In this document: piece after piece, positions 1-64,000 of the stretch
Layout: each line of letters begins with the position of its first letter
Position numbering within the stretch: position 1 is the stretch's first letter
Assembly: GCA_016786565.1 (NCBI GenBank)
Contig: JAEUVY010000080.1
Location: forward strand, 62,001-126,000
Origin: Flavipsychrobacter sp.
GTDB lineage: Bacteria; Bacteroidota; Bacteroidia; Chitinophagales; Chitinophagaceae
DNA: 64,000 nucleotides
Direction: 5' to 3'
Made by a program: the position numbers and the translations under genes
The notes under the pieces: generated by a model
The model's input: only the letters and a program-made list of their open reading frames with translations
What the model was told of the DNA's origin: nothing
The model's database searches: none

Positions 1-2037
1 CGATTCAAAACACAGGTCCAGATCGGCCCGCAGCACACTTGCCGTTAGCGCTATGATAGGGATATCCTTTTTAGGAGACTTCATCTCGCCTCGTATATAT
101 TTGGTTGCATCTATTCCGTTCATTACCGGCATCTGCACGTCCATCAATATAAGGTCGTAATTATTAGCCTTAAGCAGATCTACTGCCTCCTGTCCGTTCA
201 CTACCTCATCTGTCTCCACATCGGCTATCAGGTGCAGCGTCTCATTCACCACCAGGCGGTTATACTCATTGTCGTCCGCTATAAGGATGCGCAGTCCATT
301 CAGGATAGTACCATCCGCATTCTGCTCAGCAGCCAGCCTTTGCTGCAGACGCTCAGCAGAGCCCACCGGATACCTGATCACAAACGAGAACGTAGTACCC
401 TTACCCACTACACTCTCTACAGAGATCGTCCCACCCTGCAGTTCCACCAGGTGCTTGGATATGGACAGACCTAAACCTGTACCACCATATTTACGCGTAT
501 CAGAACTCTTCACCTGACTGAAGCTTTCAAACAGCTTGGATACTTTGTCAGCCGGTATACCAATACCCGTATCTATGATGGCGTATTTAACCCATACATA
601 CTCACCCTCCTCTTTTTCCTTCGTTACGTCAATATGAACACCGCCTTTCTCAGTGAACTTAAGCGCGTTACCACCCAGGTTAATCAGCACCTGATTCAAA
701 CGGTAGGGATCACCCACTATCACGTCGCTGAGCTTATCGTCAACAGTAGTGATCAGCTGCAATCCCTTATCCTCCGCACGATAAGAAAGTGTATCCTTCA
801 CCTGCTTAAGTGTATCGGTAAGTGAAAAATCTATTTTCTCCAGCTCGAGTTTGCCCGCCTCTATCTTCGACAGGTCCAGAACGTCATTGATTACGTGCAG
901 CAATATATCTGCCGATTTGCTGATCGCCTTCAAATAGCTATCCTGTTCAGGAGATGGGTTTTTTTGGATCAACAGACCGGTCATACCAATAATTGCGTTC
1001 ATAGGCGTGCGAATCTCGTGACTGATGTTCGCAATAAACTCCTGCTTGAATCGCTCTGAACGCTCAGCCCGCAACTTCTGCTGTATGGCCTTTTTCCGCT
1101 CCCTGCCAATAAAGAACAGGAATGATGCCAGCACCAGAATGCTGATCACACCTATGTATATGTACAGGCGTTGATTACTTAGCTTTCTGTCCTTTATCTG
1201 CAACTCGTTCTGCTGCAGTTCCATTTTGCTGCGCTGCAATGCCAGTTCGCTCTGCTGCAACTCCAGCTTGCTGTTCTGCAACTGAATGCTGGTGGCCTGC
1301 AACGCCTGCTCTTCTTCCGCAAGGGTCAACTTCCTTTCCTTTTCCAAAGCACTCAACTTCTCCATCGTCAAGTCGGTCTGTGTCTTCTTCAGAGCCATAC
1401 TCACATTGGTTTTCTCCTGCTCAGTGGCCGACAGGGTTTTACTTGTTGAGTCGAGCTGCTTCTGCTTCAGTGCCAATATCCGCGCCTGCTCTTTCAGATG
1501 CTCCTCAGCGATCTGCTTTTGCTGCCGTATGGAGTCTTCGCGTTTCGTATGCTGGTACTCTATCTGCCTCTTTTCAATCTCGGCAACCTTTTTGTTGCTG
1601 AATACAGTCCTCTTCAGTGCCAGCATCTCTCTGGATGACTGAAGGGAACCCTTTATATCGCCTGACAGTTTCTGTGCCGCTATAAGCGTTCGATATGACG
1701 TGCGCATCTGATCCAGATCACCCACCTCCTCCGACGCTGCAATAGCCTTTCTGGAATAATCAATAGAGCGTGTCAGACTCGTCTGTTTCGCCTTTTCTAT
1801 CTGTTCAGTTTCCTCGCTCTCAGACAGCTTCCTTGCTACGGCCAGGTACAGATCAGCCGCATTGCCGAGGCTATGCGACATAGCCTGTTTATCACCCTTT
1901 GCTTCGAACGCCTTCATTGCTTTCACCTCCCCCTCGATCTTCTTTGAAAGTTCGGGCATCGACAGCTCAGAATAATCGACCTGTGCCCACAGATACATAG
2001 GCAGCAGAAGGGCTATCAGTATAAGTAACCTTTTCAT
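1..2037 (-). CDS. Hybrid sensor histidine kinase/response regulator (C-terminus cut by window edge)
   Basis: Membrane-bound hybrid kinase that senses an unknown signal and passes phosphate from His to a fused receiver. The 679 visible residues start with a signal peptide (about 1-19, ending at Trp-Ala-Gln). A helical TPR-like region follows, then a long Gln/Leu/Lys-rich coiled coil (about 165-290), one membrane helix (about 292-310) and HisKA with the H-box around His340 (NISHEIRTPMN). The HATPase domain has DTGIGIP and GGTGLGLSIS boxes, and the receiver has acceptor Asp633 in LILMDVQMP. The receiver runs off the window at position 1. The start at 2037 is the only Met that gives an intact signal peptide. 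A single-domain response regulator lies 74 bases upstream on the same strand and is a possible partner (inference). Confidence 0.93.
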   Translation of the reverse strand, partial: MKRLLILIALLLPMYLWAQVDYSELSMPELSKKIEGEVKAMKAFEAKGDKQAMSHSLGNAADLYLAVARKLSESEETEQIEKAKQTSLTRSIDYSRKAIAASEEVGDLDQMRTSYRTLIAAQKLSGDIKGSLQSSREMLALKRTVFSNKKVAEIEKRQIEYQHTKREDSIRQQKQIAEEHLKEQARILALKQKQLDSTSKTLSATEQEKTNVSMALKKTQTDLTMEKLSALEKERKLTLAEEEQALQATSIQLQNSKLELQQSELALQRSKMELQQNELQIKDRKLSNQRLYIYIGVISILVLASFLFFIGRERKKAIQQKLRAERSERFKQEFIANISHEIRTPMNAIIGMTGLLIQKNPSPEQDSYLKAISKSADILLHVINDVLDLSKIEAGKLELEKIDFSLTDTLKQVKDTLSYRAEDKGLQLITTVDDKLSDVIVGDPYRLNQVLINLGGNALKFTEKGGVHIDVTKEKEEGEYVWVKYAIIDTGIGIPADKVSKLFESFSQVKSSDTRKYGGTGLGLSISKHLVELQGGTISVESVVGKGTTFSFVIRYPVGSAERLQQRLAAEQNADGTILNGLRILIADDNEYNRLVVNETLHLIADVETDEVVNGQEAVDLLKANNYDLILMDVQMPVMNGIDATKYIRGEMKSPKKDIPIIALTASVLRADLDLCFES

Positions 2038-2111
2038 TTCATAGTTTTTAAATTAACATTCCGGCAACCCTTTTCCGGTCGCCGGCATTATCGCAGATAG
2101 GGTATCATTTA

Positions 2112-2498
2112 TTATGCCGACTCGCAGAACGACAGGATCTTCTCAAACGCACTCTCGTTCTTCACCACATACTCCGACGCTCCCATTTTCTTAGTCTGCA
2201 ATATGATCCAGGTAGCGTCCTGGCTCGATAACATCACGATCTTGACGTGGTCATGCTGCTTTTTTATCTCTTCAAGAATTTGCAATCCGTCGGCAGCATC
2301 CTTCTTCACAGAATTGAGATTGTAGTCGAGAATGATAATGTCAGGTTCCTCGTTCATATGGTCCAGACATTCTTCTCCTGTGTTAAATATCTGCACCTCG
2401 CAATTGGTTTTCCTGGCCAGATAATCTTCCAATGCCATAGACAGCATTTCATCGTCGTCTACAACGAAGATCTTTTTGACTTCATTACTCATACTCAA
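2112..2498 (-). CDS. Single-domain response regulator (REC only)
   Basis: Stand-alone CheY-like receiver of 128 residues with no output domain. The phosphoacceptor is Asp58 in IILDYNLNS, the acidic pocket is Asp14-Asp15, the switch Ser is in VMLSSQD, and the invariant Lys follows in EYVVKN. It probably relays or sinks phosphate, perhaps for the hybrid kinase encoded just downstream on the same strand (inference from adjacency). A second receiver at 15157-15543 is a clear paralogue: both share the unusual block MLSMALEDY right after the acidic pocket and LNSVK after the acceptor Asp. Translation could begin at 2498 or at the second Met (2492). Confidence 0.9.
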   Translation of the reverse strand: MSMSNEVKKIFVVDDDEMLSMALEDYLARKTNCEVQIFNTGEECLDHMNEEPDIIILDYNLNSVKKDAADGLQILEEIKKQHDHVKIVMLSSQDATWIILQTKKMGASEYVVKNESAFEKILSFCESA

Positions 2499-2673
2499 CT
2501 TGTTTTTATATGAACAATCCCGCAGTACCTATAATTACACTGTTTCAACACCCTGACACCAACGGATAGATTTAGCCAAGATATGAAGAAATAAATCATT
2601 TACCAATTTTCAAAATGCAATTCATGCATTTCAGTAACCACATTCTGCCGGTCAGGAAAATATACTTTAGCAA

Positions 2674-3855
2674 TTGATATGTATATTTGATGAATATCCG
2701 CAACCCGGATATTCAATACTCAACCTCTTGGCACGCACAATACTTTACCTCCTTGTAGCTTCATTGCTATTGCTTGCACCGCAGAGCAACAGGGCATCTG
2801 TGCTGCCGCAACATACGAATGCAATTACAAAGATTGCTGCATCACCGGAAGCAAAAACTGCACCGGCTGTATCTGCAGCAACACTGCAGAACGAAAAAGC
2901 TATAGTACTACATGCAGCATCGACTGCTGTGCCGGTATCTGCCCCCACTACCAAGGCGGTGATCATCCTGATACTTGAGGCGTTCCTTGCCGGATTGCTG
3001 GCTATGTTCACCCCATACATGTACACCATTCACCCCTTCACTACCGGATACCTCACCCGAAACGTGAAGACCGCAAGGGGACGCCTTTCCAAAACGCTGC
3101 AATATGCCGCGGCACTGGCAGTGATCTTTACGGCGCTGGGGCTTTTTGTTTCCGGCATCATTAAGGTGACCGGGGTAAATAAGTTCACAGAGCACTGGGT
3201 ATTCAATGTTTTCTTCTTCCGCATTTTCCTGATGCTGGGCATCTCTTTCCTGGGCGCATTCGCCTTCAAGCTGCCGGCATCGTGGATCAATGCTATTGCT
3301 GAAAAAGCAAAACAAAACGACCTTAAGGGCATCTTCATTATGGCACTCACACTGCCCGCTGCATCATTCTCCTCTACCTTCCCTATTATAGGGCTGGTAT
3401 TGCTTCAAGCAGGTTCGGTGCCGGTTATAGGGCCTACTATAGGTCTTTTCGCATTCTCTATAGGGCTGGGGCTACCGTTTGTGATCCCTTCTATCATGAA
3501 GCTATTTAAGTCGAAGAGCGTATTAAATAACATCAAGGTAATTCTGGGATTCCTTTGTCTGATGATAGCGCTCAAGTTCATGTCGAAGGCCGATGTGGCG
3601 CTGGAGCTGGGCCTCATCAGCCGCGAACTCTTCATAGAGATATGGCTGGGGCTTTGGGCACTTATGGGCATCTACATGCTGGGCTATATGAAGCTATCAC
3701 ACGACACCGAAACAGAGCGGAACATCTACGGACAGGAATACACGTCATTATCGCGCATGTTCATAGCTATGGGCGCATTCATCTTCGCGGTATATCTGCT
3801 GCCGGGCATTTGGGGGGCTCCGCTGCATGGGGTCAGCGGGTTCCTTCCTCACTGA
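2674..3855 (+). CDS. DsbD/CcdA-like membrane protein lacking both redox cysteines
   Basis: Resembles the transmembrane domain of DsbD-type thiol:disulfide reductases: multiple helices from about residue 95 to the end, with GAFAFKLP and a terminal PGIWGAPLHGVSGFLP block that in full DsbD precedes the thioredoxin domain. The protein ends there, so no thioredoxin domain is present, and the N-terminal periplasmic domain is reduced to an Ala/Thr-rich linker (about 40-95). Both electron-transfer cysteines are missing: the TPCxFPM box reads FTPYMYTIHP (Tyr115) and the SFSCTGP box reads SFSSTFP (Ser234). It is therefore unlikely to carry electrons in the usual way. No ATG lies in frame before residue 111. 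The TTG at 2728 gives a clean signal peptide (Met-Ala-Arg then a hydrophobic run) and may be the true start. Confidence 0.78.
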   Translation: MICIFDEYPQPGYSILNLLARTILYLLVASLLLLAPQSNRASVLPQHTNAITKIAASPEAKTAPAVSAATLQNEKAIVLHAASTAVPVSAPTTKAVIILILEAFLAGLLAMFTPYMYTIHPFTTGYLTRNVKTARGRLSKTLQYAAALAVIFTALGLFVSGIIKVTGVNKFTEHWVFNVFFFRIFLMLGISFLGAFAFKLPASWINAIAEKAKQNDLKGIFIMALTLPAASFSSTFPIIGLVLLQAGSVPVIGPTIGLFAFSIGLGLPFVIPSIMKLFKSKSVLNNIKVILGFLCLMIALKFMSKADVALELGLISRELFIEIWLGLWALMGIYMLGYMKLSHDTETERNIYGQEYTSLSRMFIAMGAFIFAVYLLPGIWGAPLHGVSGFLPH

Positions 3856-4559
3856 TCTTTCGCAAGTTCTACCTCCAGACGGTTGGCCATATCAACTGCA
3901 GTGGGTGTGTCCAATGCCCGTAACGACGCGATCATGCTTTCCTTCTCTGCCCTTGAGAAGGTGTCACGCAAAGTGGTCATCTTCTTTCGTTCATCCGGAA
4001 CAGCGTCAAATGTCTTTTGCAGGGTGCCGTTCACTTTCAGGTCCATTACCAGATGCACCCTGTCGGTAGTACCACCGTTGCTGATGCGATGCGGTAGATT
4101 GAAGTTCATATACCAGCAACTGCCTTCATCCATTACCACACGCTCGCCGTCTATGTAGAATTCCACCAGATCGTTTGTGAGTATGGGCACGTGTATGCGT
4201 GCTTCGCCATGCTCATAACACAGTTCTGCATCCTTGTGTTCTTTTATGAAGGCGCCAGGTGCCAGCTTCAGCAAACGCACACCCATCACTTCGCAACCAA
4301 AACTATTTATGACCTGCTTCATATAAGGACATGTGTCCATTAAGGCTGTATCCGCAAAGGTCTTATCCTCTCTTGCTTCCGGCAGCAGGTCTGTGAGGCT
4401 GCCGCCCAGCGACCGCAGGGGCAACGCACTCCAGTCGCCTTCATAATGGGCTTCGTTGTAGTGCCTGATCCATTGGTGCGAGAGTTGTGAAAATTCTTGC
4501 TGTAACTGCTTCGACGAAAATGCAAACGGGAAATGGATGTACCTGATAACTTGTTTCAT
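3849..4559 (-). CDS. Aspartyl/asparaginyl beta-hydroxylase-like protein
   Basis: Fe(II)/2-oxoglutarate-dependent oxygenase of the Asp/Asn beta-hydroxylase fold, 236 residues, cytoplasmic (no signal or membrane segment). The core shows LKLAPGAFIKEHKD with His108 as probable first iron ligand, then GEARIHVPI (the Arg-x-His strand), and the second histidine box NLPHRISNGG (His157), followed by RVHLVMD. The substrate is unknown; related bacterial proteins act on peptides or free amino-acid derivatives. The 3' end overlaps the 3' end of the convergent DsbD-like gene by 7 bases. The DUF3050 gene lies 90 bases upstream on the same strand, so the two may be cotranscribed. Confidence 0.82.
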   Translation of the reverse strand: MKQVIRYIHFPFAFSSKQLQQEFSQLSHQWIRHYNEAHYEGDWSALPLRSLGGSLTDLLPEAREDKTFADTALMDTCPYMKQVINSFGCEVMGVRLLKLAPGAFIKEHKDAELCYEHGEARIHVPILTNDLVEFYIDGERVVMDEGSCWYMNFNLPHRISNGGTTDRVHLVMDLKVNGTLQKTFDAVPDERKKMTTLRDTFSRAEKESMIASLRALDTPTAVDMANRLEVELAKDQ

Positions 4560-4649
4560 GGGAAATGGCGGATTGAATGTCCTTTTGCATAGTTACAAAA
4601 AAACAATCGCACAGGCAATGCCTGCAATGTGGGGCCTTTCTTCCGGGGG

Positions 4650-5423
4650 TTAACCGGCTGTCACTGCTCCGCGGATGTGGTCCCACAAAGCCACCCTTGC
4701 CTGCAGCGAAGTTTTGACCCATGCTGTGGCCTCAGCCCATTTAGCATCATCGTCACCACATAGTTCCTCTGTCATAGCATAAGCAAGATGCGAATGATGA
4801 TCTCCATCCACTTCTATGTGGCGCTCCAGATAATACTGAAAAGTAGTTGCAGCACCGCTCATACGTTCATTCAGTTCTTTCACAAACGAGATGAACATAC
4901 CCGGTATCAGGTCTTCCCTTCCATAAGTGAACACTGCTGCTGCTATATGTGGCTTACCGGTCGCTATCACATCAAATGTGGTGGTAACAAACGAGCGCAC
5001 AGCCTCGGGAATGTCGCTATTCTGCAAAGCCGTGCAGACACCGGCCCCGCTGCTTATCTGATGTAATGTCTGGCGGATGGTTTCGGTAGTCGCACCTGCC
5101 TGCTTCATTGCTTTCAGGTACAATTCAAAATGACTGTAGCGCACTCCATCTTCATCCACATCACTTTCTTCTCCGGTCACGATCTCGTTGATGAGATAGC
5201 GTGTGGCGGCACTGCCCTTCGGCTGCCAGGGAAGATCCACACAGGTAAGCTCACGCTGCAGGAACTTAAGCAGCGACATGAAATCCCATACGGCAAACAC
5301 ATGGGCTTCCATAAATATCCTCAATCCCTCAAGCGTTGTGATACTTGCGTAAACCGGATGCGCTGTCAGCGTTGCCCGCAACTCGCCTATTTCCTTCTTC
5401 AGTAATTCCGACCTGTGATTCAT
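4650..5423 (-). CDS. DUF3050 family protein (heme-oxygenase-like fold)
   Basis: Matches the DUF3050 family by overall pattern: an N-terminal helix with HPVYASI, then [18 protein letters not shown], a central [12 protein letters not shown] helix, and the late [16 protein letters not shown] block. The His/Glu-rich helices (His in [10 protein letters not shown] and the HHSH cluster) resemble those of the heme-oxygenase-like diiron superfamily. No reaction is established and I do not assign one. The chosen start at 5423 (MNHRSELL) gives 257 residues, the family length; an upstream TTG-type start at 5441 is possible. It lies between a small membrane protein gene (60 bases upstream) and the Asp/Asn hydroxylase-like gene downstream, all on the minus strand. 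Confidence 0.82.
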
Positions 5424-5482
5424 TTGCTTAATTTGGAACACAAATTTATGATTGAGCTATTCTGCTGAATGTCAGGAGAATA

Positions 5483-5680
5483 TCACAAAATATCTTCGTT
5501 GTGCCGGCCACGCTTCAACACGTTGACTACAAAAAGCCCCAATGACGACAACAGGACCAGGACAGCACCAAGCATATGCACCGACTTCTCGTCGGTATGG
5601 CTATTGGGATTCGTGTGCCGCAGCATCAAAAAACCGAGAGCGGCAAATAGGATACCCACGACACGATAATAACTATTCAT
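5483..5680 (-). CDS. Small two-helix membrane protein
   Basis: A 65-residue protein with two predicted membrane helices (about 7-20 and 37-52) joined by a polar loop (NPNSHTDEKS), and a basic C-terminal tail (KRGRHNEDIL). I do not recognise a family. It starts 60 bases before the DUF3050 gene on the same strand and probably heads that cluster. The positive-inside pattern and the two clean hydrophobic stretches support a real gene. Confidence 0.6.
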   Translation of the reverse strand: MNSYYRVVGILFAALGFLMLRHTNPNSHTDEKSVHMLGAVLVLLSSLGLFVVNVLKRGRHNEDIL

Positions 5681-5781
5681 ATGTCCAAATTACCGTGGTA
5701 GCTGATTCAGGGAACCACTTGTTTTAGTAGCACAAAGCTGACAACGTAACAATTGTTCCATTTCAATAACATTTGTTGCGA

Positions 5782-5789
5782 TAACTTTG
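5782..5789 (+). promoter_or_regulatory. Bacteroidota -7 box for the DUF983 gene
   Basis: TAACTTTG fits the Bacteroidota -7 consensus TAnnTTTG and lies 28 bases before the ATG of the DUF983 gene. The -33 element is not clear. Confidence 0.5.
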
Positions 5790-5817
5790 CATCAGATAAC
5801 CAAAGTGTCCCCATCAG

Positions 5818-6276
5818 ATGAGTACGAACACGAATGCCGATAAGAAGCCATCAGTAGTCAAAGCCATCTTTAACATGCAGTGCCCCAGTTGCCGCAAAGG
5901 GCATATGTACAAGCAAAAAAGCATGTTCCCTCTCAAGACCATGCTTGATATGCCTGAAGAGTGCCCTGTATGCGGCCAGAAAATGGAACCGCAGACAGGT
6001 TTCTATTTCGGAACCGGCTATGTGAGCTATGCGCTTTCTGTCGCACTGTTCGTGTTTAACCTGGTGTGGTACTGGACCTTCTTTGGCATCTCTTACAAAG
6101 ACAACAGCATCTTTTACTACCTCATTACCTCCATCAGCATTGTAGTGCTCATGCAGCCCTACATCATGCGCATATCGCGCGTGCTGTATCTGTACCTGTT
6201 TGTGCGCTACGGGGCACACACCAAAGATCAGCCGGTCGACCACGACCATGCTATTCCTTCGGGTAACAGGGCCTGA
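5818..6276 (+). CDS. DUF983 family zinc-ribbon membrane protein
   Basis: A 152-residue member of DUF983. Two CxxC pairs (Cys22/Cys25 in MQCPSCRKG and Cys49/Cys52 in ECPVCGQ) form a probable zinc ribbon on the cytoplasmic side. The FYFGTGYVSYAL stretch leads into two membrane helices (about 70-90 and 98-118). The molecular role of DUF983 is not established. The tail is His/Asp-rich (DQPVDHDHA). It has its own upstream promoter box and is followed by the broken glycosyltransferase-like gene. Confidence 0.87.
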   Translation: MSTNTNADKKPSVVKAIFNMQCPSCRKGHMYKQKSMFPLKTMLDMPEECPVCGQKMEPQTGFYFGTGYVSYALSVALFVFNLVWYWTFFGISYKDNSIFYYLITSISIVVLMQPYIMRISRVLYLYLFVRYGAHTKDQPVDHDHAIPSGNRA

Positions 6277-6313
6277 TAGCCTTTTCGCTTTATAAGCGTA
6301 ATTTAGCCAACCT

Positions 6314-6595
6314 ATGTACGGTATGCTCCGTCGGTTTGTGGTTGGCATCACGCTGTTATTCAGCGCGTGGTTCCTCGCGTTCTATGGCAAAGAGTCCTAT
6401 CCCTTCAATGGCGATGCCATGGGCTACTACATGTACCTGCCGTCCACGTTCATCTATCACAACCTGAAGGCACTTGACTGGCTGCCCGAAGACCACAAGT
6501 TCGACTACTTTACATTTTTGTTTACTTTTATTTATATCTTTGATATAATTTTTTACCTTAAACAACGATTTTATCATGAAAACACCATTCAGTAG
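6314..6595 (+). pseudogene. N-terminal fragment of a GT-C-type membrane protein gene, broken by insertion/replacement
   Basis: The first about 64 residues are the N-terminus of the same family as the intact gene at 8989: a membrane helix, then NGDAMGYYMYLPSTFIYHNLK, matching WDVSGYYWYLPSILIYHDLK of the homologue, including the conserved Asp of the first external loop (Asp34 here). Homology stops near 6510. From there the frame runs through very AT-rich DNA and ends at 6595 with about 28 unrelated residues. The missing C-terminal part lies 4.3 kb away at 10773-11393. GC content in the preserved part is like that of the flanking genes. The product, if made, is a truncated one-helix peptide and is probably non-functional. 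Confidence 0.8.
6535..6542 (+). promoter_or_regulatory. -7 box for the GH16 gene
   Basis: TATCTTTG matches TAnnTTTG, 33 bases before the GH16 start and about 25 bases inside the AT-rich cassette, so the cassette brings its own promoter. A TTTG at 6517 is closer than the usual -33 spacing. Confidence 0.5.
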
Positions 6596-8966
6596 AGGAG
6601 CATTTTATCTATTATTTATCTCTTCGTTAATAATTAACAACTTCAGTATCCTATATGGCCAGTGTGGAATAGATTACTCGAGATGGCATATTGTATATGA
6701 TGAACAATTTAATGAACCAAACGTTTCCGATTGGCTACAGTTCACTTCTGGAGGGCCTTTCACAAAAGGATGGCGAATCGAGGACACATATACGTGCCAT
6801 TGCGACAACAATCCGAATGGTTGTCCGCCCGCTAATATGATTCAATTCGGCGGCAATGCAATTTCAATGGACTACGCAAACGGATATGCGATATTTGGTA
6901 ACAAAAAGCTTGTAACCCCTACGCCCACGCATGGATGGGAAGCGTCTTTTGTTAGGTCTACCCAAGAAGATATTTACATGGCTGACTTGACTTCGCCGGG
7001 TGAACCTGGTTATATTTTTGGGATGTTCGAAATACGGTGTAAACTACCCAAAAGTCCCGATAATATATTTTCAGCTTTCTGGTTAAGTGGAGCAAATACT
7101 TGGCCGCCAGAAATTGACGTATTTGAACATCGAACCAACTCTGACAGTAATATCCGAAATGAGATTTTTTCTACTGTTCATTGGTCCCCAACGTGGGCCT
7201 GGGGTGACGACAATGGCTGCTCCAATTACTATCGGTTCAATGAGTTGAACTACTTTGACCTTTTCAACAACTTTCATACATATACCGCTGTATGGACTCC
7301 CACACAAATTACTTGGTTTTTTGATGGCAAAGAATTGAAAACAGATGCCATTGCATCTCACTTACCTGGATTTTTTGATCCAACACCATCGTCGGGAGAC
7401 GCATATTATAGAGATTTTTTCCTTCATAACAAGATGCAAATGGTTATCAATTGTATAACCCAAAACTGCGAGGTATCTGAACCCCTTGATGGCTTGGTTG
7501 TTGACTATGTCCGTGTATACAAACCCTTAGATAACAGAACCAAATTCCCCACGGAAACATACGAAGACTATTATAATTACCTTTCAACAATTTACAGTAC
7601 CGCTGTATCGTCATACAAAACCACTCATGATTGGACAAGAAATCTAATAGACAGCACTGGGTTTGCACCTGTACAGATTCACAGTAATTTGAACGGATAT
7701 CAGGGTGGAGGTAAATATACGTATATAGGTAATTATAATTTACTTTGGAGTACCTATTATGGCCCTGGAGGGACTTTTTATAGTGTCCCAGTTGACTGGG
7801 CTCATGATGCCGATGGAGACTTATCCCTGTCAAACGACGGATACAGAACGTGGTACCGAAAAGGATCAAATATTTGGTATGAGCAAGGTGGCATTTTTAC
7901 AATGATACCTACTGTAACCAATGCAATTGGCGGCACTAGATATTCAAATATAAAAGCTATTAATAGTGGGACCGCAATCGCATATGTCGGGGCAGCGCCT
8001 AGCGGTCTTGGATACGGTGTATATGCAAGCGTAATGACTAGCCCTGGATATTGGGTCACAACTCCGATTTCTCCAACATTCCCCTCAGCCCCCAGCAACA
8101 TCATATACAACCAGACACAAACACAAATCTTTTATATAGTTAATAATAAATTATGGGCTTCGTACGACTCACCGACGGCGCCAGGCTGGGTAACTTCCCA
8201 AATTAGTGGACCATTTGATATGGTACTTCCGGGCATCGCATTTGGAAAATCACCTAATGGTCAAGATGCGGTTTTCTTTAGAACAAGCGGAAACAAACTA
8301 TACTTTTATGAGTGGAATCCTACCAGTTCAAGTTTCACATCGCAACAACCCTTTTTAGCTAAAACATCTTGGAGCTCAACTCCGGTTGTTGTCAATAATG
8401 TGTCGGATAATAATATTATTGTTGGTATCGATCCAGCAAATCAGCAATATTATTATGTTGGGACTGATCTTCGTCCATATTATATTTCCTACGACGGTAC
8501 TGGGTGGGGAACTAGCTATCTTGATTTAGATTTGCCAAACGTATTAGGCGATTTTCAATTGGTAAAAATGGGCTATCCAATCGGAGACTTCCATCTCGCC
8601 TATACAAGCACAAATAATTTTATCAGAACACTAAAATGGCAGAGTTGCGAAAACTTAAACCCTCCTTGCGACCAAGTCAGATATCAAAAACCCTCCACCA
8701 TACGGTTGACATCCCCCGACTCTTCTGAAATGGAAAACAATTTTCGAATATTCCCGAACCCATCAAGTGGGAAATTTTGGATTGAGATACCCTCTAACAA
8801 CTCTGTTGTTTCAATTAGTACTATTGTGGGCCAAATTCTAGAGGCCGATTACAAAATAAACGATGGGATGTTAGCTTTCGATATCTCATCATTCCCCTCT
8901 GGAGTCTATTTTGTTAACGTTTCTACTGAAACAAACTCAAAAACATTAAAATTAATAAAATATTAA
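6576..8966 (+). CDS. Secreted glycoside hydrolase family 16 protein with T9SS sorting domain
   Basis: A 796-residue exported glycosidase. A signal peptide (about 1-29) is followed by a GH16 jelly-roll domain (about 35-315) with the catalytic box EIDVFE: Glu179 nucleophile, Asp181, Glu184 acid/base. GH16 enzymes cut beta-1,3/1,4-glucans or galactans; the exact substrate cannot be read from sequence. Residues about 370-690 contain repeated Trp/Tyr-rich strands (IWYEQGG, KLWASYD, KLYFYEW), suggesting a beta-propeller or lectin-like module. The C-terminus (about 718-796, FRIFPNPSSGKF to the end) is a T9SS type A sorting domain. It is strongly AT-rich compared with the flanks and sits 22 bases before the GT-C homologue, so it probably arrived with it. 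Confidence 0.9.
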   Translation: MKTPFSRGAFYLLFISSLIINNFSILYGQCGIDYSRWHIVYDEQFNEPNVSDWLQFTSGGPFTKGWRIEDTYTCHCDNNPNGCPPANMIQFGGNAISMDYANGYAIFGNKKLVTPTPTHGWEASFVRSTQEDIYMADLTSPGEPGYIFGMFEIRCKLPKSPDNIFSAFWLSGANTWPPEIDVFEHRTNSDSNIRNEIFSTVHWSPTWAWGDDNGCSNYYRFNELNYFDLFNNFHTYTAVWTPTQITWFFDGKELKTDAIASHLPGFFDPTPSSGDAYYRDFFLHNKMQMVINCITQNCEVSEPLDGLVVDYVRVYKPLDNRTKFPTETYEDYYNYLSTIYSTAVSSYKTTHDWTRNLIDSTGFAPVQIHSNLNGYQGGGKYTYIGNYNLLWSTYYGPGGTFYSVPVDWAHDADGDLSLSNDGYRTWYRKGSNIWYEQGGIFTMIPTVTNAIGGTRYSNIKAINSGTAIAYVGAAPSGLGYGVYASVMTSPGYWVTTPISPTFPSAPSNIIYNQTQTQIFYIVNNKLWASYDSPTAPGWVTSQISGPFDMVLPGIAFGKSPNGQDAVFFRTSGNKLYFYEWNPTSSSFTSQQPFLAKTSWSSTPVVVNNVSDNNIIVGIDPANQQYYYVGTDLRPYYISYDGTGWGTSYLDLDLPNVLGDFQLVKMGYPIGDFHLAYTSTNNFIRTLKWQSCENLNPPCDQVRYQKPSTIRLTSPDSSEMENNFRIFPNPSSGKFWIEIPSNNSVVSISTIVGQILEADYKINDGMLAFDISSFPSGVYFVNVSTETNSKTLKLIKY

Positions 8967-8988
8967 TAGCTTTTTTTACCGAGTTAGA

Positions 8989-10773
8989 ATGTACTCAAGA
9001 ATCTCCCTTTTCCTCTGTTCAGTTGTTATTGTCGCAGTTTCCTTTCTGTATTACCCTCGATTTACCAAATCGACTACGGAATCGGTTATCAGTTGGGATG
9101 TATCTGGATATTATTGGTATCTGCCCTCAATACTAATTTATCATGATTTAAAGAAACAAAGTTTCAAAGACGAAATTCTACAAAAATATAAACCAACAAA
9201 CCTTGACTTCCAGCAGGGAGTGCTACTTCCTAATGGCAACTATGTAATGAAATACTCGGCAGGGATGTCAATAATGTATCTGCCTTTTTTTCTAACAGCT
9301 AACTGTATTGCAAAACCACTGGGATATCCTAATGACGGTTTTTCAAAACCCTATCAAGTATCCATTCAGATCGGAGGGGTGTTAATTTCTATTTTGGGTC
9401 TTTGGACGCTACGGCGTTTACTAATGTTCTATTTTGCGGACCGTGTTATTGCTATTTGTCTTTTCTTAATTGCCTGTGGAACAAATTATTTAAACTACGC
9501 TGCAATTGACTCAGGTATGTCGCACACATGGCTTTTTACTTTGTATTCTCTATTACTGTATTTTACAATTAGATATTACAGAGAAAGCCGGCTAATATTT
9601 GCGGTACTAATTGGGTTATTGGTAGGCTTGCTAACGATTACACGCCCAACAGAGATTATTTCCTGTCTTATTCCAGTATTGTGGCCCCTAAACAGATTGA
9701 GCAAGTCTTCAATCCGTCAACATTTGTCCTTTTTATTTGAAAATAGATTTGGCATTTTCATTTCGTTGTTCGCAGCAGTAGCCGTAATGTCTATTCAACT
9801 TATATATTGGAAGTACGTTACAGGCGAGTGGCTATTTTACAGTTACGGGTCGCAAGGTTTCTACTGGACAAATCCATATTTGGTGAAGTACAGTCTGAAC
9901 TATCGATGTGGTTGGCTGGTATATTCGCCAATGATGTCATTGGCCGTTATTGCTATTCTTCCTTTCATTTTGTGGGGCCGTAATCGGGTTGCCATAATAT
10001 CATTTCTATTACTGTTCTATTACCTTGTGAGTGCATGGGACATCTGGTGGTATGGCGGAAGAGCAATGATTCAAAGCTACCCTATTTTTGCATTTCCACT
10101 TGCAACAATGGTGCATAGTATCACCAAACATAGAATTGTGAAACTTACATTCAATTCACTTGTTTTTGTTTTACTCTACTACAATACTTGGGTTTTAATC
10201 CAATACCACACAGGGGGACTGTATGACGACAATACCATGTCAAAAGAATTTTATTGGCATGCTATTGGTAGGTGGCGGGTGTCTGAGCAATCATTTAGTT
10301 TGCTTGATTGTCCTGATTTTTACCAAAAAAGGACTGGTGGCGAAAAAGTACTACTCCAAGAAAATTTTGACACATGTAGTAGTTGCCCACTGTTGCCGAT
10401 GGCCGGGAAACAAAAGAGGATGATGGTTATAGGCAGCAAAATTAATGGAGCCACTCCATATTATGTTATACCAATCCCGTCAAAGGATTATAATTGGCTC
10501 AGAGCATACATAAACTGTAGTTTTTCCACAAAAGAAGTCGACATATGGAAAATGTCAAAAATGTGCATTCGAGTCCTAGAGAAAGGTCATATTATTAAAG
10601 ACAATGTTTTTAGATTTCCCAGAATAATGAATGAGAATATCTCAAAAACGGTCTATGTTGACATGAAATTACCTTCAACAAAATTTGATCAGATTTTATT
10701 TGTTGTATGGAATGACCAAAGTGAAAAAGAAGTTTACATCAGCGACATAAAGGTGACCACATTTCATGATTAA
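8989..10773 (+). CDS. GT-C-like multi-pass membrane protein (probable glycosyltransferase), foreign copy
   Basis: A 594-residue integral membrane protein with about ten or more helices up to residue 400 and a soluble C-terminal domain. The pattern is that of GT-C/ArnT-PMT-like enzymes, which move sugars from polyprenyl-phosphate donors on the outer face of the inner membrane. It has an acidic first loop (Asp37 in SWDVSGYYWYLPS), a Gly-Met-Ser loop near 175 and a TRPTE motif near 220. Donor and acceptor are unknown. It is the intact counterpart of the fragments at 6314 and 10773. AT-rich base use separates it from the surrounding genome. Its TAA stop overlaps by one base the ATG that opens the native C-terminal fragment. 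Confidence 0.82.
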   Translation: MYSRISLFLCSVVIVAVSFLYYPRFTKSTTESVISWDVSGYYWYLPSILIYHDLKKQSFKDEILQKYKPTNLDFQQGVLLPNGNYVMKYSAGMSIMYLPFFLTANCIAKPLGYPNDGFSKPYQVSIQIGGVLISILGLWTLRRLLMFYFADRVIAICLFLIACGTNYLNYAAIDSGMSHTWLFTLYSLLLYFTIRYYRESRLIFAVLIGLLVGLLTITRPTEIISCLIPVLWPLNRLSKSSIRQHLSFLFENRFGIFISLFAAVAVMSIQLIYWKYVTGEWLFYSYGSQGFYWTNPYLVKYSLNYRCGWLVYSPMMSLAVIAILPFILWGRNRVAIISFLLLFYYLVSAWDIWWYGGRAMIQSYPIFAFPLATMVHSITKHRIVKLTFNSLVFVLLYYNTWVLIQYHTGGLYDDNTMSKEFYWHAIGRWRVSEQSFSLLDCPDFYQKRTGGEKVLLQENFDTCSSCPLLPMAGKQKRMMVIGSKINGATPYYVIPIPSKDYNWLRAYINCSFSTKEVDIWKMSKMCIRVLEKGHIIKDNVFRFPRIMNENISKTVYVDMKLPSTKFDQILFVVWNDQSEKEVYISDIKVTTFHD

Positions 10774-11393
10774 TGCGTAGAACGTTCAGCGAAGAGTCTA
10801 ATGCTGCGTACAACCTCAACATGCTCTTCCGCACCGGCGCCACCTATGCCGACCTGGTGATGATGGATGTGCAGGAAGTGCAGCCCTCTGAAAGCCAACT
10901 GCAAAAGGTAGCTACCCTTGCCTGTGTGACCCACGAAGACAGCAACGACCACCACATACCCGACCCCACGGGGGAGAGCCGTTTTGTGTTCCGCATGCCG
11001 GCAGGCGAAGAGTACTACCGCGAGCAGATAAAGGTGCCCTATAGCAAGGCTGTCTTTGGCAATGCGCGCTACATCAAATGCAGTGGCCGCTTTGCATGCC
11101 CGCAGCACTATACTTACTACAAACACCTGCTGACGCTGGACATTACCACCCGCGACAAACGACCGCTGTGGTGGGGCTGCCGCATAGACAACAAAATAGG
11201 TCTTACCGATGCGGACGCACCCCTCAGCGAATTCCACATTTACCACTGCGACCTGAACAAGTGGGGCAGGATATGGTTTTATGTGCCCATACCGGCCGGC
11301 CTTGAAGAAGGCGATCAAGTGCGGCTGGATATCTGGAACATCGGCTGGCAAGAAATGCTGGTGGACGATATCTGTCTTGAGTTATATCGCTGA
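10773..11393 (+). pseudogene. C-terminal fragment of the native GT-C-type gene
   Basis: 206 residues without signal peptide or membrane helix. They correspond to the soluble C-terminal domain of the GT-C-like protein: ARYIKCSGRFACP aligns with LRAYINCSFSTKE of the intact gene, and both end in a short strand after a WN or DI segment (VDDICLELYR; ISDIKVTTF). Composition matches the native genome, unlike the DNA directly upstream. The ATG at 10773 overlaps the stop of the foreign gene (TAATG), so coupled translation is possible, but the isolated domain would remain in the cytoplasm. I regard it as the remnant of the gene whose N-terminus is at 6314. Confidence 0.75.
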
Positions 11394-11394
11394 T

Positions 11395-11955
11395 CTATCG
11401 CTCGGCCATCTTGTTGCGGGCTGTTATGCACCACAGCAATTCGTTGACAAAGTTGGCCGCACGCCGCTCGATAGTGGCCTTGTCGGCAGGTGCGCCGTTC
11501 TCGTCGAAAGTCTCACTCACCCTGGGTACGGGGAACATAGCAGGCACCGTCCAGGCGCGCATCTTCCATAGCGTGAATTGTAGCGAGGTGATGACCTGTG
11601 TGCCGCCAAACACACCATCAGATACTGTGGCGATGGCCACCGGCTTGCGGTGCCACTCGTCATACAGCAGGTCCACCACATTCTTCAAGGCTGCAGGGTA
11701 GCCGCCATTGTATTCGGGTGTTACGATAATGACGCCATCGGCGGCCGACACCTTGCCGGCAAACTGCATCACCTTTGTGGAAGGCGTGGCCTGATACTTG
11801 AGTCGCTCTTCAAACAAAGGAAAGCGATATTCATTGAGGTCCAGTATCTCGGCACCCAGTTGTTGCTGCTCCAGATACTGTTTCAGGAACAGGGCCACGC
11901 GGTGGCTGTTGCGCCCTGTGCGCACACTGGCTGATATGATCGCTATGTTTGGCAT
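11395..11955 (-). CDS. NADPH-dependent FMN reductase-like flavoprotein
   Basis: Flavodoxin-fold NAD(P)H:FMN/quinone reductase, 186 residues, cytoplasmic. The N-terminal phosphate-binding loop reads SASVRTGRNSHRVA (about 8-21). The family TPEYNGGYPAALKN signature (about 79-92) binds the flavin, and SDGVFGGTQ follows near residue 112. Such enzymes reduce flavins, quinones or azo compounds; the physiological substrate is unknown. It is convergent with the native GT-C fragment, whose stop lies 1 base away. Confidence 0.9.
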   Translation of the reverse strand: MPNIAIISASVRTGRNSHRVALFLKQYLEQQQLGAEILDLNEYRFPLFEERLKYQATPSTKVMQFAGKVSAADGVIIVTPEYNGGYPAALKNVVDLLYDEWHRKPVAIATVSDGVFGGTQVITSLQFTLWKMRAWTVPAMFPVPRVSETFDENGAPADKATIERRAANFVNELLWCITARNKMAER

Positions 11956-12303
11956 CGTTCGTTTGGATTTTTACTTTATAACCGCGGGCCTTCTCGTCGC
12001 TTCCATCCCTACAAAACATCTCATTTCACCGCGAAAAAAATAATCTCCCACCCGTGTATTGATAATCAGACTGTTGCGCCTAAAAATACTCCCAAAAAAC
12101 TCCCACGATATCTCATAATCGCCCATTGGCGGGAGCAATCCTATTCTGTGCGGTTTTCTGAGCGTAGCCGGCAGCAACACGCCTTGCTTCTCCTATCTAT
12201 TAAAGGTACATACAAGCGACAGAAGGGACAAAAGATAAATTTATGATACTACAGAAAACGAAGTGTGATAAGACGGGGACGGGGAATGCTGTGCGATCTT
12301 AAC
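11956..12303. other. Intergenic region, no recognised feature
   Basis: 348 bases between two minus-strand genes. A 69-codon open frame on the minus strand (12180-11971) has no family resemblance or clear start signal. I see no repeat, RNA or terminator here. Confidence 0.4.
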
Positions 12304-12738
12304 CTATGTAAGCGAAGAAAATGTGATCGGCTGCTCACCCCTTCTCCATATCGCCTCGCCAAGTGAAGCGAGTAAAGCCCTGTCTTCCTCATAAACCCTT
12401 GCAAAGATGTTGCAACTGTCCAGTCCGCGGCCCTCACCGTAATATATCCCCATGCAATTACAGGTTCGTGCTCTTTTAGCTCCTGATGGACCATACACTA
12501 CCTCTCCGGGATGCGTGAACACTGATGCATTTTCCTGTATCACATCAAGCGGTGGTGCGTCACCTGTCCATATTTCTTCACCGGAAGTTCGGGCATGCAA
12601 CAACGAACGAGTAAAGGGAAGTAACGCTTTAAATGCTTTGGCTGTCATTGGTGCGTCTTCATCATATCTGAACCGAATGATCAATCCGTTGGCAGTAGTG
12701 ATCTTAAAGCCGATGTTAGGGTCTATATTGTTGTTCAT
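12304..12738 (-). CDS. DUF3830-like (cyclophilin-like fold) protein
   Basis: A 144-residue cytoplasmic protein. The LLHARTSGEEIW stretch, then ENASVFTHPGEVVYGP, match the pattern of DUF3830, a family assigned to the cyclophilin-like superfamily, and GIYYGEGRGLD resembles its later glycine-rich loop. No biochemical function is established. Four cysteines occur, including a CNCMG cluster near residue 92. It stands alone, with non-coding DNA on both sides. Confidence 0.65.
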   Translation of the reverse strand: MNNNIDPNIGFKITTANGLIIRFRYDEDAPMTAKAFKALLPFTRSLLHARTSGEEIWTGDAPPLDVIQENASVFTHPGEVVYGPSGAKRARTCNCMGIYYGEGRGLDSCNIFARVYEEDRALLASLGEAIWRRGEQPITFSSLT

Positions 12739-13268
12739 GAGGTGAAATTACGATAATTGCATTATTGCTATCCTCGTGTCCGTGAGATCAGGTATTCCGT
12801 TCACGCCCAAGTTAACCGACACCAGACCTCAGAATGCCTTACTCCTACTGAATAAAATTATGTTCGGTTTCGCCAGGCTATTTTTCCATGGGATTTCATA
12901 CGCTACCACACAACACTTCTGCACCCGAATCAGCAGAATTGCCTCAAAACGGCGGCATAAAGACACTATTTTATAATATTTTTTCTTAAAATAAAACAGG
13001 TCAAAAAGATGGATGCATTAAGGTAGCTTACTGCATAGAATTTATACATTATTTAGTTCATTATCATTACTTTATAAAGTTATTTATTTTACCTACAAAT
13101 TGAGTTATCAGAGGGATTTTCGGGCCCGAAAAACCGCTACTTCGACGCTCATTTACTGCCCGCATTGGGGTAAATCGCTTTATTTGACGTACCTTTGCAC
13201 CCGCTTCCCGAAAAAGGGAGCAGGCAACACCAAAATGGTATTGCTATTTTTTCACAAAAGTTCTTTTA
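12739..13268. other. Intergenic region before the helicase gene
   Basis: 530 bases with no convincing gene. The right half is AT-rich (about 12960-13110) and ends in the helicase promoter at 13165-13197. The transcript leader is about 65 bases. Confidence 0.5.
13165..13197 (+). promoter_or_regulatory. Promoter of the DEAD-box helicase gene
   Basis: A TTGG at 13165 and TACCTTTG at 13190-13197 are 21 bases apart, close to the Bacteroidota consensus TTTG-N19-TAnnTTTG. Confidence 0.6.
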
Positions 13269-15023
13269 ATGATGTTATTTTCTTCGTTCTCCCTTCGGGA
13301 TGAACTGACGCAGGCTATTTCTGACCTTGGCTTCGAGACACCTACTCCTATCCAGCAAAAAGTAATACCAACTCTCCTTTCTGATCCCAAAGACATAATA
13401 GGGCTTGCGCAAACCGGAACCGGCAAAACTGCCGCATTCGGGCTGCCCTTACTCCACCACGTGGATATTGCACAAAAGCACGTACAGTGCCTCGTGCTCA
13501 GCCCAACCCGTGAGCTCTGTATGCAGATACAGGAAGAGCTCACCAAGTATGGAGCCTATATGCGCGGACTGCGCATTACGGCAGTGTATGGTGGCGTGCC
13601 GATAGGCGGCCAGATACGCGATCTGAAGTCGAACCCGCAAGTGGTGGTGGCTACACCCGGCCGTCTTATAGACCTGCTGGAACGTAAAGCCATATCGCTT
13701 GATGAAGTAAAGTTCGTGACCCTTGATGAGGCTGACGAGATGCTGAACATGGGTTTCCGTGAGGACATAGACCTGATTCTCAAAAACACTCCTTCCCGCG
13801 ACTATACATGGCTTTTCAGCGCCACTATGAGCAATGAGGTGCGTGGCATTGCCAAGCGCTTCATGAAAGACTGGCAAGAGTATTCTGTAGCAGCAGCCAA
13901 CGCTACCAACGAGAACATTGACCACCAATACTATGTAGCGCAGCACCACAACCGTTTTGAGACGCTGCGTCGCCTACTGGATTTTACACCCGGCATCTAT
14001 GGCGTGATCTTTACGCGTACCAAGCAGGATGCGCAGGACGTATCGGAAAAGCTGATGAAGATGGGCTATCATGTGAGCCCGCTGCACGGCGATATGGACC
14101 AGAAGATGCGATCTAAGGTGATGGAACGCTTCAAGAGCAAACAACTGCAGTGCATTGTAGCTACTGATGTGGCCGCACGCGGTATTGATGTGAACGACAT
14201 TACCCACGTTATCAACTACGAACTGCCCGACGATCCGGAAGTATATACCCACCGTAGCGGCCGCACAGCGCGTGCCGGTAAGAGCGGTATCTGTATGTCT
14301 ATCGTTTCTCCGAAGCAGATCTCGAATGTGCGTCAGATAGAGCGCCTGGTGAAGCAGAAGTTTCATAAGAGCGATATACCTGATGGTGCCGAGGTGATAC
14401 GCAAGCGCCTGTTCTTCTATATGGAGCAGATAGCTACCGCACAGCCCCGCGCCGACTTTGCCAAACTGTATCGCGATAGTATGCACGAACAGTTTGCCGA
14501 TGTGGACAAGGACGAACTGATACGCAAACTGATATGGCTGCAACTGCGTGAGACCATTGACGCCTACCAGGACGCAGACGATCTGAACGCTGGTTACGAA
14601 CAAAAAGAAAGGGGCGCAGGCCGTGGCAACCGCTACAGCCGCATCTTCATCAATCTGGGCGAAAAAGACGGTCTGAACACCCAAAGGCTGATCCAGTTCA
14701 TCACTGAGTCGGTGGACATAGATGCCAACGTGATAGAGCGCGTGACAGTTCGCGACCTGAGCAGCTTCTTTAATGTGCCCGGCGATGCAGCTGAGTATAT
14801 CATAGAGCATCTGTCGTCGAAGAAATTCAAGGGCCGCAAGGTGCGCCTTGAAGAAGCAGACCAGAGCCGTGGCCCTAGCGGCGGCGGTGGCGACTTCCGC
14901 AAGGGAGGTGGCAAACCACAGTCATCGGGTGGCGCACGCTACTCGGGTGATGTGCGTGCCTATGGCAAGCGCGAAGGTCATAGTGGCGGCGGTGGCGGCT
15001 ATAAAGGCAAGAAAAAATACTAA
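13269..15023 (+). CDS. DEAD-box ATP-dependent RNA helicase with DbpA-type RNA-binding domain
   Basis: A 584-residue RNA helicase of the DeaD/CsdA type that unwinds structured RNA in ribosome assembly, cold adaptation or mRNA decay. All motifs are visible: Q motif (FETPTPIQQ, about 22-30), motif I AQTGTGKT (47-54), PTREL, TPGR, DEAD (153-156), SAT, GVIFTRTK, ATDVAARGID and HRSGRTARAG. A helical linker follows, then a DbpA-like RNA-binding fold (about 452-535, RIFINLGEKDG onward), then a Gly/Arg/Lys-rich disordered tail (about 540-584). It has its own promoter and terminator, so it is monocistronic. Two ATG codons occur in tandem at 13269 and 13272. Confidence 0.96.
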   Translation: MMLFSSFSLRDELTQAISDLGFETPTPIQQKVIPTLLSDPKDIIGLAQTGTGKTAAFGLPLLHHVDIAQKHVQCLVLSPTRELCMQIQEELTKYGAYMRGLRITAVYGGVPIGGQIRDLKSNPQVVVATPGRLIDLLERKAISLDEVKFVTLDEADEMLNMGFREDIDLILKNTPSRDYTWLFSATMSNEVRGIAKRFMKDWQEYSVAAANATNENIDHQYYVAQHHNRFETLRRLLDFTPGIYGVIFTRTKQDAQDVSEKLMKMGYHVSPLHGDMDQKMRSKVMERFKSKQLQCIVATDVAARGIDVNDITHVINYELPDDPEVYTHRSGRTARAGKSGICMSIVSPKQISNVRQIERLVKQKFHKSDIPDGAEVIRKRLFFYMEQIATAQPRADFAKLYRDSMHEQFADVDKDELIRKLIWLQLRETIDAYQDADDLNAGYEQKERGAGRGNRYSRIFINLGEKDGLNTQRLIQFITESVDIDANVIERVTVRDLSSFFNVPGDAAEYIIEHLSSKKFKGRKVRLEEADQSRGPSGGGGDFRKGGGKPQSSGGARYSGDVRAYGKREGHSGGGGGYKGKKKY

Positions 15024-15046
15024 ATAACCATCTTACCATTTATACA

Positions 15047-15080
15047 AGCGCGGGCGGACGAAAGTCTGTCCGCGCTTTTT
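15047..15080 (+). terminator. Rho-independent terminator of the helicase gene
   Basis: A GC-rich stem of about 13 pairs (AGCGCGG paired with CCGCGCT plus an inner helix) around a GAAA loop, followed by TTTTT, 24 bases after the helicase stop. Confidence 0.85.
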
Positions 15081-15124
15081 CTCCCTAATCCCTACAGGGT
15101 ATTTTCTTAAATAGAGCCATTCAT

Positions 15125-15132
15125 TAGCTTTG
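15125..15132 (+). promoter_or_regulatory. -7 box for the orphan response regulator
   Basis: TAGCTTTG fits TAnnTTTG and lies 24 bases before the chosen ATG at 15157. This argues against the upstream in-frame start at 15130, which overlaps the box. Confidence 0.55.
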
Positions 15133-15156
15133 CAGTACAGGACTCTCCCGGCAAAA

Positions 15157-15543
15157 ATGTTCAATAAGATATCAGGCACGGTATTTATAGTAGACGACAA
15201 TGACATGTTGTCTATGGCGCTTGAAGACTACATAACCGAAAAGACGCCACACAAGGTGCGTGTGTTTGCCACCGGCGAAGACTGCATCCGCCATCTGGAC
15301 GAAGGGCCGGATGTGGTGATACTGGATTACTACCTGAACTCGGTGAAACACACGGCCGCAGACGGATCTAAGATACTGCAGGCCATCAAGCGGTTCAACC
15401 CCGGCATCCACGTCATCATGCTATCGGGGCAGGATGCCTATGGCGCGGCACTGCAAACGATAATGAAGGGAGCCGACAGCTACGTGATCAAAGACTCTGA
15501 CGCGTTCACCAAGGTGTTGAAGATACTGGAAGGGCTGCGGTAG
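15157..15543 (+). CDS. Single-domain response regulator, paralogue of the 2112-2498 gene
   Basis: A 128-residue stand-alone receiver with phosphoacceptor Asp57 in VVILDYYLNSVK, acidic pocket Asp13-Asp14, Ser in VIMLSGQD and Lys in SYVIKD. There is no output domain. About half of its residues match the receiver at 2112-2498, with the same MLSMALEDY block and the same length, so the two arose by duplication. No kinase is nearby; the hybrid kinase 13 kb away is one candidate. The start at 15157 is chosen because a promoter box lies between it and the next in-frame start upstream. Confidence 0.9.
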   Translation: MFNKISGTVFIVDDNDMLSMALEDYITEKTPHKVRVFATGEDCIRHLDEGPDVVILDYYLNSVKHTAADGSKILQAIKRFNPGIHVIMLSGQDAYGAALQTIMKGADSYVIKDSDAFTKVLKILEGLR

Positions 15544-15550
15544 GGCATGC

Positions 15551-15584
15551 CACAAAACAAAACCGCCCCCGTTTCCGGAGGCGG
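15551..15584 (-). terminator. Terminator of the rpsF-rpsR-rplI operon
   Basis: Read on the minus strand, CCGCCTCCG pairs with CGGGGGCGG around a GAAA loop, followed by TTTTGTTTTG. It lies 24 bases past the rplI stop. Confidence 0.85.
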
Positions 15585-15608
15585 CTGGTATCTTAGCGTA
15601 GAGCGGAA

Positions 15609-16055
15609 TTATTCGCTTACTACCTCGAATTCGATCTCAACAACATTGTCTTTACCGAAGTCGATGCTTGCTTTGTGTGTACCTGCTTCTTTCACTTCGT
15701 CCACTACAGATATGCGGCGACGATCGATCTCGTAACCTTTCTGTTCGCGGATAGCGCGTGCCAGCTGGATAGCAGTAACCGATCCGAAGATCTTGCCGCT
15801 AACACCGATCTTAGCACCTACTTTCACAGGGCTTGCTTTCAGTACTTCTGTAACGTTTGCGATTTCAGCCATCAGCTTAGCTTCTTTCTTAGCAAGCTGC
15901 TTGCGGCGCTCTTCCATGATCTTGGTGTTAGAGGCGCTAGCTTCGATAGCGTATTTCTGAGGTATCAGGTAGTTACGTGCATAGCCAGGCTTCACTTCTA
16001 CCATTTCGTGGGCTGCGCCCAGATTGTCAACGTCTTTTATGAGGATAACTTGCAT
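15609..16055 (-). CDS. rplI: 50S ribosomal protein L9
   Basis: Ribosomal protein L9, 148 residues, the usual length. It opens with MQVILIKDVDNLG and the conserved GYARNYLIPQKYA, followed by the long connecting helix (about 40-75) and the C-terminal domain that contacts 23S rRNA (SGKIFGSVT, GYEIDRRRI). It is the last gene of the S6-S18-L9 operon, a common Bacteroidota order, 7 bases after rpsR, and is followed by a strong terminator. Confidence 0.98.
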   Translation of the reverse strand: MQVILIKDVDNLGAAHEMVEVKPGYARNYLIPQKYAIEASASNTKIMEERRKQLAKKEAKLMAEIANVTEVLKASPVKVGAKIGVSGKIFGSVTAIQLARAIREQKGYEIDRRRISVVDEVKEAGTHKASIDFGKDNVVEIEFEVVSE

Positions 16056-16062
16056 GATTTTT

Positions 16063-16329
16063 CTACTTTAAAAGGTCAGTAACATAAGGTAAAATTGCCA
16101 TCTGGCGTGCCTTCTTGATTGCCTGCGATACTTTACGCTGGAATTTCAGGGAGTTACCTGAAATGCGGCGTGGGAGCATCTTTCCTTGTTCGTTCAGGAA
16201 TTTTTTCAGGAATTCGCCGTCTTTGTAATCAACGTAACGGATACCCATTTTCTTGAAACGACAGTATTTCTTCTGGCGCTTTTCCACGCGCTGCGCGGTA
16301 AGGAATTTTATTTCGTTCTGTTTAGCCAT
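16063..16329 (-). CDS. rpsR: 30S ribosomal protein S18
   Basis: Ribosomal protein S18, 88 residues. The diagnostic core is [27 protein letters not shown] followed by [21 protein letters not shown]. It binds the 30S platform as a complex with S6. It lies 11 bases after rpsF and 7 bases before rplI in one operon. Confidence 0.98.
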
Positions 16330-16340
16330 TGTTCGGGATT

Positions 16341-16703
16341 TTATGCGTTTTCAGCGGTTAAGTTTTTACTGCGTTTCCTGTTGTTGTAAGCTACCGCAAA
16401 CTTGTCGAGGCTGGTAACCATGTGACGCATGATGTTTTCATCACGGTTCATCTGGATCTCCAGTTTCGCATTAACGTCTGTAGGAGCTGAATATTCGATA
16501 ACAAGGTAAAGACCGGTTGTCTTTTTAGCTATCGGATAAGCCAGGGAGCGCAGGCCCCACGCATCTTCGTGAACAATTTCCCCGCCATTTGTCTTGATGA
16601 AGTCTGTGTACTTCTTCTGAGCAGTTTTGAAGTCATCCTCCGCGAGAACGGGGGTGAAGATGACCATCAGCTCATAATTCTGAACTTTCTTGTCTGTTGC
16701 CAT
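16341..16703 (-). CDS. rpsF: 30S ribosomal protein S6
   Basis: Ribosomal protein S6, 120 residues, ferredoxin-like fold. It opens with [12 protein letters not shown] and has [23 protein letters not shown], the strand pair that contacts S18 and 16S rRNA. It is the first gene of the operon, with a consensus promoter about 120 bases upstream, leaving a long leader that may carry S6:S18 autoregulation. Confidence 0.98.
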
Positions 16704-16721
16704 AAATATGTTTTAGTTTAT

Positions 16722-16745
16722 CCAATTGCCCGGCAGGAACGTTGG
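16722..16745 (-). promoter_or_regulatory. rpsF: Possible S6:S18 autoregulatory leader element
   Basis: In the rpsF leader, CCAA and TTGG enclose a small TGC-CGG-GCA hairpin, ending 18 bases before the start. Known S6 leaders present an unpaired CCG to the S6:S18 complex, and a CCG is present here. A separate 12-base palindrome (CTATCCGGATAG) lies upstream at about 16796-16807. The structural match is suggestive only. Confidence 0.3.
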
Positions 16746-16825
16746 GTATCTTTCTGATGAAAGGCAACAAAGCTTTGAAACATTATTACTTTTCACTATC
16801 CGGATAGCCGGGAAATTTGGGAGTG

Positions 16826-16856
16826 CAAAGGTAAGGCCTATTTTTATTCCTACCAA
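16826..16856 (-). promoter_or_regulatory. Promoter of the rpsF-rpsR-rplI operon
   Basis: On the minus strand TTGG, 19 bases, then TACCTTTG: an exact fit to the Bacteroidota -33/-7 spacing. Confidence 0.8.
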
Positions 16857-16973
16857 GAAAAATATAACTTTTCTTCTGCATCTGAATTTCGTGTGGTAAA
16901 ATACACATACTATTTTGCACCATCTTAACGTTATCTGTCCATAACTTTATGAATATCAACTAAAAGGTGCGTT

Positions 16974-17159
16974 ATGAGCCAGATAGCAACGAACAACCGA
17001 CCCTTCAGCCCTACCGTTGTCTTATTAAAAATGCTGCAGAAACTGCGTGCGCGGGTGCGTGCGCTTTTTGAGCCGGAAGAAGTAGAAGTTACCTTTCTGG
17101 AAGATGGCAAAAGTTCTTCCTATACCTACCGAATAATAGAGCATAAACGGGCCGCCTGA
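16974..17159 (+). CDS. Small uncharacterised protein
   Basis: A 61-residue open frame with a basic amphipathic helix (VLLKMLQKLRARVRALF, about 16-32), an acidic patch (EPEEVEVTFLEDG) and a short beta-like tail (SYTYRIIEH). There is no signal peptide or membrane segment and no family that I recognise. A TAACTTTA box 26 bases upstream could be its promoter. It lies 56 bases before the patatin gene on the same strand. The charge pattern looks protein-like, but coding status rests on the open frame alone. Confidence 0.5.
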   Translation: MSQIATNNRPFSPTVVLLKMLQKLRARVRALFEPEEVEVTFLEDGKSSSYTYRIIEHKRAA

Positions 17160-17215
17160 CCGAAGAGAGGCTGTGGTGGCTTGTTTTTTCGTAGTTTCAT
17201 GTCGAATTACGCGGC

Positions 17216-19441
17216 ATGCGCAGGATACTGACAGGAATATATTACTTCTTACCGATACAGCTCCTGCTGTTGCATTTCAGGCGGTACCAGTTGTTGCTGG
17301 TGTTCTGGCTGGTGTTGCTGCTGACCATAACGGGAAATTTCGCAGCTCACTTCGGCGCATCGTCTCTTTTTCTGGCACCTGAATATCAGGGCGTTATCAG
17401 CTACGCCAGTATGTTTTTGCTGGGTAGCGCATTCTGCGTGTTTATGATGATGTGGCATATTACCACGTTCATCATCCACAGTCACCGCATTCCGCATATC
17501 TCGGCAACCCGGCACGCCTTTCTGATATATGCCCTGAACAATGCCATTATTCCCCTGGCCTTTCTGGTGTTTTATTCGGTGGTGTCGGTGCGGTTTCAAA
17601 TGCGCGAGGAACATAACACCGTTAAAGACATAGTGCTGATGCAGGTGGGCTTCTATGTGGGGTTCCTGTCTGTGCTGCTGGTTTCTTTTGCTTACTTCTT
17701 CAGGGTGAGCAGAGACTATTTCAAAACGACATTCGCGCGATTTGCCAAACCCGCCTACACACTGAAGAGCGCGATACCGAGAGACGGACTGGACGAGGAC
17801 ACAGACGTGATACATGCGAGATCACACGTATCACTGCGATTGCACATTATTCCGGGCGATGGCAAGGGCAAAGTGCAGCCGCGTATTGCCGGTGTGGTAC
17901 TGCAACGTCACCACCGCAATGTGGTGTTTGCCACCTTCGTGGCCTACGTGCTGCTGCTGATACTGGGCATGTATATAGACAACCCGTGGCTGCGTATACC
18001 GGCGGGCGCGGGCTTTCTGCTGCTGTTCGCCATTATGCTGGGGCTGGTGGGCGCATTCAAATATTTCATGCGCAGCTGGGAAACACTGGGATGGATCTCC
18101 TTTATAGTGCTGCTGTCGGTGCTGGTGAAGTACAAGGTGTTTGACCTGCGGAGCATTGCATACGGACTGGACTACCACCAGTCGCTGGAACAGGTATATC
18201 ACTACAGCACCTTGCGCAGCCTGTTCACCCCGGTTCGCTACAACTCGGATGTGACGACGGAAAAATACAGACTGGACAATTGGAAACACGCAGTGACCAA
18301 CGACACCGGCAAGCTGCCGCCATTGGTGGTAATAACAGTAAGCGGGGGCGGCACCCGATCGGCATACTGGACATTCCGCACGCTACAATATATCGACAGC
18401 GCCACGGGCGGAAAGCTATTCAGGCACAGTGTGTTGCTGACAGGCGCATCGGGCGGCATGATAGGTGCCACCTACTGGCGCAACATACATGACGCCTACC
18501 AGCGGGGCGACATCAAAGACCCGTACGCGCCACGGTATCAGGAGAATATAGGAAAGGACCTGTTGAACCCGATCGTGTTCTCTTTTGCGTGCATCGATCT
18601 CATCTCGCCCTTTAATAAGATAACCGTTGCAGGCCACAGGTACACCACGGACAGGGGTTATGCAATGGAGCGGGAGCTTGCCCGCAACTCGGAGGGACTG
18701 CTAGACCGCCCTATCGGCTACTACGAACGACGCGAGTCGAGAGGGGAGATACCTCAGCTCATTATTAATGGCACAATCATCAATGACGGACGCAAGCTGA
18801 TGATCTGCAACCAGCCTATTGCCTACCTGACCCAACCTGAGTATTCGCTGAGGCTGCCATCGCCGCCGATAGACGCTGTGGACTATGGCGCCTTTTTTCC
18901 CGAACAGAATACGGGAGAACTTAGGCTGACATCCGCCCTGCGTATGAATGCCACGTTCCCTTATATACTGCCGGTGGTGAAGTTGCCTTCGTCGCCACGA
19001 ATGAATGTTATGGACGCCGGTCTGCGCGATAACTTCGGGGTACAGGTGGCCAGCCGCTACCTGCATGTGATGCGCCACTGGCTGAAACAGAATGTGCGGG
19101 AGACAATATTTCTGGAGATACGAGACACCCGGGAAAACGATGTGAGTTCGAACACCGACCAGTCGACCCTGGGCAATATGATCGCCGACCCGCTATTTGT
19201 GATACAGAACAAGTGGGAAGCGATACAATCTTACGGATACAACTACGTAAAAGACTATTCGCCTGCCTATGTGGACGACAAGCTGAAGCTGATAACGCTG
19301 CAATACATACCGAGGGAATTCAAAAAATCGGCTGCGCTGAACTTTCACCTGACCCGCGAGGAGAAGGAAGATATATACGCGTCAATAGACCATCCGTATA
19401 ACCAATCGGAGGTGGCGAGGCTGATACAGGCGCTGAAGTGA
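17216..19441 (+). CDS. Membrane-anchored patatin-like phospholipase
   Basis: A 741-residue protein joining an N-terminal membrane region to a patatin lipase domain. Membrane helices fall at about 25-40, 60-82, 103-125, 143-163, 237-254, 262-283 and 292-305. The patatin domain starts near 365 with the oxyanion hole VSGGGTRSA (375-383), the nucleophile elbow GASGG (Ser412), and the Asp of the dyad in MDAGLRDNFG (about residue 602). Such enzymes hydrolyse acyl esters of phospholipids at the membrane; the substrate here is unknown. The start at 17216 puts an Arg-rich tip before the first helix. It has no obvious operon partner and is followed by rpsO with its own promoter. Confidence 0.88.
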   Translation: MRRILTGIYYFLPIQLLLLHFRRYQLLLVFWLVLLLTITGNFAAHFGASSLFLAPEYQGVISYASMFLLGSAFCVFMMMWHITTFIIHSHRIPHISATRHAFLIYALNNAIIPLAFLVFYSVVSVRFQMREEHNTVKDIVLMQVGFYVGFLSVLLVSFAYFFRVSRDYFKTTFARFAKPAYTLKSAIPRDGLDEDTDVIHARSHVSLRLHIIPGDGKGKVQPRIAGVVLQRHHRNVVFATFVAYVLLLILGMYIDNPWLRIPAGAGFLLLFAIMLGLVGAFKYFMRSWETLGWISFIVLLSVLVKYKVFDLRSIAYGLDYHQSLEQVYHYSTLRSLFTPVRYNSDVTTEKYRLDNWKHAVTNDTGKLPPLVVITVSGGGTRSAYWTFRTLQYIDSATGGKLFRHSVLLTGASGGMIGATYWRNIHDAYQRGDIKDPYAPRYQENIGKDLLNPIVFSFACIDLISPFNKITVAGHRYTTDRGYAMERELARNSEGLLDRPIGYYERRESRGEIPQLIINGTIINDGRKLMICNQPIAYLTQPEYSLRLPSPPIDAVDYGAFFPEQNTGELRLTSALRMNATFPYILPVVKLPSSPRMNVMDAGLRDNFGVQVASRYLHVMRHWLKQNVRETIFLEIRDTRENDVSSNTDQSTLGNMIADPLFVIQNKWEAIQSYGYNYVKDYSPAYVDDKLKLITLQYIPREFKKSAALNFHLTREEKEDIYASIDHPYNQSEVARLIQALK

Positions 19442-19579
19442 TGTGATATATTATTTTTAAATAACTGACCGGCAAGTGGCAGAGGGGAGAACGAAACGAC
19501 CAAACCGGCATCAGATTAAGAAAAGTTGCAGGCGATTTGAACCCATTCAACAAATTCTATTTTTTTCACAATATTTTTC

Positions 19580-19587
19580 TATCTTTG
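19580..19587 (+). promoter_or_regulatory. rpsO: -7 box of the rpsO promoter
   Basis: TATCTTTG matches TAnnTTTG, 35 to 41 bases before the possible rpsO ATG starts. Confidence 0.6.
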
Positions 19588-19622
19588 CCGCCTGAAAAAG
19601 TGTAAGTTTATTTAAAATTTTG

Positions 19623-19901
19623 ATGCAAATGTCTCATTTTACAGCTGAAAAGAAAGCAAATATTTTTAAAACACACGGTGGAAACGCTGCTAACACAGGA
19701 TCTATCGAAGCACAGATAGCGATGCTTACAGAGCGTATCCAGCACATCTCTGCTCACCTCAAACAAAACAAAAAAGACTTCTCGAGCAATCGCGGTCTGA
19801 TGCAGATGGTAGGTCGTCGTAAACGCCTCCTGCAATACCTGAGCCATAAGAATCTCGAATCTTATCGCGCATTGATAGAAAAACTCGGATTGCGTAAGTA
19901 A
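19623..19901 (+). CDS. rpsO: 30S ribosomal protein S15
   Basis: Ribosomal protein S15, which binds 16S rRNA early in 30S assembly. The body [24 protein letters not shown], then [18 protein letters not shown] (here [11 protein letters not shown]), is diagnostic. Start choices are the ATG at 19623 (92 residues) or at 19629 ([10 protein letters not shown], 90 residues, closest to family length). It is followed by a terminator-like hairpin and then pnp, the classic rpsO-pnp neighbourhood. Confidence 0.97.
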
Positions 19902-19913
19902 TTACGGGCCGTT

Positions 19914-19955
19914 CAACTATTCCCAACTGCTCAAAGTTGGGAATTGTTGTTTTAT
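19914..19955 (+). terminator. Terminator between rpsO and pnp
   Basis: ATTCCCAACT and AGTTGGGAAT form a 10-pair stem with a 6-base loop, extended by CAAC/GTTG outside, followed by TTTT. It may attenuate rather than abolish readthrough into pnp. Confidence 0.8.
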
Positions 19956-20057
19956 GACTTTTCCCTTTCGCTATTGCCGCGACATACTTTTCCAGCAGGA
20001 ACGGTGTGTCGCTGTGCTGCAAAAGGGCTATGAATTAACCATTTAATTATCTGATGT

Positions 20058-22415
20058 ATGATACCAAATCCCATTTCCGTGTCGTTGCGCACAGCCGACG
20101 GACGTGAAGTATCAATAGAGACGGGCAGGATGGCCCGTCAGGCCGATGGCGCCGTAGTAGTTCGCCAGGGCAACTGTATGATCCTTGCTACAGTAGTAGC
20201 CAACAAAGACCCGAAGCCGGGTCAGTCTTTCTTCCCGCTTACAGTTGATTACCAGGAGAAGTTCGCATCTGCGGGCCGCATTCCGGGTTCTTTCTTCAAG
20301 CGCGAAGCACGCCTTAACGATTACGAAATCCTTACCTCTCGTCTGATAGACCGCGCATTGCGCCCATTGTTCCCGGACGATTATTACTGCGATGTGCAGG
20401 TACTGGTTACCCTTATTTCATCTGACCCTGAGATCATGCCTGATAGTCTGGCATGTCTGGCTGCATCTGCCGCGCTCGCAGTGAGCGATGTGCCGATACA
20501 GGAAGTTATCTCTGAGGTGCGTGTTGCACGCATCAACGGCGAATATGTAGTGAACCCTACCCGCAGCCGCATACCTGAAGCCGACATCAACATTATTGTT
20601 GCCGCTACCGAGAAGAACATCATGATGGTGGAAGGCGAAGGCAAGGAGTGTGATGAAGCAGGCCTGGTAAAAGCGATAGAAGTGGCTCATGCCGCTATCC
20701 GCGAGCAGGTGAAACTGCAACACGACCTGCGCGAAAAAGCAGGCGTTACCGGCAAGCGCGAATACACTAAGCCATACACTAATCCGGAACTGGAAGCACG
20801 CATAGCCAACTATGGCACCAAGCTGATCTATGATGTAGCGAAAGCCGCACTGGGCAAGCATGAGCGCAGCGATGCATTCAGCAAGATAAAAGAAGACTTC
20901 AAAGCTTCTCTGGCAGAAGGAGAACTGAAAGATGAAGATGCAGCATTGATAGGCACTTACTTCCACGACCTGGAAAAGAAAGTGATCCGTGAGATGATGC
21001 TGAACGAGCGCGTTCGTCTGGATGGCCGTGGCCTGGAAGATGTTCGTCCTCTGACGATAGAAACAGATCCGCTGCCTTCGCCGCATGGTTCTGCTCTCTT
21101 CACCCGTGGTGAGACACAGTCGCTCACTACCGTGACACTGGGAACTGTTGATGATGAGCTGTTGCTGGAAACCGCACAGACATCTGACTATATGAAATTC
21201 ATGCTGCACTACAACTTCCCTCCGTTCTCTACAGGCGAGGTGAAGATGATGCGCGGACAGAGCCGCCGCGAGGTGGGCCACGGTAACCTGGCTATGCGCT
21301 CGCTGAAGCAGATGATGCCTGCAGAATACCCGTACACAGTGCGTGTAGTATCAGACATTCTGGAATCTAACGGTTCTTCATCTATGGCTACTGTATGTGC
21401 CGGTTCTCTGGCACTTATGGACGCAGGCGTTCCGTTCCCTAAACACGTAAGCGGTGTGGCCATGGGTCTTATCTCGGGCGACAACAACAGGTTTGCTGTA
21501 CTCACCGACATCCTTGGCGATGAAGATCACCTGGGTGACATGGACTTTAAAGTAACAGGTACCCGCGACGGCATCTGCGGTATCCAGATGGATATCAAAG
21601 TGGATGGCCTGAGCATGGAAATAATGATGCAGGCACTGGAGCAGGCACGTCGTGGTCGTCTCCACATCCTGGACGCGATGTACAAGACCATCGAAGCGCC
21701 ACGTGCTGAACTGAAACCACACGCTCCACGCATTACGCAGATGAACATCGACCGTGAGTTCATCGGCGCTGTGATAGGCCCCGGTGGTAAGATCATTCAG
21801 GAAATGCAGCGTGAGACCGGCACTAAGATCAACATTGAAGAAGTGGGCAACGAAGGTGTTATCAAGATCTTCGCTACCGACAAAGAAAGTGTTGACAAAG
21901 CAGTGGCATGGATCAAGAGCATTGTTGCAATACCAGAGATTGGTGCTACCTACGAAGGTGTTGTGAAGAGCATCATGCCTTTCGGTGCGTTTGTAGAATT
22001 CATGCCGGGCAAACAAGGCTTGCTGCACATATCTGAAGTGAGCTGGAAGCGTCTGGAAACACTGGATGGTGTGCTGAAAGAAGGCGATACGGTGAAGATA
22101 CAGCTGACAGGTACCGACCCTAAGACCGGTAAACTGCGCCTGAGCCGTAAAGTGCTGATGCCAAAACCTGAAGGTTATGTGGAGCCTGAAAAGCGCGAGC
22201 GCCGCGAAGGTGGTGATGATCGTCGTGGTGACCGTGGTGACCGAGGCGACCGCCGTGGTGGTAACGACCGCAGAGATGGTAACCGTGGCGACCGTGGTGG
22301 TAACCGCGACCGTGGCGACCGTCCGCAGCGCGAACCACGCAACGAGAACAACAATGAATCTACAGAGCAGTCTGCACCACAGCCATCGGCCGATGATGCT
22401 GATCTGGCACTGTAA
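20058..22415 (+). CDS. pnp: Polyribonucleotide nucleotidyltransferase (PNPase)
   Basis: A 785-residue 3'-5' exoribonuclease that degrades RNA with phosphate. It has two RNase PH domains (about 10-225 and 320-545, with FFPLTVDYQEK and the active-site region FPPFSTGEVKMMRGQSRRE plus GSSSMATVCAGSLALMDAG). A KH domain follows (IGAVIGPGGKIIQ, near 566), then an S1 domain (YEGVVKSIMPFGAFVEF, near 631). From about residue 713 to the end there is an unusually long Arg/Gly/Asp-rich disordered tail with RGD-type repeats. That tail probably adds RNA or partner binding (inference). It lies 150 bases after rpsO and is followed by a strong terminator. Confidence 0.98.
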   Translation: MIPNPISVSLRTADGREVSIETGRMARQADGAVVVRQGNCMILATVVANKDPKPGQSFFPLTVDYQEKFASAGRIPGSFFKREARLNDYEILTSRLIDRALRPLFPDDYYCDVQVLVTLISSDPEIMPDSLACLAASAALAVSDVPIQEVISEVRVARINGEYVVNPTRSRIPEADINIIVAATEKNIMMVEGEGKECDEAGLVKAIEVAHAAIREQVKLQHDLREKAGVTGKREYTKPYTNPELEARIANYGTKLIYDVAKAALGKHERSDAFSKIKEDFKASLAEGELKDEDAALIGTYFHDLEKKVIREMMLNERVRLDGRGLEDVRPLTIETDPLPSPHGSALFTRGETQSLTTVTLGTVDDELLLETAQTSDYMKFMLHYNFPPFSTGEVKMMRGQSRREVGHGNLAMRSLKQMMPAEYPYTVRVVSDILESNGSSSMATVCAGSLALMDAGVPFPKHVSGVAMGLISGDNNRFAVLTDILGDEDHLGDMDFKVTGTRDGICGIQMDIKVDGLSMEIMMQALEQARRGRLHILDAMYKTIEAPRAELKPHAPRITQMNIDREFIGAVIGPGGKIIQEMQRETGTKINIEEVGNEGVIKIFATDKESVDKAVAWIKSIVAIPEIGATYEGVVKSIMPFGAFVEFMPGKQGLLHISEVSWKRLETLDGVLKEGDTVKIQLTGTDPKTGKLRLSRKVLMPKPEGYVEPEKRERREGGDDRRGDRGDRGDRRGGNDRRDGNRGDRGGNRDRGDRPQREPRNENNNESTEQSAPQPSADDADLAL

Positions 22416-22440
22416 TTCTAACAGAAATATCTATTTACAA

Positions 22441-22470
22441 CATCCCGCCCCGAAAGGCGGGATGTTTTTT
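22441..22470 (+). terminator. Terminator of pnp
   Basis: CATCCCGCC and GGCGGGATG form a 9-pair stem around CCGAAA, followed by TTTTTT. Confidence 0.9.
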
Positions 22471-22519
22471 AAAATACCATTCAGGTTTTTAATCCGACAT
22501 TTGCAAAAATCTGCATAGC

Positions 22520-22960
22520 ATGCCCGCACGGTTTTATGAGCAGGAAGTGAAGTCTGCCCTCAAAGACAAACGTAAACTTTCAGCATTTCTGGATAGTCTG
22601 GTAACGAAGTACAGGAAAGGTACCCGCAAGAACGACCTTACGTACATCTTTTGCAGCGACGAGCACCTGCTGCAAATGAATCAGCAGTTTCTGCAACACG
22701 ATACGTTCACCGACATTATCACCTTCGATCTTTCGGAGGAGGATGACGTGCTGACCGGTGAGATTTACATCAGCGTGGACAGGGTGAAGGAGAACGCGGA
22801 GAAATTCGGCACGTCGTACAAGGACGAGCTGCACCGGGTGATCTTTCACGGGGCGTTGCACCTGTGCGGATTCAAAGACAAAAAAACAGCCGATAAGGCA
22901 CTGATGCGCGCCAAGGAAGACGAGAGCATTGCAGCATACAACAAAGCACTGGCAAAATGA
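22520..22960 (+). CDS. ybeY: rRNA maturation endoribonuclease YbeY
   Basis: A 146-residue YbeY-type metal-dependent RNase acting in 16S rRNA 3' maturation and ribosome quality control. The zinc motif region reads HRVIFHGALHLCGFKDK. The usual third His of HGxLHLxGxDH is replaced by Lys-Asp-Lys, which to my knowledge is common in Bacteroidota YbeY. DTFTDIITFDLSEE, with the conserved TDIITF, precedes it. The gene starts an apparent operon: its TGA overlaps the ATG of the pseudouridine synthase by 4 bases. Confidence 0.93.
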   Translation: MPARFYEQEVKSALKDKRKLSAFLDSLVTKYRKGTRKNDLTYIFCSDEHLLQMNQQFLQHDTFTDIITFDLSEEDDVLTGEIYISVDRVKENAEKFGTSYKDELHRVIFHGALHLCGFKDKKTADKALMRAKEDESIAAYNKALAK

Positions 22961-23694
22961 ATATAGAGACACTGTACGAAGACAACGACCTGATAGTGGT
23001 GAACAAACCCGCCGGCATGCTGGTGGTACCCGATCGCTTTAATGCCGACCTGCCCAGCCTGGGCAAGCAGGTGGAGAAGAAGATAGGGCAGCGTATATGG
23101 GTGGTGCACCGCCTGGACCGCGACACAAGCGGGGTGATCTGTTTTGCCAAAAACGAGGAAACACACCGTTACCTCTCTATCTGTTTTCAGGAGCGCGATG
23201 TGAATAAGTTCTATGCCGCGCTGGTGGTAGGTGTGGTGATACCGGAGGCGGGAAGGATAGAGAACTACCTGACCGAACACCCTGCAGGCAATGGCCGCAT
23301 GATGGTGGCCAAACGTGGCAAGCTGGCCGTGACCGACTATAAGGTAGTGGAGCAATGGCCGCTGTATGCGCTGATGCAATTTCAGATACATACTGGCCGC
23401 ACCCACCAGATACGCGTACATATGCGCTCTATAGGTCACCCCATAGTTTGCGACGAAATGTATGGCGATGGCAAACCATTCAAGCTGTCGGCTATAAAAA
23501 GGAAGTACAAACTCTCTGAAAAAGAAGAGGAAGAAAAACCATTGCTGAGCAGGCTGGCGCTGCACGCCTATAAGCTGGAGTTCCACAAAGAGGACGGCAC
23601 ACCTGTGTCGGTAGAAGCCCCATTGCCAAAGGATATTGCCGCATGCGTAAAACAGCTGAACAAATGGTGTCCTCCCGCAAACACACAAGACTAA
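22957..23694 (+). CDS. RluA-family RNA pseudouridine synthase
   Basis: A 245-residue pseudouridine synthase for rRNA or tRNA. The family signature HRLDRDTSGV carries the catalytic Asp (about residue 51). IVVNKPAGMLV near the start and HTGRTHQIRVHMRSIGHPI near 150 are the other conserved blocks. An N-terminal S4 domain is absent. The exact RNA target cannot be read off. It overlaps ybeY by 4 bases upstream and the exported-protein gene by about 50 bases downstream, so the three are probably cotranscribed. Confidence 0.93.
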   Translation: MNIETLYEDNDLIVVNKPAGMLVVPDRFNADLPSLGKQVEKKIGQRIWVVHRLDRDTSGVICFAKNEETHRYLSICFQERDVNKFYAALVVGVVIPEAGRIENYLTEHPAGNGRMMVAKRGKLAVTDYKVVEQWPLYALMQFQIHTGRTHQIRVHMRSIGHPIVCDEMYGDGKPFKLSAIKRKYKLSEKEEEEKPLLSRLALHAYKLEFHKEDGTPVSVEAPLPKDIAACVKQLNKWCPPANTQD

Positions 23695-24446
23695 CTATAG
23701 CAGCCATTGCATCGCTGCTGATGCTCAGTGCCTTCACTGTGCCGAAACGGGATGGCAGGTATAGGCTATACAAGATGTATCACCGCTACCATGGTCATTG
23801 GCAGCGGTCGGTGAAATTCATACAGCAGACCGAGCGCTTCATCGGCGATACGGTAACTACAAAAGAAACGTGGTACGAGACCATAGTCTATCCCCGTTCG
23901 TTCCGCATAGACCTGGGCGAACCGGACCAGCGCAATTGCGTGATCTATCGCAACGACTCGGCCTATGTGTTCAGAAAGGGAGTATTATCCAGATCGAGGG
24001 TGGACAGCAATGAACTGCTTTACCTGCTGGGTGGTATGTATCACGCAAGCAGCTTTAAGGAAGTGACAACCCGCCTTGCGGCCATGCATTACGACCTGAG
24101 CAAAAGCTACTACACCCGCTGGAGGGGGCGAGACATATATGTGATTGGCGCTGCCGGCATTGGCGACAGGGCGAATCAACTGTGGATAGATTGGAAGCAC
24201 TACCGCATTGTGCGCATAATGAAATTTGACAACGGTGCGCCGGAAGAAATTGTGATGGAAGGGCATAAACGCCTGGGGCACAAAAAGTGGACGGAGACCC
24301 GTGTAGCTTTCTACAAGAGCGGCAAGCTGTTGCAGCGCGAGACCTATTCGGACATTGTGGTCAATGACGAGATAGACGAGCGCATTTTTGATCCTGCGGC
24401 ACCGTGGGAATGGCATTGGTACACACCGGCCGACAACGCTAAATAA
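23643..24446 (+). CDS. Exported protein, possible LolA-like fold
   Basis: A 267-residue protein with an N-terminal signal (basic SSRKHTR, then LTIAAIASLLMLSAFTVP). The rest alternates Tyr/Trp-rich strands (KETWYETIVYPRSFRIDLG, NCVIYRNDSAYVFRKG, NQLWIDWKHYRIVRI), a pattern like periplasmic LolA/LppX-type half-barrels. I do not claim lipoprotein transport. The start may be 23643 or the Met at 23664; both overlap the 3' end of the RluA-type gene (52 or 31 bases). It is probably part of the ybeY operon. Confidence 0.75.
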   Translation: MRKTAEQMVSSRKHTRLTIAAIASLLMLSAFTVPKRDGRYRLYKMYHRYHGHWQRSVKFIQQTERFIGDTVTTKETWYETIVYPRSFRIDLGEPDQRNCVIYRNDSAYVFRKGVLSRSRVDSNELLYLLGGMYHASSFKEVTTRLAAMHYDLSKSYYTRWRGRDIYVIGAAGIGDRANQLWIDWKHYRIVRIMKFDNGAPEEIVMEGHKRLGHKKWTETRVAFYKSGKLLQRETYSDIVVNDEIDERIFDPAAPWEWHWYTPADNAK

Positions 24447-24517
24447 AGGGAATCTTAATTCTTTGGCCGCATATGCCCTGCGCTGCCAATTGCGTGTTTC
24501 TCAATCGTTTTGTTACC

Positions 24518-24525
24518 TACCTTTG
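24518..24525 (+). promoter_or_regulatory. -7 box directly upstream of the DUF502 start (near-leaderless)
   Basis: TACCTTTG is followed by only five bases (CGCCC) and the ATG at 24531. The transcript would begin at or within a few bases of the start codon. The same 14-base block CTACCTTTGCGCCC occurs before the nitroreductase gene at 44137. Confidence 0.6.
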
Positions 24526-24530
24526 CGCCC

Positions 24531-25127
24531 ATGCGGCGTCTTGCTTCCGTCTTATTACGTTCGTTCCTACAGGGGTTGATCCTCGTGAGCCCGATAGTCA
24601 TTACAGCCTATCTGCTCTACAAGATATTTACCGGTGTAGACAGTCTGATACCGTCGGTACCTACGGGACTGGGTTTTTTGCTCATAATAGGTATCGTTAC
24701 CGTAATAGGCTATTGGGGCACCCGTTTCTTTGTGGGCCGCTGGCTGTTCGACGCGTTCTCCTACCTTATGACCCATACACCGGGCGTAAAGTACATCTAC
24801 TCTTCCATACGCGATGTGCTTACCTCGTTTGTGGGCGACAAGAAGCGCTTTAACGAAGCGGTATGGGTGCGTGTAGGTAAAGACCCTGAGGTGTGGCGCA
24901 TAGGCTTCCTTACACAGGACGACATGGGCCCGCTGGGCATGGAAGGGAAGGTAGCAGTATATCTGCCGCACTCCTACGCCATATCGGGCTGGGTGATAGT
25001 GACCGAAAAAAGCAACATAAAGCCGGTAGACAAGATGAACGCCGGTGAAGCGATGAAGTTTGCAGTGAGCGGTGGTATCACAACAGTAGAAGAGCCTGAA
25101 AACAATGGAAAGGAAACTCAACTTTAA
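24531..25127 (+). CDS. DUF502 family membrane protein
   Basis: A 198-residue DUF502 protein with two N-terminal membrane helices (about 10-32 and 45-65) and a soluble domain. It has the family pattern LRSFLQGLILVSPIVITAYLLYK, then PGVKYIYSSIRDVL, VGFLT-like (RIGFLTQDDMG) and VYLPHSYAISGWVIVT. The function is not established. The start at 24531 is preferred to an in-frame upstream codon at 24510 because the -7 promoter box lies between them. The 3' end overlaps serC by 23 bases. Confidence 0.9.
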   Translation: MRRLASVLLRSFLQGLILVSPIVITAYLLYKIFTGVDSLIPSVPTGLGFLLIIGIVTVIGYWGTRFFVGRWLFDAFSYLMTHTPGVKYIYSSIRDVLTSFVGDKKRFNEAVWVRVGKDPEVWRIGFLTQDDMGPLGMEGKVAVYLPHSYAISGWVIVTEKSNIKPVDKMNAGEAMKFAVSGGITTVEEPENNGKETQL

Positions 25128-26178
25128 TGCCGGTCCGGCCGAACTGCCGGGCGAGGTACTGCACGAACTGGTTAAAGCTACGAGCAATTATAAACGCACG
25201 GGCATGTCCATAGTGGAGATACCCCACCGTGGCCCTGAGTTCACTGAGATCCTTGAAGAAAGCAAAACACTGGTACGCAAGTTGTGCGGCCTCAGCGAGC
25301 AGTATGAAGTATTGTGGTTGCATGGCGGCGGCAGAATGCAGTTCTGCATGGTGCCCATGAACTTCCTCTCCAACGGAAAAACGGCGGCGTACATAGACAG
25401 CGGTCAGTGGTCGAACGAGGCTATTGAACACGCACGGTACTACGGTGCGGCATCAATAGTATCGTCATCAAAAGACGAACGGTATGACCGCCTGCCGCCA
25501 TGGCCCACCGAACTACCTGCAGATACCGCATACCTGCACATCACCACCAACAACACCATATACGGAACACAGTGGCACGACATACCCGCCACTACTGTGC
25601 CGCTGATAGCCGACATGAGCAGCGACATACTGAGCCGCGAACACAACTACCACCGCTATTCTATGTTCTATGCCACCGCCCAGAAGAACCTGGGTGTGGC
25701 AGGAGTGGCCCTGGCGGTAGTGCACAAGACTATGCTGGATAAGATAGTGCGCCCCGTGCCACCCATTATGAGCTACAAAGAGCAGGTGCGCCAGAATTCG
25801 GTGGTGAACACTGCCAATGTGCATGGTATCTATGCCGCCCTGCTGATGCTGCGCTGGATAAACGAACGCGGCATTGTGAACATAGAACGCGACAACCGAA
25901 AAAAAGCAGCCATACTGTATGACCTGCTGGACAACAGCCGTGTTTTCAAACCTTATGTGGCCGACAAAGACCACCGCAGTATGATGAATGTATGCTTCAC
26001 CGCGGCAACACCCGAACTGGAACAACAATTCATGACACTGGCCGAGCGCAACAATATAAAAGGGATAGCTGGGCACCGCACAGCAGGCGGGTTCAGGGTA
26101 TCGATATACAATGCCATAACCATAGACGCGGTGGCTACCCTTGCCGATCTGATGCACCACTTTGAGCGCACCGCGTAA
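25105..26178 (+). CDS. serC: Phosphoserine aminotransferase
   Basis: A 357-residue PLP enzyme of the SerC family that converts 3-phosphohydroxypyruvate and glutamate to phosphoserine in serine synthesis. It opens with LNFNAGPAELP. The PLP lysine is Lys194 in YATAQKNLG, with ADMSSDILSR just before. The substrate loop is GHRTAGGFRVSIYNA. The phosphate-binding HGGxSxQF block reads HGGGRMQF, a departure from the common GGASLQF. It overlaps DUF502 by 23 bases and ends 3 bases from the convergent rnz gene. No serA or serB is present in the window. Confidence 0.95.
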   Translation: MERKLNFNAGPAELPGEVLHELVKATSNYKRTGMSIVEIPHRGPEFTEILEESKTLVRKLCGLSEQYEVLWLHGGGRMQFCMVPMNFLSNGKTAAYIDSGQWSNEAIEHARYYGAASIVSSSKDERYDRLPPWPTELPADTAYLHITTNNTIYGTQWHDIPATTVPLIADMSSDILSREHNYHRYSMFYATAQKNLGVAGVALAVVHKTMLDKIVRPVPPIMSYKEQVRQNSVVNTANVHGIYAALLMLRWINERGIVNIERDNRKKAAILYDLLDNSRVFKPYVADKDHRSMMNVCFTAATPELEQQFMTLAERNNIKGIAGHRTAGGFRVSIYNAITIDAVATLADLMHHFERTA

Positions 26179-26181
26179 TAC

Positions 26182-27084
26182 TTACAGATCGTAGGCCTCG
26201 CCTTCTACTGATACAATAACGTTGGGGAATATGGCCGCCGCCTCTTCTCTGAAGGCATCGAGCTCTTTGTACTTGGACGAGAAATGACCCAACAATAACT
26301 GACCGGCACCCGCCTTCACCGCCATTGCAGCAGCCTGTGCCGCAGTGCTATGGAAACGGGCCTCGGCCTTCTCTCGGTCTTCGTTGAGATAGGTACTCTC
26401 GTGATAGATCATGTCGGCACCGGAAATGTAGGGCAGTATGGTCTCGGTATAAAGCGTATCGGTGCAGTAGGCATACTTGCGCGGGCGTGGCCCCACATCG
26501 GTCACCCATTCATTCTTCACCACAGTGCCATCGGGGCGCACATGGTCCATGCCCTGCTTCAGCAGTTCAAAATCTTCGGGGGCTATGCCATATTCGCGGC
26601 ATTTGTCAGGCAGTATCCTGCGGCCCCGTGTCTTCATCTCTACCACAAAACCATGACACGCTATACCGTGCTGTACAGGGAATGACGTAACAGTGAATGC
26701 CTGCGTATCTGCTATCATCGTTGCCTCATCGGGCAGGGGATGAAAATGCAATTCGTACTTCAGCACGGTATTGGCTGCCTGCAGTATGAGATCGAGTATT
26801 GGTTGCAGCGCGGCGGGCCCGTGCAGGTGCAGCGGCGCAGTGCGGCCCAGCAAACTCATGCTGTTGATGAGGCCCGGAAGCCCGAAGTAATGATCGCCAT
26901 GCATGTGACTGATGAAGACGTGATTAAAATTCTTCCACTTCACACCATAGCGCTGCATCTGCAATTGTGTACCCTCGCCGCAGTCGAACAACAAGACCTC
27001 GCCATACACGGTCACAGTTTGTGCCGTAGGATGCCTGCCAAATGCGGGCAGCGCCGAGTTGTTGCCGAGTATGGTAACGCGCAT
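26182..27084 (-). CDS. rnz: Ribonuclease Z
   Basis: A 300-residue metallo-beta-lactamase-fold tRNA 3' endonuclease. The zinc motif HMHGDH is at residues 60-65. FDCGEGTQLQMQRYG precedes it, and GHFSSKY near the C-terminus is the family's exosite/His motif. The start at 27084 (MRVTILGNNS) fits the family N-terminus; a TTG-like extension to 27093 is not needed. It runs in the same direction as lpxH, gldH and dnaN upstream. Confidence 0.95.
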   Translation of the reverse strand: MRVTILGNNSALPAFGRHPTAQTVTVYGEVLLFDCGEGTQLQMQRYGVKWKNFNHVFISHMHGDHYFGLPGLINSMSLLGRTAPLHLHGPAALQPILDLILQAANTVLKYELHFHPLPDEATMIADTQAFTVTSFPVQHGIACHGFVVEMKTRGRRILPDKCREYGIAPEDFELLKQGMDHVRPDGTVVKNEWVTDVGPRPRKYAYCTDTLYTETILPYISGADMIYHESTYLNEDREKAEARFHSTAAQAAAMAVKAGAGQLLLGHFSSKYKELDAFREEAAAIFPNVIVSVEGEAYDL

Positions 27085-27221
27085 GTAGTACAAATGTAAT
27101 CAAGGAGGGGGAATGTGCAAGGAGGTGGGCCGCAAGGTCGTCAGAACTAAGATTCTTAGGATGAAAGGATGTTATGATGGCACCCGTCAGGAAAACAAGT
27201 TTCTGACGTTTGTCTTCCCCC

Positions 27222-27980
27222 CTACTTCCCATAATACTTCAATCGTAACTGCTCGCCGTCAAATTCACCAAAGCTGTCGTAACGGATCCAGTCGCCGAGA
27301 TTGACGTAGAGACTGTTGGAGGGCAGCGGGTATTCTATGGCTATATGGCGATGGCCGAAGATGAAGTAGTCGTAGTGTTCGTGCTTCAGTGTATCGAGGC
27401 AGAACTGCACCAGCATTTCTTTATCGGGCCCCAGAAACTCTTTCTCAGGTATGTCGGCATGCTTTGGTCCCAGGCGGCTGAACCAGCCTGCCAGCCCTAC
27501 TCCGGTATCGGGATGCACCCTGCGGTACAACCATTGCGAGAGCGGACTGCGCAGCACGGTCTTCAATATCTTGTAGCCGGTATCGCCGGGTCCCAGTCCA
27601 TCGCCATGAGCTATAAAGAACTTCTTGCCATTCACCTCGCGGGTTATGGGCCCGTGGTGCACGGGTATGCCGAATTCGGAGTGGAAATAGTCGAGCATCC
27701 ACAGGTCGTGGTTGCCTGTAAATACTTCTATGTGCAGCCCCTTGTCGCGCAGCTCGGCAATCTTACCCAGAAAGCGGGTGAAGCCACGCGGCACTACATT
27801 CTTGTACTCGAACCAGGTATCGAAAAGATCGCCCACGAGGAATATCTGTTCCGCCGTGGGTGCTATCTCGTCCAGCCAGCGGCATATACGCTTTTCACGC
27901 TCGGTGCTGGAGGCGCGGTCGGGTATGCCGAAGTGAAAATCGGAAGCGAAGTATATTTTCTTACCTGCGGGTAGCTGCAT
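27222..27980 (-). CDS. lpxH: UDP-2,3-diacylglucosamine diphosphatase
   Basis: A calcineurin-like metallophosphoesterase of 252 residues that probably cleaves UDP-2,3-diacylglucosamine to lipid X in lipid A synthesis. Metal ligands: Asp14 and His16 (FASDFHFG), Asp51 (LVGDLFD), Asn90-His91 (FTGNHD), HGDG (about 130) and GHRH (about 220). The Bacteroidota enzymes of this branch are often annotated only as LpxH-like, so the substrate is inferred. It lies between gldH and rnz on the minus strand. Confidence 0.9.
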   Translation of the reverse strand: MQLPAGKKIYFASDFHFGIPDRASSTEREKRICRWLDEIAPTAEQIFLVGDLFDTWFEYKNVVPRGFTRFLGKIAELRDKGLHIEVFTGNHDLWMLDYFHSEFGIPVHHGPITREVNGKKFFIAHGDGLGPGDTGYKILKTVLRSPLSQWLYRRVHPDTGVGLAGWFSRLGPKHADIPEKEFLGPDKEMLVQFCLDTLKHEHYDYFIFGHRHIAIEYPLPSNSLYVNLGDWIRYDSFGEFDGEQLRLKYYGK

Positions 27981-28034
27981 GAATGAACAAAGATACTATT
28001 TGAGATGGGGAAGCCCAACTAATGGACCGTAGAG

Positions 28035-28523
28035 CTATTTCTTGCGCAGCGTGGCCTTTTCTACACGCAGACCCACGTGCAGCACATCGGGCAGCGGATT
28101 GATGCGCATATTCTGCTCCAGCGTCACTTCGTAAGTGCCGGGGCGGCTCAGGTTCACCGAATCGCCGAGTGATATCGGCATACGCTGCTCGTATATCTCG
28201 CCCATACCACGGCCCAGCCAGCGGCCATTTGCCTCGGCCAGGTCTATGTTGATGCGTGCCTTGGTAGCAGTGGAGTCGCCGGGTGTTTTAATGTACATCC
28301 ACATCCAGATGTTGTTGTAAGGATATGCCTGTGTGTGGCGGATGATGAAGTAGGGCTGGTACTGCGCGGTAGAGTCGGAAATGGTGAAGGTGAATTTTGG
28401 TTTGTAGTTGTAGTTCCACGCGTTGCCGGGTATGGCCTTCTGATCCTGATAATGAGGAGCAGGCATGCAGGCAGCCATGCAGCACGTAAGAACAATGAAG
28501 AGTATGAAACGGGAAAGGCGCAT
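28035..28523 (-). CDS. gldH: Gliding motility lipoprotein GldH
   Basis: A 162-residue lipoprotein: basic start (MRLSRF), hydrophobic segment, and a lipobox ending at Cys (LTCCMAAC, about residues 14-21). The diagnostic GldH block FIIRHTQAYPYNNIWMWMYIKTP is split by motif reading as RHTQAYPYNNIW. GldH is an accessory factor for gliding and type IX secretion, which agrees with the T9SS-tagged proteins elsewhere in the window. The start at 28523 was chosen for the signal peptide. It follows dnaN on the minus strand, with a hairpin in between. Confidence 0.9.
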   Translation of the reverse strand: MRLSRFILFIVLTCCMAACMPAPHYQDQKAIPGNAWNYNYKPKFTFTISDSTAQYQPYFIIRHTQAYPYNNIWMWMYIKTPGDSTATKARINIDLAEANGRWLGRGMGEIYEQRMPISLGDSVNLSRPGTYEVTLEQNMRINPLPDVLHVGLRVEKATLRKK

Positions 28524-28535
28524 TGCTACAAAATT

Positions 28536-28582
28536 AAGAACGACCATGTTTCAAAATGCATCTGAAAGCGATGGTCGTTCTT
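28536..28582 (-). terminator. Inverted repeat between dnaN and gldH (probable terminator)
   Basis: AAGAACGACCAT and ATGGTCGTTCTT form a 12-pair stem, with an inner TTTCA/TGAAA helix. On the minus strand it is followed by AATTTTG; on the plus strand by a stronger T run. It sits 13 bases before the gldH start, so it could terminate dnaN transcripts or fold in the gldH leader. Confidence 0.6.
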
Positions 28583-28617
28583 TTTTATTCTTTTATTGAT
28601 GTTGTTGTTTGTTACTA

Positions 28618-29739
28618 CTAGATACCCACCATCAGCGGCATGAGCAGCATCATCAGGTCTTCGTTGTCAGTTTTATCAACCGAGCGGAAGATACCTGCAC
28701 GCGATGGCGTACTCAGCTCCAGTACTACTTCTTCGCCGTCCAGGTTGTTCACTATCTCCACCATCAGTTTGGCGTTGAAGGCGATCTTCATATCCTCGCC
28801 GCTGTAGTTGCAGGTAAGTGTTTCCTTTCCTTCGTAGGAGAAGTCGATATCCTGAGCCGAGATGTTGAGGCTGTTGCCGTTGATGTCCAGCAATACCTGA
28901 TTGGTAGTTTTGTTGGCGAAGATGTTGACACGGCGCAGCGCACTTGCGAAATCGGCACGGTTGATAGTGAGGCGGTATGGATTGTCTACCGGAATAACCG
29001 CGCGATAATCGGGGAAGCGTGCGTCGATGAGGCGACAGCTCAGGCTCACGTGCTCGCCTTTCACAAACAGGTGGCTGTTGTTGTAAGCGAGTGTCAGGAT
29101 AGACTCGTCTGTAGGCAATGTGCCACGCAACTGCTGCAAAGGCTTTTTAGGCACCACAAAACCACCCGCTGCAGGGCAGCTGATGTCGCTGCGGCGCAGC
29201 TGTACCAGGCGGTGTGCGTCGGTAGACACGAAGCCCAGTCCGTCTTTGGCCATCTCGAAGTACACACCGGTCATAGCGGGGCGCAGTGTGTCGCTGCTGA
29301 CCGCGAACAGTGTTTTGTTGATGCTTTCGATAAGTGCTATTGAAGGCATTGTAAATTCAGTAGTATCGCCGGGAGCCGGTTCTTTCGGGAAGTCGTCGGC
29401 CTTTTCGCCTACGATGCGGTATTTACCCGAGTTGGAGGACATGTCAATAGACAGGTCGGTCTCGGAGATGATGAAAGTAACCGGCTGTTCAGGCAGGTTT
29501 TTCAGGTATTCAAGAATAATCTTTGAAGGAATACAGATACGGCCCGATCCCTCAGCGTCGTTTACCTGCATCTGCACCCGCATCATTGTTTCCAGATCGG
29601 TTGCAGTGAGCGTCAGCGTATTGCCGCGCAGGTCGAACAGGAAGTCTTCGAGAACAGAAAGCACGTTGTTGGCGCTTACGATGCCGCCTATCTGCTGCAG
29701 GTTCTTGAGCAGGGTTGAAGATGTAACTATGAAACGCAT
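28618..29739 (-). CDS. dnaN: DNA polymerase III beta subunit (sliding clamp)
   Basis: A 373-residue beta clamp that encircles DNA and holds polymerase III. The N-terminus MRFIVTSSTLLKNLQQIGG, the FDLRGNTLTLTATDLE block, GVYFEMAKDGLGFVSTDAHRL in the middle and the terminal LMMLLMPLMVG are those of DnaN. The length is typical. There is no dnaA beside it. A -7 box lies 20 bases upstream. Confidence 0.97.
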   Translation of the reverse strand: MRFIVTSSTLLKNLQQIGGIVSANNVLSVLEDFLFDLRGNTLTLTATDLETMMRVQMQVNDAEGSGRICIPSKIILEYLKNLPEQPVTFIISETDLSIDMSSNSGKYRIVGEKADDFPKEPAPGDTTEFTMPSIALIESINKTLFAVSSDTLRPAMTGVYFEMAKDGLGFVSTDAHRLVQLRRSDISCPAAGGFVVPKKPLQQLRGTLPTDESILTLAYNNSHLFVKGEHVSLSCRLIDARFPDYRAVIPVDNPYRLTINRADFASALRRVNIFANKTTNQVLLDINGNSLNISAQDIDFSYEGKETLTCNYSGEDMKIAFNAKLMVEIVNNLDGEEVVLELSTPSRAGIFRSVDKTDNEDLMMLLMPLMVGI

Positions 29740-29758
29740 TGTAATAGTGTGTTTGGAA

Positions 29759-29766
29759 CAAAGATA
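29759..29766 (-). promoter_or_regulatory. dnaN: -7 box of the dnaN promoter
   Basis: On the minus strand TATCTTTG, 19 bases before the dnaN ATG. No well-spaced -33 element is evident. Confidence 0.55.
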
Positions 29767-29860
29767 TTTGAAATAACAGGCAAAACTGCACCCAAAAACT
29801 GCATTGTGGATAAATAGACAGGAGGGTGTGCATTGCCGCGCGGCAGGCAGCTACGCCCCG

Positions 29861-30022
29861 CTAACGGATGCCCTCCTTGCGCGACAAAGCCAGCACAAAT
29901 GAAGCGGCTGCGAACAGCGCCATGATGTGGATGAGCGGACCCGGCCGCCACACAAAGTAACCTACAGCCCACCCTATGATGAGCATTACTGCTATGATGT
30001 ACAAAAGACTTCTTAATATCAT
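29861..30022 (-). CDS. Lmo0937-like small membrane protein (53 residues)
   Basis: A very short gene: 53 residues starting MILRSLLYIIAVMLIIGWAVG, then a second hydrophobic segment (PLIHIMALFAAASFVLAL) and the basic end SRKEGIR. The arrangement (Leu/Arg start, IIGW, Gly-Tyr/Phe-Phe, then HI-led helix) is that of the lmo0937/DUF5670 family of two-helix membrane proteins, common in Bacteroidota and often stress-linked; no function is established. It lies alone between dnaN and galE. Confidence 0.75.
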   Translation of the reverse strand: MILRSLLYIIAVMLIIGWAVGYFVWRPGPLIHIMALFAAASFVLALSRKEGIR

Positions 30023-30228
30023 GCGCTAAGCCTAATAATTGAAGGGTTGCCCGGCAACGGCCGGCATGAGATGCTGCCACCCTTGCAGGTAACCGTCTGC
30101 GGTATAAAAGTAACTAATATGGTATATAAAAAACACAGTCAACACATATGAATTATAGCACGGCGACCCTGTAATTATATATCTATTAATTCCGGGATAA
30201 AAAAATTTATCTGAATTACACCGGCTCA

Positions 30229-30236
30229 TATATTTG
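30229..30236 (+). promoter_or_regulatory. galE: -7 box for galE
   Basis: TATATTTG, 60 bases before the galE ATG at 30297. Confidence 0.45.
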
Positions 30237-30296
30237 CAATAGCGACCGGGGTGCGTTTCCGCTCTCAGGATGACATTTTTCCTAAAACAACACATT

Positions 30297-31340
30297 ATGA
30301 ACAAAATTCTTGTAACGGGCGGTTGTGGCTACATAGGTGGCCACACAATTGTGGATCTTCTGCAGAACGGTTTTGAAGTGATTTCGGTAGACAATCTGTC
30401 CCGGGGATCGCTGAAGATGCTGGATGGCATTGAGAAGATAACCGGCAAGAAAGTGAAGAACTACAAGGTGGACCTTTGCGACCTTGACGATACCGAAGCT
30501 ATCTTTCTGGAAAACCCCGATATAGTGGGCATCATCCATTTTGCGGCCTATAAGTCGGTACCGGAGTCGGTAAAGGAGCCGCTGATGTACTTCCACAACA
30601 ACATCAACTCGCTGCTCAACATTATGCAGTGTGCCGAAGATTTTGACGTTGACAATTTTGTATTCTCGTCATCCTGCTCGGTATATGGCAACGCTACCAA
30701 CCTGCCTGTGGCCGAGGACGCGCCGCTGGCCGAACCGGAATCGCCTTACGCCCGCACCAAGCAGATGGGCGAGGCAATATGCCGCGATTTCACCAACATA
30801 CACAAAGACTTCAATACCATATTGCTGCGCTACTTCAATCCGGTGGGCGCCCATCCGTCTGCACTGATAGGCGAGTTTCAGGACCTGTCGGAGAGTGTGG
30901 TGCCGGTGATCACACAAACGGCCATAGGCAAACGCCCGGAGATGACTGTCTTCGGCAGCGACTACCCTACCCGCGACGGCAGCTGCGTACGCGACTATAT
31001 TCATGTGATGGACATAGCCAATGCACACACCCGCGCGCTGCAGTATATCATTGACGACCGCAACAAGTCGAACTGCGAAGTATTCAACCTGGGCACCGGC
31101 AATGGCGTTACCGTGCTGGAACTGATAGACGCTTTCAAGCGCGTATCGGGCGAGAAACTGAACTACAAGGTGGGAGGCCGCCGCGATGGTGATGTTGTGG
31201 CCGTATATGCCGATAACAGCCGCGCGCGCAACCTGCTGGGCTGGGAAACACAATATGGCCTGGACGCCATGATGGACACCGCATGGCGCTGGGAAAAGGT
31301 GGTTGCTGAAATGAAAAAACAGGCCCCTAAAGCAGTGTAG
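30297..31340 (+). CDS. galE: UDP-glucose 4-epimerase
   Basis: A 347-residue short-chain dehydrogenase-type epimerase interconverting UDP-glucose and UDP-galactose. The NAD-binding loop is VTGGCGYIGGHT (about 5-16). The catalytic Ser/Tyr/Lys are in SSSCSVYG and YARTKQMGE, with RYFNPVGAHPSALIGE after them. It supplies sugar nucleotides for surface polysaccharide, which fits the envelope theme. The start at 30297 aligns with the family; 27 upstream bases in frame are leader. The two-component genes follow 41 bases later. Confidence 0.95.
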   Translation: MNKILVTGGCGYIGGHTIVDLLQNGFEVISVDNLSRGSLKMLDGIEKITGKKVKNYKVDLCDLDDTEAIFLENPDIVGIIHFAAYKSVPESVKEPLMYFHNNINSLLNIMQCAEDFDVDNFVFSSSCSVYGNATNLPVAEDAPLAEPESPYARTKQMGEAICRDFTNIHKDFNTILLRYFNPVGAHPSALIGEFQDLSESVVPVITQTAIGKRPEMTVFGSDYPTRDGSCVRDYIHVMDIANAHTRALQYIIDDRNKSNCEVFNLGTGNGVTVLELIDAFKRVSGEKLNYKVGGRRDGDVVAVYADNSRARNLLGWETQYGLDAMMDTAWRWEKVVAEMKKQAPKAV

Positions 31341-31381
31341 GCCGATACAGACTGCAACAGAAAAACCCACAATAGCGATAT

Positions 31382-32059
31382 ATGCATGTGCTGCTTGTAG
31401 AAGACGAACCGGGTATAGCCAACGTGATCACAAAAGGCCTTGGCGAGGCCGGCTACACTGTGAGCGTGGCACCCGACGGAAATACAGGCCTGCAAATGGC
31501 GCTGAGTCATAACTATGACCTGTACATTCTGGATATCATGCTTCCGGGTATCAATGGCATGGAGCTTTGCACCTTGCTGCGGAAGGCCAAAGACAACAAA
31601 CCGGTGCTGATGCTGACCGCTCTGGGCACCACAGAGAACGTGGTGGCCGGCCTTGAAAAAGGAGCCGACGATTACCTGATAAAACCATTCAAATTCTCGG
31701 AGCTGCTGGCCAGGCTGAAGGCGCTGCAACGCCGCGCTGCAGGCAACTTCACCGAAGGGAACAAAATAAAACTCAGAAATCTGGAGATAGACCTCGATGC
31801 CCGCATTGTGCGGCGCGACCAGACCGAGATCCACCTTACGTCCACCGAATACCGCATGCTGGAATATATGATGAAGAACCAGCGGAAAGTAATATCGCGC
31901 ATGGACCTGCTGGAGAATGTGTGGGGCGTAGACTTCAATATGGCCACCAATGTGGTAGACGTTTACGTAAACTACCTGAGAAAAAAAGTGGACCGCGACT
32001 TTGAGCCCAAACTCATACATACCGTTATAGGTATGGGCTACATTCTAAAGGATAGCTGA
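31382..32059 (+). CDS. OmpR/PhoB-family response regulator
   Basis: A 225-residue transcription factor. The receiver (1-120) has acceptor Asp51 in LYILDIMLPG, acidic pocket Glu7-Asp8 and Lys in DDYLIKPF. The winged-helix DNA-binding domain (about 130-225) shows LTSTEYRMLEYMMKN and VVDVYVNYLRKKVD, followed by HTVIGMGYIL. It pairs with the histidine kinase that starts 2 bases downstream. Targets are unknown; the Usp and SulP genes immediately downstream are candidates by position only. Confidence 0.95.
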   Translation: MHVLLVEDEPGIANVITKGLGEAGYTVSVAPDGNTGLQMALSHNYDLYILDIMLPGINGMELCTLLRKAKDNKPVLMLTALGTTENVVAGLEKGADDYLIKPFKFSELLARLKALQRRAAGNFTEGNKIKLRNLEIDLDARIVRRDQTEIHLTSTEYRMLEYMMKNQRKVISRMDLLENVWGVDFNMATNVVDVYVNYLRKKVDRDFEPKLIHTVIGMGYILKDS

Positions 32060-32061
32060 GC

Positions 32062-33429
32062 ATGACCATTCAGAAAAAAACGGCTCTGATCTTTACCGCC
32101 ATATCTGCTACCATACTCATTGGCATCAGTGTCATCGCCTATTTTTTCATGAACACGTTCGCCTTTCAGGACTTTTACAAACGTCTTGAGATCCGCGGCA
32201 TCATCACAGCAAAAGTACGTCTGGCTGAGCATTCAGTGGGGCAGGAAGAACTGTACAGCAACATCAGGGAGCAACACCTGGAACCGCTGCCGGATGAGAA
32301 AGAGTACTTCTTTCCGGCCGACAGTCTGGAGAATTTTGTGAAACTGAATGTACTACCCGACCTCAACCAGGCATTTTACGGCAAACTCAAAAACCGCAGG
32401 CACGCAAACACCAAACACAACAATTACTTCTACACCGCCTTTTACTACTATGACGAGGGTGCGCATCCCTACATCGTCATCATAGGGGCGCAAAACGAAG
32501 ACAGCATCCGGTATTCGCGCAAACTGAAGTGGATACTGATTGCCAGTTGCATCTGCGGCACCTTTGTCTTTTACACATCGGGTATCTTCTTCTCAAGGCA
32601 CGCTTTCAAACCGATACGCGAGATCATTGAAAAAGTGAAGACCATAGGTGCCGAGAACCTGAACCAACGCCTGGAAGACCGCAAAGGGCAGGACGAAGTA
32701 GCGGAGCTTGCTTCCACCTTCAATGAAATGCTGAGCCGTCTGGAAACTTCATTTGAGACACAGAACAATTTTGTGAGCAATGCCTCGCACGAATTCCGGA
32801 CACCGCTCACCACCATTTACAGCGAGGCAGAGATCGCACTGTCGCGCCCGCGCGGATCAGAAGAGTACAAGGCTGCGCTGGAATCTATCCTTCACCAGAC
32901 CGAAAAACTACAGCACCTCACCAACAGCCTGCTGAACCTTGCACAAACCGGATTTGACGGAAAGAAACAGAACCTGAAGAAAATATTCATTGACGAACTG
33001 CTGTTTGATGTAAAGACCACCATCGCCAACATTGTTCCGGGAAACAACGTAGTAATGGACCTGTCGAGCATACCCGCCGACCGGCGCACGGCAGTGAACG
33101 GAAACTATCAGTTACTGAAATTGGGTCTGAGCAATGTCATAGAAAACGCCTGCAAATACTCGGACAACAAACCGGTGACGGTGAAAGCCGAAGTGCTGGG
33201 CGACAAACTCCATCTGTGTGTCACCGACAGAGGTATCGGGATACCCAGGGAAGAACTACGATTCATATATGACCCCTTCTTCAGAGCATCGAATACAGGC
33301 CGCTATGAAGGATACGGTATTGGTCTGCCCCTGACGCGCAACATCTTCAGACTGCACAAGGGGGAGATACACGTGGAATCCGACACAAACAAAGGAGCGG
33401 TAGTAACGCTGATATTGCCGGTAGCATAG
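32062..33429 (+). CDS. HAMP-domain sensor histidine kinase
   Basis: A 455-residue inner-membrane kinase. Helices at about 8-32 and 158-182 flank a periplasmic sensor region rich in Tyr and His (about 33-157, including NTKHNNYFYTAFYYYDEG split by reading as NNYFYTAFYYYDEG). HAMP follows (about 183-235), then HisKA with His243 in SNASHEFRTPLT, and HATPase (NVIENACKYSD, DRGIGIP, GYGIGLPLT). It is coupled to the upstream response regulator gene by 2 bases. The ligand is unknown. Confidence 0.95.
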   Translation: MTIQKKTALIFTAISATILIGISVIAYFFMNTFAFQDFYKRLEIRGIITAKVRLAEHSVGQEELYSNIREQHLEPLPDEKEYFFPADSLENFVKLNVLPDLNQAFYGKLKNRRHANTKHNNYFYTAFYYYDEGAHPYIVIIGAQNEDSIRYSRKLKWILIASCICGTFVFYTSGIFFSRHAFKPIREIIEKVKTIGAENLNQRLEDRKGQDEVAELASTFNEMLSRLETSFETQNNFVSNASHEFRTPLTTIYSEAEIALSRPRGSEEYKAALESILHQTEKLQHLTNSLLNLAQTGFDGKKQNLKKIFIDELLFDVKTTIANIVPGNNVVMDLSSIPADRRTAVNGNYQLLKLGLSNVIENACKYSDNKPVTVKAEVLGDKLHLCVTDRGIGIPREELRFIYDPFFRASNTGRYEGYGIGLPLTRNIFRLHKGEIHVESDTNKGAVVTLILPVA

Positions 33430-33557
33430 GTTGCTTTTCTTATCTCTTTCTAATCTCTTTCTTATTGAAGTCTAATCACTCTCTTACACCCTGCTAATGG
33501 TGCAGTGTCACCTTTGTGCTGTTTCCCGACATAGTTGTAACAGCAAAATTGAGACAT

Positions 33558-34037
33558 ATGAATACCATTCTGATCCCAACAGATTTCACGGTCGGGTCTC
33601 TGGAGATAATGAACACTCTGGCACGCGGCACCGACAACAAGCTGAATTTTATTCTGTTCCATGCATTCGATATGCCCGGCAGCCTGGTAGAGGCAATGTC
33701 GCGCGCGGGAATCAACAGCCACAACAAGCTGATCACAGAAAACCTGCGGCTTGCCTGCAAGAGAATTAAGGCAAACAACAACAACATTGCCAATATCTCC
33801 TTCCGCAACATGTATGGCACTACTATCGCCGCGTTTAAAAACTATGCCGAAGCAAACGCGATAGATATGATAGCGCTGCCGCCCGACTTTCGTTTTGTTC
33901 ACATAACAAGAGAAAGTGTGGACCCTACACGCATGTTCAAAAAAAGCGGATTGCCACTATTGTCCAGCCCCTACCCTATCCGAGAAACCACAGACACCAA
34001 CGCCGATGTAAACATGAACCCCGGTCTTGCTGTCTGA
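33558..34037 (+). CDS. Divergent universal stress protein
   Basis: A single Usp-like alpha/beta domain of 159 residues, opening with MNTILIPTDFTVGSLEIMN, then NFILFHAFDMPG and DMIALPPDFRF. The usual ATP-binding GxxGxxxxxxxxG-S/T signature near the C-terminus is not clear, since the end reads SGLPLLSSPYPIRE, so nucleotide binding is doubtful. It lies between the two-component genes and a SulP transporter whose coding region starts 41 bases later. Usp-SulP pairs suggest regulation of transport (inference). The start at 33558 fits the family N-terminus. Confidence 0.72.
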   Translation: MNTILIPTDFTVGSLEIMNTLARGTDNKLNFILFHAFDMPGSLVEAMSRAGINSHNKLITENLRLACKRIKANNNNIANISFRNMYGTTIAAFKNYAEANAIDMIALPPDFRFVHITRESVDPTRMFKKSGLPLLSSPYPIRETTDTNADVNMNPGLAV

Positions 34038-34077
34038 TCAATACTGTATTTCCCGATACATTCAATACACATCCGAT

Positions 34078-35478
34078 ATGCATTCACACACAACACCAAC
34101 AACCGTGCAGGGGCGACTGAAGCTCTTTTTCACATTCATGGACAGCCGATGGGAAGACCTGACGGCGAAGGACTGGAAGTCGATCGTGTACCGCGACTTC
34201 AGCGCGGGCCTCATTGTGGCACTCACTGCCATCCCTATGGCTATGGGTTTTGCAATGGCCATGGGCCTGCGACCTGAACAGGGCATCATAGCCGGCGCGC
34301 TGGCGTGTGTGGTTGGCCGCACCTTCGGCGGATCTAAATATCAGGTGTACGGACCAACCGCGGCATTCATACCGCTTATAGCGGCACTCATCACCAAGTA
34401 CGGACCCGCCAATGGTGGCACGGCCGCACAGGCGCATGGCTTTCTGGTGGCTGTCTCCATTATTGCGGGTATAATACTCATGATACTGGGCGTAGCGGGC
34501 CTCGGTAAATTCGCCAAACTCGTCCCCAATTCGGTAGTTGTGGGGTTCACTATCGGCATTGCGTTCACTATCGCCTTCACCAATCTGGAGGATATTCTCG
34601 GCATCGAAAGTTTCAGTGCCATAATGGGAACCGATGAGAACACCAAGGGAGGAATGATCACTAATCTGCAACAAGGCTTCAAGAATCTCGACAAGATCAA
34701 TCTATGGTCGGTTATCATCGGGGTAATGACATTCGCGATCACTAAAATACTGTTGCGCGTCTCCATCTTCATACCGGCACCGCTGCTTGCGATAGCCGCG
34801 TCTACAGCACTCTCCGCAACACTGTTTGCCAACAAAGGCATCATTCTTGTAAAAGATATCTACGGCAGCATCCCCAACAATTTCTTTGTATTTACGCCAC
34901 CAAGTATGCCGGCTTTTTCTGGGGCAATGGTTTTTGATGTAGTGTACTTTGTCTTCGCCATTGTGTTTGTATCGGGTGTGGAAAGCCTGCTGTGCTCGTC
35001 TATGGCCGACAAGATGGCTGACAACAAAAAGACACCCTTCAACCCCGACAAGGAATTCTGGGGCCAGGGACTGGTGCAGATCATCACACCACTTGTCAAC
35101 GGATTTCCATGCACAGGGGCACTGGCCCGCACAGCCACCAGCATCAAAGCCGGCGCACGTACGCCGCTTGCCGGTTACTTCAAGGCCGTGCTGAAGCTGA
35201 CCATGGCCTATTTTATAGCACCTTATCTGGAGATCATTCCTATGGCATGTATCGGCGGCATCCTTGTGTGGGTAGCCAGCAACATGATAAAACCATCAGA
35301 GATCAGAGAAATGAAACACAAAGGCAAGTTTGAATTTGCCATGATGCTTTATACCGCTGTTATGGTGCCACTCACCAACTTCCTTACAGGGGTGTTGTCG
35401 GCATTGGTGATCTACTTTATAGTAAAAGCAATTTTCGCACGCAAAGGAAAAACAAAACCGGTAGCGGCATCAAAATAG
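34078..35478 (+). CDS. SulP-family anion permease without STAS domain
   Basis: A 466-residue multi-pass transporter of the SulP (SLC26) family for sulfate, bicarbonate or similar anions with cation symport. The family N-terminal block RDFSAGLIVALTAIPMAMGFAMA is read in part as RDFSAGLIVALTAIPMAMGF. YQVYGPTAAFIPLI and GFPCTGALARTATSIKAGARTPL are the other signatures. The protein ends after the last helix with ARKGKTKPVAASK, so the usual cytoplasmic STAS domain is missing. A stand-alone STAS gene occurs at 40878, too far to be called a partner. The start at 34078 is preferred over a TTG at 34027, which overlaps the Usp gene. Confidence 0.92.
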   Translation: MHSHTTPTTVQGRLKLFFTFMDSRWEDLTAKDWKSIVYRDFSAGLIVALTAIPMAMGFAMAMGLRPEQGIIAGALACVVGRTFGGSKYQVYGPTAAFIPLIAALITKYGPANGGTAAQAHGFLVAVSIIAGIILMILGVAGLGKFAKLVPNSVVVGFTIGIAFTIAFTNLEDILGIESFSAIMGTDENTKGGMITNLQQGFKNLDKINLWSVIIGVMTFAITKILLRVSIFIPAPLLAIAASTALSATLFANKGIILVKDIYGSIPNNFFVFTPPSMPAFSGAMVFDVVYFVFAIVFVSGVESLLCSSMADKMADNKKTPFNPDKEFWGQGLVQIITPLVNGFPCTGALARTATSIKAGARTPLAGYFKAVLKLTMAYFIAPYLEIIPMACIGGILVWVASNMIKPSEIREMKHKGKFEFAMMLYTAVMVPLTNFLTGVLSALVIYFIVKAIFARKGKTKPVAASK

Positions 35479-35501
35479 GGAAGGAGAGCAATGTGGGGTA
35501 G

Positions 35502-35532
35502 AAAAGGGGCACTGTCGGGGTGTCCCTTTTTT
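35502..35532. terminator. Terminator after the SulP gene, possibly bidirectional
   Basis: AAAAGGGGCAC pairs with GTGTCCCTTTT, followed by TT on the plus strand. On the other strand the stem also ends in TTTT, so it may serve the convergent ABC transporter gene as well. Confidence 0.75.
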
Positions 35533-35543
35533 ATGGGCAACGG

Positions 35544-37292
35544 TCAGTTAAGATCCGTTTGATGGCGGTACAGTTTGGCATAATGACCGTTGAGGGCCAT
35601 CAGTTCTTCGTGTGTACCCTGCTCTGAAATGCCGCCATGATCGAGTACAATGATCTGATCAAATGTCCAGCCCGTGAAAATGCGGTGCGTAATAACGAAT
35701 GTGGTCCTGTCTTTAAGGTACCCATGAAGGTTGGCAAGAATCGTTTTTTCCGTTTGTGTATCTACCGCCGACAGGCACTCATCCAGCAGCAGCACAGGGC
35801 TCTTGCGTAGCAATGCGCGGGCCAGCACCAGTCGCTGCTTCTGGCCGCCGCTCAGCATCACACCACGTTCACCCACCATTGTTTCGTAGCCCTGCTGCAG
35901 TCCGGCAATGTCTTTTTCAAGATCGGCAAGGCGGGCCGCTTCTTTCACTTCCTGCACTGTTGCTTCCGCACTTCCAAAGCGAATATTGTTGGCCACAGTA
36001 TCGGAGAACAGGTAGGCCTCCTGTGGTGCATAGGCTACACTACGACGCAGTGTGTGCACATCGTATCTGTCTGCAGCAACACCGTCGAACAATACGCTGC
36101 CCGAATCGACATCATACATACGCAGCAGCATATGCGCTATCGTAGACTTACCTGAACCCGTCTTGCCAATGATGGCGATCTTCTGGCCGCGCTTTGCATG
36201 CAGCGAGAAGTTGCGCAGTGCAGTGATGCCTGTGTTCTGATAAGTGAAGGTAACATTGTCAATACGCACATCGCCGGTGGGTGCGGTGGTCACCGCATCG
36301 GCCGGACTGGTGATGGTGGGCTTTGTATTGAGAAACTCATCTATGCGCCTTTGCGAGGCACCCGCGCGCTGTGTCATGCTTGCCACCATACCTATACTGG
36401 ATATAGGGAACATGAGCAGGTTGATGTAGATGACAAACTGCGCGATATTGCCCGTTGTGATGCTGCCATGAATGGCGAAGTAACCACCTATCAGCACCGT
36501 CGACAACATGCTCAGTCCTATAAAAAGGTTCATGGCGGGGAAGTACACCGCCTCGGTAAGCGAGAGGTTGATGCTGCTCTTCCTGTATTCTTCTGATGTT
36601 GCAGAAAAGAACTGCATCATATTGCGCTCCTGCACAAACGACTTGATGACCCGGATACCTGAATAAGACTCCTGCGCGGTAGTGGTGAGCGATGATAACT
36701 GCGCCTGTATGCGCGTGCTCTTGCGGTAGATGACCTTGTTAACGTAGAATATGGACAATGCCAGCAGGGGCAGCGGTGCCACTACACACAGTGTCAGCAC
36801 TACATCAACACGCAGCATGTCCCACACACAAAAGATCACCAGAAACACAACGCTGGTAAAGTACATGACCGACGGGCCCGTGTACATGCGCACTCGCGAC
36901 ACGTCTTCAGAAATGCGGTTCATCAGGTCTCCCGTGAAGTTGGCCTTGAAGAACTGTGTGCCCAACCGCTGGTAGTGCGCGTAGATCTCATTCTTCTGGT
37001 CATACTCAATGTGGCGCGACATCACAATGATGGTCTGCCGCATCATGAACATGAAAAAACCACGCAGCAGTGCCAACCCCAGCAGCATAAGCCCCCCTTT
37101 GAACACCAGCGAAAAAATGGCATCACTTTTATTTCCTGCCTTCATCATATCCTGCACCTGGTCCAGAATGTCTTTGATAACGTTGCCCGGCATAACGGCA
37201 AACTTGCTGGAGATGACCACGAACAGCATGCCCAGCAGCAACCGCCACTTGTATTTGATGAAGTACTTATTTACCGACTGCAGGTCTTTCAT
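35544..37292 (-). CDS. ABC transporter, fused permease and ATPase (exporter type)
   Basis: A 582-residue half-transporter that would work as a homodimer. Six membrane helices in the first 310 residues are followed by the nucleotide-binding domain. That domain has Walker A GKTGSGKST (about 378-386), the signature LSGGQKQRL, Walker B VLLLDECLSAVD and the switch His in ITHRIF. The pattern is that of MsbA/multidrug-type exporters; the cargo is unknown. It is convergent with the SulP gene. Confidence 0.93.
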   Translation of the reverse strand: MKDLQSVNKYFIKYKWRLLLGMLFVVISSKFAVMPGNVIKDILDQVQDMMKAGNKSDAIFSLVFKGGLMLLGLALLRGFFMFMMRQTIIVMSRHIEYDQKNEIYAHYQRLGTQFFKANFTGDLMNRISEDVSRVRMYTGPSVMYFTSVVFLVIFCVWDMLRVDVVLTLCVVAPLPLLALSIFYVNKVIYRKSTRIQAQLSSLTTTAQESYSGIRVIKSFVQERNMMQFFSATSEEYRKSSINLSLTEAVYFPAMNLFIGLSMLSTVLIGGYFAIHGSITTGNIAQFVIYINLLMFPISSIGMVASMTQRAGASQRRIDEFLNTKPTITSPADAVTTAPTGDVRIDNVTFTYQNTGITALRNFSLHAKRGQKIAIIGKTGSGKSTIAHMLLRMYDVDSGSVLFDGVAADRYDVHTLRRSVAYAPQEAYLFSDTVANNIRFGSAEATVQEVKEAARLADLEKDIAGLQQGYETMVGERGVMLSGGQKQRLVLARALLRKSPVLLLDECLSAVDTQTEKTILANLHGYLKDRTTFVITHRIFTGWTFDQIIVLDHGGISEQGTHEELMALNGHYAKLYRHQTDLN

Positions 37293-37390
37293 GAAGGCGC
37301 AAAGGTCGGGGATTTGAAAGGATTTTCAGTTTCTGGGGGGATGGTCTTAAAAAAACAGATTTTCTGCACCTATCCCGTAGCAATGCAACC

Positions 37391-37756
37391 TCAGTACTGT
37401 CTGATTCGCAACTTCTTTTGAGAAAGCACGGCAAATGCCCCCAGCAACTCGTTTCCGTGAGCATCGATAGTCTGGACAACAATACGGACCTTCTGAGCTG
37501 TGGGTGTTTCCGTGATCCGCAACAGCATACTCCCTATTTGCTCTACCTTCCTGTACACCAATTCATCGCCAAAGTCTTTGTCCTCGGTAATAATATAACC
37601 TGACTGCATCACAGCCAAAGCTATCACTTCAATATCTGAAATTCCGGGATATTCCTGTGCCACTGAGATCACTGAATATCCGCCCTGTACAAGACCGGCT
37701 ATTATTCGTGCGTCGACACTCTCGTCGGCAATTATGACGGGGAATTTAAACAACAT
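37391..37756 (-). CDS. DUF5615 PIN-like protein (probable toxin)
   Basis: A 121-residue PIN-like RNase-fold protein of the DUF5615/Mut7-C type. Conserved acidic residues are in IIADESVDARI, then GISDIEVIALAVMQSGYIITEDKDFGDELV, which carries the TEDKDFG block typical of the family. It is the probable toxin of a type II-like pair with the DUF433 protein just upstream; the start codon at 37756 overlaps the DUF433 3' end by 11 bases, suggesting coupled translation. An upstream start at 37780 is possible. Activity has not been shown for most such pairs. Confidence 0.82.
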   Translation of the reverse strand: MLFKFPVIIADESVDARIIAGLVQGGYSVISVAQEYPGISDIEVIALAVMQSGYIITEDKDFGDELVYRKVEQIGSMLLRITETPTAQKVRIVVQTIDAHGNELLGAFAVLSQKKLRIRQY

Positions 37757-37970
37757 CGATAAATATCTCGTTGCGAACAAGGTTTGCCCCGTAGCTGATG
37801 CATGCGAGAATATCCTCCTTGGTGAGGGAGGGGTACGCTAGCAGCAGATCGTCAACAGTCTCACCAAGACCTATTTTTTCAAGAATAAGATCCACACCGA
37901 TCCTGGTATTCCTAATAACCGGCTTGCCGCGCAGTACATCCTTTTTTTGTTCAATATGCTCGTACCACAT
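37746..37970 (-). CDS. DUF433 protein (probable antitoxin)
   Basis: A 74-residue DUF433 protein with winged/helix-turn-helix-like features: GKPVIRNTRIGVDLILEKIGLGETVDDLLLAYPSL is recognisable by GKPVIRNTRIGVD and LLLAYPSLTKEDI. DUF433 genes are regularly paired with DUF5615 PIN-like genes. It overlaps the partner by 11 bases. The start may be 37970 (MWYEHIEQ) or 38000. Confidence 0.83.
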   Translation of the reverse strand: MWYEHIEQKKDVLRGKPVIRNTRIGVDLILEKIGLGETVDDLLLAYPSLTKEDILACISYGANLVRNEIFIDVV

Positions 37971-38008
37971 AGTATTTTGCTGTATTACAAAGTTACGCAT
38001 ACCATATC

Positions 38009-38039
38009 AAAAAAATGGCGACCCGATGGTCGCCATTTT
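38009..38039 (-). terminator. Terminator of the NifU-type gene
   Basis: On the minus strand AATGGCGACC and GGTCGCCATT form a 10-pair stem with a 4-base loop, followed by TTTTTT; 23 bases past the stop. Confidence 0.85.
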
Positions 38040-38062
38040 CAAATAAATATCATCGGTAAAGA

Positions 38063-38659
38063 TTATTCTGATTCTGCTACTACTTCTTTCACTTCGGGTA
38101 TCATGCGCTTCATCATACCTTCAATACCTGTCTTCAGCGTGATCATTGATGAAGGACAACCCGAGCAGGAACCCTGCATCATCAGCTTCACGGTGCCGGT
38201 TGCAGGCTCAAATCCTTTGAAGCTGATAGCGCCACCGTCCATTTCCACGGCCGGTTTCACATAGTTCTCCAGCAGTTCTTTGATGCGCACTACTACGTCT
38301 GTATCATCAGCCGCAGCTACGTTAGCCTCTTTCTTTGCCTGCACCATTTCTTCGTTGATCACCACACGACCTTCTTCCAGATACTCTTTCAGGAACTGGC
38401 GTACCGATGGGATCACATCGTCCCAGTTGGTTTCGGCGGTTTTTGCAAGTGTCACGAAGTTGCTTGCTATAAATACGCTCCTGATGAACGGGAACGCAAA
38501 AAGTTCTTTTGCCAGTGGCGATGGTCCCGCAGAAGATTCATCGGGGAAGTCGATGCTTTTGCCCGGGTACAGCAGTTTGTTGGCCACAAACTTCATTGTT
38601 TCCGGGTTAGGGGTCATCTCGGTATATATGCTCACGATTGTATTTCCTGTCTTCAGCAT
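38063..38659 (-). CDS. NifU-type iron-sulfur carrier (NfuA-like)
   Basis: A 198-residue Fe-S scaffold/carrier. The N-terminal Nfu domain (about 8-95) begins IYTEMTPNPETMKFV. The C-terminal NifU domain has PAVEMDGGAISFKGF and the cluster-binding pair Cys165/Cys168 in GSCSGCPSS. It delivers [4Fe-4S] clusters to target proteins. It has its own terminator, and a minus-strand kinase-RapZ gene lies upstream by about 100 bases. Confidence 0.93.
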   Translation of the reverse strand: MLKTGNTIVSIYTEMTPNPETMKFVANKLLYPGKSIDFPDESSAGPSPLAKELFAFPFIRSVFIASNFVTLAKTAETNWDDVIPSVRQFLKEYLEEGRVVINEEMVQAKKEANVAAADDTDVVVRIKELLENYVKPAVEMDGGAISFKGFEPATGTVKLMMQGSCSGCPSSMITLKTGIEGMMKRMIPEVKEVVAESE

Positions 38660-38756
38660 TTCTTTAATATTTGATGCAAAAATACTTAATAATCGGCTTT
38701 CGGTGAATTGTTATAACTGATATGGATAGTGAAATCGCTGATATGGAGCATGTATA

Positions 38757-40241
38757 TTACTCTACTCCGTCGGCACTCAATACCCACTTTTTCTCATTCA
38801 GGTGGCTCACATTCACATCAATATTAAACCGCGCTTTCAGGTGCTGTGCCAGTTGGTTGGCCGCATATACCGACCTGTGCTGACCGCCTGTGCAACCAAA
38901 TGATACACTCAACTGCTCAAACCCGCGGGCAATGTAGTCTTCTACGTTTATGGCCACCAGCGCATACACATGGTTCATAAAATCAGGCATGCGGGTCTCG
39001 CGCTCCAGAAACTGGCGCACCATCTCATCGTTGCCGGTGAGGTGTTTGTATGCCGCATAACGACCGGGATTCAAAATACCACGGCAATCGAAAACATACC
39101 CGCCACCATGTGGGCTGGATGTTTTAGGGATACCTGCTTTGTAAGAGAAACTGCATATCTGCACTTCCAGCTTTGGCTTTCCGTCTGTGACATTGGCCGT
39201 ATGGAAACGCTCCTGCATATCCTTCGAAGAAAGCTTCTCGAGCAGCGAACGCAATTCAGGATAAGCCGGTGTTTGCGGATGATCTGAAAGGAACATGTCC
39301 AGATTCTTCAATGCCGGACCTATGCTGGTGATAAAATGCGCCTTGTGCTGCAGCAATCCCCTGAAACCGTAAGACCCAAGCACCTGCAACAAACGCACCA
39401 ACACAAACTGAACATAACCGCGGCGGAAATGGATCTCATCCATACGCGGCACATGCAGTTCTGCAAGGCTGGCAATATAGCCGTTCAGCAGATCTTCCTT
39501 CCACGCGTTTGGCAGTTGTGCCCTCGCCTGCCACAAAAGCGAAGCGATATCGTACTGTGGCGGCCCCTGCATGCTACCCTGGAAGTCAATAAAGAACACT
39601 TTGCCCTCATGGATCATGATGTTGCGGCTCTGAAAATCGCGGAACATCAATGTCTGTGGCTGCACACGGCCCAAGTCCTTACTCAGCAACTCCATTTCGC
39701 TTATGAGGAGCGAACGGTCATAGGGCACACCCTGAAGATCGGCAAAGTAATATTTGAAGTAAAGCAGATCAGACATGATCGCTTTCTCATCAAACTGCTT
39801 GGACGCGAAACACTGTTTGTAATCGGCCTCCCTGCCGGCTATCCACTGCACCTTGGCCAGTTGGGCCAGTGATTTGTGGTACAACTTACGCACTGGCTCA
39901 GTGTAGCCATCCTTTATTACCATGTCAAAGAGCGACACCTTGCCCAGGTCCTGCTGCAGGTAGGCGCGGCGGTCTTTGCTTATTTTATATATTTCCGGCA
40001 CATTGATCTGATGCTTGCGGAAAAGTTCAGTAAAGTAGAAATAGGTATTGTTTTCGGCCACGTTGGTATTATAGGTACCTATGGCAGAAATGCCTTCTGC
40101 CGTAAGCCTGTAATACCGCCTGTCGGACCCCGAAATGGCAAGAGCTTCTATGCTCTCGGCCTTCTTCTCATAGTGTTCTTCAAAGAGTTTTTCGAGAATG
40201 GTGGTAACCTGTACTGTAGTTTTATTCTGCGTCATGTTCAT
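38757..40241 (-). CDS. Sugar-kinase-like phosphotransferase fused to a RapZ C-terminal domain
   Basis: A 494-residue two-domain protein. Residues about 10-330 are an aminoglycoside-phosphotransferase-fold kinase like AmgK. It has a P-loop-like SGSDRRYYRL (37-46), catalytic Asp202 in LMFRDFQSRNIMI and metal-binding Asp219 in FFIDFQG. Residues about 357-475 are the RapZ C-terminal domain: VFDCRGILNPGRY, LTGNDEMVRQFL and FGCTGGQHRSV (448-458). AmgK kinases phosphorylate MurNAc/GlcNAc at C1 in wall recycling, and the RapZ C-domain binds GlcN6P in enteric bacteria. Their union here suggests substrate sensing coupled to sugar phosphorylation (inference). The RapZ N-terminal kinase domain is absent. 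The start at 40241 overlaps the SixA-like gene by 20 bases. Confidence 0.88.
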   Translation of the reverse strand: MNMTQNKTTVQVTTILEKLFEEHYEKKAESIEALAISGSDRRYYRLTAEGISAIGTYNTNVAENNTYFYFTELFRKHQINVPEIYKISKDRRAYLQQDLGKVSLFDMVIKDGYTEPVRKLYHKSLAQLAKVQWIAGREADYKQCFASKQFDEKAIMSDLLYFKYYFADLQGVPYDRSLLISEMELLSKDLGRVQPQTLMFRDFQSRNIMIHEGKVFFIDFQGSMQGPPQYDIASLLWQARAQLPNAWKEDLLNGYIASLAELHVPRMDEIHFRRGYVQFVLVRLLQVLGSYGFRGLLQHKAHFITSIGPALKNLDMFLSDHPQTPAYPELRSLLEKLSSKDMQERFHTANVTDGKPKLEVQICSFSYKAGIPKTSSPHGGGYVFDCRGILNPGRYAAYKHLTGNDEMVRQFLERETRMPDFMNHVYALVAINVEDYIARGFEQLSVSFGCTGGQHRSVYAANQLAQHLKARFNIDVNVSHLNEKKWVLSADGVE

Positions 40242-40731
40242 TTTTAGGGTAATCAAACAAAAAAACGTTGCGTTTCGCCTGCGGGTACTGCGACCAACCG
40301 GCCGCTTCAAATGTAGCACCTACCACCCCGCAGGTAGGCATATTACCTGTTGCAAACCTCGGCGACAATTGATTCACGAGATCAGTGATACCCGGATTAT
40401 GCGTAACGATCATAATTGTCGCTGCATGGTCGGGTGCACCAAATATCACATCTTCAATAGTGGCCGGAGAGGCGTGGTACAACTTTTCCTCCCACTGTAT
40501 CTTCTCAGTATCGTATCCCAGTTCTTCAGCCAGCAATGTAGCAGTCTGGCGGGTACGTACTGCCGAACTGCTGACGATAAGATCAGGCACCAGACCAGCA
40601 GCCTTCAGTCTCTTCCCCATTTCAGGCGCATTACGCAGACCTCTCTCGTTGAGCGGTCTTTCGAAATCGCTCTGCAGGGGAGAGGCCCAGCTCGACTTGG
40701 CATGTCGTACCAATAATAATGTACGCTTCAT
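40222..40731 (-). CDS. SixA-like histidine phosphatase
   Basis: A 169-residue histidine-phosphatase-superfamily enzyme. The RHG motif is LLVRHAKSSW, with catalytic His about residue 8. SSSAVRTRQTATLL follows, and the second His is in IVTHNPGITDLVN. SixA removes phosphate from phosphohistidine, but small-molecule substrates are equally possible. Its 3' end overlaps the kinase-RapZ gene by 20 bases, so they are coexpressed, and a sugar-phosphate substrate is an attractive idea (inference). The start is MKRTLLLVRH at 40731. Confidence 0.88.
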   Translation of the reverse strand: MKRTLLLVRHAKSSWASPLQSDFERPLNERGLRNAPEMGKRLKAAGLVPDLIVSSSAVRTRQTATLLAEELGYDTEKIQWEEKLYHASPATIEDVIFGAPDHAATIMIVTHNPGITDLVNQLSPRFATGNMPTCGVVGATFEAAGWSQYPQAKRNVFLFDYPKNEHDAE

Positions 40732-40877
40732 TGGGATTATGTACAGCGACACACGGGCTATTACCCATGGGAAGACAGGTCAAAAGTAAAAAGACAGGGG
40801 CAAAAAAAGTGTGACGATACGGCAACCCCACACAACATTTATCCACATTTCCTGCCGTAACGGCACAAAAAGAGTGC

Positions 40878-41258
40878 TTAACTTTCTTCGTTGAACAGAT
40901 CGCGCTCCAGTATCTCCATACTTATTATATCTACCGCTTCTATCATCTTCGGGGCTATGTTCAACGAGAGATGACTGTCATTTTCCTTCAGAGCCGCCAT
41001 CACATTTGCCGATACCCCTGTGAACACCAACGAAGTATCGCCTGCATAACTTTCTTCATGCATCGCCAGCATTTGTTCTATCGCATCTGCCGACAATGAT
41101 GTGCAGTGTTGCAGGTCTATGATGAAGTTCTGACTGCCGCTTTGCCTCATTTCTTCCATGCGGCGTTGCAGTTCACCTGTCAAATTAACCGTTATTTCGG
41201 CCGTTTCCGGCGTTATTACAGTAAATGTGTCTCTGGTATCAATTTTGAAGTTCATCAC
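40878..41258 (-). CDS. STAS-domain protein (anti-sigma-factor-antagonist-like)
   Basis: A 126-residue single STAS domain: ITVNLTGELQRRMEEM, then NFIIDLQHCTSLSADAIEQML, in which the Ser of CTSLSADA sits where SpoIIAA-like proteins are phosphorylated. The end is acidic (ERDLFNEES). No anti-sigma kinase or phosphatase is nearby. The protein could regulate a sigma factor or partner a STAS-less transporter such as the SulP protein at 34078; neither is shown. Confidence 0.75.
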   Translation of the reverse strand: MMNFKIDTRDTFTVITPETAEITVNLTGELQRRMEEMRQSGSQNFIIDLQHCTSLSADAIEQMLAMHEESYAGDTSLVFTGVSANVMAALKENDSHLSLNIAPKMIEAVDIISMEILERDLFNEES

Positions 41259-41468
41259 CTACGGAAGTTTTTATCTTCCCCAAAAGTAAACAGTAGCAGG
41301 GAAAAATTAACCATTTGTATTACACACGTTCAGCATCTCCGTTAACGAAAGGTGAATGAGTTTCGTCACCTGATGGCGAAATATGATTATAACATTTGGC
41401 AATAGTTTAAAACCCCTGAAAATCGCTAACTTTAATTTCAAATAGTGTTAAACAACCGCAACAATTTC

Positions 41469-44015
41469 ATGGATTCGAACTTCTCACCAAAAGTAAAAGA
41501 GATCATCTCTTACAGCCGCGAGGAAGCCTTGCGCCTGGGAAATGATTTCATAGGCACAGAACATCTGTTGCTGGGTCTTATCCGCGAGGGCGACGGCATG
41601 GCACTTAAAGTGCTGCAGAGTATGCAGGTCGATCTTTTCGAACTGCGCAAAGAGCTGGAGGTCGCTATCAAGGACAAGAACAACAAGCCCCTTGCCAATA
41701 TCAACAGTCTGCCCCTTACCAAGCAAGCCGAAAAGGTGATACGCATTACCGTGCTGGAAGCCAAGGCGCTGAAAAGCCCTACCGTAGAGACCGAGCACCT
41801 GATGCTGTCTATACTGAAGAACAAGGAAAATGTGGCAACACAGATCCTGGGCAATCTGGATGTAGACTACGATCGCTTCAAGGGCGAACTGAGCATACTG
41901 CAGGGTGGCAGCCCCACAGCCGACTTCAACGATCCGGGATCGGAAGAATTTGACGATGACGACGAGCGCCGCCAATACCAGCAGCGCAAACCCGCCGCCG
42001 GCAATACCAAATCCAAGACTCCGGTTCTGGACAACTTCGGCAGGGACATTACCAAGTTTGCCGAGCTAGGCAACCTCGACCCCATTGTGGGCCGCGAAGA
42101 AGAAATAGAACGCGTATCGCAGATCCTCTCGCGCCGCAAAAAGAACAACCCGATACTCATAGGCGAACCCGGTGTGGGTAAGACCGCCATCGTAGAAGGC
42201 CTGGCACTGCGCATTGTGCAGCGCAAGGTTTCGCGTGTGTTGTTCGACAAGCGTGTTATCAGTCTGGACCTTGCTGCTCTGGTAGCCGGCACCAAATACC
42301 GTGGCCAGTTCGAAGAGCGCATGAAGGCGATAATGAACGAGCTGGAAAAGAACCGCGACGTGATCCTTTTCATCGATGAGATACATACAATTGTGGGTGC
42401 AGGTGGTGCTTCCGGTTCGCTGGACGCTTCCAACATCTTCAAGCCTGCTCTGGCACGCGGCGATCTACAATGCATTGGCGCATCCACGCTTGACGAATAC
42501 CGTATGTACATTGAGAAAGATGGCGCGTTGGACCGCAGGTTCCAGAAAGTGCTGGTGGAACCACCAAGCATTGACGAGACCATCACTATCCTCAATAACA
42601 TCCGTTCCAAGTACGAAGACTTCCACAACGTGATCTACGACCAGGAAGCGATTGAAGCCTGTGTGAAACTGAGCGACCGCTATATGACCGACCGTCTGCT
42701 GCCCGACAAGGCGATAGACGTAATGGACGAAGCCGGCGCCCGTGTGCACCTGAAGAACATCAATGTTCCGCAGAACATACTGGACCTCGAGAAGAAAATA
42801 GAAGACATAAAGCAAGAGAAAAATAAGGTGGTGAAGAGCCAGCGCTTTGAAGAGGCCGCAGCCCTGCGCGACAGGGAAAAACGCCTGGGCGAAGAACTGG
42901 ACCGCGCCAAAGCTGAGTGGGAAGAAGAAGCAAAACACAAACGCTTCCCGATCAACGAAGAGGCTATTGCCGAGGTGATCTCTATGATGACCGGCATACC
43001 GGTGATGCGCATGGTGGAAGCCGAGAGTGCCAAACTGCGCCGCATGGGCGATGACCTGCAAGGTGCAGTTGTTGGTCAGGACGAGGCGATTGCCAAAGTG
43101 GTTAAAGCCATTCAGCGCAACCGTGTGGGTCTTAAAGATCCGCGCAAGCCTATCGGTTCCTTCATCTTCCTGGGCCCTACGGGTGTAGGTAAGACAGAAC
43201 TGGCACGTGCGCTGGCACGCTACATGTTCGATGGTGAGGACGCCCTCATCCGCGTGGACATGAGTGAGTACATGGAGAAATTCTCGCTGAGCCGCCTCAT
43301 CGGTGCGCCTCCGGGATACGTTGGATATGAAGAAGGTGGCCAGCTTACCGAAAAAGTACGCCGTAAGCCGTATTCAGTAGTGCTGCTCGATGAGATCGAG
43401 AAAGCGCACCCGGATATCTTCAATATCCTGCTGCAGGTGCTGGACGATGGTCAGCTGACCGATGGTCTGGGCCGCAAGGTAGACTTCAAGAACACACTCA
43501 TCATCATGACGTCCAACATAGGCGCAAGGCAGCTGAAGGACTTTGGTACGGGTGTGGGTTTTGCTACTACCGCCAAGACATCGAGCGTGGAAGAGAACAG
43601 CCGCGGCGTGATAGAAAAAGCGCTGAAGCGTTCATTCTCTCCCGAGTTCCTCAACCGTATCGATGACGTGATCATCTTCAACTCGCTTGAAGAGAAACAC
43701 ATCAGCAAGATCATCGACATCATAATGAAGGGTGTACTGAAACGTCTCAATACACTGGGCTTCGAACTGGAGATCAAAGACGCGGCACGCAAGTACATTG
43801 CCGAGAAAGGTTACGACCCGCAATTCGGCGCGCGTCCGCTGCACAGGGCCATCCAGAAATACCTGGAAGATCCGCTGGCAGAGGAGATACTGAACCACCG
43901 AATTACTGCCGGTGACACAGTTATCGCCGACTTCAACGAGACCGAAGGAAAGATCGTATTCAGCATCACTCATGCACCGGCACAACCCGCGCAACAGTCT
44001 TCTGAAGGAGAATAA
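41469..44015 (+). CDS. clpC: ATP-dependent Clp protease ATPase subunit ClpC
   Basis: An 848-residue Hsp100 unfoldase that feeds ClpP. It has N-terminal Clp repeats ([20 protein letters not shown] through about 145), AAA domain 1 with Walker [10 protein letters not shown] and [10 protein letters not shown], a middle domain with a UVR-like coiled coil ([16 protein letters not shown]), and AAA domain 2 with [21 protein letters not shown] and LDDGQLTD. The acidic linker [10 protein letters not shown] (about 167) joins the N-domain. The start at 41469 (MDSNFSPK) fits the family; an upstream GTG extension is unlikely. A strong terminator follows. Confidence 0.96.
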
Positions 44016-44033
44016 TCTCAAGGTTTTATCATA

Positions 44034-44074
44034 AACGCAATAGCAACCTGTATTTTGGGTGGCTATTGCGTTTT
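44034..44074 (+). terminator. Terminator of clpC
   Basis: AACGCAATAGC and GCTATTGCGTT form an 11-pair stem followed by TT; 18 bases past the clpC stop. Confidence 0.85.
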
Positions 44075-44137
44075 GCCACCAAACCGAAGATTCGTTCCGC
44101 CCACCACCGTATCCGCCTGTACAACACTCATTTCTCC

Positions 44138-44145
44138 TACCTTTG
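44138..44145 (+). promoter_or_regulatory. -7 box directly upstream of the nitroreductase start (near-leaderless)
   Basis: TACCTTTG is followed by six bases and ATG at 44152. The 14-base block from 44137 is identical to the one before the DUF502 gene. Confidence 0.6.
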
Positions 44146-44151
44146 CGCCCT

Positions 44152-44739
44152 ATGACAAACAAGACTTTTGAGCAGGTGGCCGCTACCATAAAGAGCCGCC
44201 GCTCGGTGAGCTGGGCTAAGATGAACGGACAGAAGATACCCGACCAGGTGATCAGCGATCTGCTGGAACTGGCACACTGGGCACCCACCCATGGCCGCAC
44301 CGAACCCTGGTTCTTCCACGTATATGGCGGCGAGGCACTCACCCGCTTTGGTAAGGAACACGCCGAACTGTATTGGAACCACACCGACGAAGACAAACGT
44401 CAGGAGGCTACCTACCACAAGCTGGAGCACAACGTAGACAAAGCATCGCACGTGATCATAGCGGCTATGAAGCGCGGCAGCAACCCCAAGATCCCGGTCA
44501 TTGAGGAAATAGCGGCTGCATCGGCGGCTGTGCAGAACATACTGCTGGGTGCGGCGGCACTGGGCATAAGCGTGCTGTGGAGCACCGGCGGCATGACCCT
44601 GCACCCTGCCATGAAGGGCCATCTGGGCCTGGGCGAGGAAGATGTGGTGCTGGGTATGCTCTTCCTGGGCTATACCGACGAACCTGCCCGCGAAGGGGTG
44701 CGCAACTCGGCCATATCTGAAAAAGTGAAATGGCTATGA
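44152..44739 (+). CDS. Nitroreductase-family FMN oxidoreductase
   Basis: A 195-residue NAD(P)H/FMN nitroreductase-fold enzyme. RRSVSWAKMNGQKIP near residue 18 is the flavin-phosphate site (R-R-S), AHWAPTHGRTEPWFFHV the second signature, AAASAAVQNILLGAAALGI the dimer helix, and GMLFLGYTDEPA the C-terminal strand. The substrate is unknown. The start at 44152 follows the -7 box by six bases; longer in-frame versions would run through the promoter. Confidence 0.92.
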   Translation: MTNKTFEQVAATIKSRRSVSWAKMNGQKIPDQVISDLLELAHWAPTHGRTEPWFFHVYGGEALTRFGKEHAELYWNHTDEDKRQEATYHKLEHNVDKASHVIIAAMKRGSNPKIPVIEEIAAASAAVQNILLGAAALGISVLWSTGGMTLHPAMKGHLGLGEEDVVLGMLFLGYTDEPAREGVRNSAISEKVKWL

Positions 44740-44782
44740 TTTTTAGCGATATGAGTGTATCTTTCCGCTTTAAAATCAAAGT

Positions 44783-45496
44783 ATGAAGAAGCTTGTTCTA
44801 TTCCTTCTGGCCATCGTTGGTATCGCTGCTGCGTGCAACAAACCCTCGGTGCAGACTCCGTTGTCCTACACTGTAGAAAGCGGACAGAATGCTCCCCTCG
44901 GTGACACTTACATTCCGGACAATGGTACGTACACCATGCCCGTGCTGGTAAAATACCTGACAGGCGCGTCTGAAGAGAAAGTGACCTTGAGTATCAAGGG
45001 CTTGCCAACAGGCGTAAAGGTGAACAAAGATACCTTCAGCCAGGTGCCTACCTACCGTGCCGATTTCGTCTTCACTTCTACCAACGCGCCACATGGCACT
45101 TACCCTATCACGGTAACATCCAGCGCACGCGGATCGGAGGTTAAGACCTACAAGTTCAACATGATCGTGCGTTCGGCCGACTGTGCTGCTAACCTGCTGG
45201 GCAACTTCAATTGCACCAACGAGTGTACCGGCCGCAACTATCCGTATATAGCTACCGGTGTGGCCACAGGCGTTACTGACGAGCTGTCTGTAAAGAACTT
45301 CGGCGGATACGGCAACGGCACTACTACCCGCATTGTGCTGAACTGCAATCTGAACACACTCACCATCCCATCGCAGAACATAGGCAATGGTGTGGTGCTG
45401 CAGGGTACAGGTACATTCACGGGCAACTCTATGACCATTTCTTACACGGCTTCAGGCACTGTGTCTGAGACCTGCAACGCTAAGTTTGTCCGTTAA
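44783..45496 (+). CDS. Uncharacterised lipoprotein
   Basis: A 237-residue lipoprotein: signal MKKLVLFLLAIVG and a lipobox ending at Cys18 (GIAAAC), so it is probably surface or outer-membrane anchored. Residues about 45-130 look like an Ig-like or cadherin-like beta sandwich (VTLSIKGLPTGVKV, APHGTYPITVTSS). The second half has four cysteines (ADCAANLLGNFNCTNECTGR and the late CNAKF) and a Gly/Thr-rich strand region. I do not recognise a named family. It stands alone between nitroreductase and kbl. Confidence 0.8.
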   Translation: MKKLVLFLLAIVGIAAACNKPSVQTPLSYTVESGQNAPLGDTYIPDNGTYTMPVLVKYLTGASEEKVTLSIKGLPTGVKVNKDTFSQVPTYRADFVFTSTNAPHGTYPITVTSSARGSEVKTYKFNMIVRSADCAANLLGNFNCTNECTGRNYPYIATGVATGVTDELSVKNFGGYGNGTTTRIVLNCNLNTLTIPSQNIGNGVVLQGTGTFTGNSMTISYTASGTVSETCNAKFVR

Positions 45497-45544
45497 TACG
45501 GGCACGCTTTGCCATTCAAATAACAAACAAACCATTTAAAGGCA

Positions 45545-46735
45545 ATGTCAAGTCCTTCATTTTACGCACGCCTGCAGCAAGAACTGCAGGAGATAAAAGA
45601 CGCAGGCCTGTATAAGCAGGAGCGCATCATAGAATCGGTACAGGGTGCCGAGATCACCGTGAACGGCCGAACAGTTCTCAACTTCTGCGCCAACAACTAT
45701 CTGGGCCTCTCTTCTCACCCGCGTGTGATAGAGGCTGCCCACCGCGCCATTGATACCCGCGGCTACGGTATGAGCTCTGTTCGCTTCATCTGCGGTACAC
45801 AAGACATTCATAAAGAACTGGAAGCCAAACTGGCTACCTTCCTGGGCACCGAAGACACCATTCTGTATGTTGCCTGCTTCGATGCGAACGGCGGTGTTTT
45901 CGAACCGCTGCTGGGCGAAAATGACGCCATCATATCAGACGAGCTGAACCACGCGTCTATCATTGATGGTGTGCGCCTATGCAAGGCCCGCCGCGGCAGG
46001 TACAAACACAACGACATGGCCGACCTTGAAGCACAGCTTCAGGCGCACATGGACGCGCGCACCCGCCTTATTGTTACCGACTCGGTATTCTCTATGGACG
46101 GCACCATTGCGCAGCTGGACAAAGTATGCGACCTGGCCGACAAGTATGACGCACTGGTGATGATAGACGAAAGTCACTCATCGGGCTTTATGGGCGCTAC
46201 CGGCCGTGGTGTACACGAGCTGTGCGGCGTTATGGGCCGTATAGACATCATCACCGGCACTATGGGCAAGGCCCTGGGTGGCGCATCGGGTGGTTTTACC
46301 AGCGGTAAGAAAGAGATCATAGACATGTTGCGCCAGCGCAGCAGGCCTTACCTCTTCTCCAACTCTCTGGCCCCATCCATAGTAGGCGCTTCTATAGCCG
46401 TACTGGATATGCTGAGCGAGACCACCGCCCTGCGCGACAAACTGGAAGAGAACACGCTGTACTTCCGCAAGCGTATGACCGAGGCCGGCTTTGATATTAA
46501 ACCAGGCACACACGCCATTGCGCCGCTTATGTTGTATGACGCGGTTGTGGCTCAGAAATTCGCGGCACGTATGCTGGAAGAAGGCATCTATGTAATAGGT
46601 TTCTTCTATCCGGTGGTTCCGAAGGGGCAGGCCCGCATCAGGGTGCAGATCTCTGCCGGCCACGAAAGACACCATCTGGATACGGCCATCAATTCCTTTA
46701 TTAAAGTGGGTAAAGAACTGGGCGTTATCAAATAA
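45545..46735 (+). CDS. kbl: Glycine C-acetyltransferase (2-amino-3-ketobutyrate CoA ligase)
   Basis: A 396-residue PLP enzyme of the alpha-oxoamine synthase family that cleaves 2-amino-3-oxobutyrate with CoA to glycine and acetyl-CoA in threonine breakdown. It shows [34 protein letters not shown] and [15 protein letters not shown]. The PLP lysine is Lys242 in [14 protein letters not shown]. The length fits Kbl exactly. Threonine dehydrogenase (tdh) is not in the window. A long terminator hairpin follows, after which the repeat zone begins. Confidence 0.94.
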
Positions 46736-46753
46736 GTGATACTATCTGAACTG

Positions 46754-46800
46754 ACCGGCGGGTGTTATGGTATTTGCTACCAACATCCGCCGGTTTTGTT
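46754..46800 (+). terminator. Terminator of kbl
   Basis: ACCGGCGGGTGTT and AACATCCGCCGGT form a 13-position stem (one mismatch or wobble) with an inner GGTA/TACC helix, followed by TTTGTTTT. Confidence 0.9.
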
Positions 46801-46828
46801 TTGCGTATCGGTGACCACGGAAATGAAG

Positions 46829-46908
46829 CTTTATGATTGTGCGTTTTGGTGGTGTGACAGAAACATCTTTGCTCACCACAAAGTTCACAGAGGTAGCACA
46901 AAGCACAC
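46829..46908 (+). repeat. Repeat alpha, copy 1
   Basis: First of four long copies of an about 80-base non-coding repeat. It starts near TTTATGAT-GTGCGTTTTG and ends in GCTCACCACAAAG, CACAGAGGTAGCAC and AAAGCACAC. Copies 2 to 4 are at 47198, 47612 and 48793; a partial copy is at 54436. Confidence 0.8.
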
Positions 46909-46940
46909 TAATATCATAGAGGACTAAAAAAGTTGTCTTG

Positions 46941-47190
46941 GCAGCCCGCTACCTAACCAGTCTCAAAAACACTTCTTACTGCGCAGTTTTTTCTTTTTCT
47001 CGTCATTTTTATCTAACTATTTGATAGTCAATAAAAAGGTGGGAAGTAGTGCTTCCCAAAACTGCGCAAAAACTGCGCACTTCTTCTCACTTGCTTCTCA
47101 CCCGATAAGTCATAAAATTTCAAATACAAAAATCCTAGCCCGCTTTTCTTACGATTCTATTCAAGTTACAACCGCTTCTTAGTACAGGCA
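46941..47190 (+). repeat. Repeat beta, copy 1 (divergent)
   Basis: Shares CTACCTAACCAGTCTCAAAA, the T-rich tract, GTCAATAAAAAGG and the 3' part TTCAAGTTACAACCGC with beta copies 2 and 3. The middle is diverged and lacks the CCTGCC/GGCAGG palindrome. Confidence 0.7.
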
Positions 47191-47197
47191 AAAGGAA

Positions 47198-47279
47198 ATT
47201 TTATGATAGTGCGTTTTGGGGGGTATGATAGAAACATCTCTGCTCACCACAAAGTGAGCTGAGGTGGCACAAAGCACAC
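47198..47279 (+). repeat. Repeat alpha, copy 2
   Basis: About 370 bases after copy 1; same TTTATGATAGTGCGTTTTG start and CACCACAAAG and GGTGGCACAAAGCACAC end. Alpha-beta units are thus tandem. Confidence 0.8.
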
Positions 47280-47310
47280 AAATACCATAGAGGACTAAAA
47301 AAAGTTGTCT

Positions 47311-47610
47311 TGGCAGCCCCCTACCTAACCAGTCTCAAAAACACTTCCCACTGCGCGGTTTTTTTCTTTTCCCCCATTTAAATACAACTAATTGATTGTC
47401 AATAAAAAGGAGGGAAACGGGTGCGCAATCTGCTTCCCACCTGCCTAGTCGGCAGGCAGGCTGGCTTCTCAAAAACTTCCCACTATTGCGCACCTACTTC
47501 ACATCTGCTTCCCACCCCATTACATTGTAATCATTTGAATGTTGTACTTTTTCCCAATTTTTCTTCCTGTTCTATTCAAGTTACAACCGCATTTCAGAAC
47601 AGGCAAAAGG
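47311..47610 (+). repeat. Repeat beta, copy 2
   Basis: About 300 bases, nearly identical to copy 3 at 48491. It contains several CTTCCCAC words and the palindrome CCTGCC-TAGTC-GGCAGG at 47440-47456, so it could fold when transcribed. Any open frames here are inside the repeat and look non-coding. Confidence 0.85.
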
Positions 47611-47611
47611 A

Positions 47612-47696
47612 AGTTTTATGATAGTGCGTTTTTGGGGGTATGATAGAAATATCTCTGCTCACCACAAAGGTCACTGAGGTGGCACGAAGCACACAA
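47612..47696 (+). repeat. Repeat alpha, copy 3
   Basis: About 415 bases after copy 2. It is followed not by a beta unit but by repeat gamma and the toxin-antitoxin genes. Confidence 0.8.
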
Positions 47697-47711
47697 ACAT
47701 TATAGTGGGGA

Positions 47712-47813
47712 GAAAGTTATGCGTGTGGGATGATCAGCGCACCATGTCAAGATGAAGACGTTCAGAGAACGGGAGTTATTGGCTGTTCCGGATACGCTAC
47801 GCTGTGTGGGGGG
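47712..47813 (+). repeat. Repeat gamma, copy 1
   Basis: About 100 bases nearly identical to 52470-52572: both contain CACCATGTCAAGATGAAGAC, GTTCAGAGAACGG, AGTTATTGGCTG and TCCGGATACGCTA. Confidence 0.8.
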
Positions 47814-47924
47814 AACAACAGAAGGTAGTTTTCTCGTAGTTTGGAAATGATATGTCAAGTGAGAGATTTACCTCCGAGACGACACAGTCGGAAGACTATA
47901 ACGCGCCAAGTTAATTCAGGCGCA

Positions 47925-48224
47925 TCACCAATGTATCGCTTTTGATGAGATGAACTCACAAATAATAATCTCACTTTCAGTGTCCAGGAATACAACTGTG
48001 TATTTCCTCCTGAACGAAATGCATTTGAACCCGAGCATGGCTCGTTTTGGATCGCGGCATGATGCATGTATTCTTCGAGAGTCAGAAAATTTTATAAGGA
48101 AGTCGTACACTTCATCGGTGAATTTTTCAGCGGTCTGTATCAGCCCTTTAGATTCGATGTACCACGCAATTTCTGCAATCTGATGCGCAACTGACTCCTT
48201 TACAGTTACTTTTCTGAGGCCCAT
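47925..48224 (-). CDS. RelE/ParE-superfamily toxin
   Basis: A 99-residue protein with the RelE/ParE pattern: an N-terminal helical pair (VAHQIAEIAWYIESKGLIQTAEKF by motif AEIAWYIESKG), a basic strand region (CRDPKRAMLGFKCISFRRKY) and the ending TVVFLDTESEIIICEFI. Such toxins cut mRNA at ribosomes or poison gyrase; which applies here is not clear. It overlaps the antitoxin gene by 19 bases. The pair sits inside the alpha/beta repeat array. Confidence 0.8.
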   Translation of the reverse strand: MGLRKVTVKESVAHQIAEIAWYIESKGLIQTAEKFTDEVYDFLIKFSDSRRIHASCRDPKRAMLGFKCISFRRKYTVVFLDTESEIIICEFISSKAIHW

Positions 48225-48376
48225 TTCCGTATGAGTTTTTTACTTGCGGCTCTGGCCTCCTCAATACTAAGCACCTTTTCCGGCCTTGATTTTAATGCAG
48301 CTTTTTTTTGTAGCGCCTCATAGCTCTCCACCGGTACGACAACGTAAGTCTTTTTGTCTATGACTATCGTATTCAT
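48206..48376 (-). CDS. Antitoxin of the RelE/ParE-type pair
   Basis: A 56-residue protein starting MNTIVIDKKTYVVVPVESYEAL (beta hairpin, then a Phd/YefM-like helix region), with a basic helical end SIEEARAASKKLIRKWASEK that would wrap the toxin. The start at 48376 is chosen because upstream in-frame codons give an unlikely hydrophobic extension. It lies first in the pair, the usual order. Confidence 0.75.
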   Translation of the reverse strand: MNTIVIDKKTYVVVPVESYEALQKKAALKSRPEKVLSIEEARAASKKLIRKWASEK

Positions 48377-48490
48377 AGTGTTGTTTATTAGCAAATATAC
48401 GAAGAAGGGTGACATGGTTTGATGGTTACTGCACAATCACAATTTGTGTAACTGTATGTTCATTATTGTCACTTGCGGTTAGGCCGTATA

Positions 48491-48790
48491 CGCCGGGCTG
48501 CCCCTACCTAACCAGTCTCAAAAACACTTCCCACTGCGCACTTTTTTTTCTTTTTCCCCATTTAAATACAACTAATTGATTGTCAATAAAAAGGAGGGAA
48601 ACGGGTGCGCAATCTGCTTCCCACCTGCCTAGTCGGCAGGCAGGCTGGCTTCTCAAAAACTTCCCACCTTTGCGCACCTGCTGCACTTCTGCTTCCCACC
48701 CCATTACATTGAAATCATTTGAATATTGCACTCTCCCCCAATTTTTCTTCCAGTTCTATTCAAGTTACAACCGCATTTCAGAACAGGCAA
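48491..48790 (+). repeat. Repeat beta, copy 3
   Basis: Nearly identical to copy 2 at 47311 over about 300 bases, including the CCTGCC/GGCAGG palindrome. It resumes the array after the toxin-antitoxin pair. Confidence 0.85.
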
Positions 48791-48792
48791 AA

Positions 48793-48878
48793 GGAAGTTT
48801 TATGATAGTGCGTTTTTGGGGGTATGATAGAAATATCTCTGCTCACCACAAAGTTCACTGAGGTGGCACAAAGCACAC
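48793..48878 (+). repeat. Repeat alpha, copy 4
   Basis: Follows beta copy 3 with the same junction as copy 3 follows beta copy 2. Differs from alpha copy 3 at only a few positions. Confidence 0.8.
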
Positions 48879-48962
48879 GAGTGTTCAGGAATAAACACAA
48901 AGGCATGAAGCGTGGGGGAAGTTCATCGGACACTATCAGGATGAAGTCGCTCGCAGAACGGC

Positions 48963-48997
48963 TTGTCTGAATCACGGAATAAACGGATTAAAAGATG
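48963..48997 (+). repeat. Repeat delta, copy 1
   Basis: TTGTCTGAATCACGGAA and AAACGGATTAA recur at 54303. The rest of 48437-49297 outside the repeats shows no gene; 49090-49297 is AT-rich leader for the next gene. Confidence 0.65.
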
Positions 48998-49297
48998 CCA
49001 CTGACTACGTAGCTGTAGGTGGGCTTTTCGATCTCAATCGGAAAATGCAAGCGATCGGAGAACTATACCGATCTATTTTTTTACTATCTTTATAAATCCC
49101 TTACATCACTTTTTCACCTTAACTGAATCATCATGAAATGGATACCACATTTGTTGTCCCACCTTTTTTGCGCTCCGAAAGCGCATCCGGCACTGATGCC
49201 GGCACTCTTCGATACAATTTATTTTTCTATCGCCCCTTGTTCGAAACATTAAAAATGACTTTGTCAACCAATCATTTTTTGTTTTAAAAAAATAATC

Positions 49298-51033
49298 ATG
49301 AAAAACATTTTAAAGAAAACACTCTTAAGCATAGCTGCATCGTTGCTGCTTTCGCATACCGGCTTTACGCAAACACTTGTTTGGCCGTCAGGAATTGACC
49401 AGCCATGGCTTTCAACATCGGCAGGTGTACTAAACGGCATCAATACCGCACTTATTGATTACCCTATTGCAAGACAATTGTACGGCCAACTGGCGGCATG
49501 CGCACACGGAGCCACCATGGGGACACCCACGCCTGTGAATGGTGTGCAGGTAAATGACCTCACTTATGGCACCACAGTGAGCGTGCCCTACCCGGCAGGT
49601 ATTTATGACATGGCATCGGTACCCGATGTGATCATCGGTAACAATCTCAATCCGGGGCATGATGTGAACACCGAGTTTATTATGGCTGTAAGCTTTGTGA
49701 ACAACAATACTCCGCAACAGATAGAGACCGACTTCTTTGACATTGTGTACACAGGCCCAGGAGTATTCACGGTTACCTACAACAGCAGCCAGTACCTGCC
49801 GTTACCCGCGGCTTTTGCCATACCGGGCGGAACGGTGCACATGGACGTGATAGCCGAAACAAAAAACACTGTGTATGGCCGCCCGCAATGCGATCGGTTT
49901 TTTACGGTATTTGATGGACATGATGGCGGCGGCACCTGGGATATTTTTGCCGCCTATGGTACCCTTTCGGGCTACAATTATATACTGGGCACTACCGATA
50001 TTACCGACACTTTTCAAACGGCGGACAACTGGGGCAACCGGATGTGGCAGGCATTCAGTTGCAGACTGGTGGCGGACCTGAATTTGATGCGGCCATTTTT
50101 ACATGGGTAACACAAAGCAATGTGCGCCTGCACACCATGACCTAGAGACCTGTACCCGATGTAACATTGGCAACCAGTACCTTTTGGCCGGGGGTGCCAT
50201 TGGTCGTTGATTACCTGGCGCACCCACGTATAGATGCCAACGACGACTTTGCCACCAACAGTAGTGTTTTGAATAGCGACTACAAGGTGGCATTTGAATG
50301 GCAACAATTTGGTTCTGCAAATATGGGAATAGGAACATACGACAACTTATTGATTGGTACACTAATGTCGTCTTTGATTACGATACCAGCGGGATCTTTG
50401 GATTTTTATTTACCTACCGTTGCATTCGGTGCAATCGGACCATTGGGAAACCAATTCCTTACAACACAAACTGCACATGATGGTTTAGCCGCTCCAATAC
50501 CAGGAGATTGGGTGGTGATGCAGCCCATTGAAGAGGCAAATCCAATAAACGTAGCATGGGGACCTTTGGGAGTTGGAAGTACTCGGTATAATTTTGTCGT
50601 GAATAATTCCGGAGGGTTTGCAATTGATATGATACCCACTAACTACACCAATGCCACAAGCACGCCATGCAATTATGTAAACGACACCTCTCTGGTGGCG
50701 TGGGCCGACTACAGTAGTGGCAACTACAATATCTGGTACAAACGATCGGGATGTGACTGGGGGAGTACAGGACACTATTACAGGCCGGTGATAAAACAAG
50801 CCGATGACTGCGACGCGTTTTCGCTGGCACCCAACCCTGCCACAACGGCAATAACGCTGCAAGCGATGGGAGCATACCGAATCACTGACATGCTGGGGCG
50901 CGAACTGCTGCAAGGAACGCTGGTGGACAAAAAGCAGACAATAGACATCAGCACTTTGCCGGAGGGCACCTATATTGTATCCTTCACAGAGGAGGGCAAC
51001 AAAACAGTGTATCGCAAGTTTACTAAACTATAA
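49298..51033 (+). pseudogene. Decayed exported T9SS protein gene (frameshift and stop)
   Basis: Two open frames make one protein. The first (49298-50110) begins with a signal peptide (MKNILKKTLLSIAASLLL). The second (to 51033) ends in a T9SS sorting domain (SLAPNPATTAITLQ to YRKFTKL). Near 50050 the reading frame shifts by one: after MWQ the sense continues as GIQLQTGGGPEFDAAIFTW in another frame, as if one G was lost from a GG(G) run. That frame then meets a TAG at 50143 before continuing to the end. The repaired protein would be about 577 residues. I recognise no catalytic domain. Sequencing error could explain one lesion, less easily two. Confidence 0.75.
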
Positions 51034-51047
51034 TATTTTTAATAACC

Positions 51048-51076
51048 GGCTGCATGGGCTTACCACCCATGCAGCC
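51048..51076 (+). terminator. Hairpin between the T9SS pseudogene and the NHL gene
   Basis: GGCTGCATGGG and CCCATGCAGCC form an 11-pair stem with a 7-base loop. No T run follows, so it may be a weak terminator or mRNA stabiliser. Confidence 0.6.
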
Positions 51077-51091
51077 TTCAACCTATAATTT

Positions 51092-52438
51092 ATGAGCAAA
51101 ACAAAAATGATGCTCCTCCTTGTGTGCCTTACGGCCTCACAATTACATGCGCAGATAATAACCACATTTGCCGGAAATGGCGTTTGTGGTTATTCGGGTG
51201 ATTATCTGCTTGCAACGGCTGCAAAAATTTCAGTCCCAATGAGTATTGCAAAAGATATTGCAGGGAATCTATACTTCAGCGAAAAAGGAAATCACGTTAT
51301 ACGGAAAGTAAGCCCAGCGGGCATCATTACTAAGTATGCCGGTACCGGTGTGGCAGGCTTTAGCGGAGACGGAGGACCGGCAACTGCCGCAGATATTCAA
51401 GTTCCCGCTGGAATCTGTACAGACAAAAATGGCAATTTATTTTTTACCGGTGCTGGTGCACGGGTTCGGAAAATAGACCCTTCCGGCATTATCACCACAT
51501 TTGCCGGCAATGGCTCCGCAACTATCAGTGGGGATGGCGGTCCGGCAACAGCCGCAGGCATTGGTTCAATTACGTCATTGTGTGTCGACACAGCAGGAAA
51601 CATACTTATAGCTGGTAGCTATAGAATAAAAAAAATAGACGCAAGTGGCATCATAACTACGATTGCAGGTACTGGTTTGCTAGGCTTTACGGGCGATGGC
51701 GGCCCGGCAACAGCTGCTCAATTCACCTATATCAACCAGATCATTACCGACAAGGAGAACAACATTTACTTCACCGATGAACAGAATCACAGAATTCGTA
51801 AAATTGACGGTAACGGCATTATTACCACCGTTGCGGGTAGCGGTGCCGGCATGTATGCAGGAGATGGCTTGCCTGCTAACACTGCGAAACTGGCGCAACC
51901 GCAAGGAATATGGAAGGACAGCTGCGGAAACATCTATATTGCTGACGGAACAGCATATGCAGTCAGGATAGTTAACACTGCGGGCAATATATATACTATT
52001 GCGGGTACAGGGGTTAACGGACATAGCGGCGATGGCGGCCCGGCAACCGCAGCACAACTGACCGAGATATACAATATTTACCTGGACAATGCGAATAACT
52101 TATACCTGGCAATGCCTACAAACTGTCGCATCCGCAAGATAGCACTGCCCCGCTGCGATAGTCTGGTGTTTCCATCGGCAGTGGGAGATGTGGGCACCAA
52201 CGAACCGGGACTTTCCATTTGGCCGAACCCCGCCACCAACCAACTGCAACTACAACTGAACATCACCGGCACACCCGCCCATGTGGCCATTGTGACACTG
52301 ACGGGCACAACAGTGCAGCAAATGCTGCTGCCGCCAGGCAAACCCACCACTGTGCCACTGCACCTGCCCACAGGCATGTACCTGGTAGTGGCCGACACTG
52401 AACAAGGAAGAATGGTGAAAAAACTGATGGTGGAGTAG
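51092..52438 (+). CDS. Exported NHL-repeat protein with T9SS sorting domain
   Basis: A 448-residue secreted protein. After the signal peptide (to about residue 21) come about six NHL-type propeller repeats of about 55 residues. Each has IITT-AG-G, SGDGGPATAA, GNLYF and IRKI elements, with glycine-rich turns, forming a beta-propeller. The C-terminus (SIWPNPATNQLQL to the end) is a T9SS type A sorting domain, so it is exported to the surface. The role is unknown; NHL propellers bind proteins, glycans or RNA. A convergent paralogue lies at 52788. Confidence 0.9.
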   Translation: MSKTKMMLLLVCLTASQLHAQIITTFAGNGVCGYSGDYLLATAAKISVPMSIAKDIAGNLYFSEKGNHVIRKVSPAGIITKYAGTGVAGFSGDGGPATAADIQVPAGICTDKNGNLFFTGAGARVRKIDPSGIITTFAGNGSATISGDGGPATAAGIGSITSLCVDTAGNILIAGSYRIKKIDASGIITTIAGTGLLGFTGDGGPATAAQFTYINQIITDKENNIYFTDEQNHRIRKIDGNGIITTVAGSGAGMYAGDGLPANTAKLAQPQGIWKDSCGNIYIADGTAYAVRIVNTAGNIYTIAGTGVNGHSGDGGPATAAQLTEIYNIYLDNANNLYLAMPTNCRIRKIALPRCDSLVFPSAVGDVGTNEPGLSIWPNPATNQLQLQLNITGTPAHVAIVTLTGTTVQQMLLPPGKPTTVPLHLPTGMYLVVADTEQGRMVKKLMVE

Positions 52439-52469
52439 AACCCGAAAACATGAATTTATGTGCAAACAA

Positions 52470-52572
52470 AAAGTTATGCGGTTGGGATGATCATTGCACC
52501 ATGTCAAGATGAAGACGTTCAGAGAACGGCAGTTATTGGCTGCTCCGGATACGCTATGCTATATCCGGAACA
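52470..52572 (+). repeat. Repeat gamma, copy 2
   Basis: Nearly identical to 47712-47813, 4.8 kb away, in the same orientation. Confidence 0.8.
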
Positions 52573-52618
52573 ACTGACCGTCTTTGGAGGAACAAAGCGA
52601 GGCCATTGGGCTGGTTGT

Positions 52619-52704
52619 GACGAAGCAATCTCGCGATAATCCACTTGTTGAGATGTTGACGCATTCATTGATTCCAATACTTACGGTTGCGAGATTGCTT
52701 CGTC
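52619..52704. repeat. 16-base inverted repeat
   Basis: GACGAAGCAATCTCGC at 52619 and its exact complement at 52689, with a 54-base spacer. Words like GCGAGATTGCTTCGTC are known as dispersed intergenic repeats in several bacterial groups. Confidence 0.75.
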
Positions 52705-52787
52705 GCCGGCCAGCGCACTTTTCCAAAGGGCTTCTCGCAATGACGCGATATATTTATCGGTGGTGTATTGTTGAAAAAAGAATGGTG

Positions 52788-54125
52788 CTATTTTATAAGG
52801 TACATTTTCTCGGTATGTTGATAGCCACCGGCTACAGCGGTGATCACATACACGCCATTGGGCACATTCATATCGAGCATGATCTCGGTATTTGTTTGGG
52901 TGGACGTACGCGATACCTGGTGGCCAAGTATATCGGTTACAGTTATCTCTACGGCGGCAGTTTGAGGAGCTGACACACTTACAGAACACCTGCCATTGCT
53001 TGGGTTGGGGAATACTTGCATCATCATGGCTCTTGAATCCGGAATGACAGGAACGGCCACCACGTTTTCAATCCGACGAATGACGCTGTTCCCATAATCG
53101 GCAATAAGTAAACTGCCTACCACATCAATACAAACATCTGATGGGCCACGAAATGTCGCCGCTGTAGCCGGACCATCATCTCCACTGTAGCCCGAAACTC
53201 CGGTACCTGCTATCGTGGAAATGATGCCAGTGTTTGATATTTTTCTTATCACATGATTGTTATGGTCACCAATATATATCTCGTTATTGTGATCAATTAC
53301 CACACTTGCTGGCCTGTCCAATTTTGCAGTAGACGCAGGGCCACCGTCTCCACTGTAGCCAGCGACCAATGCTCCGGTGACTGTTGACACGATACCACTT
53401 GCACTCACTTTCCGCAAGCAATTATTTGAATATTCGGCCACATAAATGTTGCCGGCATCGTCAAGGGCAATGCCAAAAGGTTCATTGAACCTGGCGGCAG
53501 TAGCCGGACCGCCGTCGCCCATGTAGCCCGACAATCCGCAACCTGCAATAGTGGAAACAATACCCGTGGTACTGACCTTTCTGATGGTGTTTTTTGTAAC
53601 ATCGCTAAAGAAAATATTACCGGCGGCATCTATGGCGAGGCCCGGGCTTCCATTGATCTGTGCTGCTGTGGCCGGCCCTCCATCGCCCGAATTACCCGCT
53701 GTGCCTGTTCCCACGATTGTTGAAATGATACCTGCCGCATTGATCTTGCGGATGCAAAAATTGCCATTGTCAACAAAAATAATGTTACCGGCCCCATCAA
53801 GCGCGATCTTACTAGGGATATACAATTTTGCTGCAGTTGCAGGGCCTCCATCGCCACTGTAACCGGCCGTACCATCGCCCGCTATGGTGCTGATGATACC
53901 GGCACTGTTCACTTTTCTGATACAGTGGTTCTTGGTGTCTACAATGTACACATTGCCGGCACCATCGGCCGCAACCCCGAGCGGGTTGTAGATGGAAGCC
54001 GCAGTTGCAGGACCGCCATCGCCACTATAGGCATTAAACCCATTACCTGCAATAGTTGTAATGATCTGAGCGCGCGCAATGCTGCACACTAATAACAGAT
54101 GGATGAGTGGTAATAGCTTTTTCAT
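52788..54125 (-). CDS. Exported NHL-repeat protein with T9SS sorting domain, paralogue
   Basis: A 445-residue protein, paralogous to 51092-52438 and convergent with it. Signal peptide MKKLLPLIHLLLVCSIARA, six NHL-type repeats with IISTIAG-G, YSGDGGPATAA, GNIYV and CIRKI elements (more regular than in the paralogue), and a T9SS C-terminal domain (VFPNPSNGRCSVSV to the end). Surface-exposed propeller of unknown ligand. The two copies form a long inverted pair, which could recombine. Confidence 0.9.
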   Translation of the reverse strand: MKKLLPLIHLLLVCSIARAQIITTIAGNGFNAYSGDGGPATAASIYNPLGVAADGAGNVYIVDTKNHCIRKVNSAGIISTIAGDGTAGYSGDGGPATAAKLYIPSKIALDGAGNIIFVDNGNFCIRKINAAGIISTIVGTGTAGNSGDGGPATAAQINGSPGLAIDAAGNIFFSDVTKNTIRKVSTTGIVSTIAGCGLSGYMGDGGPATAARFNEPFGIALDDAGNIYVAEYSNNCLRKVSASGIVSTVTGALVAGYSGDGGPASTAKLDRPASVVIDHNNEIYIGDHNNHVIRKISNTGIISTIAGTGVSGYSGDDGPATAATFRGPSDVCIDVVGSLLIADYGNSVIRRIENVVAVPVIPDSRAMMMQVFPNPSNGRCSVSVSAPQTAAVEITVTDILGHQVSRTSTQTNTEIMLDMNVPNGVYVITAVAGGYQHTEKMYLIK

Positions 54126-54302
54126 GGTGGTGGTGGTTGTATGAAGGTTCCTGCAATAATAAAGACGTAAGAACGTCAGCGATCCTTGGGTATGGGACCA
54201 CTATTGCATCAACTGCCACCTGAAATTACACTTTTGCCCTGAGAAATATACGATCTGCGTACTTAGAGCAGGAGGAGCGGATGAGGCCGAATGAGCGCAT
54301 TT

Positions 54303-54350
54303 TTTGTCTGAATCACGGAAAAAAACGGATTAAGCGATTTCACGGACTCT
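54303..54350 (+). repeat. Repeat delta, copy 2
   Basis: TTTGTCTGAATCACGGAA, AAACGGATTAA and GATTTCACGGA; matches 48963-48997 and continues further. Confidence 0.65.
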
Positions 54351-54435
54351 GTTTGTCTGAACTGAAATTGATAGGGGACCTATCTATCCGGCCCATACAC
54401 GGGGAGAGGAATGAGCACATTGTGTCCGTGCAGAT

Positions 54436-54482
54436 GCTCACCACTAAGGTCACTGAGGTGGCACGAAGCACACAAATATTAT
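54436..54482 (+). repeat. Repeat alpha, partial copy 5
   Basis: CTCACCACTAAGGTCACTGA and GGTGGCACGAAGCACAC, the 3' half of repeat alpha, closest to copy 3. Confidence 0.75.
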
Positions 54483-54515
54483 AGGGGGAAAACACGACAA
54501 CACGAACAACTTTAA

Positions 54516-55256
54516 TCAGAGCAGGAGGATAGACAGCCCATAATCGGCACACAGAATGAGTATGCAACTAACTATTACCGAGGTGGTAGAGGCCCGGCCT
54601 ATTTCCAGCGCGCCGCCTTCAACATAATAGCCATAATAGGCAGGGATGATAGATATGATAAGGGAGAAGACAAAGGCCTTCATCATGGCGAAGAAAAGGT
54701 TGTAGGGAAGGAAACCTTGAGTAAGCCCCTGTATGAATTGCTGTTTCGTCATGATGTTGGAGAACATACCAGCCACGTAACCGCCCCATATACTTACAGA
54801 GATGGAGACGATGATGAGCGATGGTACCATGATCATGGCAGCGATGATCTTGGGGAGTATGAGGTAGGTCTTGGTATTGATGCCCATTATCTCCAACGCG
54901 TCTATCTGCTCGCTTACGCGCATATTACCGAGCTCGGAGGCTATCTTGGAGCCAACCACACCGGCCAGCACAATACAGATAACGGTTGGCGAGAGCTCGA
55001 GAATGGTGGAGTCGCGCACGATCTGCCCTACTACTGTCTTAGGGATCCACTGGCTTACGAGCTGGTAGGAGGTCTGTATGGTGAGTACCATTCCCAGGAA
55101 CACCGAAATGATGAGCACAATGGGGAGCGAGCGGATGCCTATATCATTGCACTGAGCCATGAACTCTATCCAGTACACACGCGAATTCTCGGGACGACGC
55201 AGGCCACCTTTCACCATCAGTACTATCCGGCCAATATGTTCGAGCAGGGCTTTCAT
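54516..55256 (-). CDS. mlaE: MlaE-family lipid ABC transporter permease
   Basis: A 246-residue inner-membrane permease of the MlaE type, which moves phospholipids between the inner and outer membranes with an ATPase (MlaF) and an MCE protein (MlaD). It has five or six helices, LIISVFLGMVLTIQTSYQL, then ELSPTVICIVLAGVVGSKIASELGNMRVSEQIDALEIMGIN, recognised by ELGNMRVSEQIDALEIMG. No mlaF or mlaD gene follows; the repeat zone begins 30 bases after the stop. The start at 55256 (MKALLEHIG) fits the family. Upstream is secDF with its terminator. Confidence 0.92.
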   Translation of the reverse strand: MKALLEHIGRIVLMVKGGLRRPENSRVYWIEFMAQCNDIGIRSLPIVLIISVFLGMVLTIQTSYQLVSQWIPKTVVGQIVRDSTILELSPTVICIVLAGVVGSKIASELGNMRVSEQIDALEIMGINTKTYLILPKIIAAMIMVPSLIIVSISVSIWGGYVAGMFSNIMTKQQFIQGLTQGFLPYNLFFAMMKAFVFSLIISIIPAYYGYYVEGGALEIGRASTTSVIVSCILILCADYGLSILLL

Positions 55257-55283
55257 GCTGCACAAAAGTAGCGAAAAGGCACC

Positions 55284-55317
55284 AACAAAAATCCCGCCCC
55301 TGGTGTGGGGCGGGATG
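55284..55317 (-). terminator. Terminator of secDF
   Basis: On the minus strand ATCCCGCCCC and GGGGCGGGAT form a 10-pair stem with a 6-base loop, followed by TTTTGTT; 26 bases past the stop. Confidence 0.9.
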
Positions 55318-55342
55318 TTAAAGTTTATGAACCTCAGCGGTA

Positions 55343-58300
55343 TTAAGCCAGCTTCTTCAGCTCTTCAATACGCGCTTCGTTATCTACTTCGTTATTCAAT
55401 TTGTCGCTCTTGTCCATGTCCACAAGTATTGGAGCGGCAACGAAGATAGAAGAGTAAGTACCGGTGAACACACCGATGAGCATCGCGAATGCGAAACCAC
55501 GTGTAGCCTCACCACCAAAGATGAAGAGGATAAGTACGGTAATGAACACGGTGAACGACGTCATGATAGTACGGCTCATTGTGTCATTGATAGCGCGGTT
55601 GATCACGTCTTTCTTATCGCCGCCCGGTGTGTTACGGAAGTACTCGCGGATACGGTCGAACACGATAACGGTATCGTTCATAGAGAAACCGATAACGGTA
55701 AGGATGGCCGCGATGAAGTGCTGATCGATCTCGAGCGCGAACGGTACCCTGCCACGGAAGAAAGAGAACACAGCCAACGTAACGCAAACGTCGTGCAGCA
55801 AAGACGCGATGGTACCGAGTGAGTACTGCCATTTGCGGAAACGGAGGAGGATGTAAATGAAGATAGCGATGAGCGAAAGCACTGTAGCTTCAACCGCACC
55901 TTTCTTCAGATCGTCAGAGATAGTAGGGAGTACTGTCTGTGAGCTCTGCAGGTATTTGGCCCTGAAATCGGCTTCGGTAGTACCTGATGGTATCAGGTTC
56001 TCTTTGCTAAGACCTTCTACCAATTTAGCCATCACCTCTTGCTCAACAGCAGTGCCCGGCTTGGTAATGAGGTAGGACGTTGTGATGTTGAGGCTATTGT
56101 TGGTACCGATGGTCTTAACAATAGGGAACTCGTTGTCGAAATAAGTGTGCAGTTTGGTACGCACCTCTTCAGAAGTGTACTTCTTGTCGAACTTCACTGT
56201 GTAGCTGCGGCCACCCTTGAATTCCACACCATAGTCGAAGCCCACGAAGAAAGAAGCAACGCCGGCCAGCAACACCACCACAGAGATCATGTAAGTGATC
56301 TTGCGCATGCCTACGAAATCGAAGTGCGCTTTGCGGAAGATAGTTTTTGAAAGACCTGTGAAGTAGTTGAAGTGGCGCTCGCGCTTGGTGTACATATCAG
56401 TGATAAGACGAGAAACGAGGATACCACAGAACAGCGAAAGGAGGATACCGAGGATCTGAGTGGTAGCGAAACCACGTACAGGACCCAGACCGAATATGAA
56501 CAGGATGATAGCGGTGATGAGCGTGGTTACGTGACCATCGAGTACAGGCGCGTATGAACGCTTGTAACCATCGGTAACGGCCTGAGCATAACTCTTGCCA
56601 CTCGACAGTTCTTCCTTGATACGCTCAAAGATGATAACGTTGGTATCTACAGCCATACCCACCGTAAGTACCAAGCCGGCAATACCCGCCATGGTAAGTG
56701 TTGCGTGCAGTGCAGAAAGAACACCTACCGTGAACACGAGGTTGAGGATGAGAGAAATGTCGGCTACCACACCACCGGTGTTGTAGTAAACAAGCATCAG
56801 CACAAAGATGACAATGAACGACAGCGCGAGCGAGAACATTCCTTTGTCGATGTTCTCGACACCCAGTGTAGGACCAACCACTTGCTCCTGAACAATGTGT
56901 GCGGGTGCCGGGAGTTTACCTGACTTCAGGATGTTTGCAAGGTCCTGAGCTTCTTCAGCAGTGAAAGAACCTGAGATCTCGGTATTACCTGAAGCGATCT
57001 CGTTCTCAACGCGAGGGCAAGAGTAAACTTTGTCATCGAGCACCACGGCTACATATTTACCCACGTTGCGGCCAGTCATGTCTTTCCAGATGCGGGCACC
57101 TGTGATGTCCATTTCCATGCTTACGTTAGGCTGGCCTGTCATAGCGCTGTAGTCGGCACGGGCATTGGTCACGTGCTCACCTTCCAGCCTTGCACCACCA
57201 CCCGGAGCGAGTTTGAGTGCATACATAGCCATGATAGCGTTAGGATCTTTGCTCTTTTTGTTATCGGCAGCGCCGTAAACGAACTTGATGTTCGAAGGGA
57301 ATTTGTTCTTCACCACATCAAGCGCCATGTAGCGGTTCACTTTTGCAGTGTCTTTGCGTGCTACATAACCTACGATAGGGCTTGCGAAGTAACCTTCTTC
57401 AACCGTTCCGTTTGGCATGATGAGGGCGCTGAGCGGATTTTCTTTTACAGCCTGAGCCTGTTTGCCGGCAGCAGATGTGTCTGATGAACCGGCGGTTGCG
57501 TTGTTTCCGCCTGAAAGTACGTCGGCCAGACTTCCGGTATCGCTCTTTGCAGTAGCAGAGTCGGTAGTTGCGGTAGTAGTTGAAGCAGAATCAGTTGAAG
57601 CTGCAGTTGTGTCTTCTTCTTTGATACCTGAAAGGTAGTTGTAGAGTGGCTTGTTAGCAGCACCTATCAACGGACCAACTTCCTGGTTTGAGTAAGTTTC
57701 GAAGAACTGCAGTTTTGCAGTTGCCTGCAGGTAGCTGCGTACACGCTCGGGGTTCTGAACACCGGCGAGCTCTACAGTGATGATACCTTTATTTTCGTCG
57801 AGGTTCACGTTAGGGTTAGCCACACCGAATTTGTCGATACGTGTCTGGATAACGTTGTGCGTGCGCTTGATCGCGTCTTTAGATTCGCGGTTCAGTTTAG
57901 CAATAACTTCCTGATTGGTAGAATTGAGCGTGATATCTTTCTCAGATGGCTTGGTGAAGAGGTAAGCCAGCTTGGTACCGGGATTCTGCTTTTCGAAGAT
58001 CTCGCCGAAGAGCGTAATGAAGTTAGCTTCGCTGTTTGCTTTTGCCACGTTAGCATCGCGTATTGCCTTGTTGAGGGCCACGTCGCGAGGATTGTTAGAC
58101 ATAGAACGAACGAGGTCGTCGAGACTTACCTCGAGGGTAACGTTCATACCGCCCTGAAGGTCAAGACCGAGGTTCAGCTCTTCAGCCTTTGCTGATGAAA
58201 GCGTATATTTTTTGATCAGCGCGTTAAAGATCACTTCACCTTGCATGCTGTCGGTGATCTCCTGATAGTGCTTGTCGGTCAACTTGTCCAGCTCAATACC

Positions 58301-58453
58301 TGCAGCAGACGGATTTTCTTTGAGCGCCTCGCGCCTTGCAGTTGCCCGCATCTCCTTCTCTTTGCCGCGGACAATAAATGTCAGTGATAACTGATACAAC
58401 GAGATCGCAATCAGCATCACTGTGAAAAACGTCACTAAACCTTTTAAACGCAT
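55343..58453 (-). CDS. secDF: SecD/SecF fusion, protein translocase subunit
   Basis: A 1036-residue fused SecDF that uses the proton gradient to pull proteins through SecYEG. The SecD part starts with a membrane helix and LGLDLQGGMNVTLEV (about 95). It has an Ala/Ser/Thr-rich low-complexity insert (about 275-335, TTAATDSASTTTATTDSA by pattern), the P1 head and helices with AGLVLTVGMAVDTNVIIFERI. The SecF part starts near 735 with GVEFKGGRSYTVKF and ends with IGFSMNDTVIVFDRIRE and six helices. Fusion is usual in Bacteroidota. The disordered insert in the head is an oddity. Confidence 0.96.
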   Translation of the reverse strand: MRLKGLVTFFTVMLIAISLYQLSLTFIVRGKEKEMRATARREALKENPSAAGIELDKLTDKHYQEITDSMQGEVIFNALIKKYTLSSAKAEELNLGLDLQGGMNVTLEVSLDDLVRSMSNNPRDVALNKAIRDANVAKANSEANFITLFGEIFEKQNPGTKLAYLFTKPSEKDITLNSTNQEVIAKLNRESKDAIKRTHNVIQTRIDKFGVANPNVNLDENKGIITVELAGVQNPERVRSYLQATAKLQFFETYSNQEVGPLIGAANKPLYNYLSGIKEEDTTAASTDSASTTTATTDSATAKSDTGSLADVLSGGNNATAGSSDTSAAGKQAQAVKENPLSALIMPNGTVEEGYFASPIVGYVARKDTAKVNRYMALDVVKNKFPSNIKFVYGAADNKKSKDPNAIMAMYALKLAPGGGARLEGEHVTNARADYSAMTGQPNVSMEMDITGARIWKDMTGRNVGKYVAVVLDDKVYSCPRVENEIASGNTEISGSFTAEEAQDLANILKSGKLPAPAHIVQEQVVGPTLGVENIDKGMFSLALSFIVIFVLMLVYYNTGGVVADISLILNLVFTVGVLSALHATLTMAGIAGLVLTVGMAVDTNVIIFERIKEELSSGKSYAQAVTDGYKRSYAPVLDGHVTTLITAIILFIFGLGPVRGFATTQILGILLSLFCGILVSRLITDMYTKRERHFNYFTGLSKTIFRKAHFDFVGMRKITYMISVVVLLAGVASFFVGFDYGVEFKGGRSYTVKFDKKYTSEEVRTKLHTYFDNEFPIVKTIGTNNSLNITTSYLITKPGTAVEQEVMAKLVEGLSKENLIPSGTTEADFRAKYLQSSQTVLPTISDDLKKGAVEATVLSLIAIFIYILLRFRKWQYSLGTIASLLHDVCVTLAVFSFFRGRVPFALEIDQHFIAAILTVIGFSMNDTVIVFDRIREYFRNTPGGDKKDVINRAINDTMSRTIMTSFTVFITVLILFIFGGEATRGFAFAMLIGVFTGTYSSIFVAAPILVDMDKSDKLNNEVDNEARIEELKKLA

Positions 58454-58679
58454 AGGTCAATCTTGGGATTATATATTAAAATATAAAAAATCACACACAG
58501 GGCATGGGTTTCCCATGTCCTGCGAGGGGGAGCAAAGATATGATTTAATATAAAAAAATAAAGCCCTATCCAAATTTTGCTACATTTTTCGTTAAAAATG
58601 TGTCTCCATAAGCTTTACAGCCAATTGAGACCCTCTATTCGGGGGGCAACACATACCTTAAATATAAAATATCAAGACA

Positions 58680-59840
58680 TTATAAATCGCTTGTACACAT
58701 TTCGAACAAGCCGGTCACCTCCAGGCCGTTGCTTCGGCGCTGGTGTCCTGTGCCGCTATATATAACCACCCCTCGGTTCATGCCACTCAGGCCCCTCCAA
58801 TAAAGCAGATTTTTGAAATACTCGTTATTTATCGTCTTGCCCGACTTTATTTCTATCGGTATCAACATGTCACCTTCGTCCACAATGAGGTCTATCTCGT
58901 GACCGGTTTTGTCGCGCCAGTAATAAAGGTTCACAGCTTCGCCTTTATTTGTTCTCTTTTTTACCATTTCCGTCACAACAAGGCTCTCAAACAAACTGCC
59001 CCTAAGCGGGTGGGATTGTAATTGTGTTTCCGCGGTTATACCCAGCAAAGAACAAACGAGACCCGTATCGTAGAAATATACTTTGGGGCGTTTGACGATA
59101 GTTTTATTAAAGTTGCGGTAGTGCGGCTTCAGTAGATAAATGATAAAACTGCTTTCAAGGATTCCTATCCAGGACTGGATGGTCTTGGTATCGATACCTG
59201 TTTCTACAGCAAGTGACGAAAGGTTGAGTTCCTGCCCTGTTCTTCCTGCCAGCAGCCTCATAAACCGCTCAAACACTATCAGGTCTGTTACATTCTTTAT
59301 TTGTCGCACATCACGCTCCACATAGGTTCTGATATAATTCGGGTACCAATCCTGTGGCGGGATGCTCTGGTCATAAACAGGAGGGTACAAACCCGTGAGC
59401 AGGATATTGTTTTCGTCCGGCATCTTGCTTTCTTCGTCATACAACTCGGATATGCTGAAGGGCAACAACTGTAAATATGCCACCCTTCCGGCAAGGCTCT
59501 GAGAGATGTTCTGTTGTAATAAGAAATTGTTTGACCCGGTAAGTACAAACTGACCCGGGCTTTTACTGTTATCTGTGATCTCCTGCAGATAGGAAAAGAT
59601 CTCAGGTGTCCTTTGGACCTCATCAAGCACAGCACCTTTATTATATTGTTGCAAAAACGCACGCGGGTCTTCGGTTGCGAAACGCCTTGTATCGGGGTTC
59701 TCTAAGGAAACATACGGCTTGTCTTTGAAAATTTCTTTTACCAGCGTCGTTTTGCCCGATTGCCTTGGACCTGTAACGGCAAGAATTTTGAACTGCGAGG
59801 CCAGTTTTTTAATCTTTTCAGTTGCATGACGATACTTCAT
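58680..59840 (-). CDS. AAA-family ATPase with DUF4143
   Basis: A 386-residue P-loop protein of the AAA_14/DUF4143 group. Walker A is GPRQSGKTTLVK (about 24-35), Walker B GAVLDEVQR (about 70-77), with TGSNNFLL as sensor. A winged-helix-like part (LAVETGIDTKTIQSWIGILE) and the DUF4143 C-terminus follow, with HEIDLIVDEGDMLIPIEIKSG, a PD-(D/E)xK-like arrangement (Asp, then Glu-x-Lys). The role is unknown; these genes are common, sporadic and often mobile. It stands alone. Confidence 0.9.
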   Translation of the reverse strand: MKYRHATEKIKKLASQFKILAVTGPRQSGKTTLVKEIFKDKPYVSLENPDTRRFATEDPRAFLQQYNKGAVLDEVQRTPEIFSYLQEITDNSKSPGQFVLTGSNNFLLQQNISQSLAGRVAYLQLLPFSISELYDEESKMPDENNILLTGLYPPVYDQSIPPQDWYPNYIRTYVERDVRQIKNVTDLIVFERFMRLLAGRTGQELNLSSLAVETGIDTKTIQSWIGILESSFIIYLLKPHYRNFNKTIVKRPKVYFYDTGLVCSLLGITAETQLQSHPLRGSLFESLVVTEMVKKRTNKGEAVNLYYWRDKTGHEIDLIVDEGDMLIPIEIKSGKTINNEYFKNLLYWRGLSGMNRGVVIYSGTGHQRRSNGLEVTGLFEMCTSDL

Positions 59841-60046
59841 AAAACAAAATTATGTAATTATATGGAAAAATATGGAATTGGATTCCAGATTTTTCCACTT
59901 ATTAGAATAGTCTTTATTCGACAATGACCACCTTCTGTTGATAGATCTTGCGGTAGACAAGGTCAACAACGTTAATAATACCTATCGCGACCCGAAACGA
60001 ACACATTGCTCTTTCAAACATCTTTTTTCTTGCTGTGGTAATGCGC

Positions 60047-60054
60047 TAATTTTG
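60047..60054 (+). promoter_or_regulatory. -7 box upstream of the cytochrome gene
   Basis: TAATTTTG matches TAnnTTTG and ends 4 bases before the ATG at 60059, giving a very short leader or favouring the second Met at 60071. Confidence 0.45.
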
Positions 60055-60058
60055 AGCG

Positions 60059-62017
60059 ATGTCATCGCGGATGTTGCGGAAAATACTTTTGTTTGGAGCG
60101 CTGGTTGCAATAACACTGCCGGCGTTCTTCTGCAATACACCCGAAAAGAGGGCAGCCACTGCCGACCAACCGCATTCGGACTGGCTGAATGTGTATGACA
60201 CCTCCGCCCACTATGTGGGAATGGACGTATGCCGCGGCTGCCACCCGGGTATATACGAGACTTTTATGCAAACGGGCATGGGACAATCGTTCGACCATGC
60301 GACCCGCGACAAATCAGCCGCCGACTTTTCGCCGGCACATGCAATCGTTTACGATACCGCCCTGGACTACTACTACCGCCCCTATTGGAACAACGATACC
60401 TTTTATATAATGGAGTACCGGCTACAGGGGAAAGACACTACCCACAAGCTGGTGCAGCAGGTGAATTATGTAGTGGGTTCGGGCCAGCACACCAACTCGC
60501 ACATTTTCAGTGTGAACGGCTATCTGTATCAGGCACCCATAACCTTCTACACACAAAAACAACGCTGGGACCTGGCACCGGGTTTTGAGAAAGGAGCCAA
60601 TAGCCGCTTTAAGCGTATGATACAGTTGGAGTGCATGAGTTGCCATAACTCGTACCCCGACTTTGTTGCTGAAAGCGAGAACCGGTACAATAAGGTGATG
60701 ACCGGCATCAGCTGCGAACGCTGCCATGGCCCCGGAAGTCTGCACGTAGCGGCGCGTCAGTCGGGCAAGCCGGTAGATACATCCAAGACGCCTGACTACA
60801 CCATTGTGAACCCACGCAGGCTATCTACCGAACTGCAGAACAACATCTGTCAGCGGTGCCACCTGCAGGGCATCGCTGTGCTCAATGACGGAAAGACGTT
60901 TTTCGACTACCGGCCGGGCATGAAACTCTCGGAGGTGATGAACGTCTTTATGCCCGACTATGAAGGCGCACAGGACAAGATGATCATGGCCTCTCATGTG
61001 GAGCGCATGAAAAAGAGCAACTGCTATGTGCAGTCGGGCAAGATGAGCTGCATCACCTGCCACGACCCGCACGTGTCGGTAAAGTTCACGCCGCGCAGCA
61101 AATACATCACCGCCTGCGAAAGCTGCCATGGTGCCGCAGCCAAGGTGCAGTGTACGGAGACTGCGGCCATCCGGGCCACACGCAGCAACGACTGCATCAC
61201 CTGCCACATGCCCCGCAACGGCAGTATAGATATTCCGCATGTGGCCGTTACCGACCACTACATACGCCGCAGGCCACTGGCGCAGGAAGAAGCTAAAAAG
61301 ATAACAGCATTCCTGGGTATGAAGTGCTACAACAATGACAATCCGGATGCGATAACACGTGCACGTGGCTTCATGGAGTTTTACGAACGTTATGCGCCAT
61401 CGGAAGGGCTTCTCGACTCGGCACTTGCCTACATCAACAAGCAGGCCGATGTGGAAGCATCGCAGAAACAGAACCGCGACTACATCAGGCTGTGGTACCT
61501 CAAAAAAGACTACAACAAGGTGACGGGTTATGCCGCACAGTTGAAACCGGCAGCCATCAATGACGCATGGACAGCCTACCGCATTGGCGAGGCCTACTAC
61601 CAGACGGGGCAACAGCCGGCAGCACTGCCGTGGTATAAACGCGCCACCGAGATATGGAAATACTCGCCTGACTTTCAGAATAAATACGGCACCTGCCTGC
61701 TGGCCACCGGCAACGTAGCAGAGGCACAAAAGGTTTTCAGTTTTGTACTGGAGCAGAACAGGAATCATGTGAGTGCATGCACCAATCTGGGTTTCATATA
61801 CATGCAGCAGGGCAGCAACACCATGGCATATGACCTGCTGATGCGCGCCAACACGCTGGACCCCGATTACGAACAGAACCTCATCAACCTTGCAGTGTGG
61901 CACTACAAGAATCAACAGTTCGACATGGCGAAGAAACGCCTGGAACACCTGCTACGCAAACACCCGACCAACGAACAGGCGAAGGCGATGCTGCTGGACC
62001 TTGAGGGGATGCGATAA
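60059..62017 (+). CDS. Seven-heme c-type cytochrome with C-terminal TPR repeats
   Basis: A 652-residue exported multiheme cytochrome. Signal peptide or anchor (LRKILLFGALVAITLPAFFC), then seven CxxCH heme sites: CRGCH (58-62), CMSCH, CERCH, CQRCH, CITCH, CESCH and CITCH, all before about residue 390. The C-terminal third is TPR-like (AWTAYRIGEAYYQTGQQPAAL, HVSACTNLGFIYMQQGS, PDYEQNLINLAVWHYKNQ), each about 34 residues. The cytochrome c554/NrfB-like heme region plus TPR suggests electron transfer within a complex; the redox partner is unknown. It stands alone, with no maturation or oxidase genes nearby. A later start at 60071 is possible. Confidence 0.92.
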   Translation: MSSRMLRKILLFGALVAITLPAFFCNTPEKRAATADQPHSDWLNVYDTSAHYVGMDVCRGCHPGIYETFMQTGMGQSFDHATRDKSAADFSPAHAIVYDTALDYYYRPYWNNDTFYIMEYRLQGKDTTHKLVQQVNYVVGSGQHTNSHIFSVNGYLYQAPITFYTQKQRWDLAPGFEKGANSRFKRMIQLECMSCHNSYPDFVAESENRYNKVMTGISCERCHGPGSLHVAARQSGKPVDTSKTPDYTIVNPRRLSTELQNNICQRCHLQGIAVLNDGKTFFDYRPGMKLSEVMNVFMPDYEGAQDKMIMASHVERMKKSNCYVQSGKMSCITCHDPHVSVKFTPRSKYITACESCHGAAAKVQCTETAAIRATRSNDCITCHMPRNGSIDIPHVAVTDHYIRRRPLAQEEAKKITAFLGMKCYNNDNPDAITRARGFMEFYERYAPSEGLLDSALAYINKQADVEASQKQNRDYIRLWYLKKDYNKVTGYAAQLKPAAINDAWTAYRIGEAYYQTGQQPAALPWYKRATEIWKYSPDFQNKYGTCLLATGNVAEAQKVFSFVLEQNRNHVSACTNLGFIYMQQGSNTMAYDLLMRANTLDPDYEQNLINLAVWHYKNQQFDMAKKRLEHLLRKHPTNEQAKAMLLDLEGMR

Positions 62018-62048
62018 CTACCGGCTACACATTACGGATTTTTTGCGG

Positions 62049-62056
62049 TACATTTG
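62049..62056 (+). promoter_or_regulatory. -7 box of the beta-barrel protein gene
   Basis: TACATTTG matches TAnnTTTG, 23 bases before the ATG at 62080. Confidence 0.5.
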
Positions 62057-62079
62057 ATAGACACCACATTATCATACCG

Positions 62080-62691
62080 ATGAAAAAATACCTTGCAGCC
62101 GGCCTGCTACTATTAACCACATTATCCTCTTCAGCTCAGAAAAGCTACCGGTCGTCTGATGGAAGTCAGAGAAATCTGGGTGGCAATGGCGCCAGACTGA
62201 ACATAGACCTCGGCACGGGCATTAACGCCAACACTGCACTACTGGGCGGCGGGCTGGACTACCACTTCACCGATAAATTCTCAATGAATGCCGGCTTGGG
62301 CCTGATAAGCTCTTGGGGAAATAAAGTGTATCTGGGAGCTAAGGCCTACACAAGACCCGGACATGAGGGATGGGCTTTTGGTGGAGGACTCACCTATAAC
62401 ACGGGGCTTTCAGAATTCGTTTCGGAGCAGGAGACCATTTATGGCACACGCGAAAAAGTGACGCTGGATCTGCTGCCACAAACGTGCATTTTCGTGTCGT
62501 CTTACAAATACTGGCGAATAGGACAGCGCAACAATCGCTTCTTCCTACAACTGGGTTGGTCGCGGTCTGTGAACGCGGTAAAGTTCAGGCAAGTGAGTGG
62601 CGCACCGGTATCCAGCAATTCGGCGGCGGTGACCCGTTTCATATCACCCGGCGGGTTAGTGATCGGTGTTGGTTTCAGTTTCGGAACGTAA
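62080..62691 (+). CDS. Outer-membrane beta-barrel-like protein
   Basis: A 203-residue exported protein with a signal peptide (MKKYLAAGLLLLTTLSSSAQ). The rest alternates amphipathic strands with Gly/aromatic pattern: LNIDLGTGINANTALLGGGL, YHFTDKFSMNAGLGLIS, WAFGGGLTYNTGL, RFFLQLGWSRSVN and a terminal VIGVGFSFGT ending in a Phe-rich strand as in small outer-membrane barrels. No named family or function is recognised. Confidence 0.72.
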   Translation: MKKYLAAGLLLLTTLSSSAQKSYRSSDGSQRNLGGNGARLNIDLGTGINANTALLGGGLDYHFTDKFSMNAGLGLISSWGNKVYLGAKAYTRPGHEGWAFGGGLTYNTGLSEFVSEQETIYGTREKVTLDLLPQTCIFVSSYKYWRIGQRNNRFFLQLGWSRSVNAVKFRQVSGAPVSSNSAAVTRFISPGGLVIGVGFSFGT

Positions 62692-62697
62692 CACCTA

Positions 62698-64000
62698 TCA
62701 GTTCCTCAATGGCTTGCCTGTAGTGATGATGCTCTGAAGGCGTTCCAATGTTTTGCGTTCGCCACATAGGCTCAGGAAGGCTTCACGCTCTATGTCCAGC
62801 AGGTACTGTTCGCTCACCAGTGTGGGTTGTGAAAGATCGCCACCGCACATCACGTAGGCCAGCTTTTCAGCAATATGCCTGTCGTGATCTGATATATACT
62901 TGCCGCGCCACATGCCGTGTATTCCGGACAACAGTCCGCCAAGACCACCACGCCCCTGCACCTTTATGTCTTGGCGTGGTGTGGGTTGTGTGTAGCCGCT
63001 TTCCCACAAGGCAAGTGCCTTGCGTTTGGCATCGGCAACTCTTCTGTCCACGTTCATAGATATGTTGTCATATCCCTTGCGCAGAATAAAATTATCGAAC
63101 GCCTCGTGTGCCGATGTAGATACTTTGGCTGTGCCTACATTGATAAATAGTTGCTGCAGGTAATTGGTCTCTATATCTTCTTTTATGTTGCGGTCGCTTG
63201 CGCGCAGTGCCATCTCTTTGCTGCCTCCACCACCGGGTATCAGGCCAACACCCACTTCTACCAGACCGATGTAACTCTCTGCCGCAGCCTGCACCGCATC
63301 GGCATGCAGACACATCTCGCAGCCACCGCCCAAGGTCATGCCGTGGGGTGCTACTACCACGGGTATGCTGCTATAGCGTAGCCGCATTGTTGCCGACTGA
63401 AACATCCTTATGGCCAGATCCAATTCATCATACTCCTGCTCTACGGCATACATAAATATGAGGCCCACGTTGGCACCCGCGCTGAAGTTGGCTCCGCTAT
63501 TGGCTATTACCAGTCCCTTCGCTTTTTCTTCAGCCATATTCACGGCACGCATGGTGGCCTCCAGCACCTCGCCGCCTATCGTATTCATTTTGGTGTTCCA
63601 GCTCAGCGCCAGTACATCATCGCCTATATCAGTGATGCGGCAAGTGGCGTTCTTCCAAACTACCTTGTCGCTCAGTTGCTCCAGTATGATAAATGTATCG
63701 GCACCGGGTATTGTCTTGTATGCCTTAGTAGCAATGTCATAATACTGGCGTTGCCCGTTCTGTGTACGGTAGAATGTCTTGCAGCCGGCAGCTATCATTT
63801 CATCTACCCAGGGAGCTATGGCCATACCGGCCGCTTTCATTTTGTCGGCCACCTTTTGCACACCCAGCGCGTCCCAGCTTTCAAACGCGCCTATCTCCCA
63901 GCCAAAGCCGGCTTTCAGTGCATCATCAATCTTGTACAGTTCATCGCTTATCTCGGGTATGCGGTTGGATATGTAGGCAAACAGAAGGTGGTGGAATTTC
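62698..64000 (-). CDS. FadN-type 3-hydroxyacyl-CoA dehydrogenase/enoyl-CoA hydratase (N-terminus outside window)
   Basis: The C-terminal 433 residues of a large beta-oxidation enzyme; the frame is open to the window edge. The visible start (NRIPEISDELYKIDDALKAGFGWEIG by motif KAGFGWEIGAFE) is the end of the 3-hydroxyacyl-CoA dehydrogenase part. It is followed by an enoyl-CoA hydratase domain with VIANSGANFSAGANVG (oxyanion hole), APHGMTLGGGCEM and VEVGVGLIPGGGGSKEM, with the catalytic Glu in GGCEM and VEVG. The dehydrogenase-before-hydratase order is that of FadN rather than FadB. It oxidises fatty acyl-CoA; partner thiolase is probably upstream, outside the window. Confidence 0.92.
   Translation of the reverse strand, partial: KFHHLLFAYISNRIPEISDELYKIDDALKAGFGWEIGAFESWDALGVQKVADKMKAAGMAIAPWVDEMIAAGCKTFYRTQNGQRQYYDIATKAYKTIPGADTFIILEQLSDKVVWKNATCRITDIGDDVLALSWNTKMNTIGGEVLEATMRAVNMAEEKAKGLVIANSGANFSAGANVGLIFMYAVEQEYDELDLAIRMFQSATMRLRYSSIPVVVAPHGMTLGGGCEMCLHADAVQAAAESYIGLVEVGVGLIPGGGGSKEMALRASDRNIKEDIETNYLQQLFINVGTAKVSTSAHEAFDNFILRKGYDNISMNVDRRVADAKRKALALWESGYTQPTPRQDIKVQGRGGLGGLLSGIHGMWRGKYISDHDRHIAEKLAYVMCGGDLSQPTLVSEQYLLDIEREAFLSLCGERKTLERLQSIITTGKPLRN

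Follow-up and report, generated by a model that had tools for sequence, protein, structure and literature searches.

In-place replacement of part of a resident GT-C-like gene by a GH16 and GT-C-like gene pair in Flavipsychrobacter

The closest described counterpart of the locus analysed here is found among the type VI secretion system (T6SS) effector modules of Vibrio cholerae, where imported modules are proposed to have displaced resident genes through homology-facilitated illegitimate recombination and to have left remnants of them (PMC5361080). A comparable arrangement occurs in a 64,000-nucleotide stretch of a Flavipsychrobacter sp. genome (the window), in which an incoming module has displaced part of a resident gene, remnants of the old gene stay in place and no mobile-element enzymes are seen. 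It differs from the V. cholerae modules in that a homologous anchor arm is hypothetical, as is functional equivalence of the incoming transferase with the old gene. The two products of the module have their own nearest relatives, in the GH16 laminarinases (beta-1,3-glucanases) and in GT-C membrane glycosyltransferases (GTs) of the PMT_2 type (PF13231). Two reports on other Bacteroidota describe type IX secretion cargo as glycosylated and tethered to the cell surface by a glycolipid (PMC7468200, PMC13086638), which makes a cargo-modifying GT conceivable.

The resident gene survives as two pieces. Its N-terminal remnant, on the forward strand at 6314-6508, spans 65 codons and is 95% identical in amino acids over 65 residues to residues 1-65 of a GT-C-like protein in G022, the closest relative at this locus among the 34 genomes of the genus examined besides the source. 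The C-terminal remnant (10773-11393, forward strand; native codons from about 10785) matches the C-terminus of the same protein from about 10782, with 87% amino acid identity over 202 residues and no stop codons. In G022 this protein is encoded by a single uninterrupted ORF of 617 amino acids (L079 6611-8464), to which the two pieces correspond in order and on one strand, as the earlier note had proposed when it read them as the ends of one native gene and suggested looking for an intact copy in close relatives. DNA homology to G022 ends at 6508 and picks up again at about 10782, such that 4275 bp in the window stand against 1049 bp in G022 (L079 bases 6806-7854). These missing bases make up 57% of the 1854-bp resident gene, in keeping with the earlier estimate that about half of it was lost. 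On either side of the insert the sequence is collinear with that of G022 (83% DNA identity); the genes in common are, on the left, those for a DsbD-like protein, an Asp/Arg hydroxylase, DUF3050 and DUF983 (5818-6276, forward strand; 93%) and, on the right, that for an FMN reductase (11395-11955, reverse strand; 97%). The direction of change is clear, since the window holds two incomplete pieces whereas the resident subfamily is represented by full-length members in 11 of the 34 other genomes (G022 and 10 more).

The insert itself (6509-10783, 4275 bp; right edge accurate to 2-3 bp) has no homology to G022 at this position and is foreign in composition. Its GC content is 38.6%; that of the window is 49.0%, and that of the lost segment of the resident gene, as preserved in G022, is 53.8%. 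Every sampled 1-kb stretch of the window with a GC content below 42% overlaps it. Codon use, which the earlier note had likewise proposed to measure, gives the same picture: the two genes of the insert score lowest of the 36 window ORFs of at least 200 amino acids, far below the third. With an intact resident gene in a close relative and a foreign insert in its place, horizontal in-place gene replacement is confirmed and well resolved at this locus. The earlier view that transposases and terminal repeats are lacking holds: neither a transposase nor a tRNA was found at the insert among the window ORFs and sequence, no target duplication was seen at the junctions and no convincing terminal repeats were found, as an inverted pair (I3) that lies near both ends is not at the ends and is no better than internal pairs. 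No donor DNA was found for the insert. A possible promoter at 6521-6549 (forward strand), recognised by pattern match only, comprises TTTACT-17-TATAAT, with TATCTTTG as a -7-like motif at 6536-6543; the full Bacteroidetes -33/-7 pattern has no match upstream of the first gene.

That first gene (6576-8966, forward strand) encodes a protein of 796 amino acids with a signal peptide-like start, a laminarinase-like GH16 domain (Pfam PF00722, 5.5e-14), a beta-rich region and a type IX secretion tail (Por_Secre_tail PF18962, 7.4e-11), bearing out the earlier identification of a GH16 glycosidase. The catalytic ExDxxE motif is intact (E179, D181 and E184), and in comparisons with solved structures the domain is closest to laminarinases and beta-1,3-glucanases. 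Unlike in these, the domain of the window protein is fused to the beta-rich region and secretion tail, and its laminarinase-like activity is predicted. With a C-terminal sorting domain on the protein and a PorU sortase encoded in the same genome, it has the features of type IX cargo. The GH16 gene is absent from all 34 other genomes of the genus examined, and its full architecture is rare. Viral contigs contain no relatives of either the GH16 or the GT family, and phage carriage of the insert was rejected on this ground.

The second gene (GTins; 8989-10773, forward strand) encodes a predicted GT-C-like membrane glycosyltransferase of 594 amino acids, about 30% identical to the resident GT. In two trees, with 76 and 38 members of the family, the resident subfamily is set apart by a long branch, and GTins falls into a uvrC-type subfamily that includes a copy beside uvrC in the same genome; there it groups, on a long branch, with copies from three other genomes of the genus (G010, G014 and G007; SH-aLRT 97). 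The GT-C-like assignment of the family is supported indirectly. GTins has no match in Pfam and the G022 resident has only a non-significant one (E 0.98); however, the PMT_2 cut-off of 26.1 bits is exceeded by the resident's orthologue in G009 (54% identical; 30.6 bits), which points to GT-C membership. As in PMT_2-type transferases, an Asp close to the N-terminus is invariant in the family. GTins differs from that type in the lack of a model match and in a C-terminal extension with beta strands predicted by a low-confidence model. AlphaFold models of both GTins and the GH16 protein, built from three-sequence alignments, are poor (mean pLDDT about 40). Other GT genes of the family also lie close to genes for type IX-tailed proteins: in G014 and G007 (L174 1174-3141; L175 3632-5599), the GTs nearest to GTins lie downstream, by about 135 bp, of genes whose type IX-tailed products contain an N-glycanase_C (PNGase F C-terminal) domain, and in the source genome another member with a GC content of 31% is downstream of a type IX-tailed NHL-repeat protein (G000:C129, L087, 4468-7386). 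A general link between the GT family and type IX cargo genes is not claimed, given that such genes are directly upstream on the same strand of 6 of 72 GT genes compared with 11 of 339 other positions (p 0.09), and of 3 of 92 compared with 8 of 430 in a rerun with more loci and a cruder domain filter (p 0.42).

We consider it probable, at roughly 0.7, that a GH16–GT-C module was imported and joined by illegitimate, perhaps homology-assisted, recombination, with deletion of a dispensable resident gene. The two-gene module, with GH16 leading, would have been taken up from an AT-richer donor, presumably as linear DNA, and joined inside the resident GT-C gene in a way that would delete the middle 1049 bp and leave the ends as remnants. 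The N-terminal remnant shares 29 bp at 93% identity with the C35 paralogue elsewhere in the genome. This motif stops some 70 bp short of the left junction, and a paralogue-like N-terminal motif on the donor DNA might have provided an anchor at that distance. DNA similarity between GTins and the N-terminal remnant is not significant, and there is thus no sign that GTins itself was the anchor. The presence of an intact resident subfamily in just 11 of the 34 other genomes means that loss of the gene need not be compensated. In function, the GH16 enzyme would leave the cell through the type IX system, stay attached to the cell surface and cleave a glucan with beta-1,3- or mixed linkages, or a comparable glycan. 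Its partner may be a transferase that spans the inner membrane several times and adds a sugar to an acceptor in the periplasm or at the surface, which could be the secreted enzyme itself or its surface anchor. The event is clear but a fairly ordinary horizontal gene replacement; its value as a case lies in how well the replacement is resolved, with the empty site identified.

The same pairing recurs in other genera. G151 has a GH16 gene followed 13 bp on by a GT gene on the same strand, with a second GT gene divergently upstream, and in G282, from another genus, a GH16 gene (assigned by Pfam and compared with that of the window) is likewise followed by a GT gene on the same strand. In a third genus, represented by G138, a GH16 gene lies beside a divergent N-terminal GT relic (L120, G138:C471, 4817-4918) that stops after the conserved GYYWYLP motif, about 46 codons in. 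A scan of the genomes of 84,980 species with a GH16 alignment returned, besides G138 and G151, matches that cover the GH16 region only and have no nearby GT of the family, and literature searches recovered no description of a GH16–GT pair. Placement of the GH16-linked GTs of the window, G151 and G282 in one clade is rejected (AU p 1.9e-5), and the pairing has therefore formed or been renewed more than once. Seen in several genera, the pairing of a GH16 enzyme secreted by the type IX route and a membrane transferase of GT-C-like type provides a testable functional link for two uncharacterised families. GT genes are also cut where GH16 is lacking. One example is G008, where a resident-type GT relic (L177, G008:C408, 4922-5420) consists of the N-terminal 60 or so codons joined to about the last 50; the part between them is gone, and an intact copy follows immediately downstream. 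Loss of GT family members by truncation has occurred at more than one site.

These loci raise an alternative that we regard as unlikely, namely that the GH16–GT cassette prefers to land within GT-C genes of this family, or next to them, through shared N-terminal DNA motifs or a targeting mechanism. Consistent with it, GH16 is positioned between a GT remnant and a GT in the window, between two GTs in G151, beside a cut GT in G138 and beside a GT in G282, the associated GTs are not one clade, and the G008 relic is cut near the same N-terminal point. However, the cases number only four, that of G282 was found by looking from the GT side, a related GH16 gene in G035 has no adjacent GT, no targeting element was found and functional co-selection accounts for the adjacency equally well. 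A broader form is similarly doubtful: that GH16-propeller genes have time and again become established within or next to GT-C family members that are themselves truncated near one shared N-terminal motif, the loci acting as landing or turnover points for pairs of secreted enzyme and transferase independently of a mobile-element enzyme, and the GT being a dedicated modifier of the neighbouring secreted enzyme.

Somewhat less probable still is allelic replacement, in which the incoming GT would be a donor allele of the resident, exchanged together with the neighbouring GH16 gene to switch a surface glycan. The earlier note favoured this reading, describing a complete divergent homologue of the same gene and suggesting serotype-like switching. 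The insert does place one member of the GT superfamily within the gene of another, and as only about 0.2% of the genome consists of such GT-C genes (estimated from copies), landing in one by chance would be unlikely. The description stands insofar as GTins appears to be a complete GT-C-like protein. It fails on identity with the resident gene, as the low identity between the two and the position of GTins in the trees indicate a different paralogue from an anciently split subfamily, with no allele exchanged. The junctions also fall outside GTins, leaving no place for a GT–GT crossover, and the locus has no glycan gene cluster: the neighbours of the insert are genes for DUF983, FMN reductase, DUF3050, Asp/Arg hydroxylase and a DEAD-box helicase, with no capsule or O-antigen cluster among them, which leaves serotype-like switching unsupported. 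The insertion site is instead a variable gap between core genes. DUF983 and rplI are about 0.8 kb apart in G002 compared with 9.3 kb in the window, and to the right of the FMN reductase gene G022 has a type I restriction-modification system (L079 9455-13881; named from sequence) where the window has other genes. An assembly chimera, which the 133 contigs of the 3.8-Mb genome and the sharply deviating composition of the insert might suggest, is very improbable, as the sequence on both sides of the insert runs collinear with G022 within a 204-kb contig (contig 92) with a clean 1049-bp deletion between them, and the GH16–GT order recurs in the unrelated assemblies G151 and G282.

The C-terminal remnant may still be translated as a soluble leftover, given that its ATG overlaps the GTins stop codon (TAATG). 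The remnant is in frame, and its dN/dS of 0.086 relative to G022 is within the range of neighbouring genes (0.025-0.094). Lineage-specific changes in the remnants, counted with three outgroups, number 11 vs 5, 7 vs 4 and 6 vs 5, which is not a clear skew. Relaxed selection on the remnants was rejected on these two grounds; either the event is recent or the fragment is still constrained.

In the window, genes for two related response-regulator receiver proteins (2112-2498, reverse strand; 15130-15543, forward strand) stand on either side of the variable region. In G030 and G009 (L088 1665-11373; L081 4991-8331), near-identical DUF4402 genes of 174 amino acids recur on either side of the resident-type GT gene, interspersed with other genes. 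One resident-type and two uvrC-type GT genes form a tandem array at L217 (G153:C2, 4129-9737).
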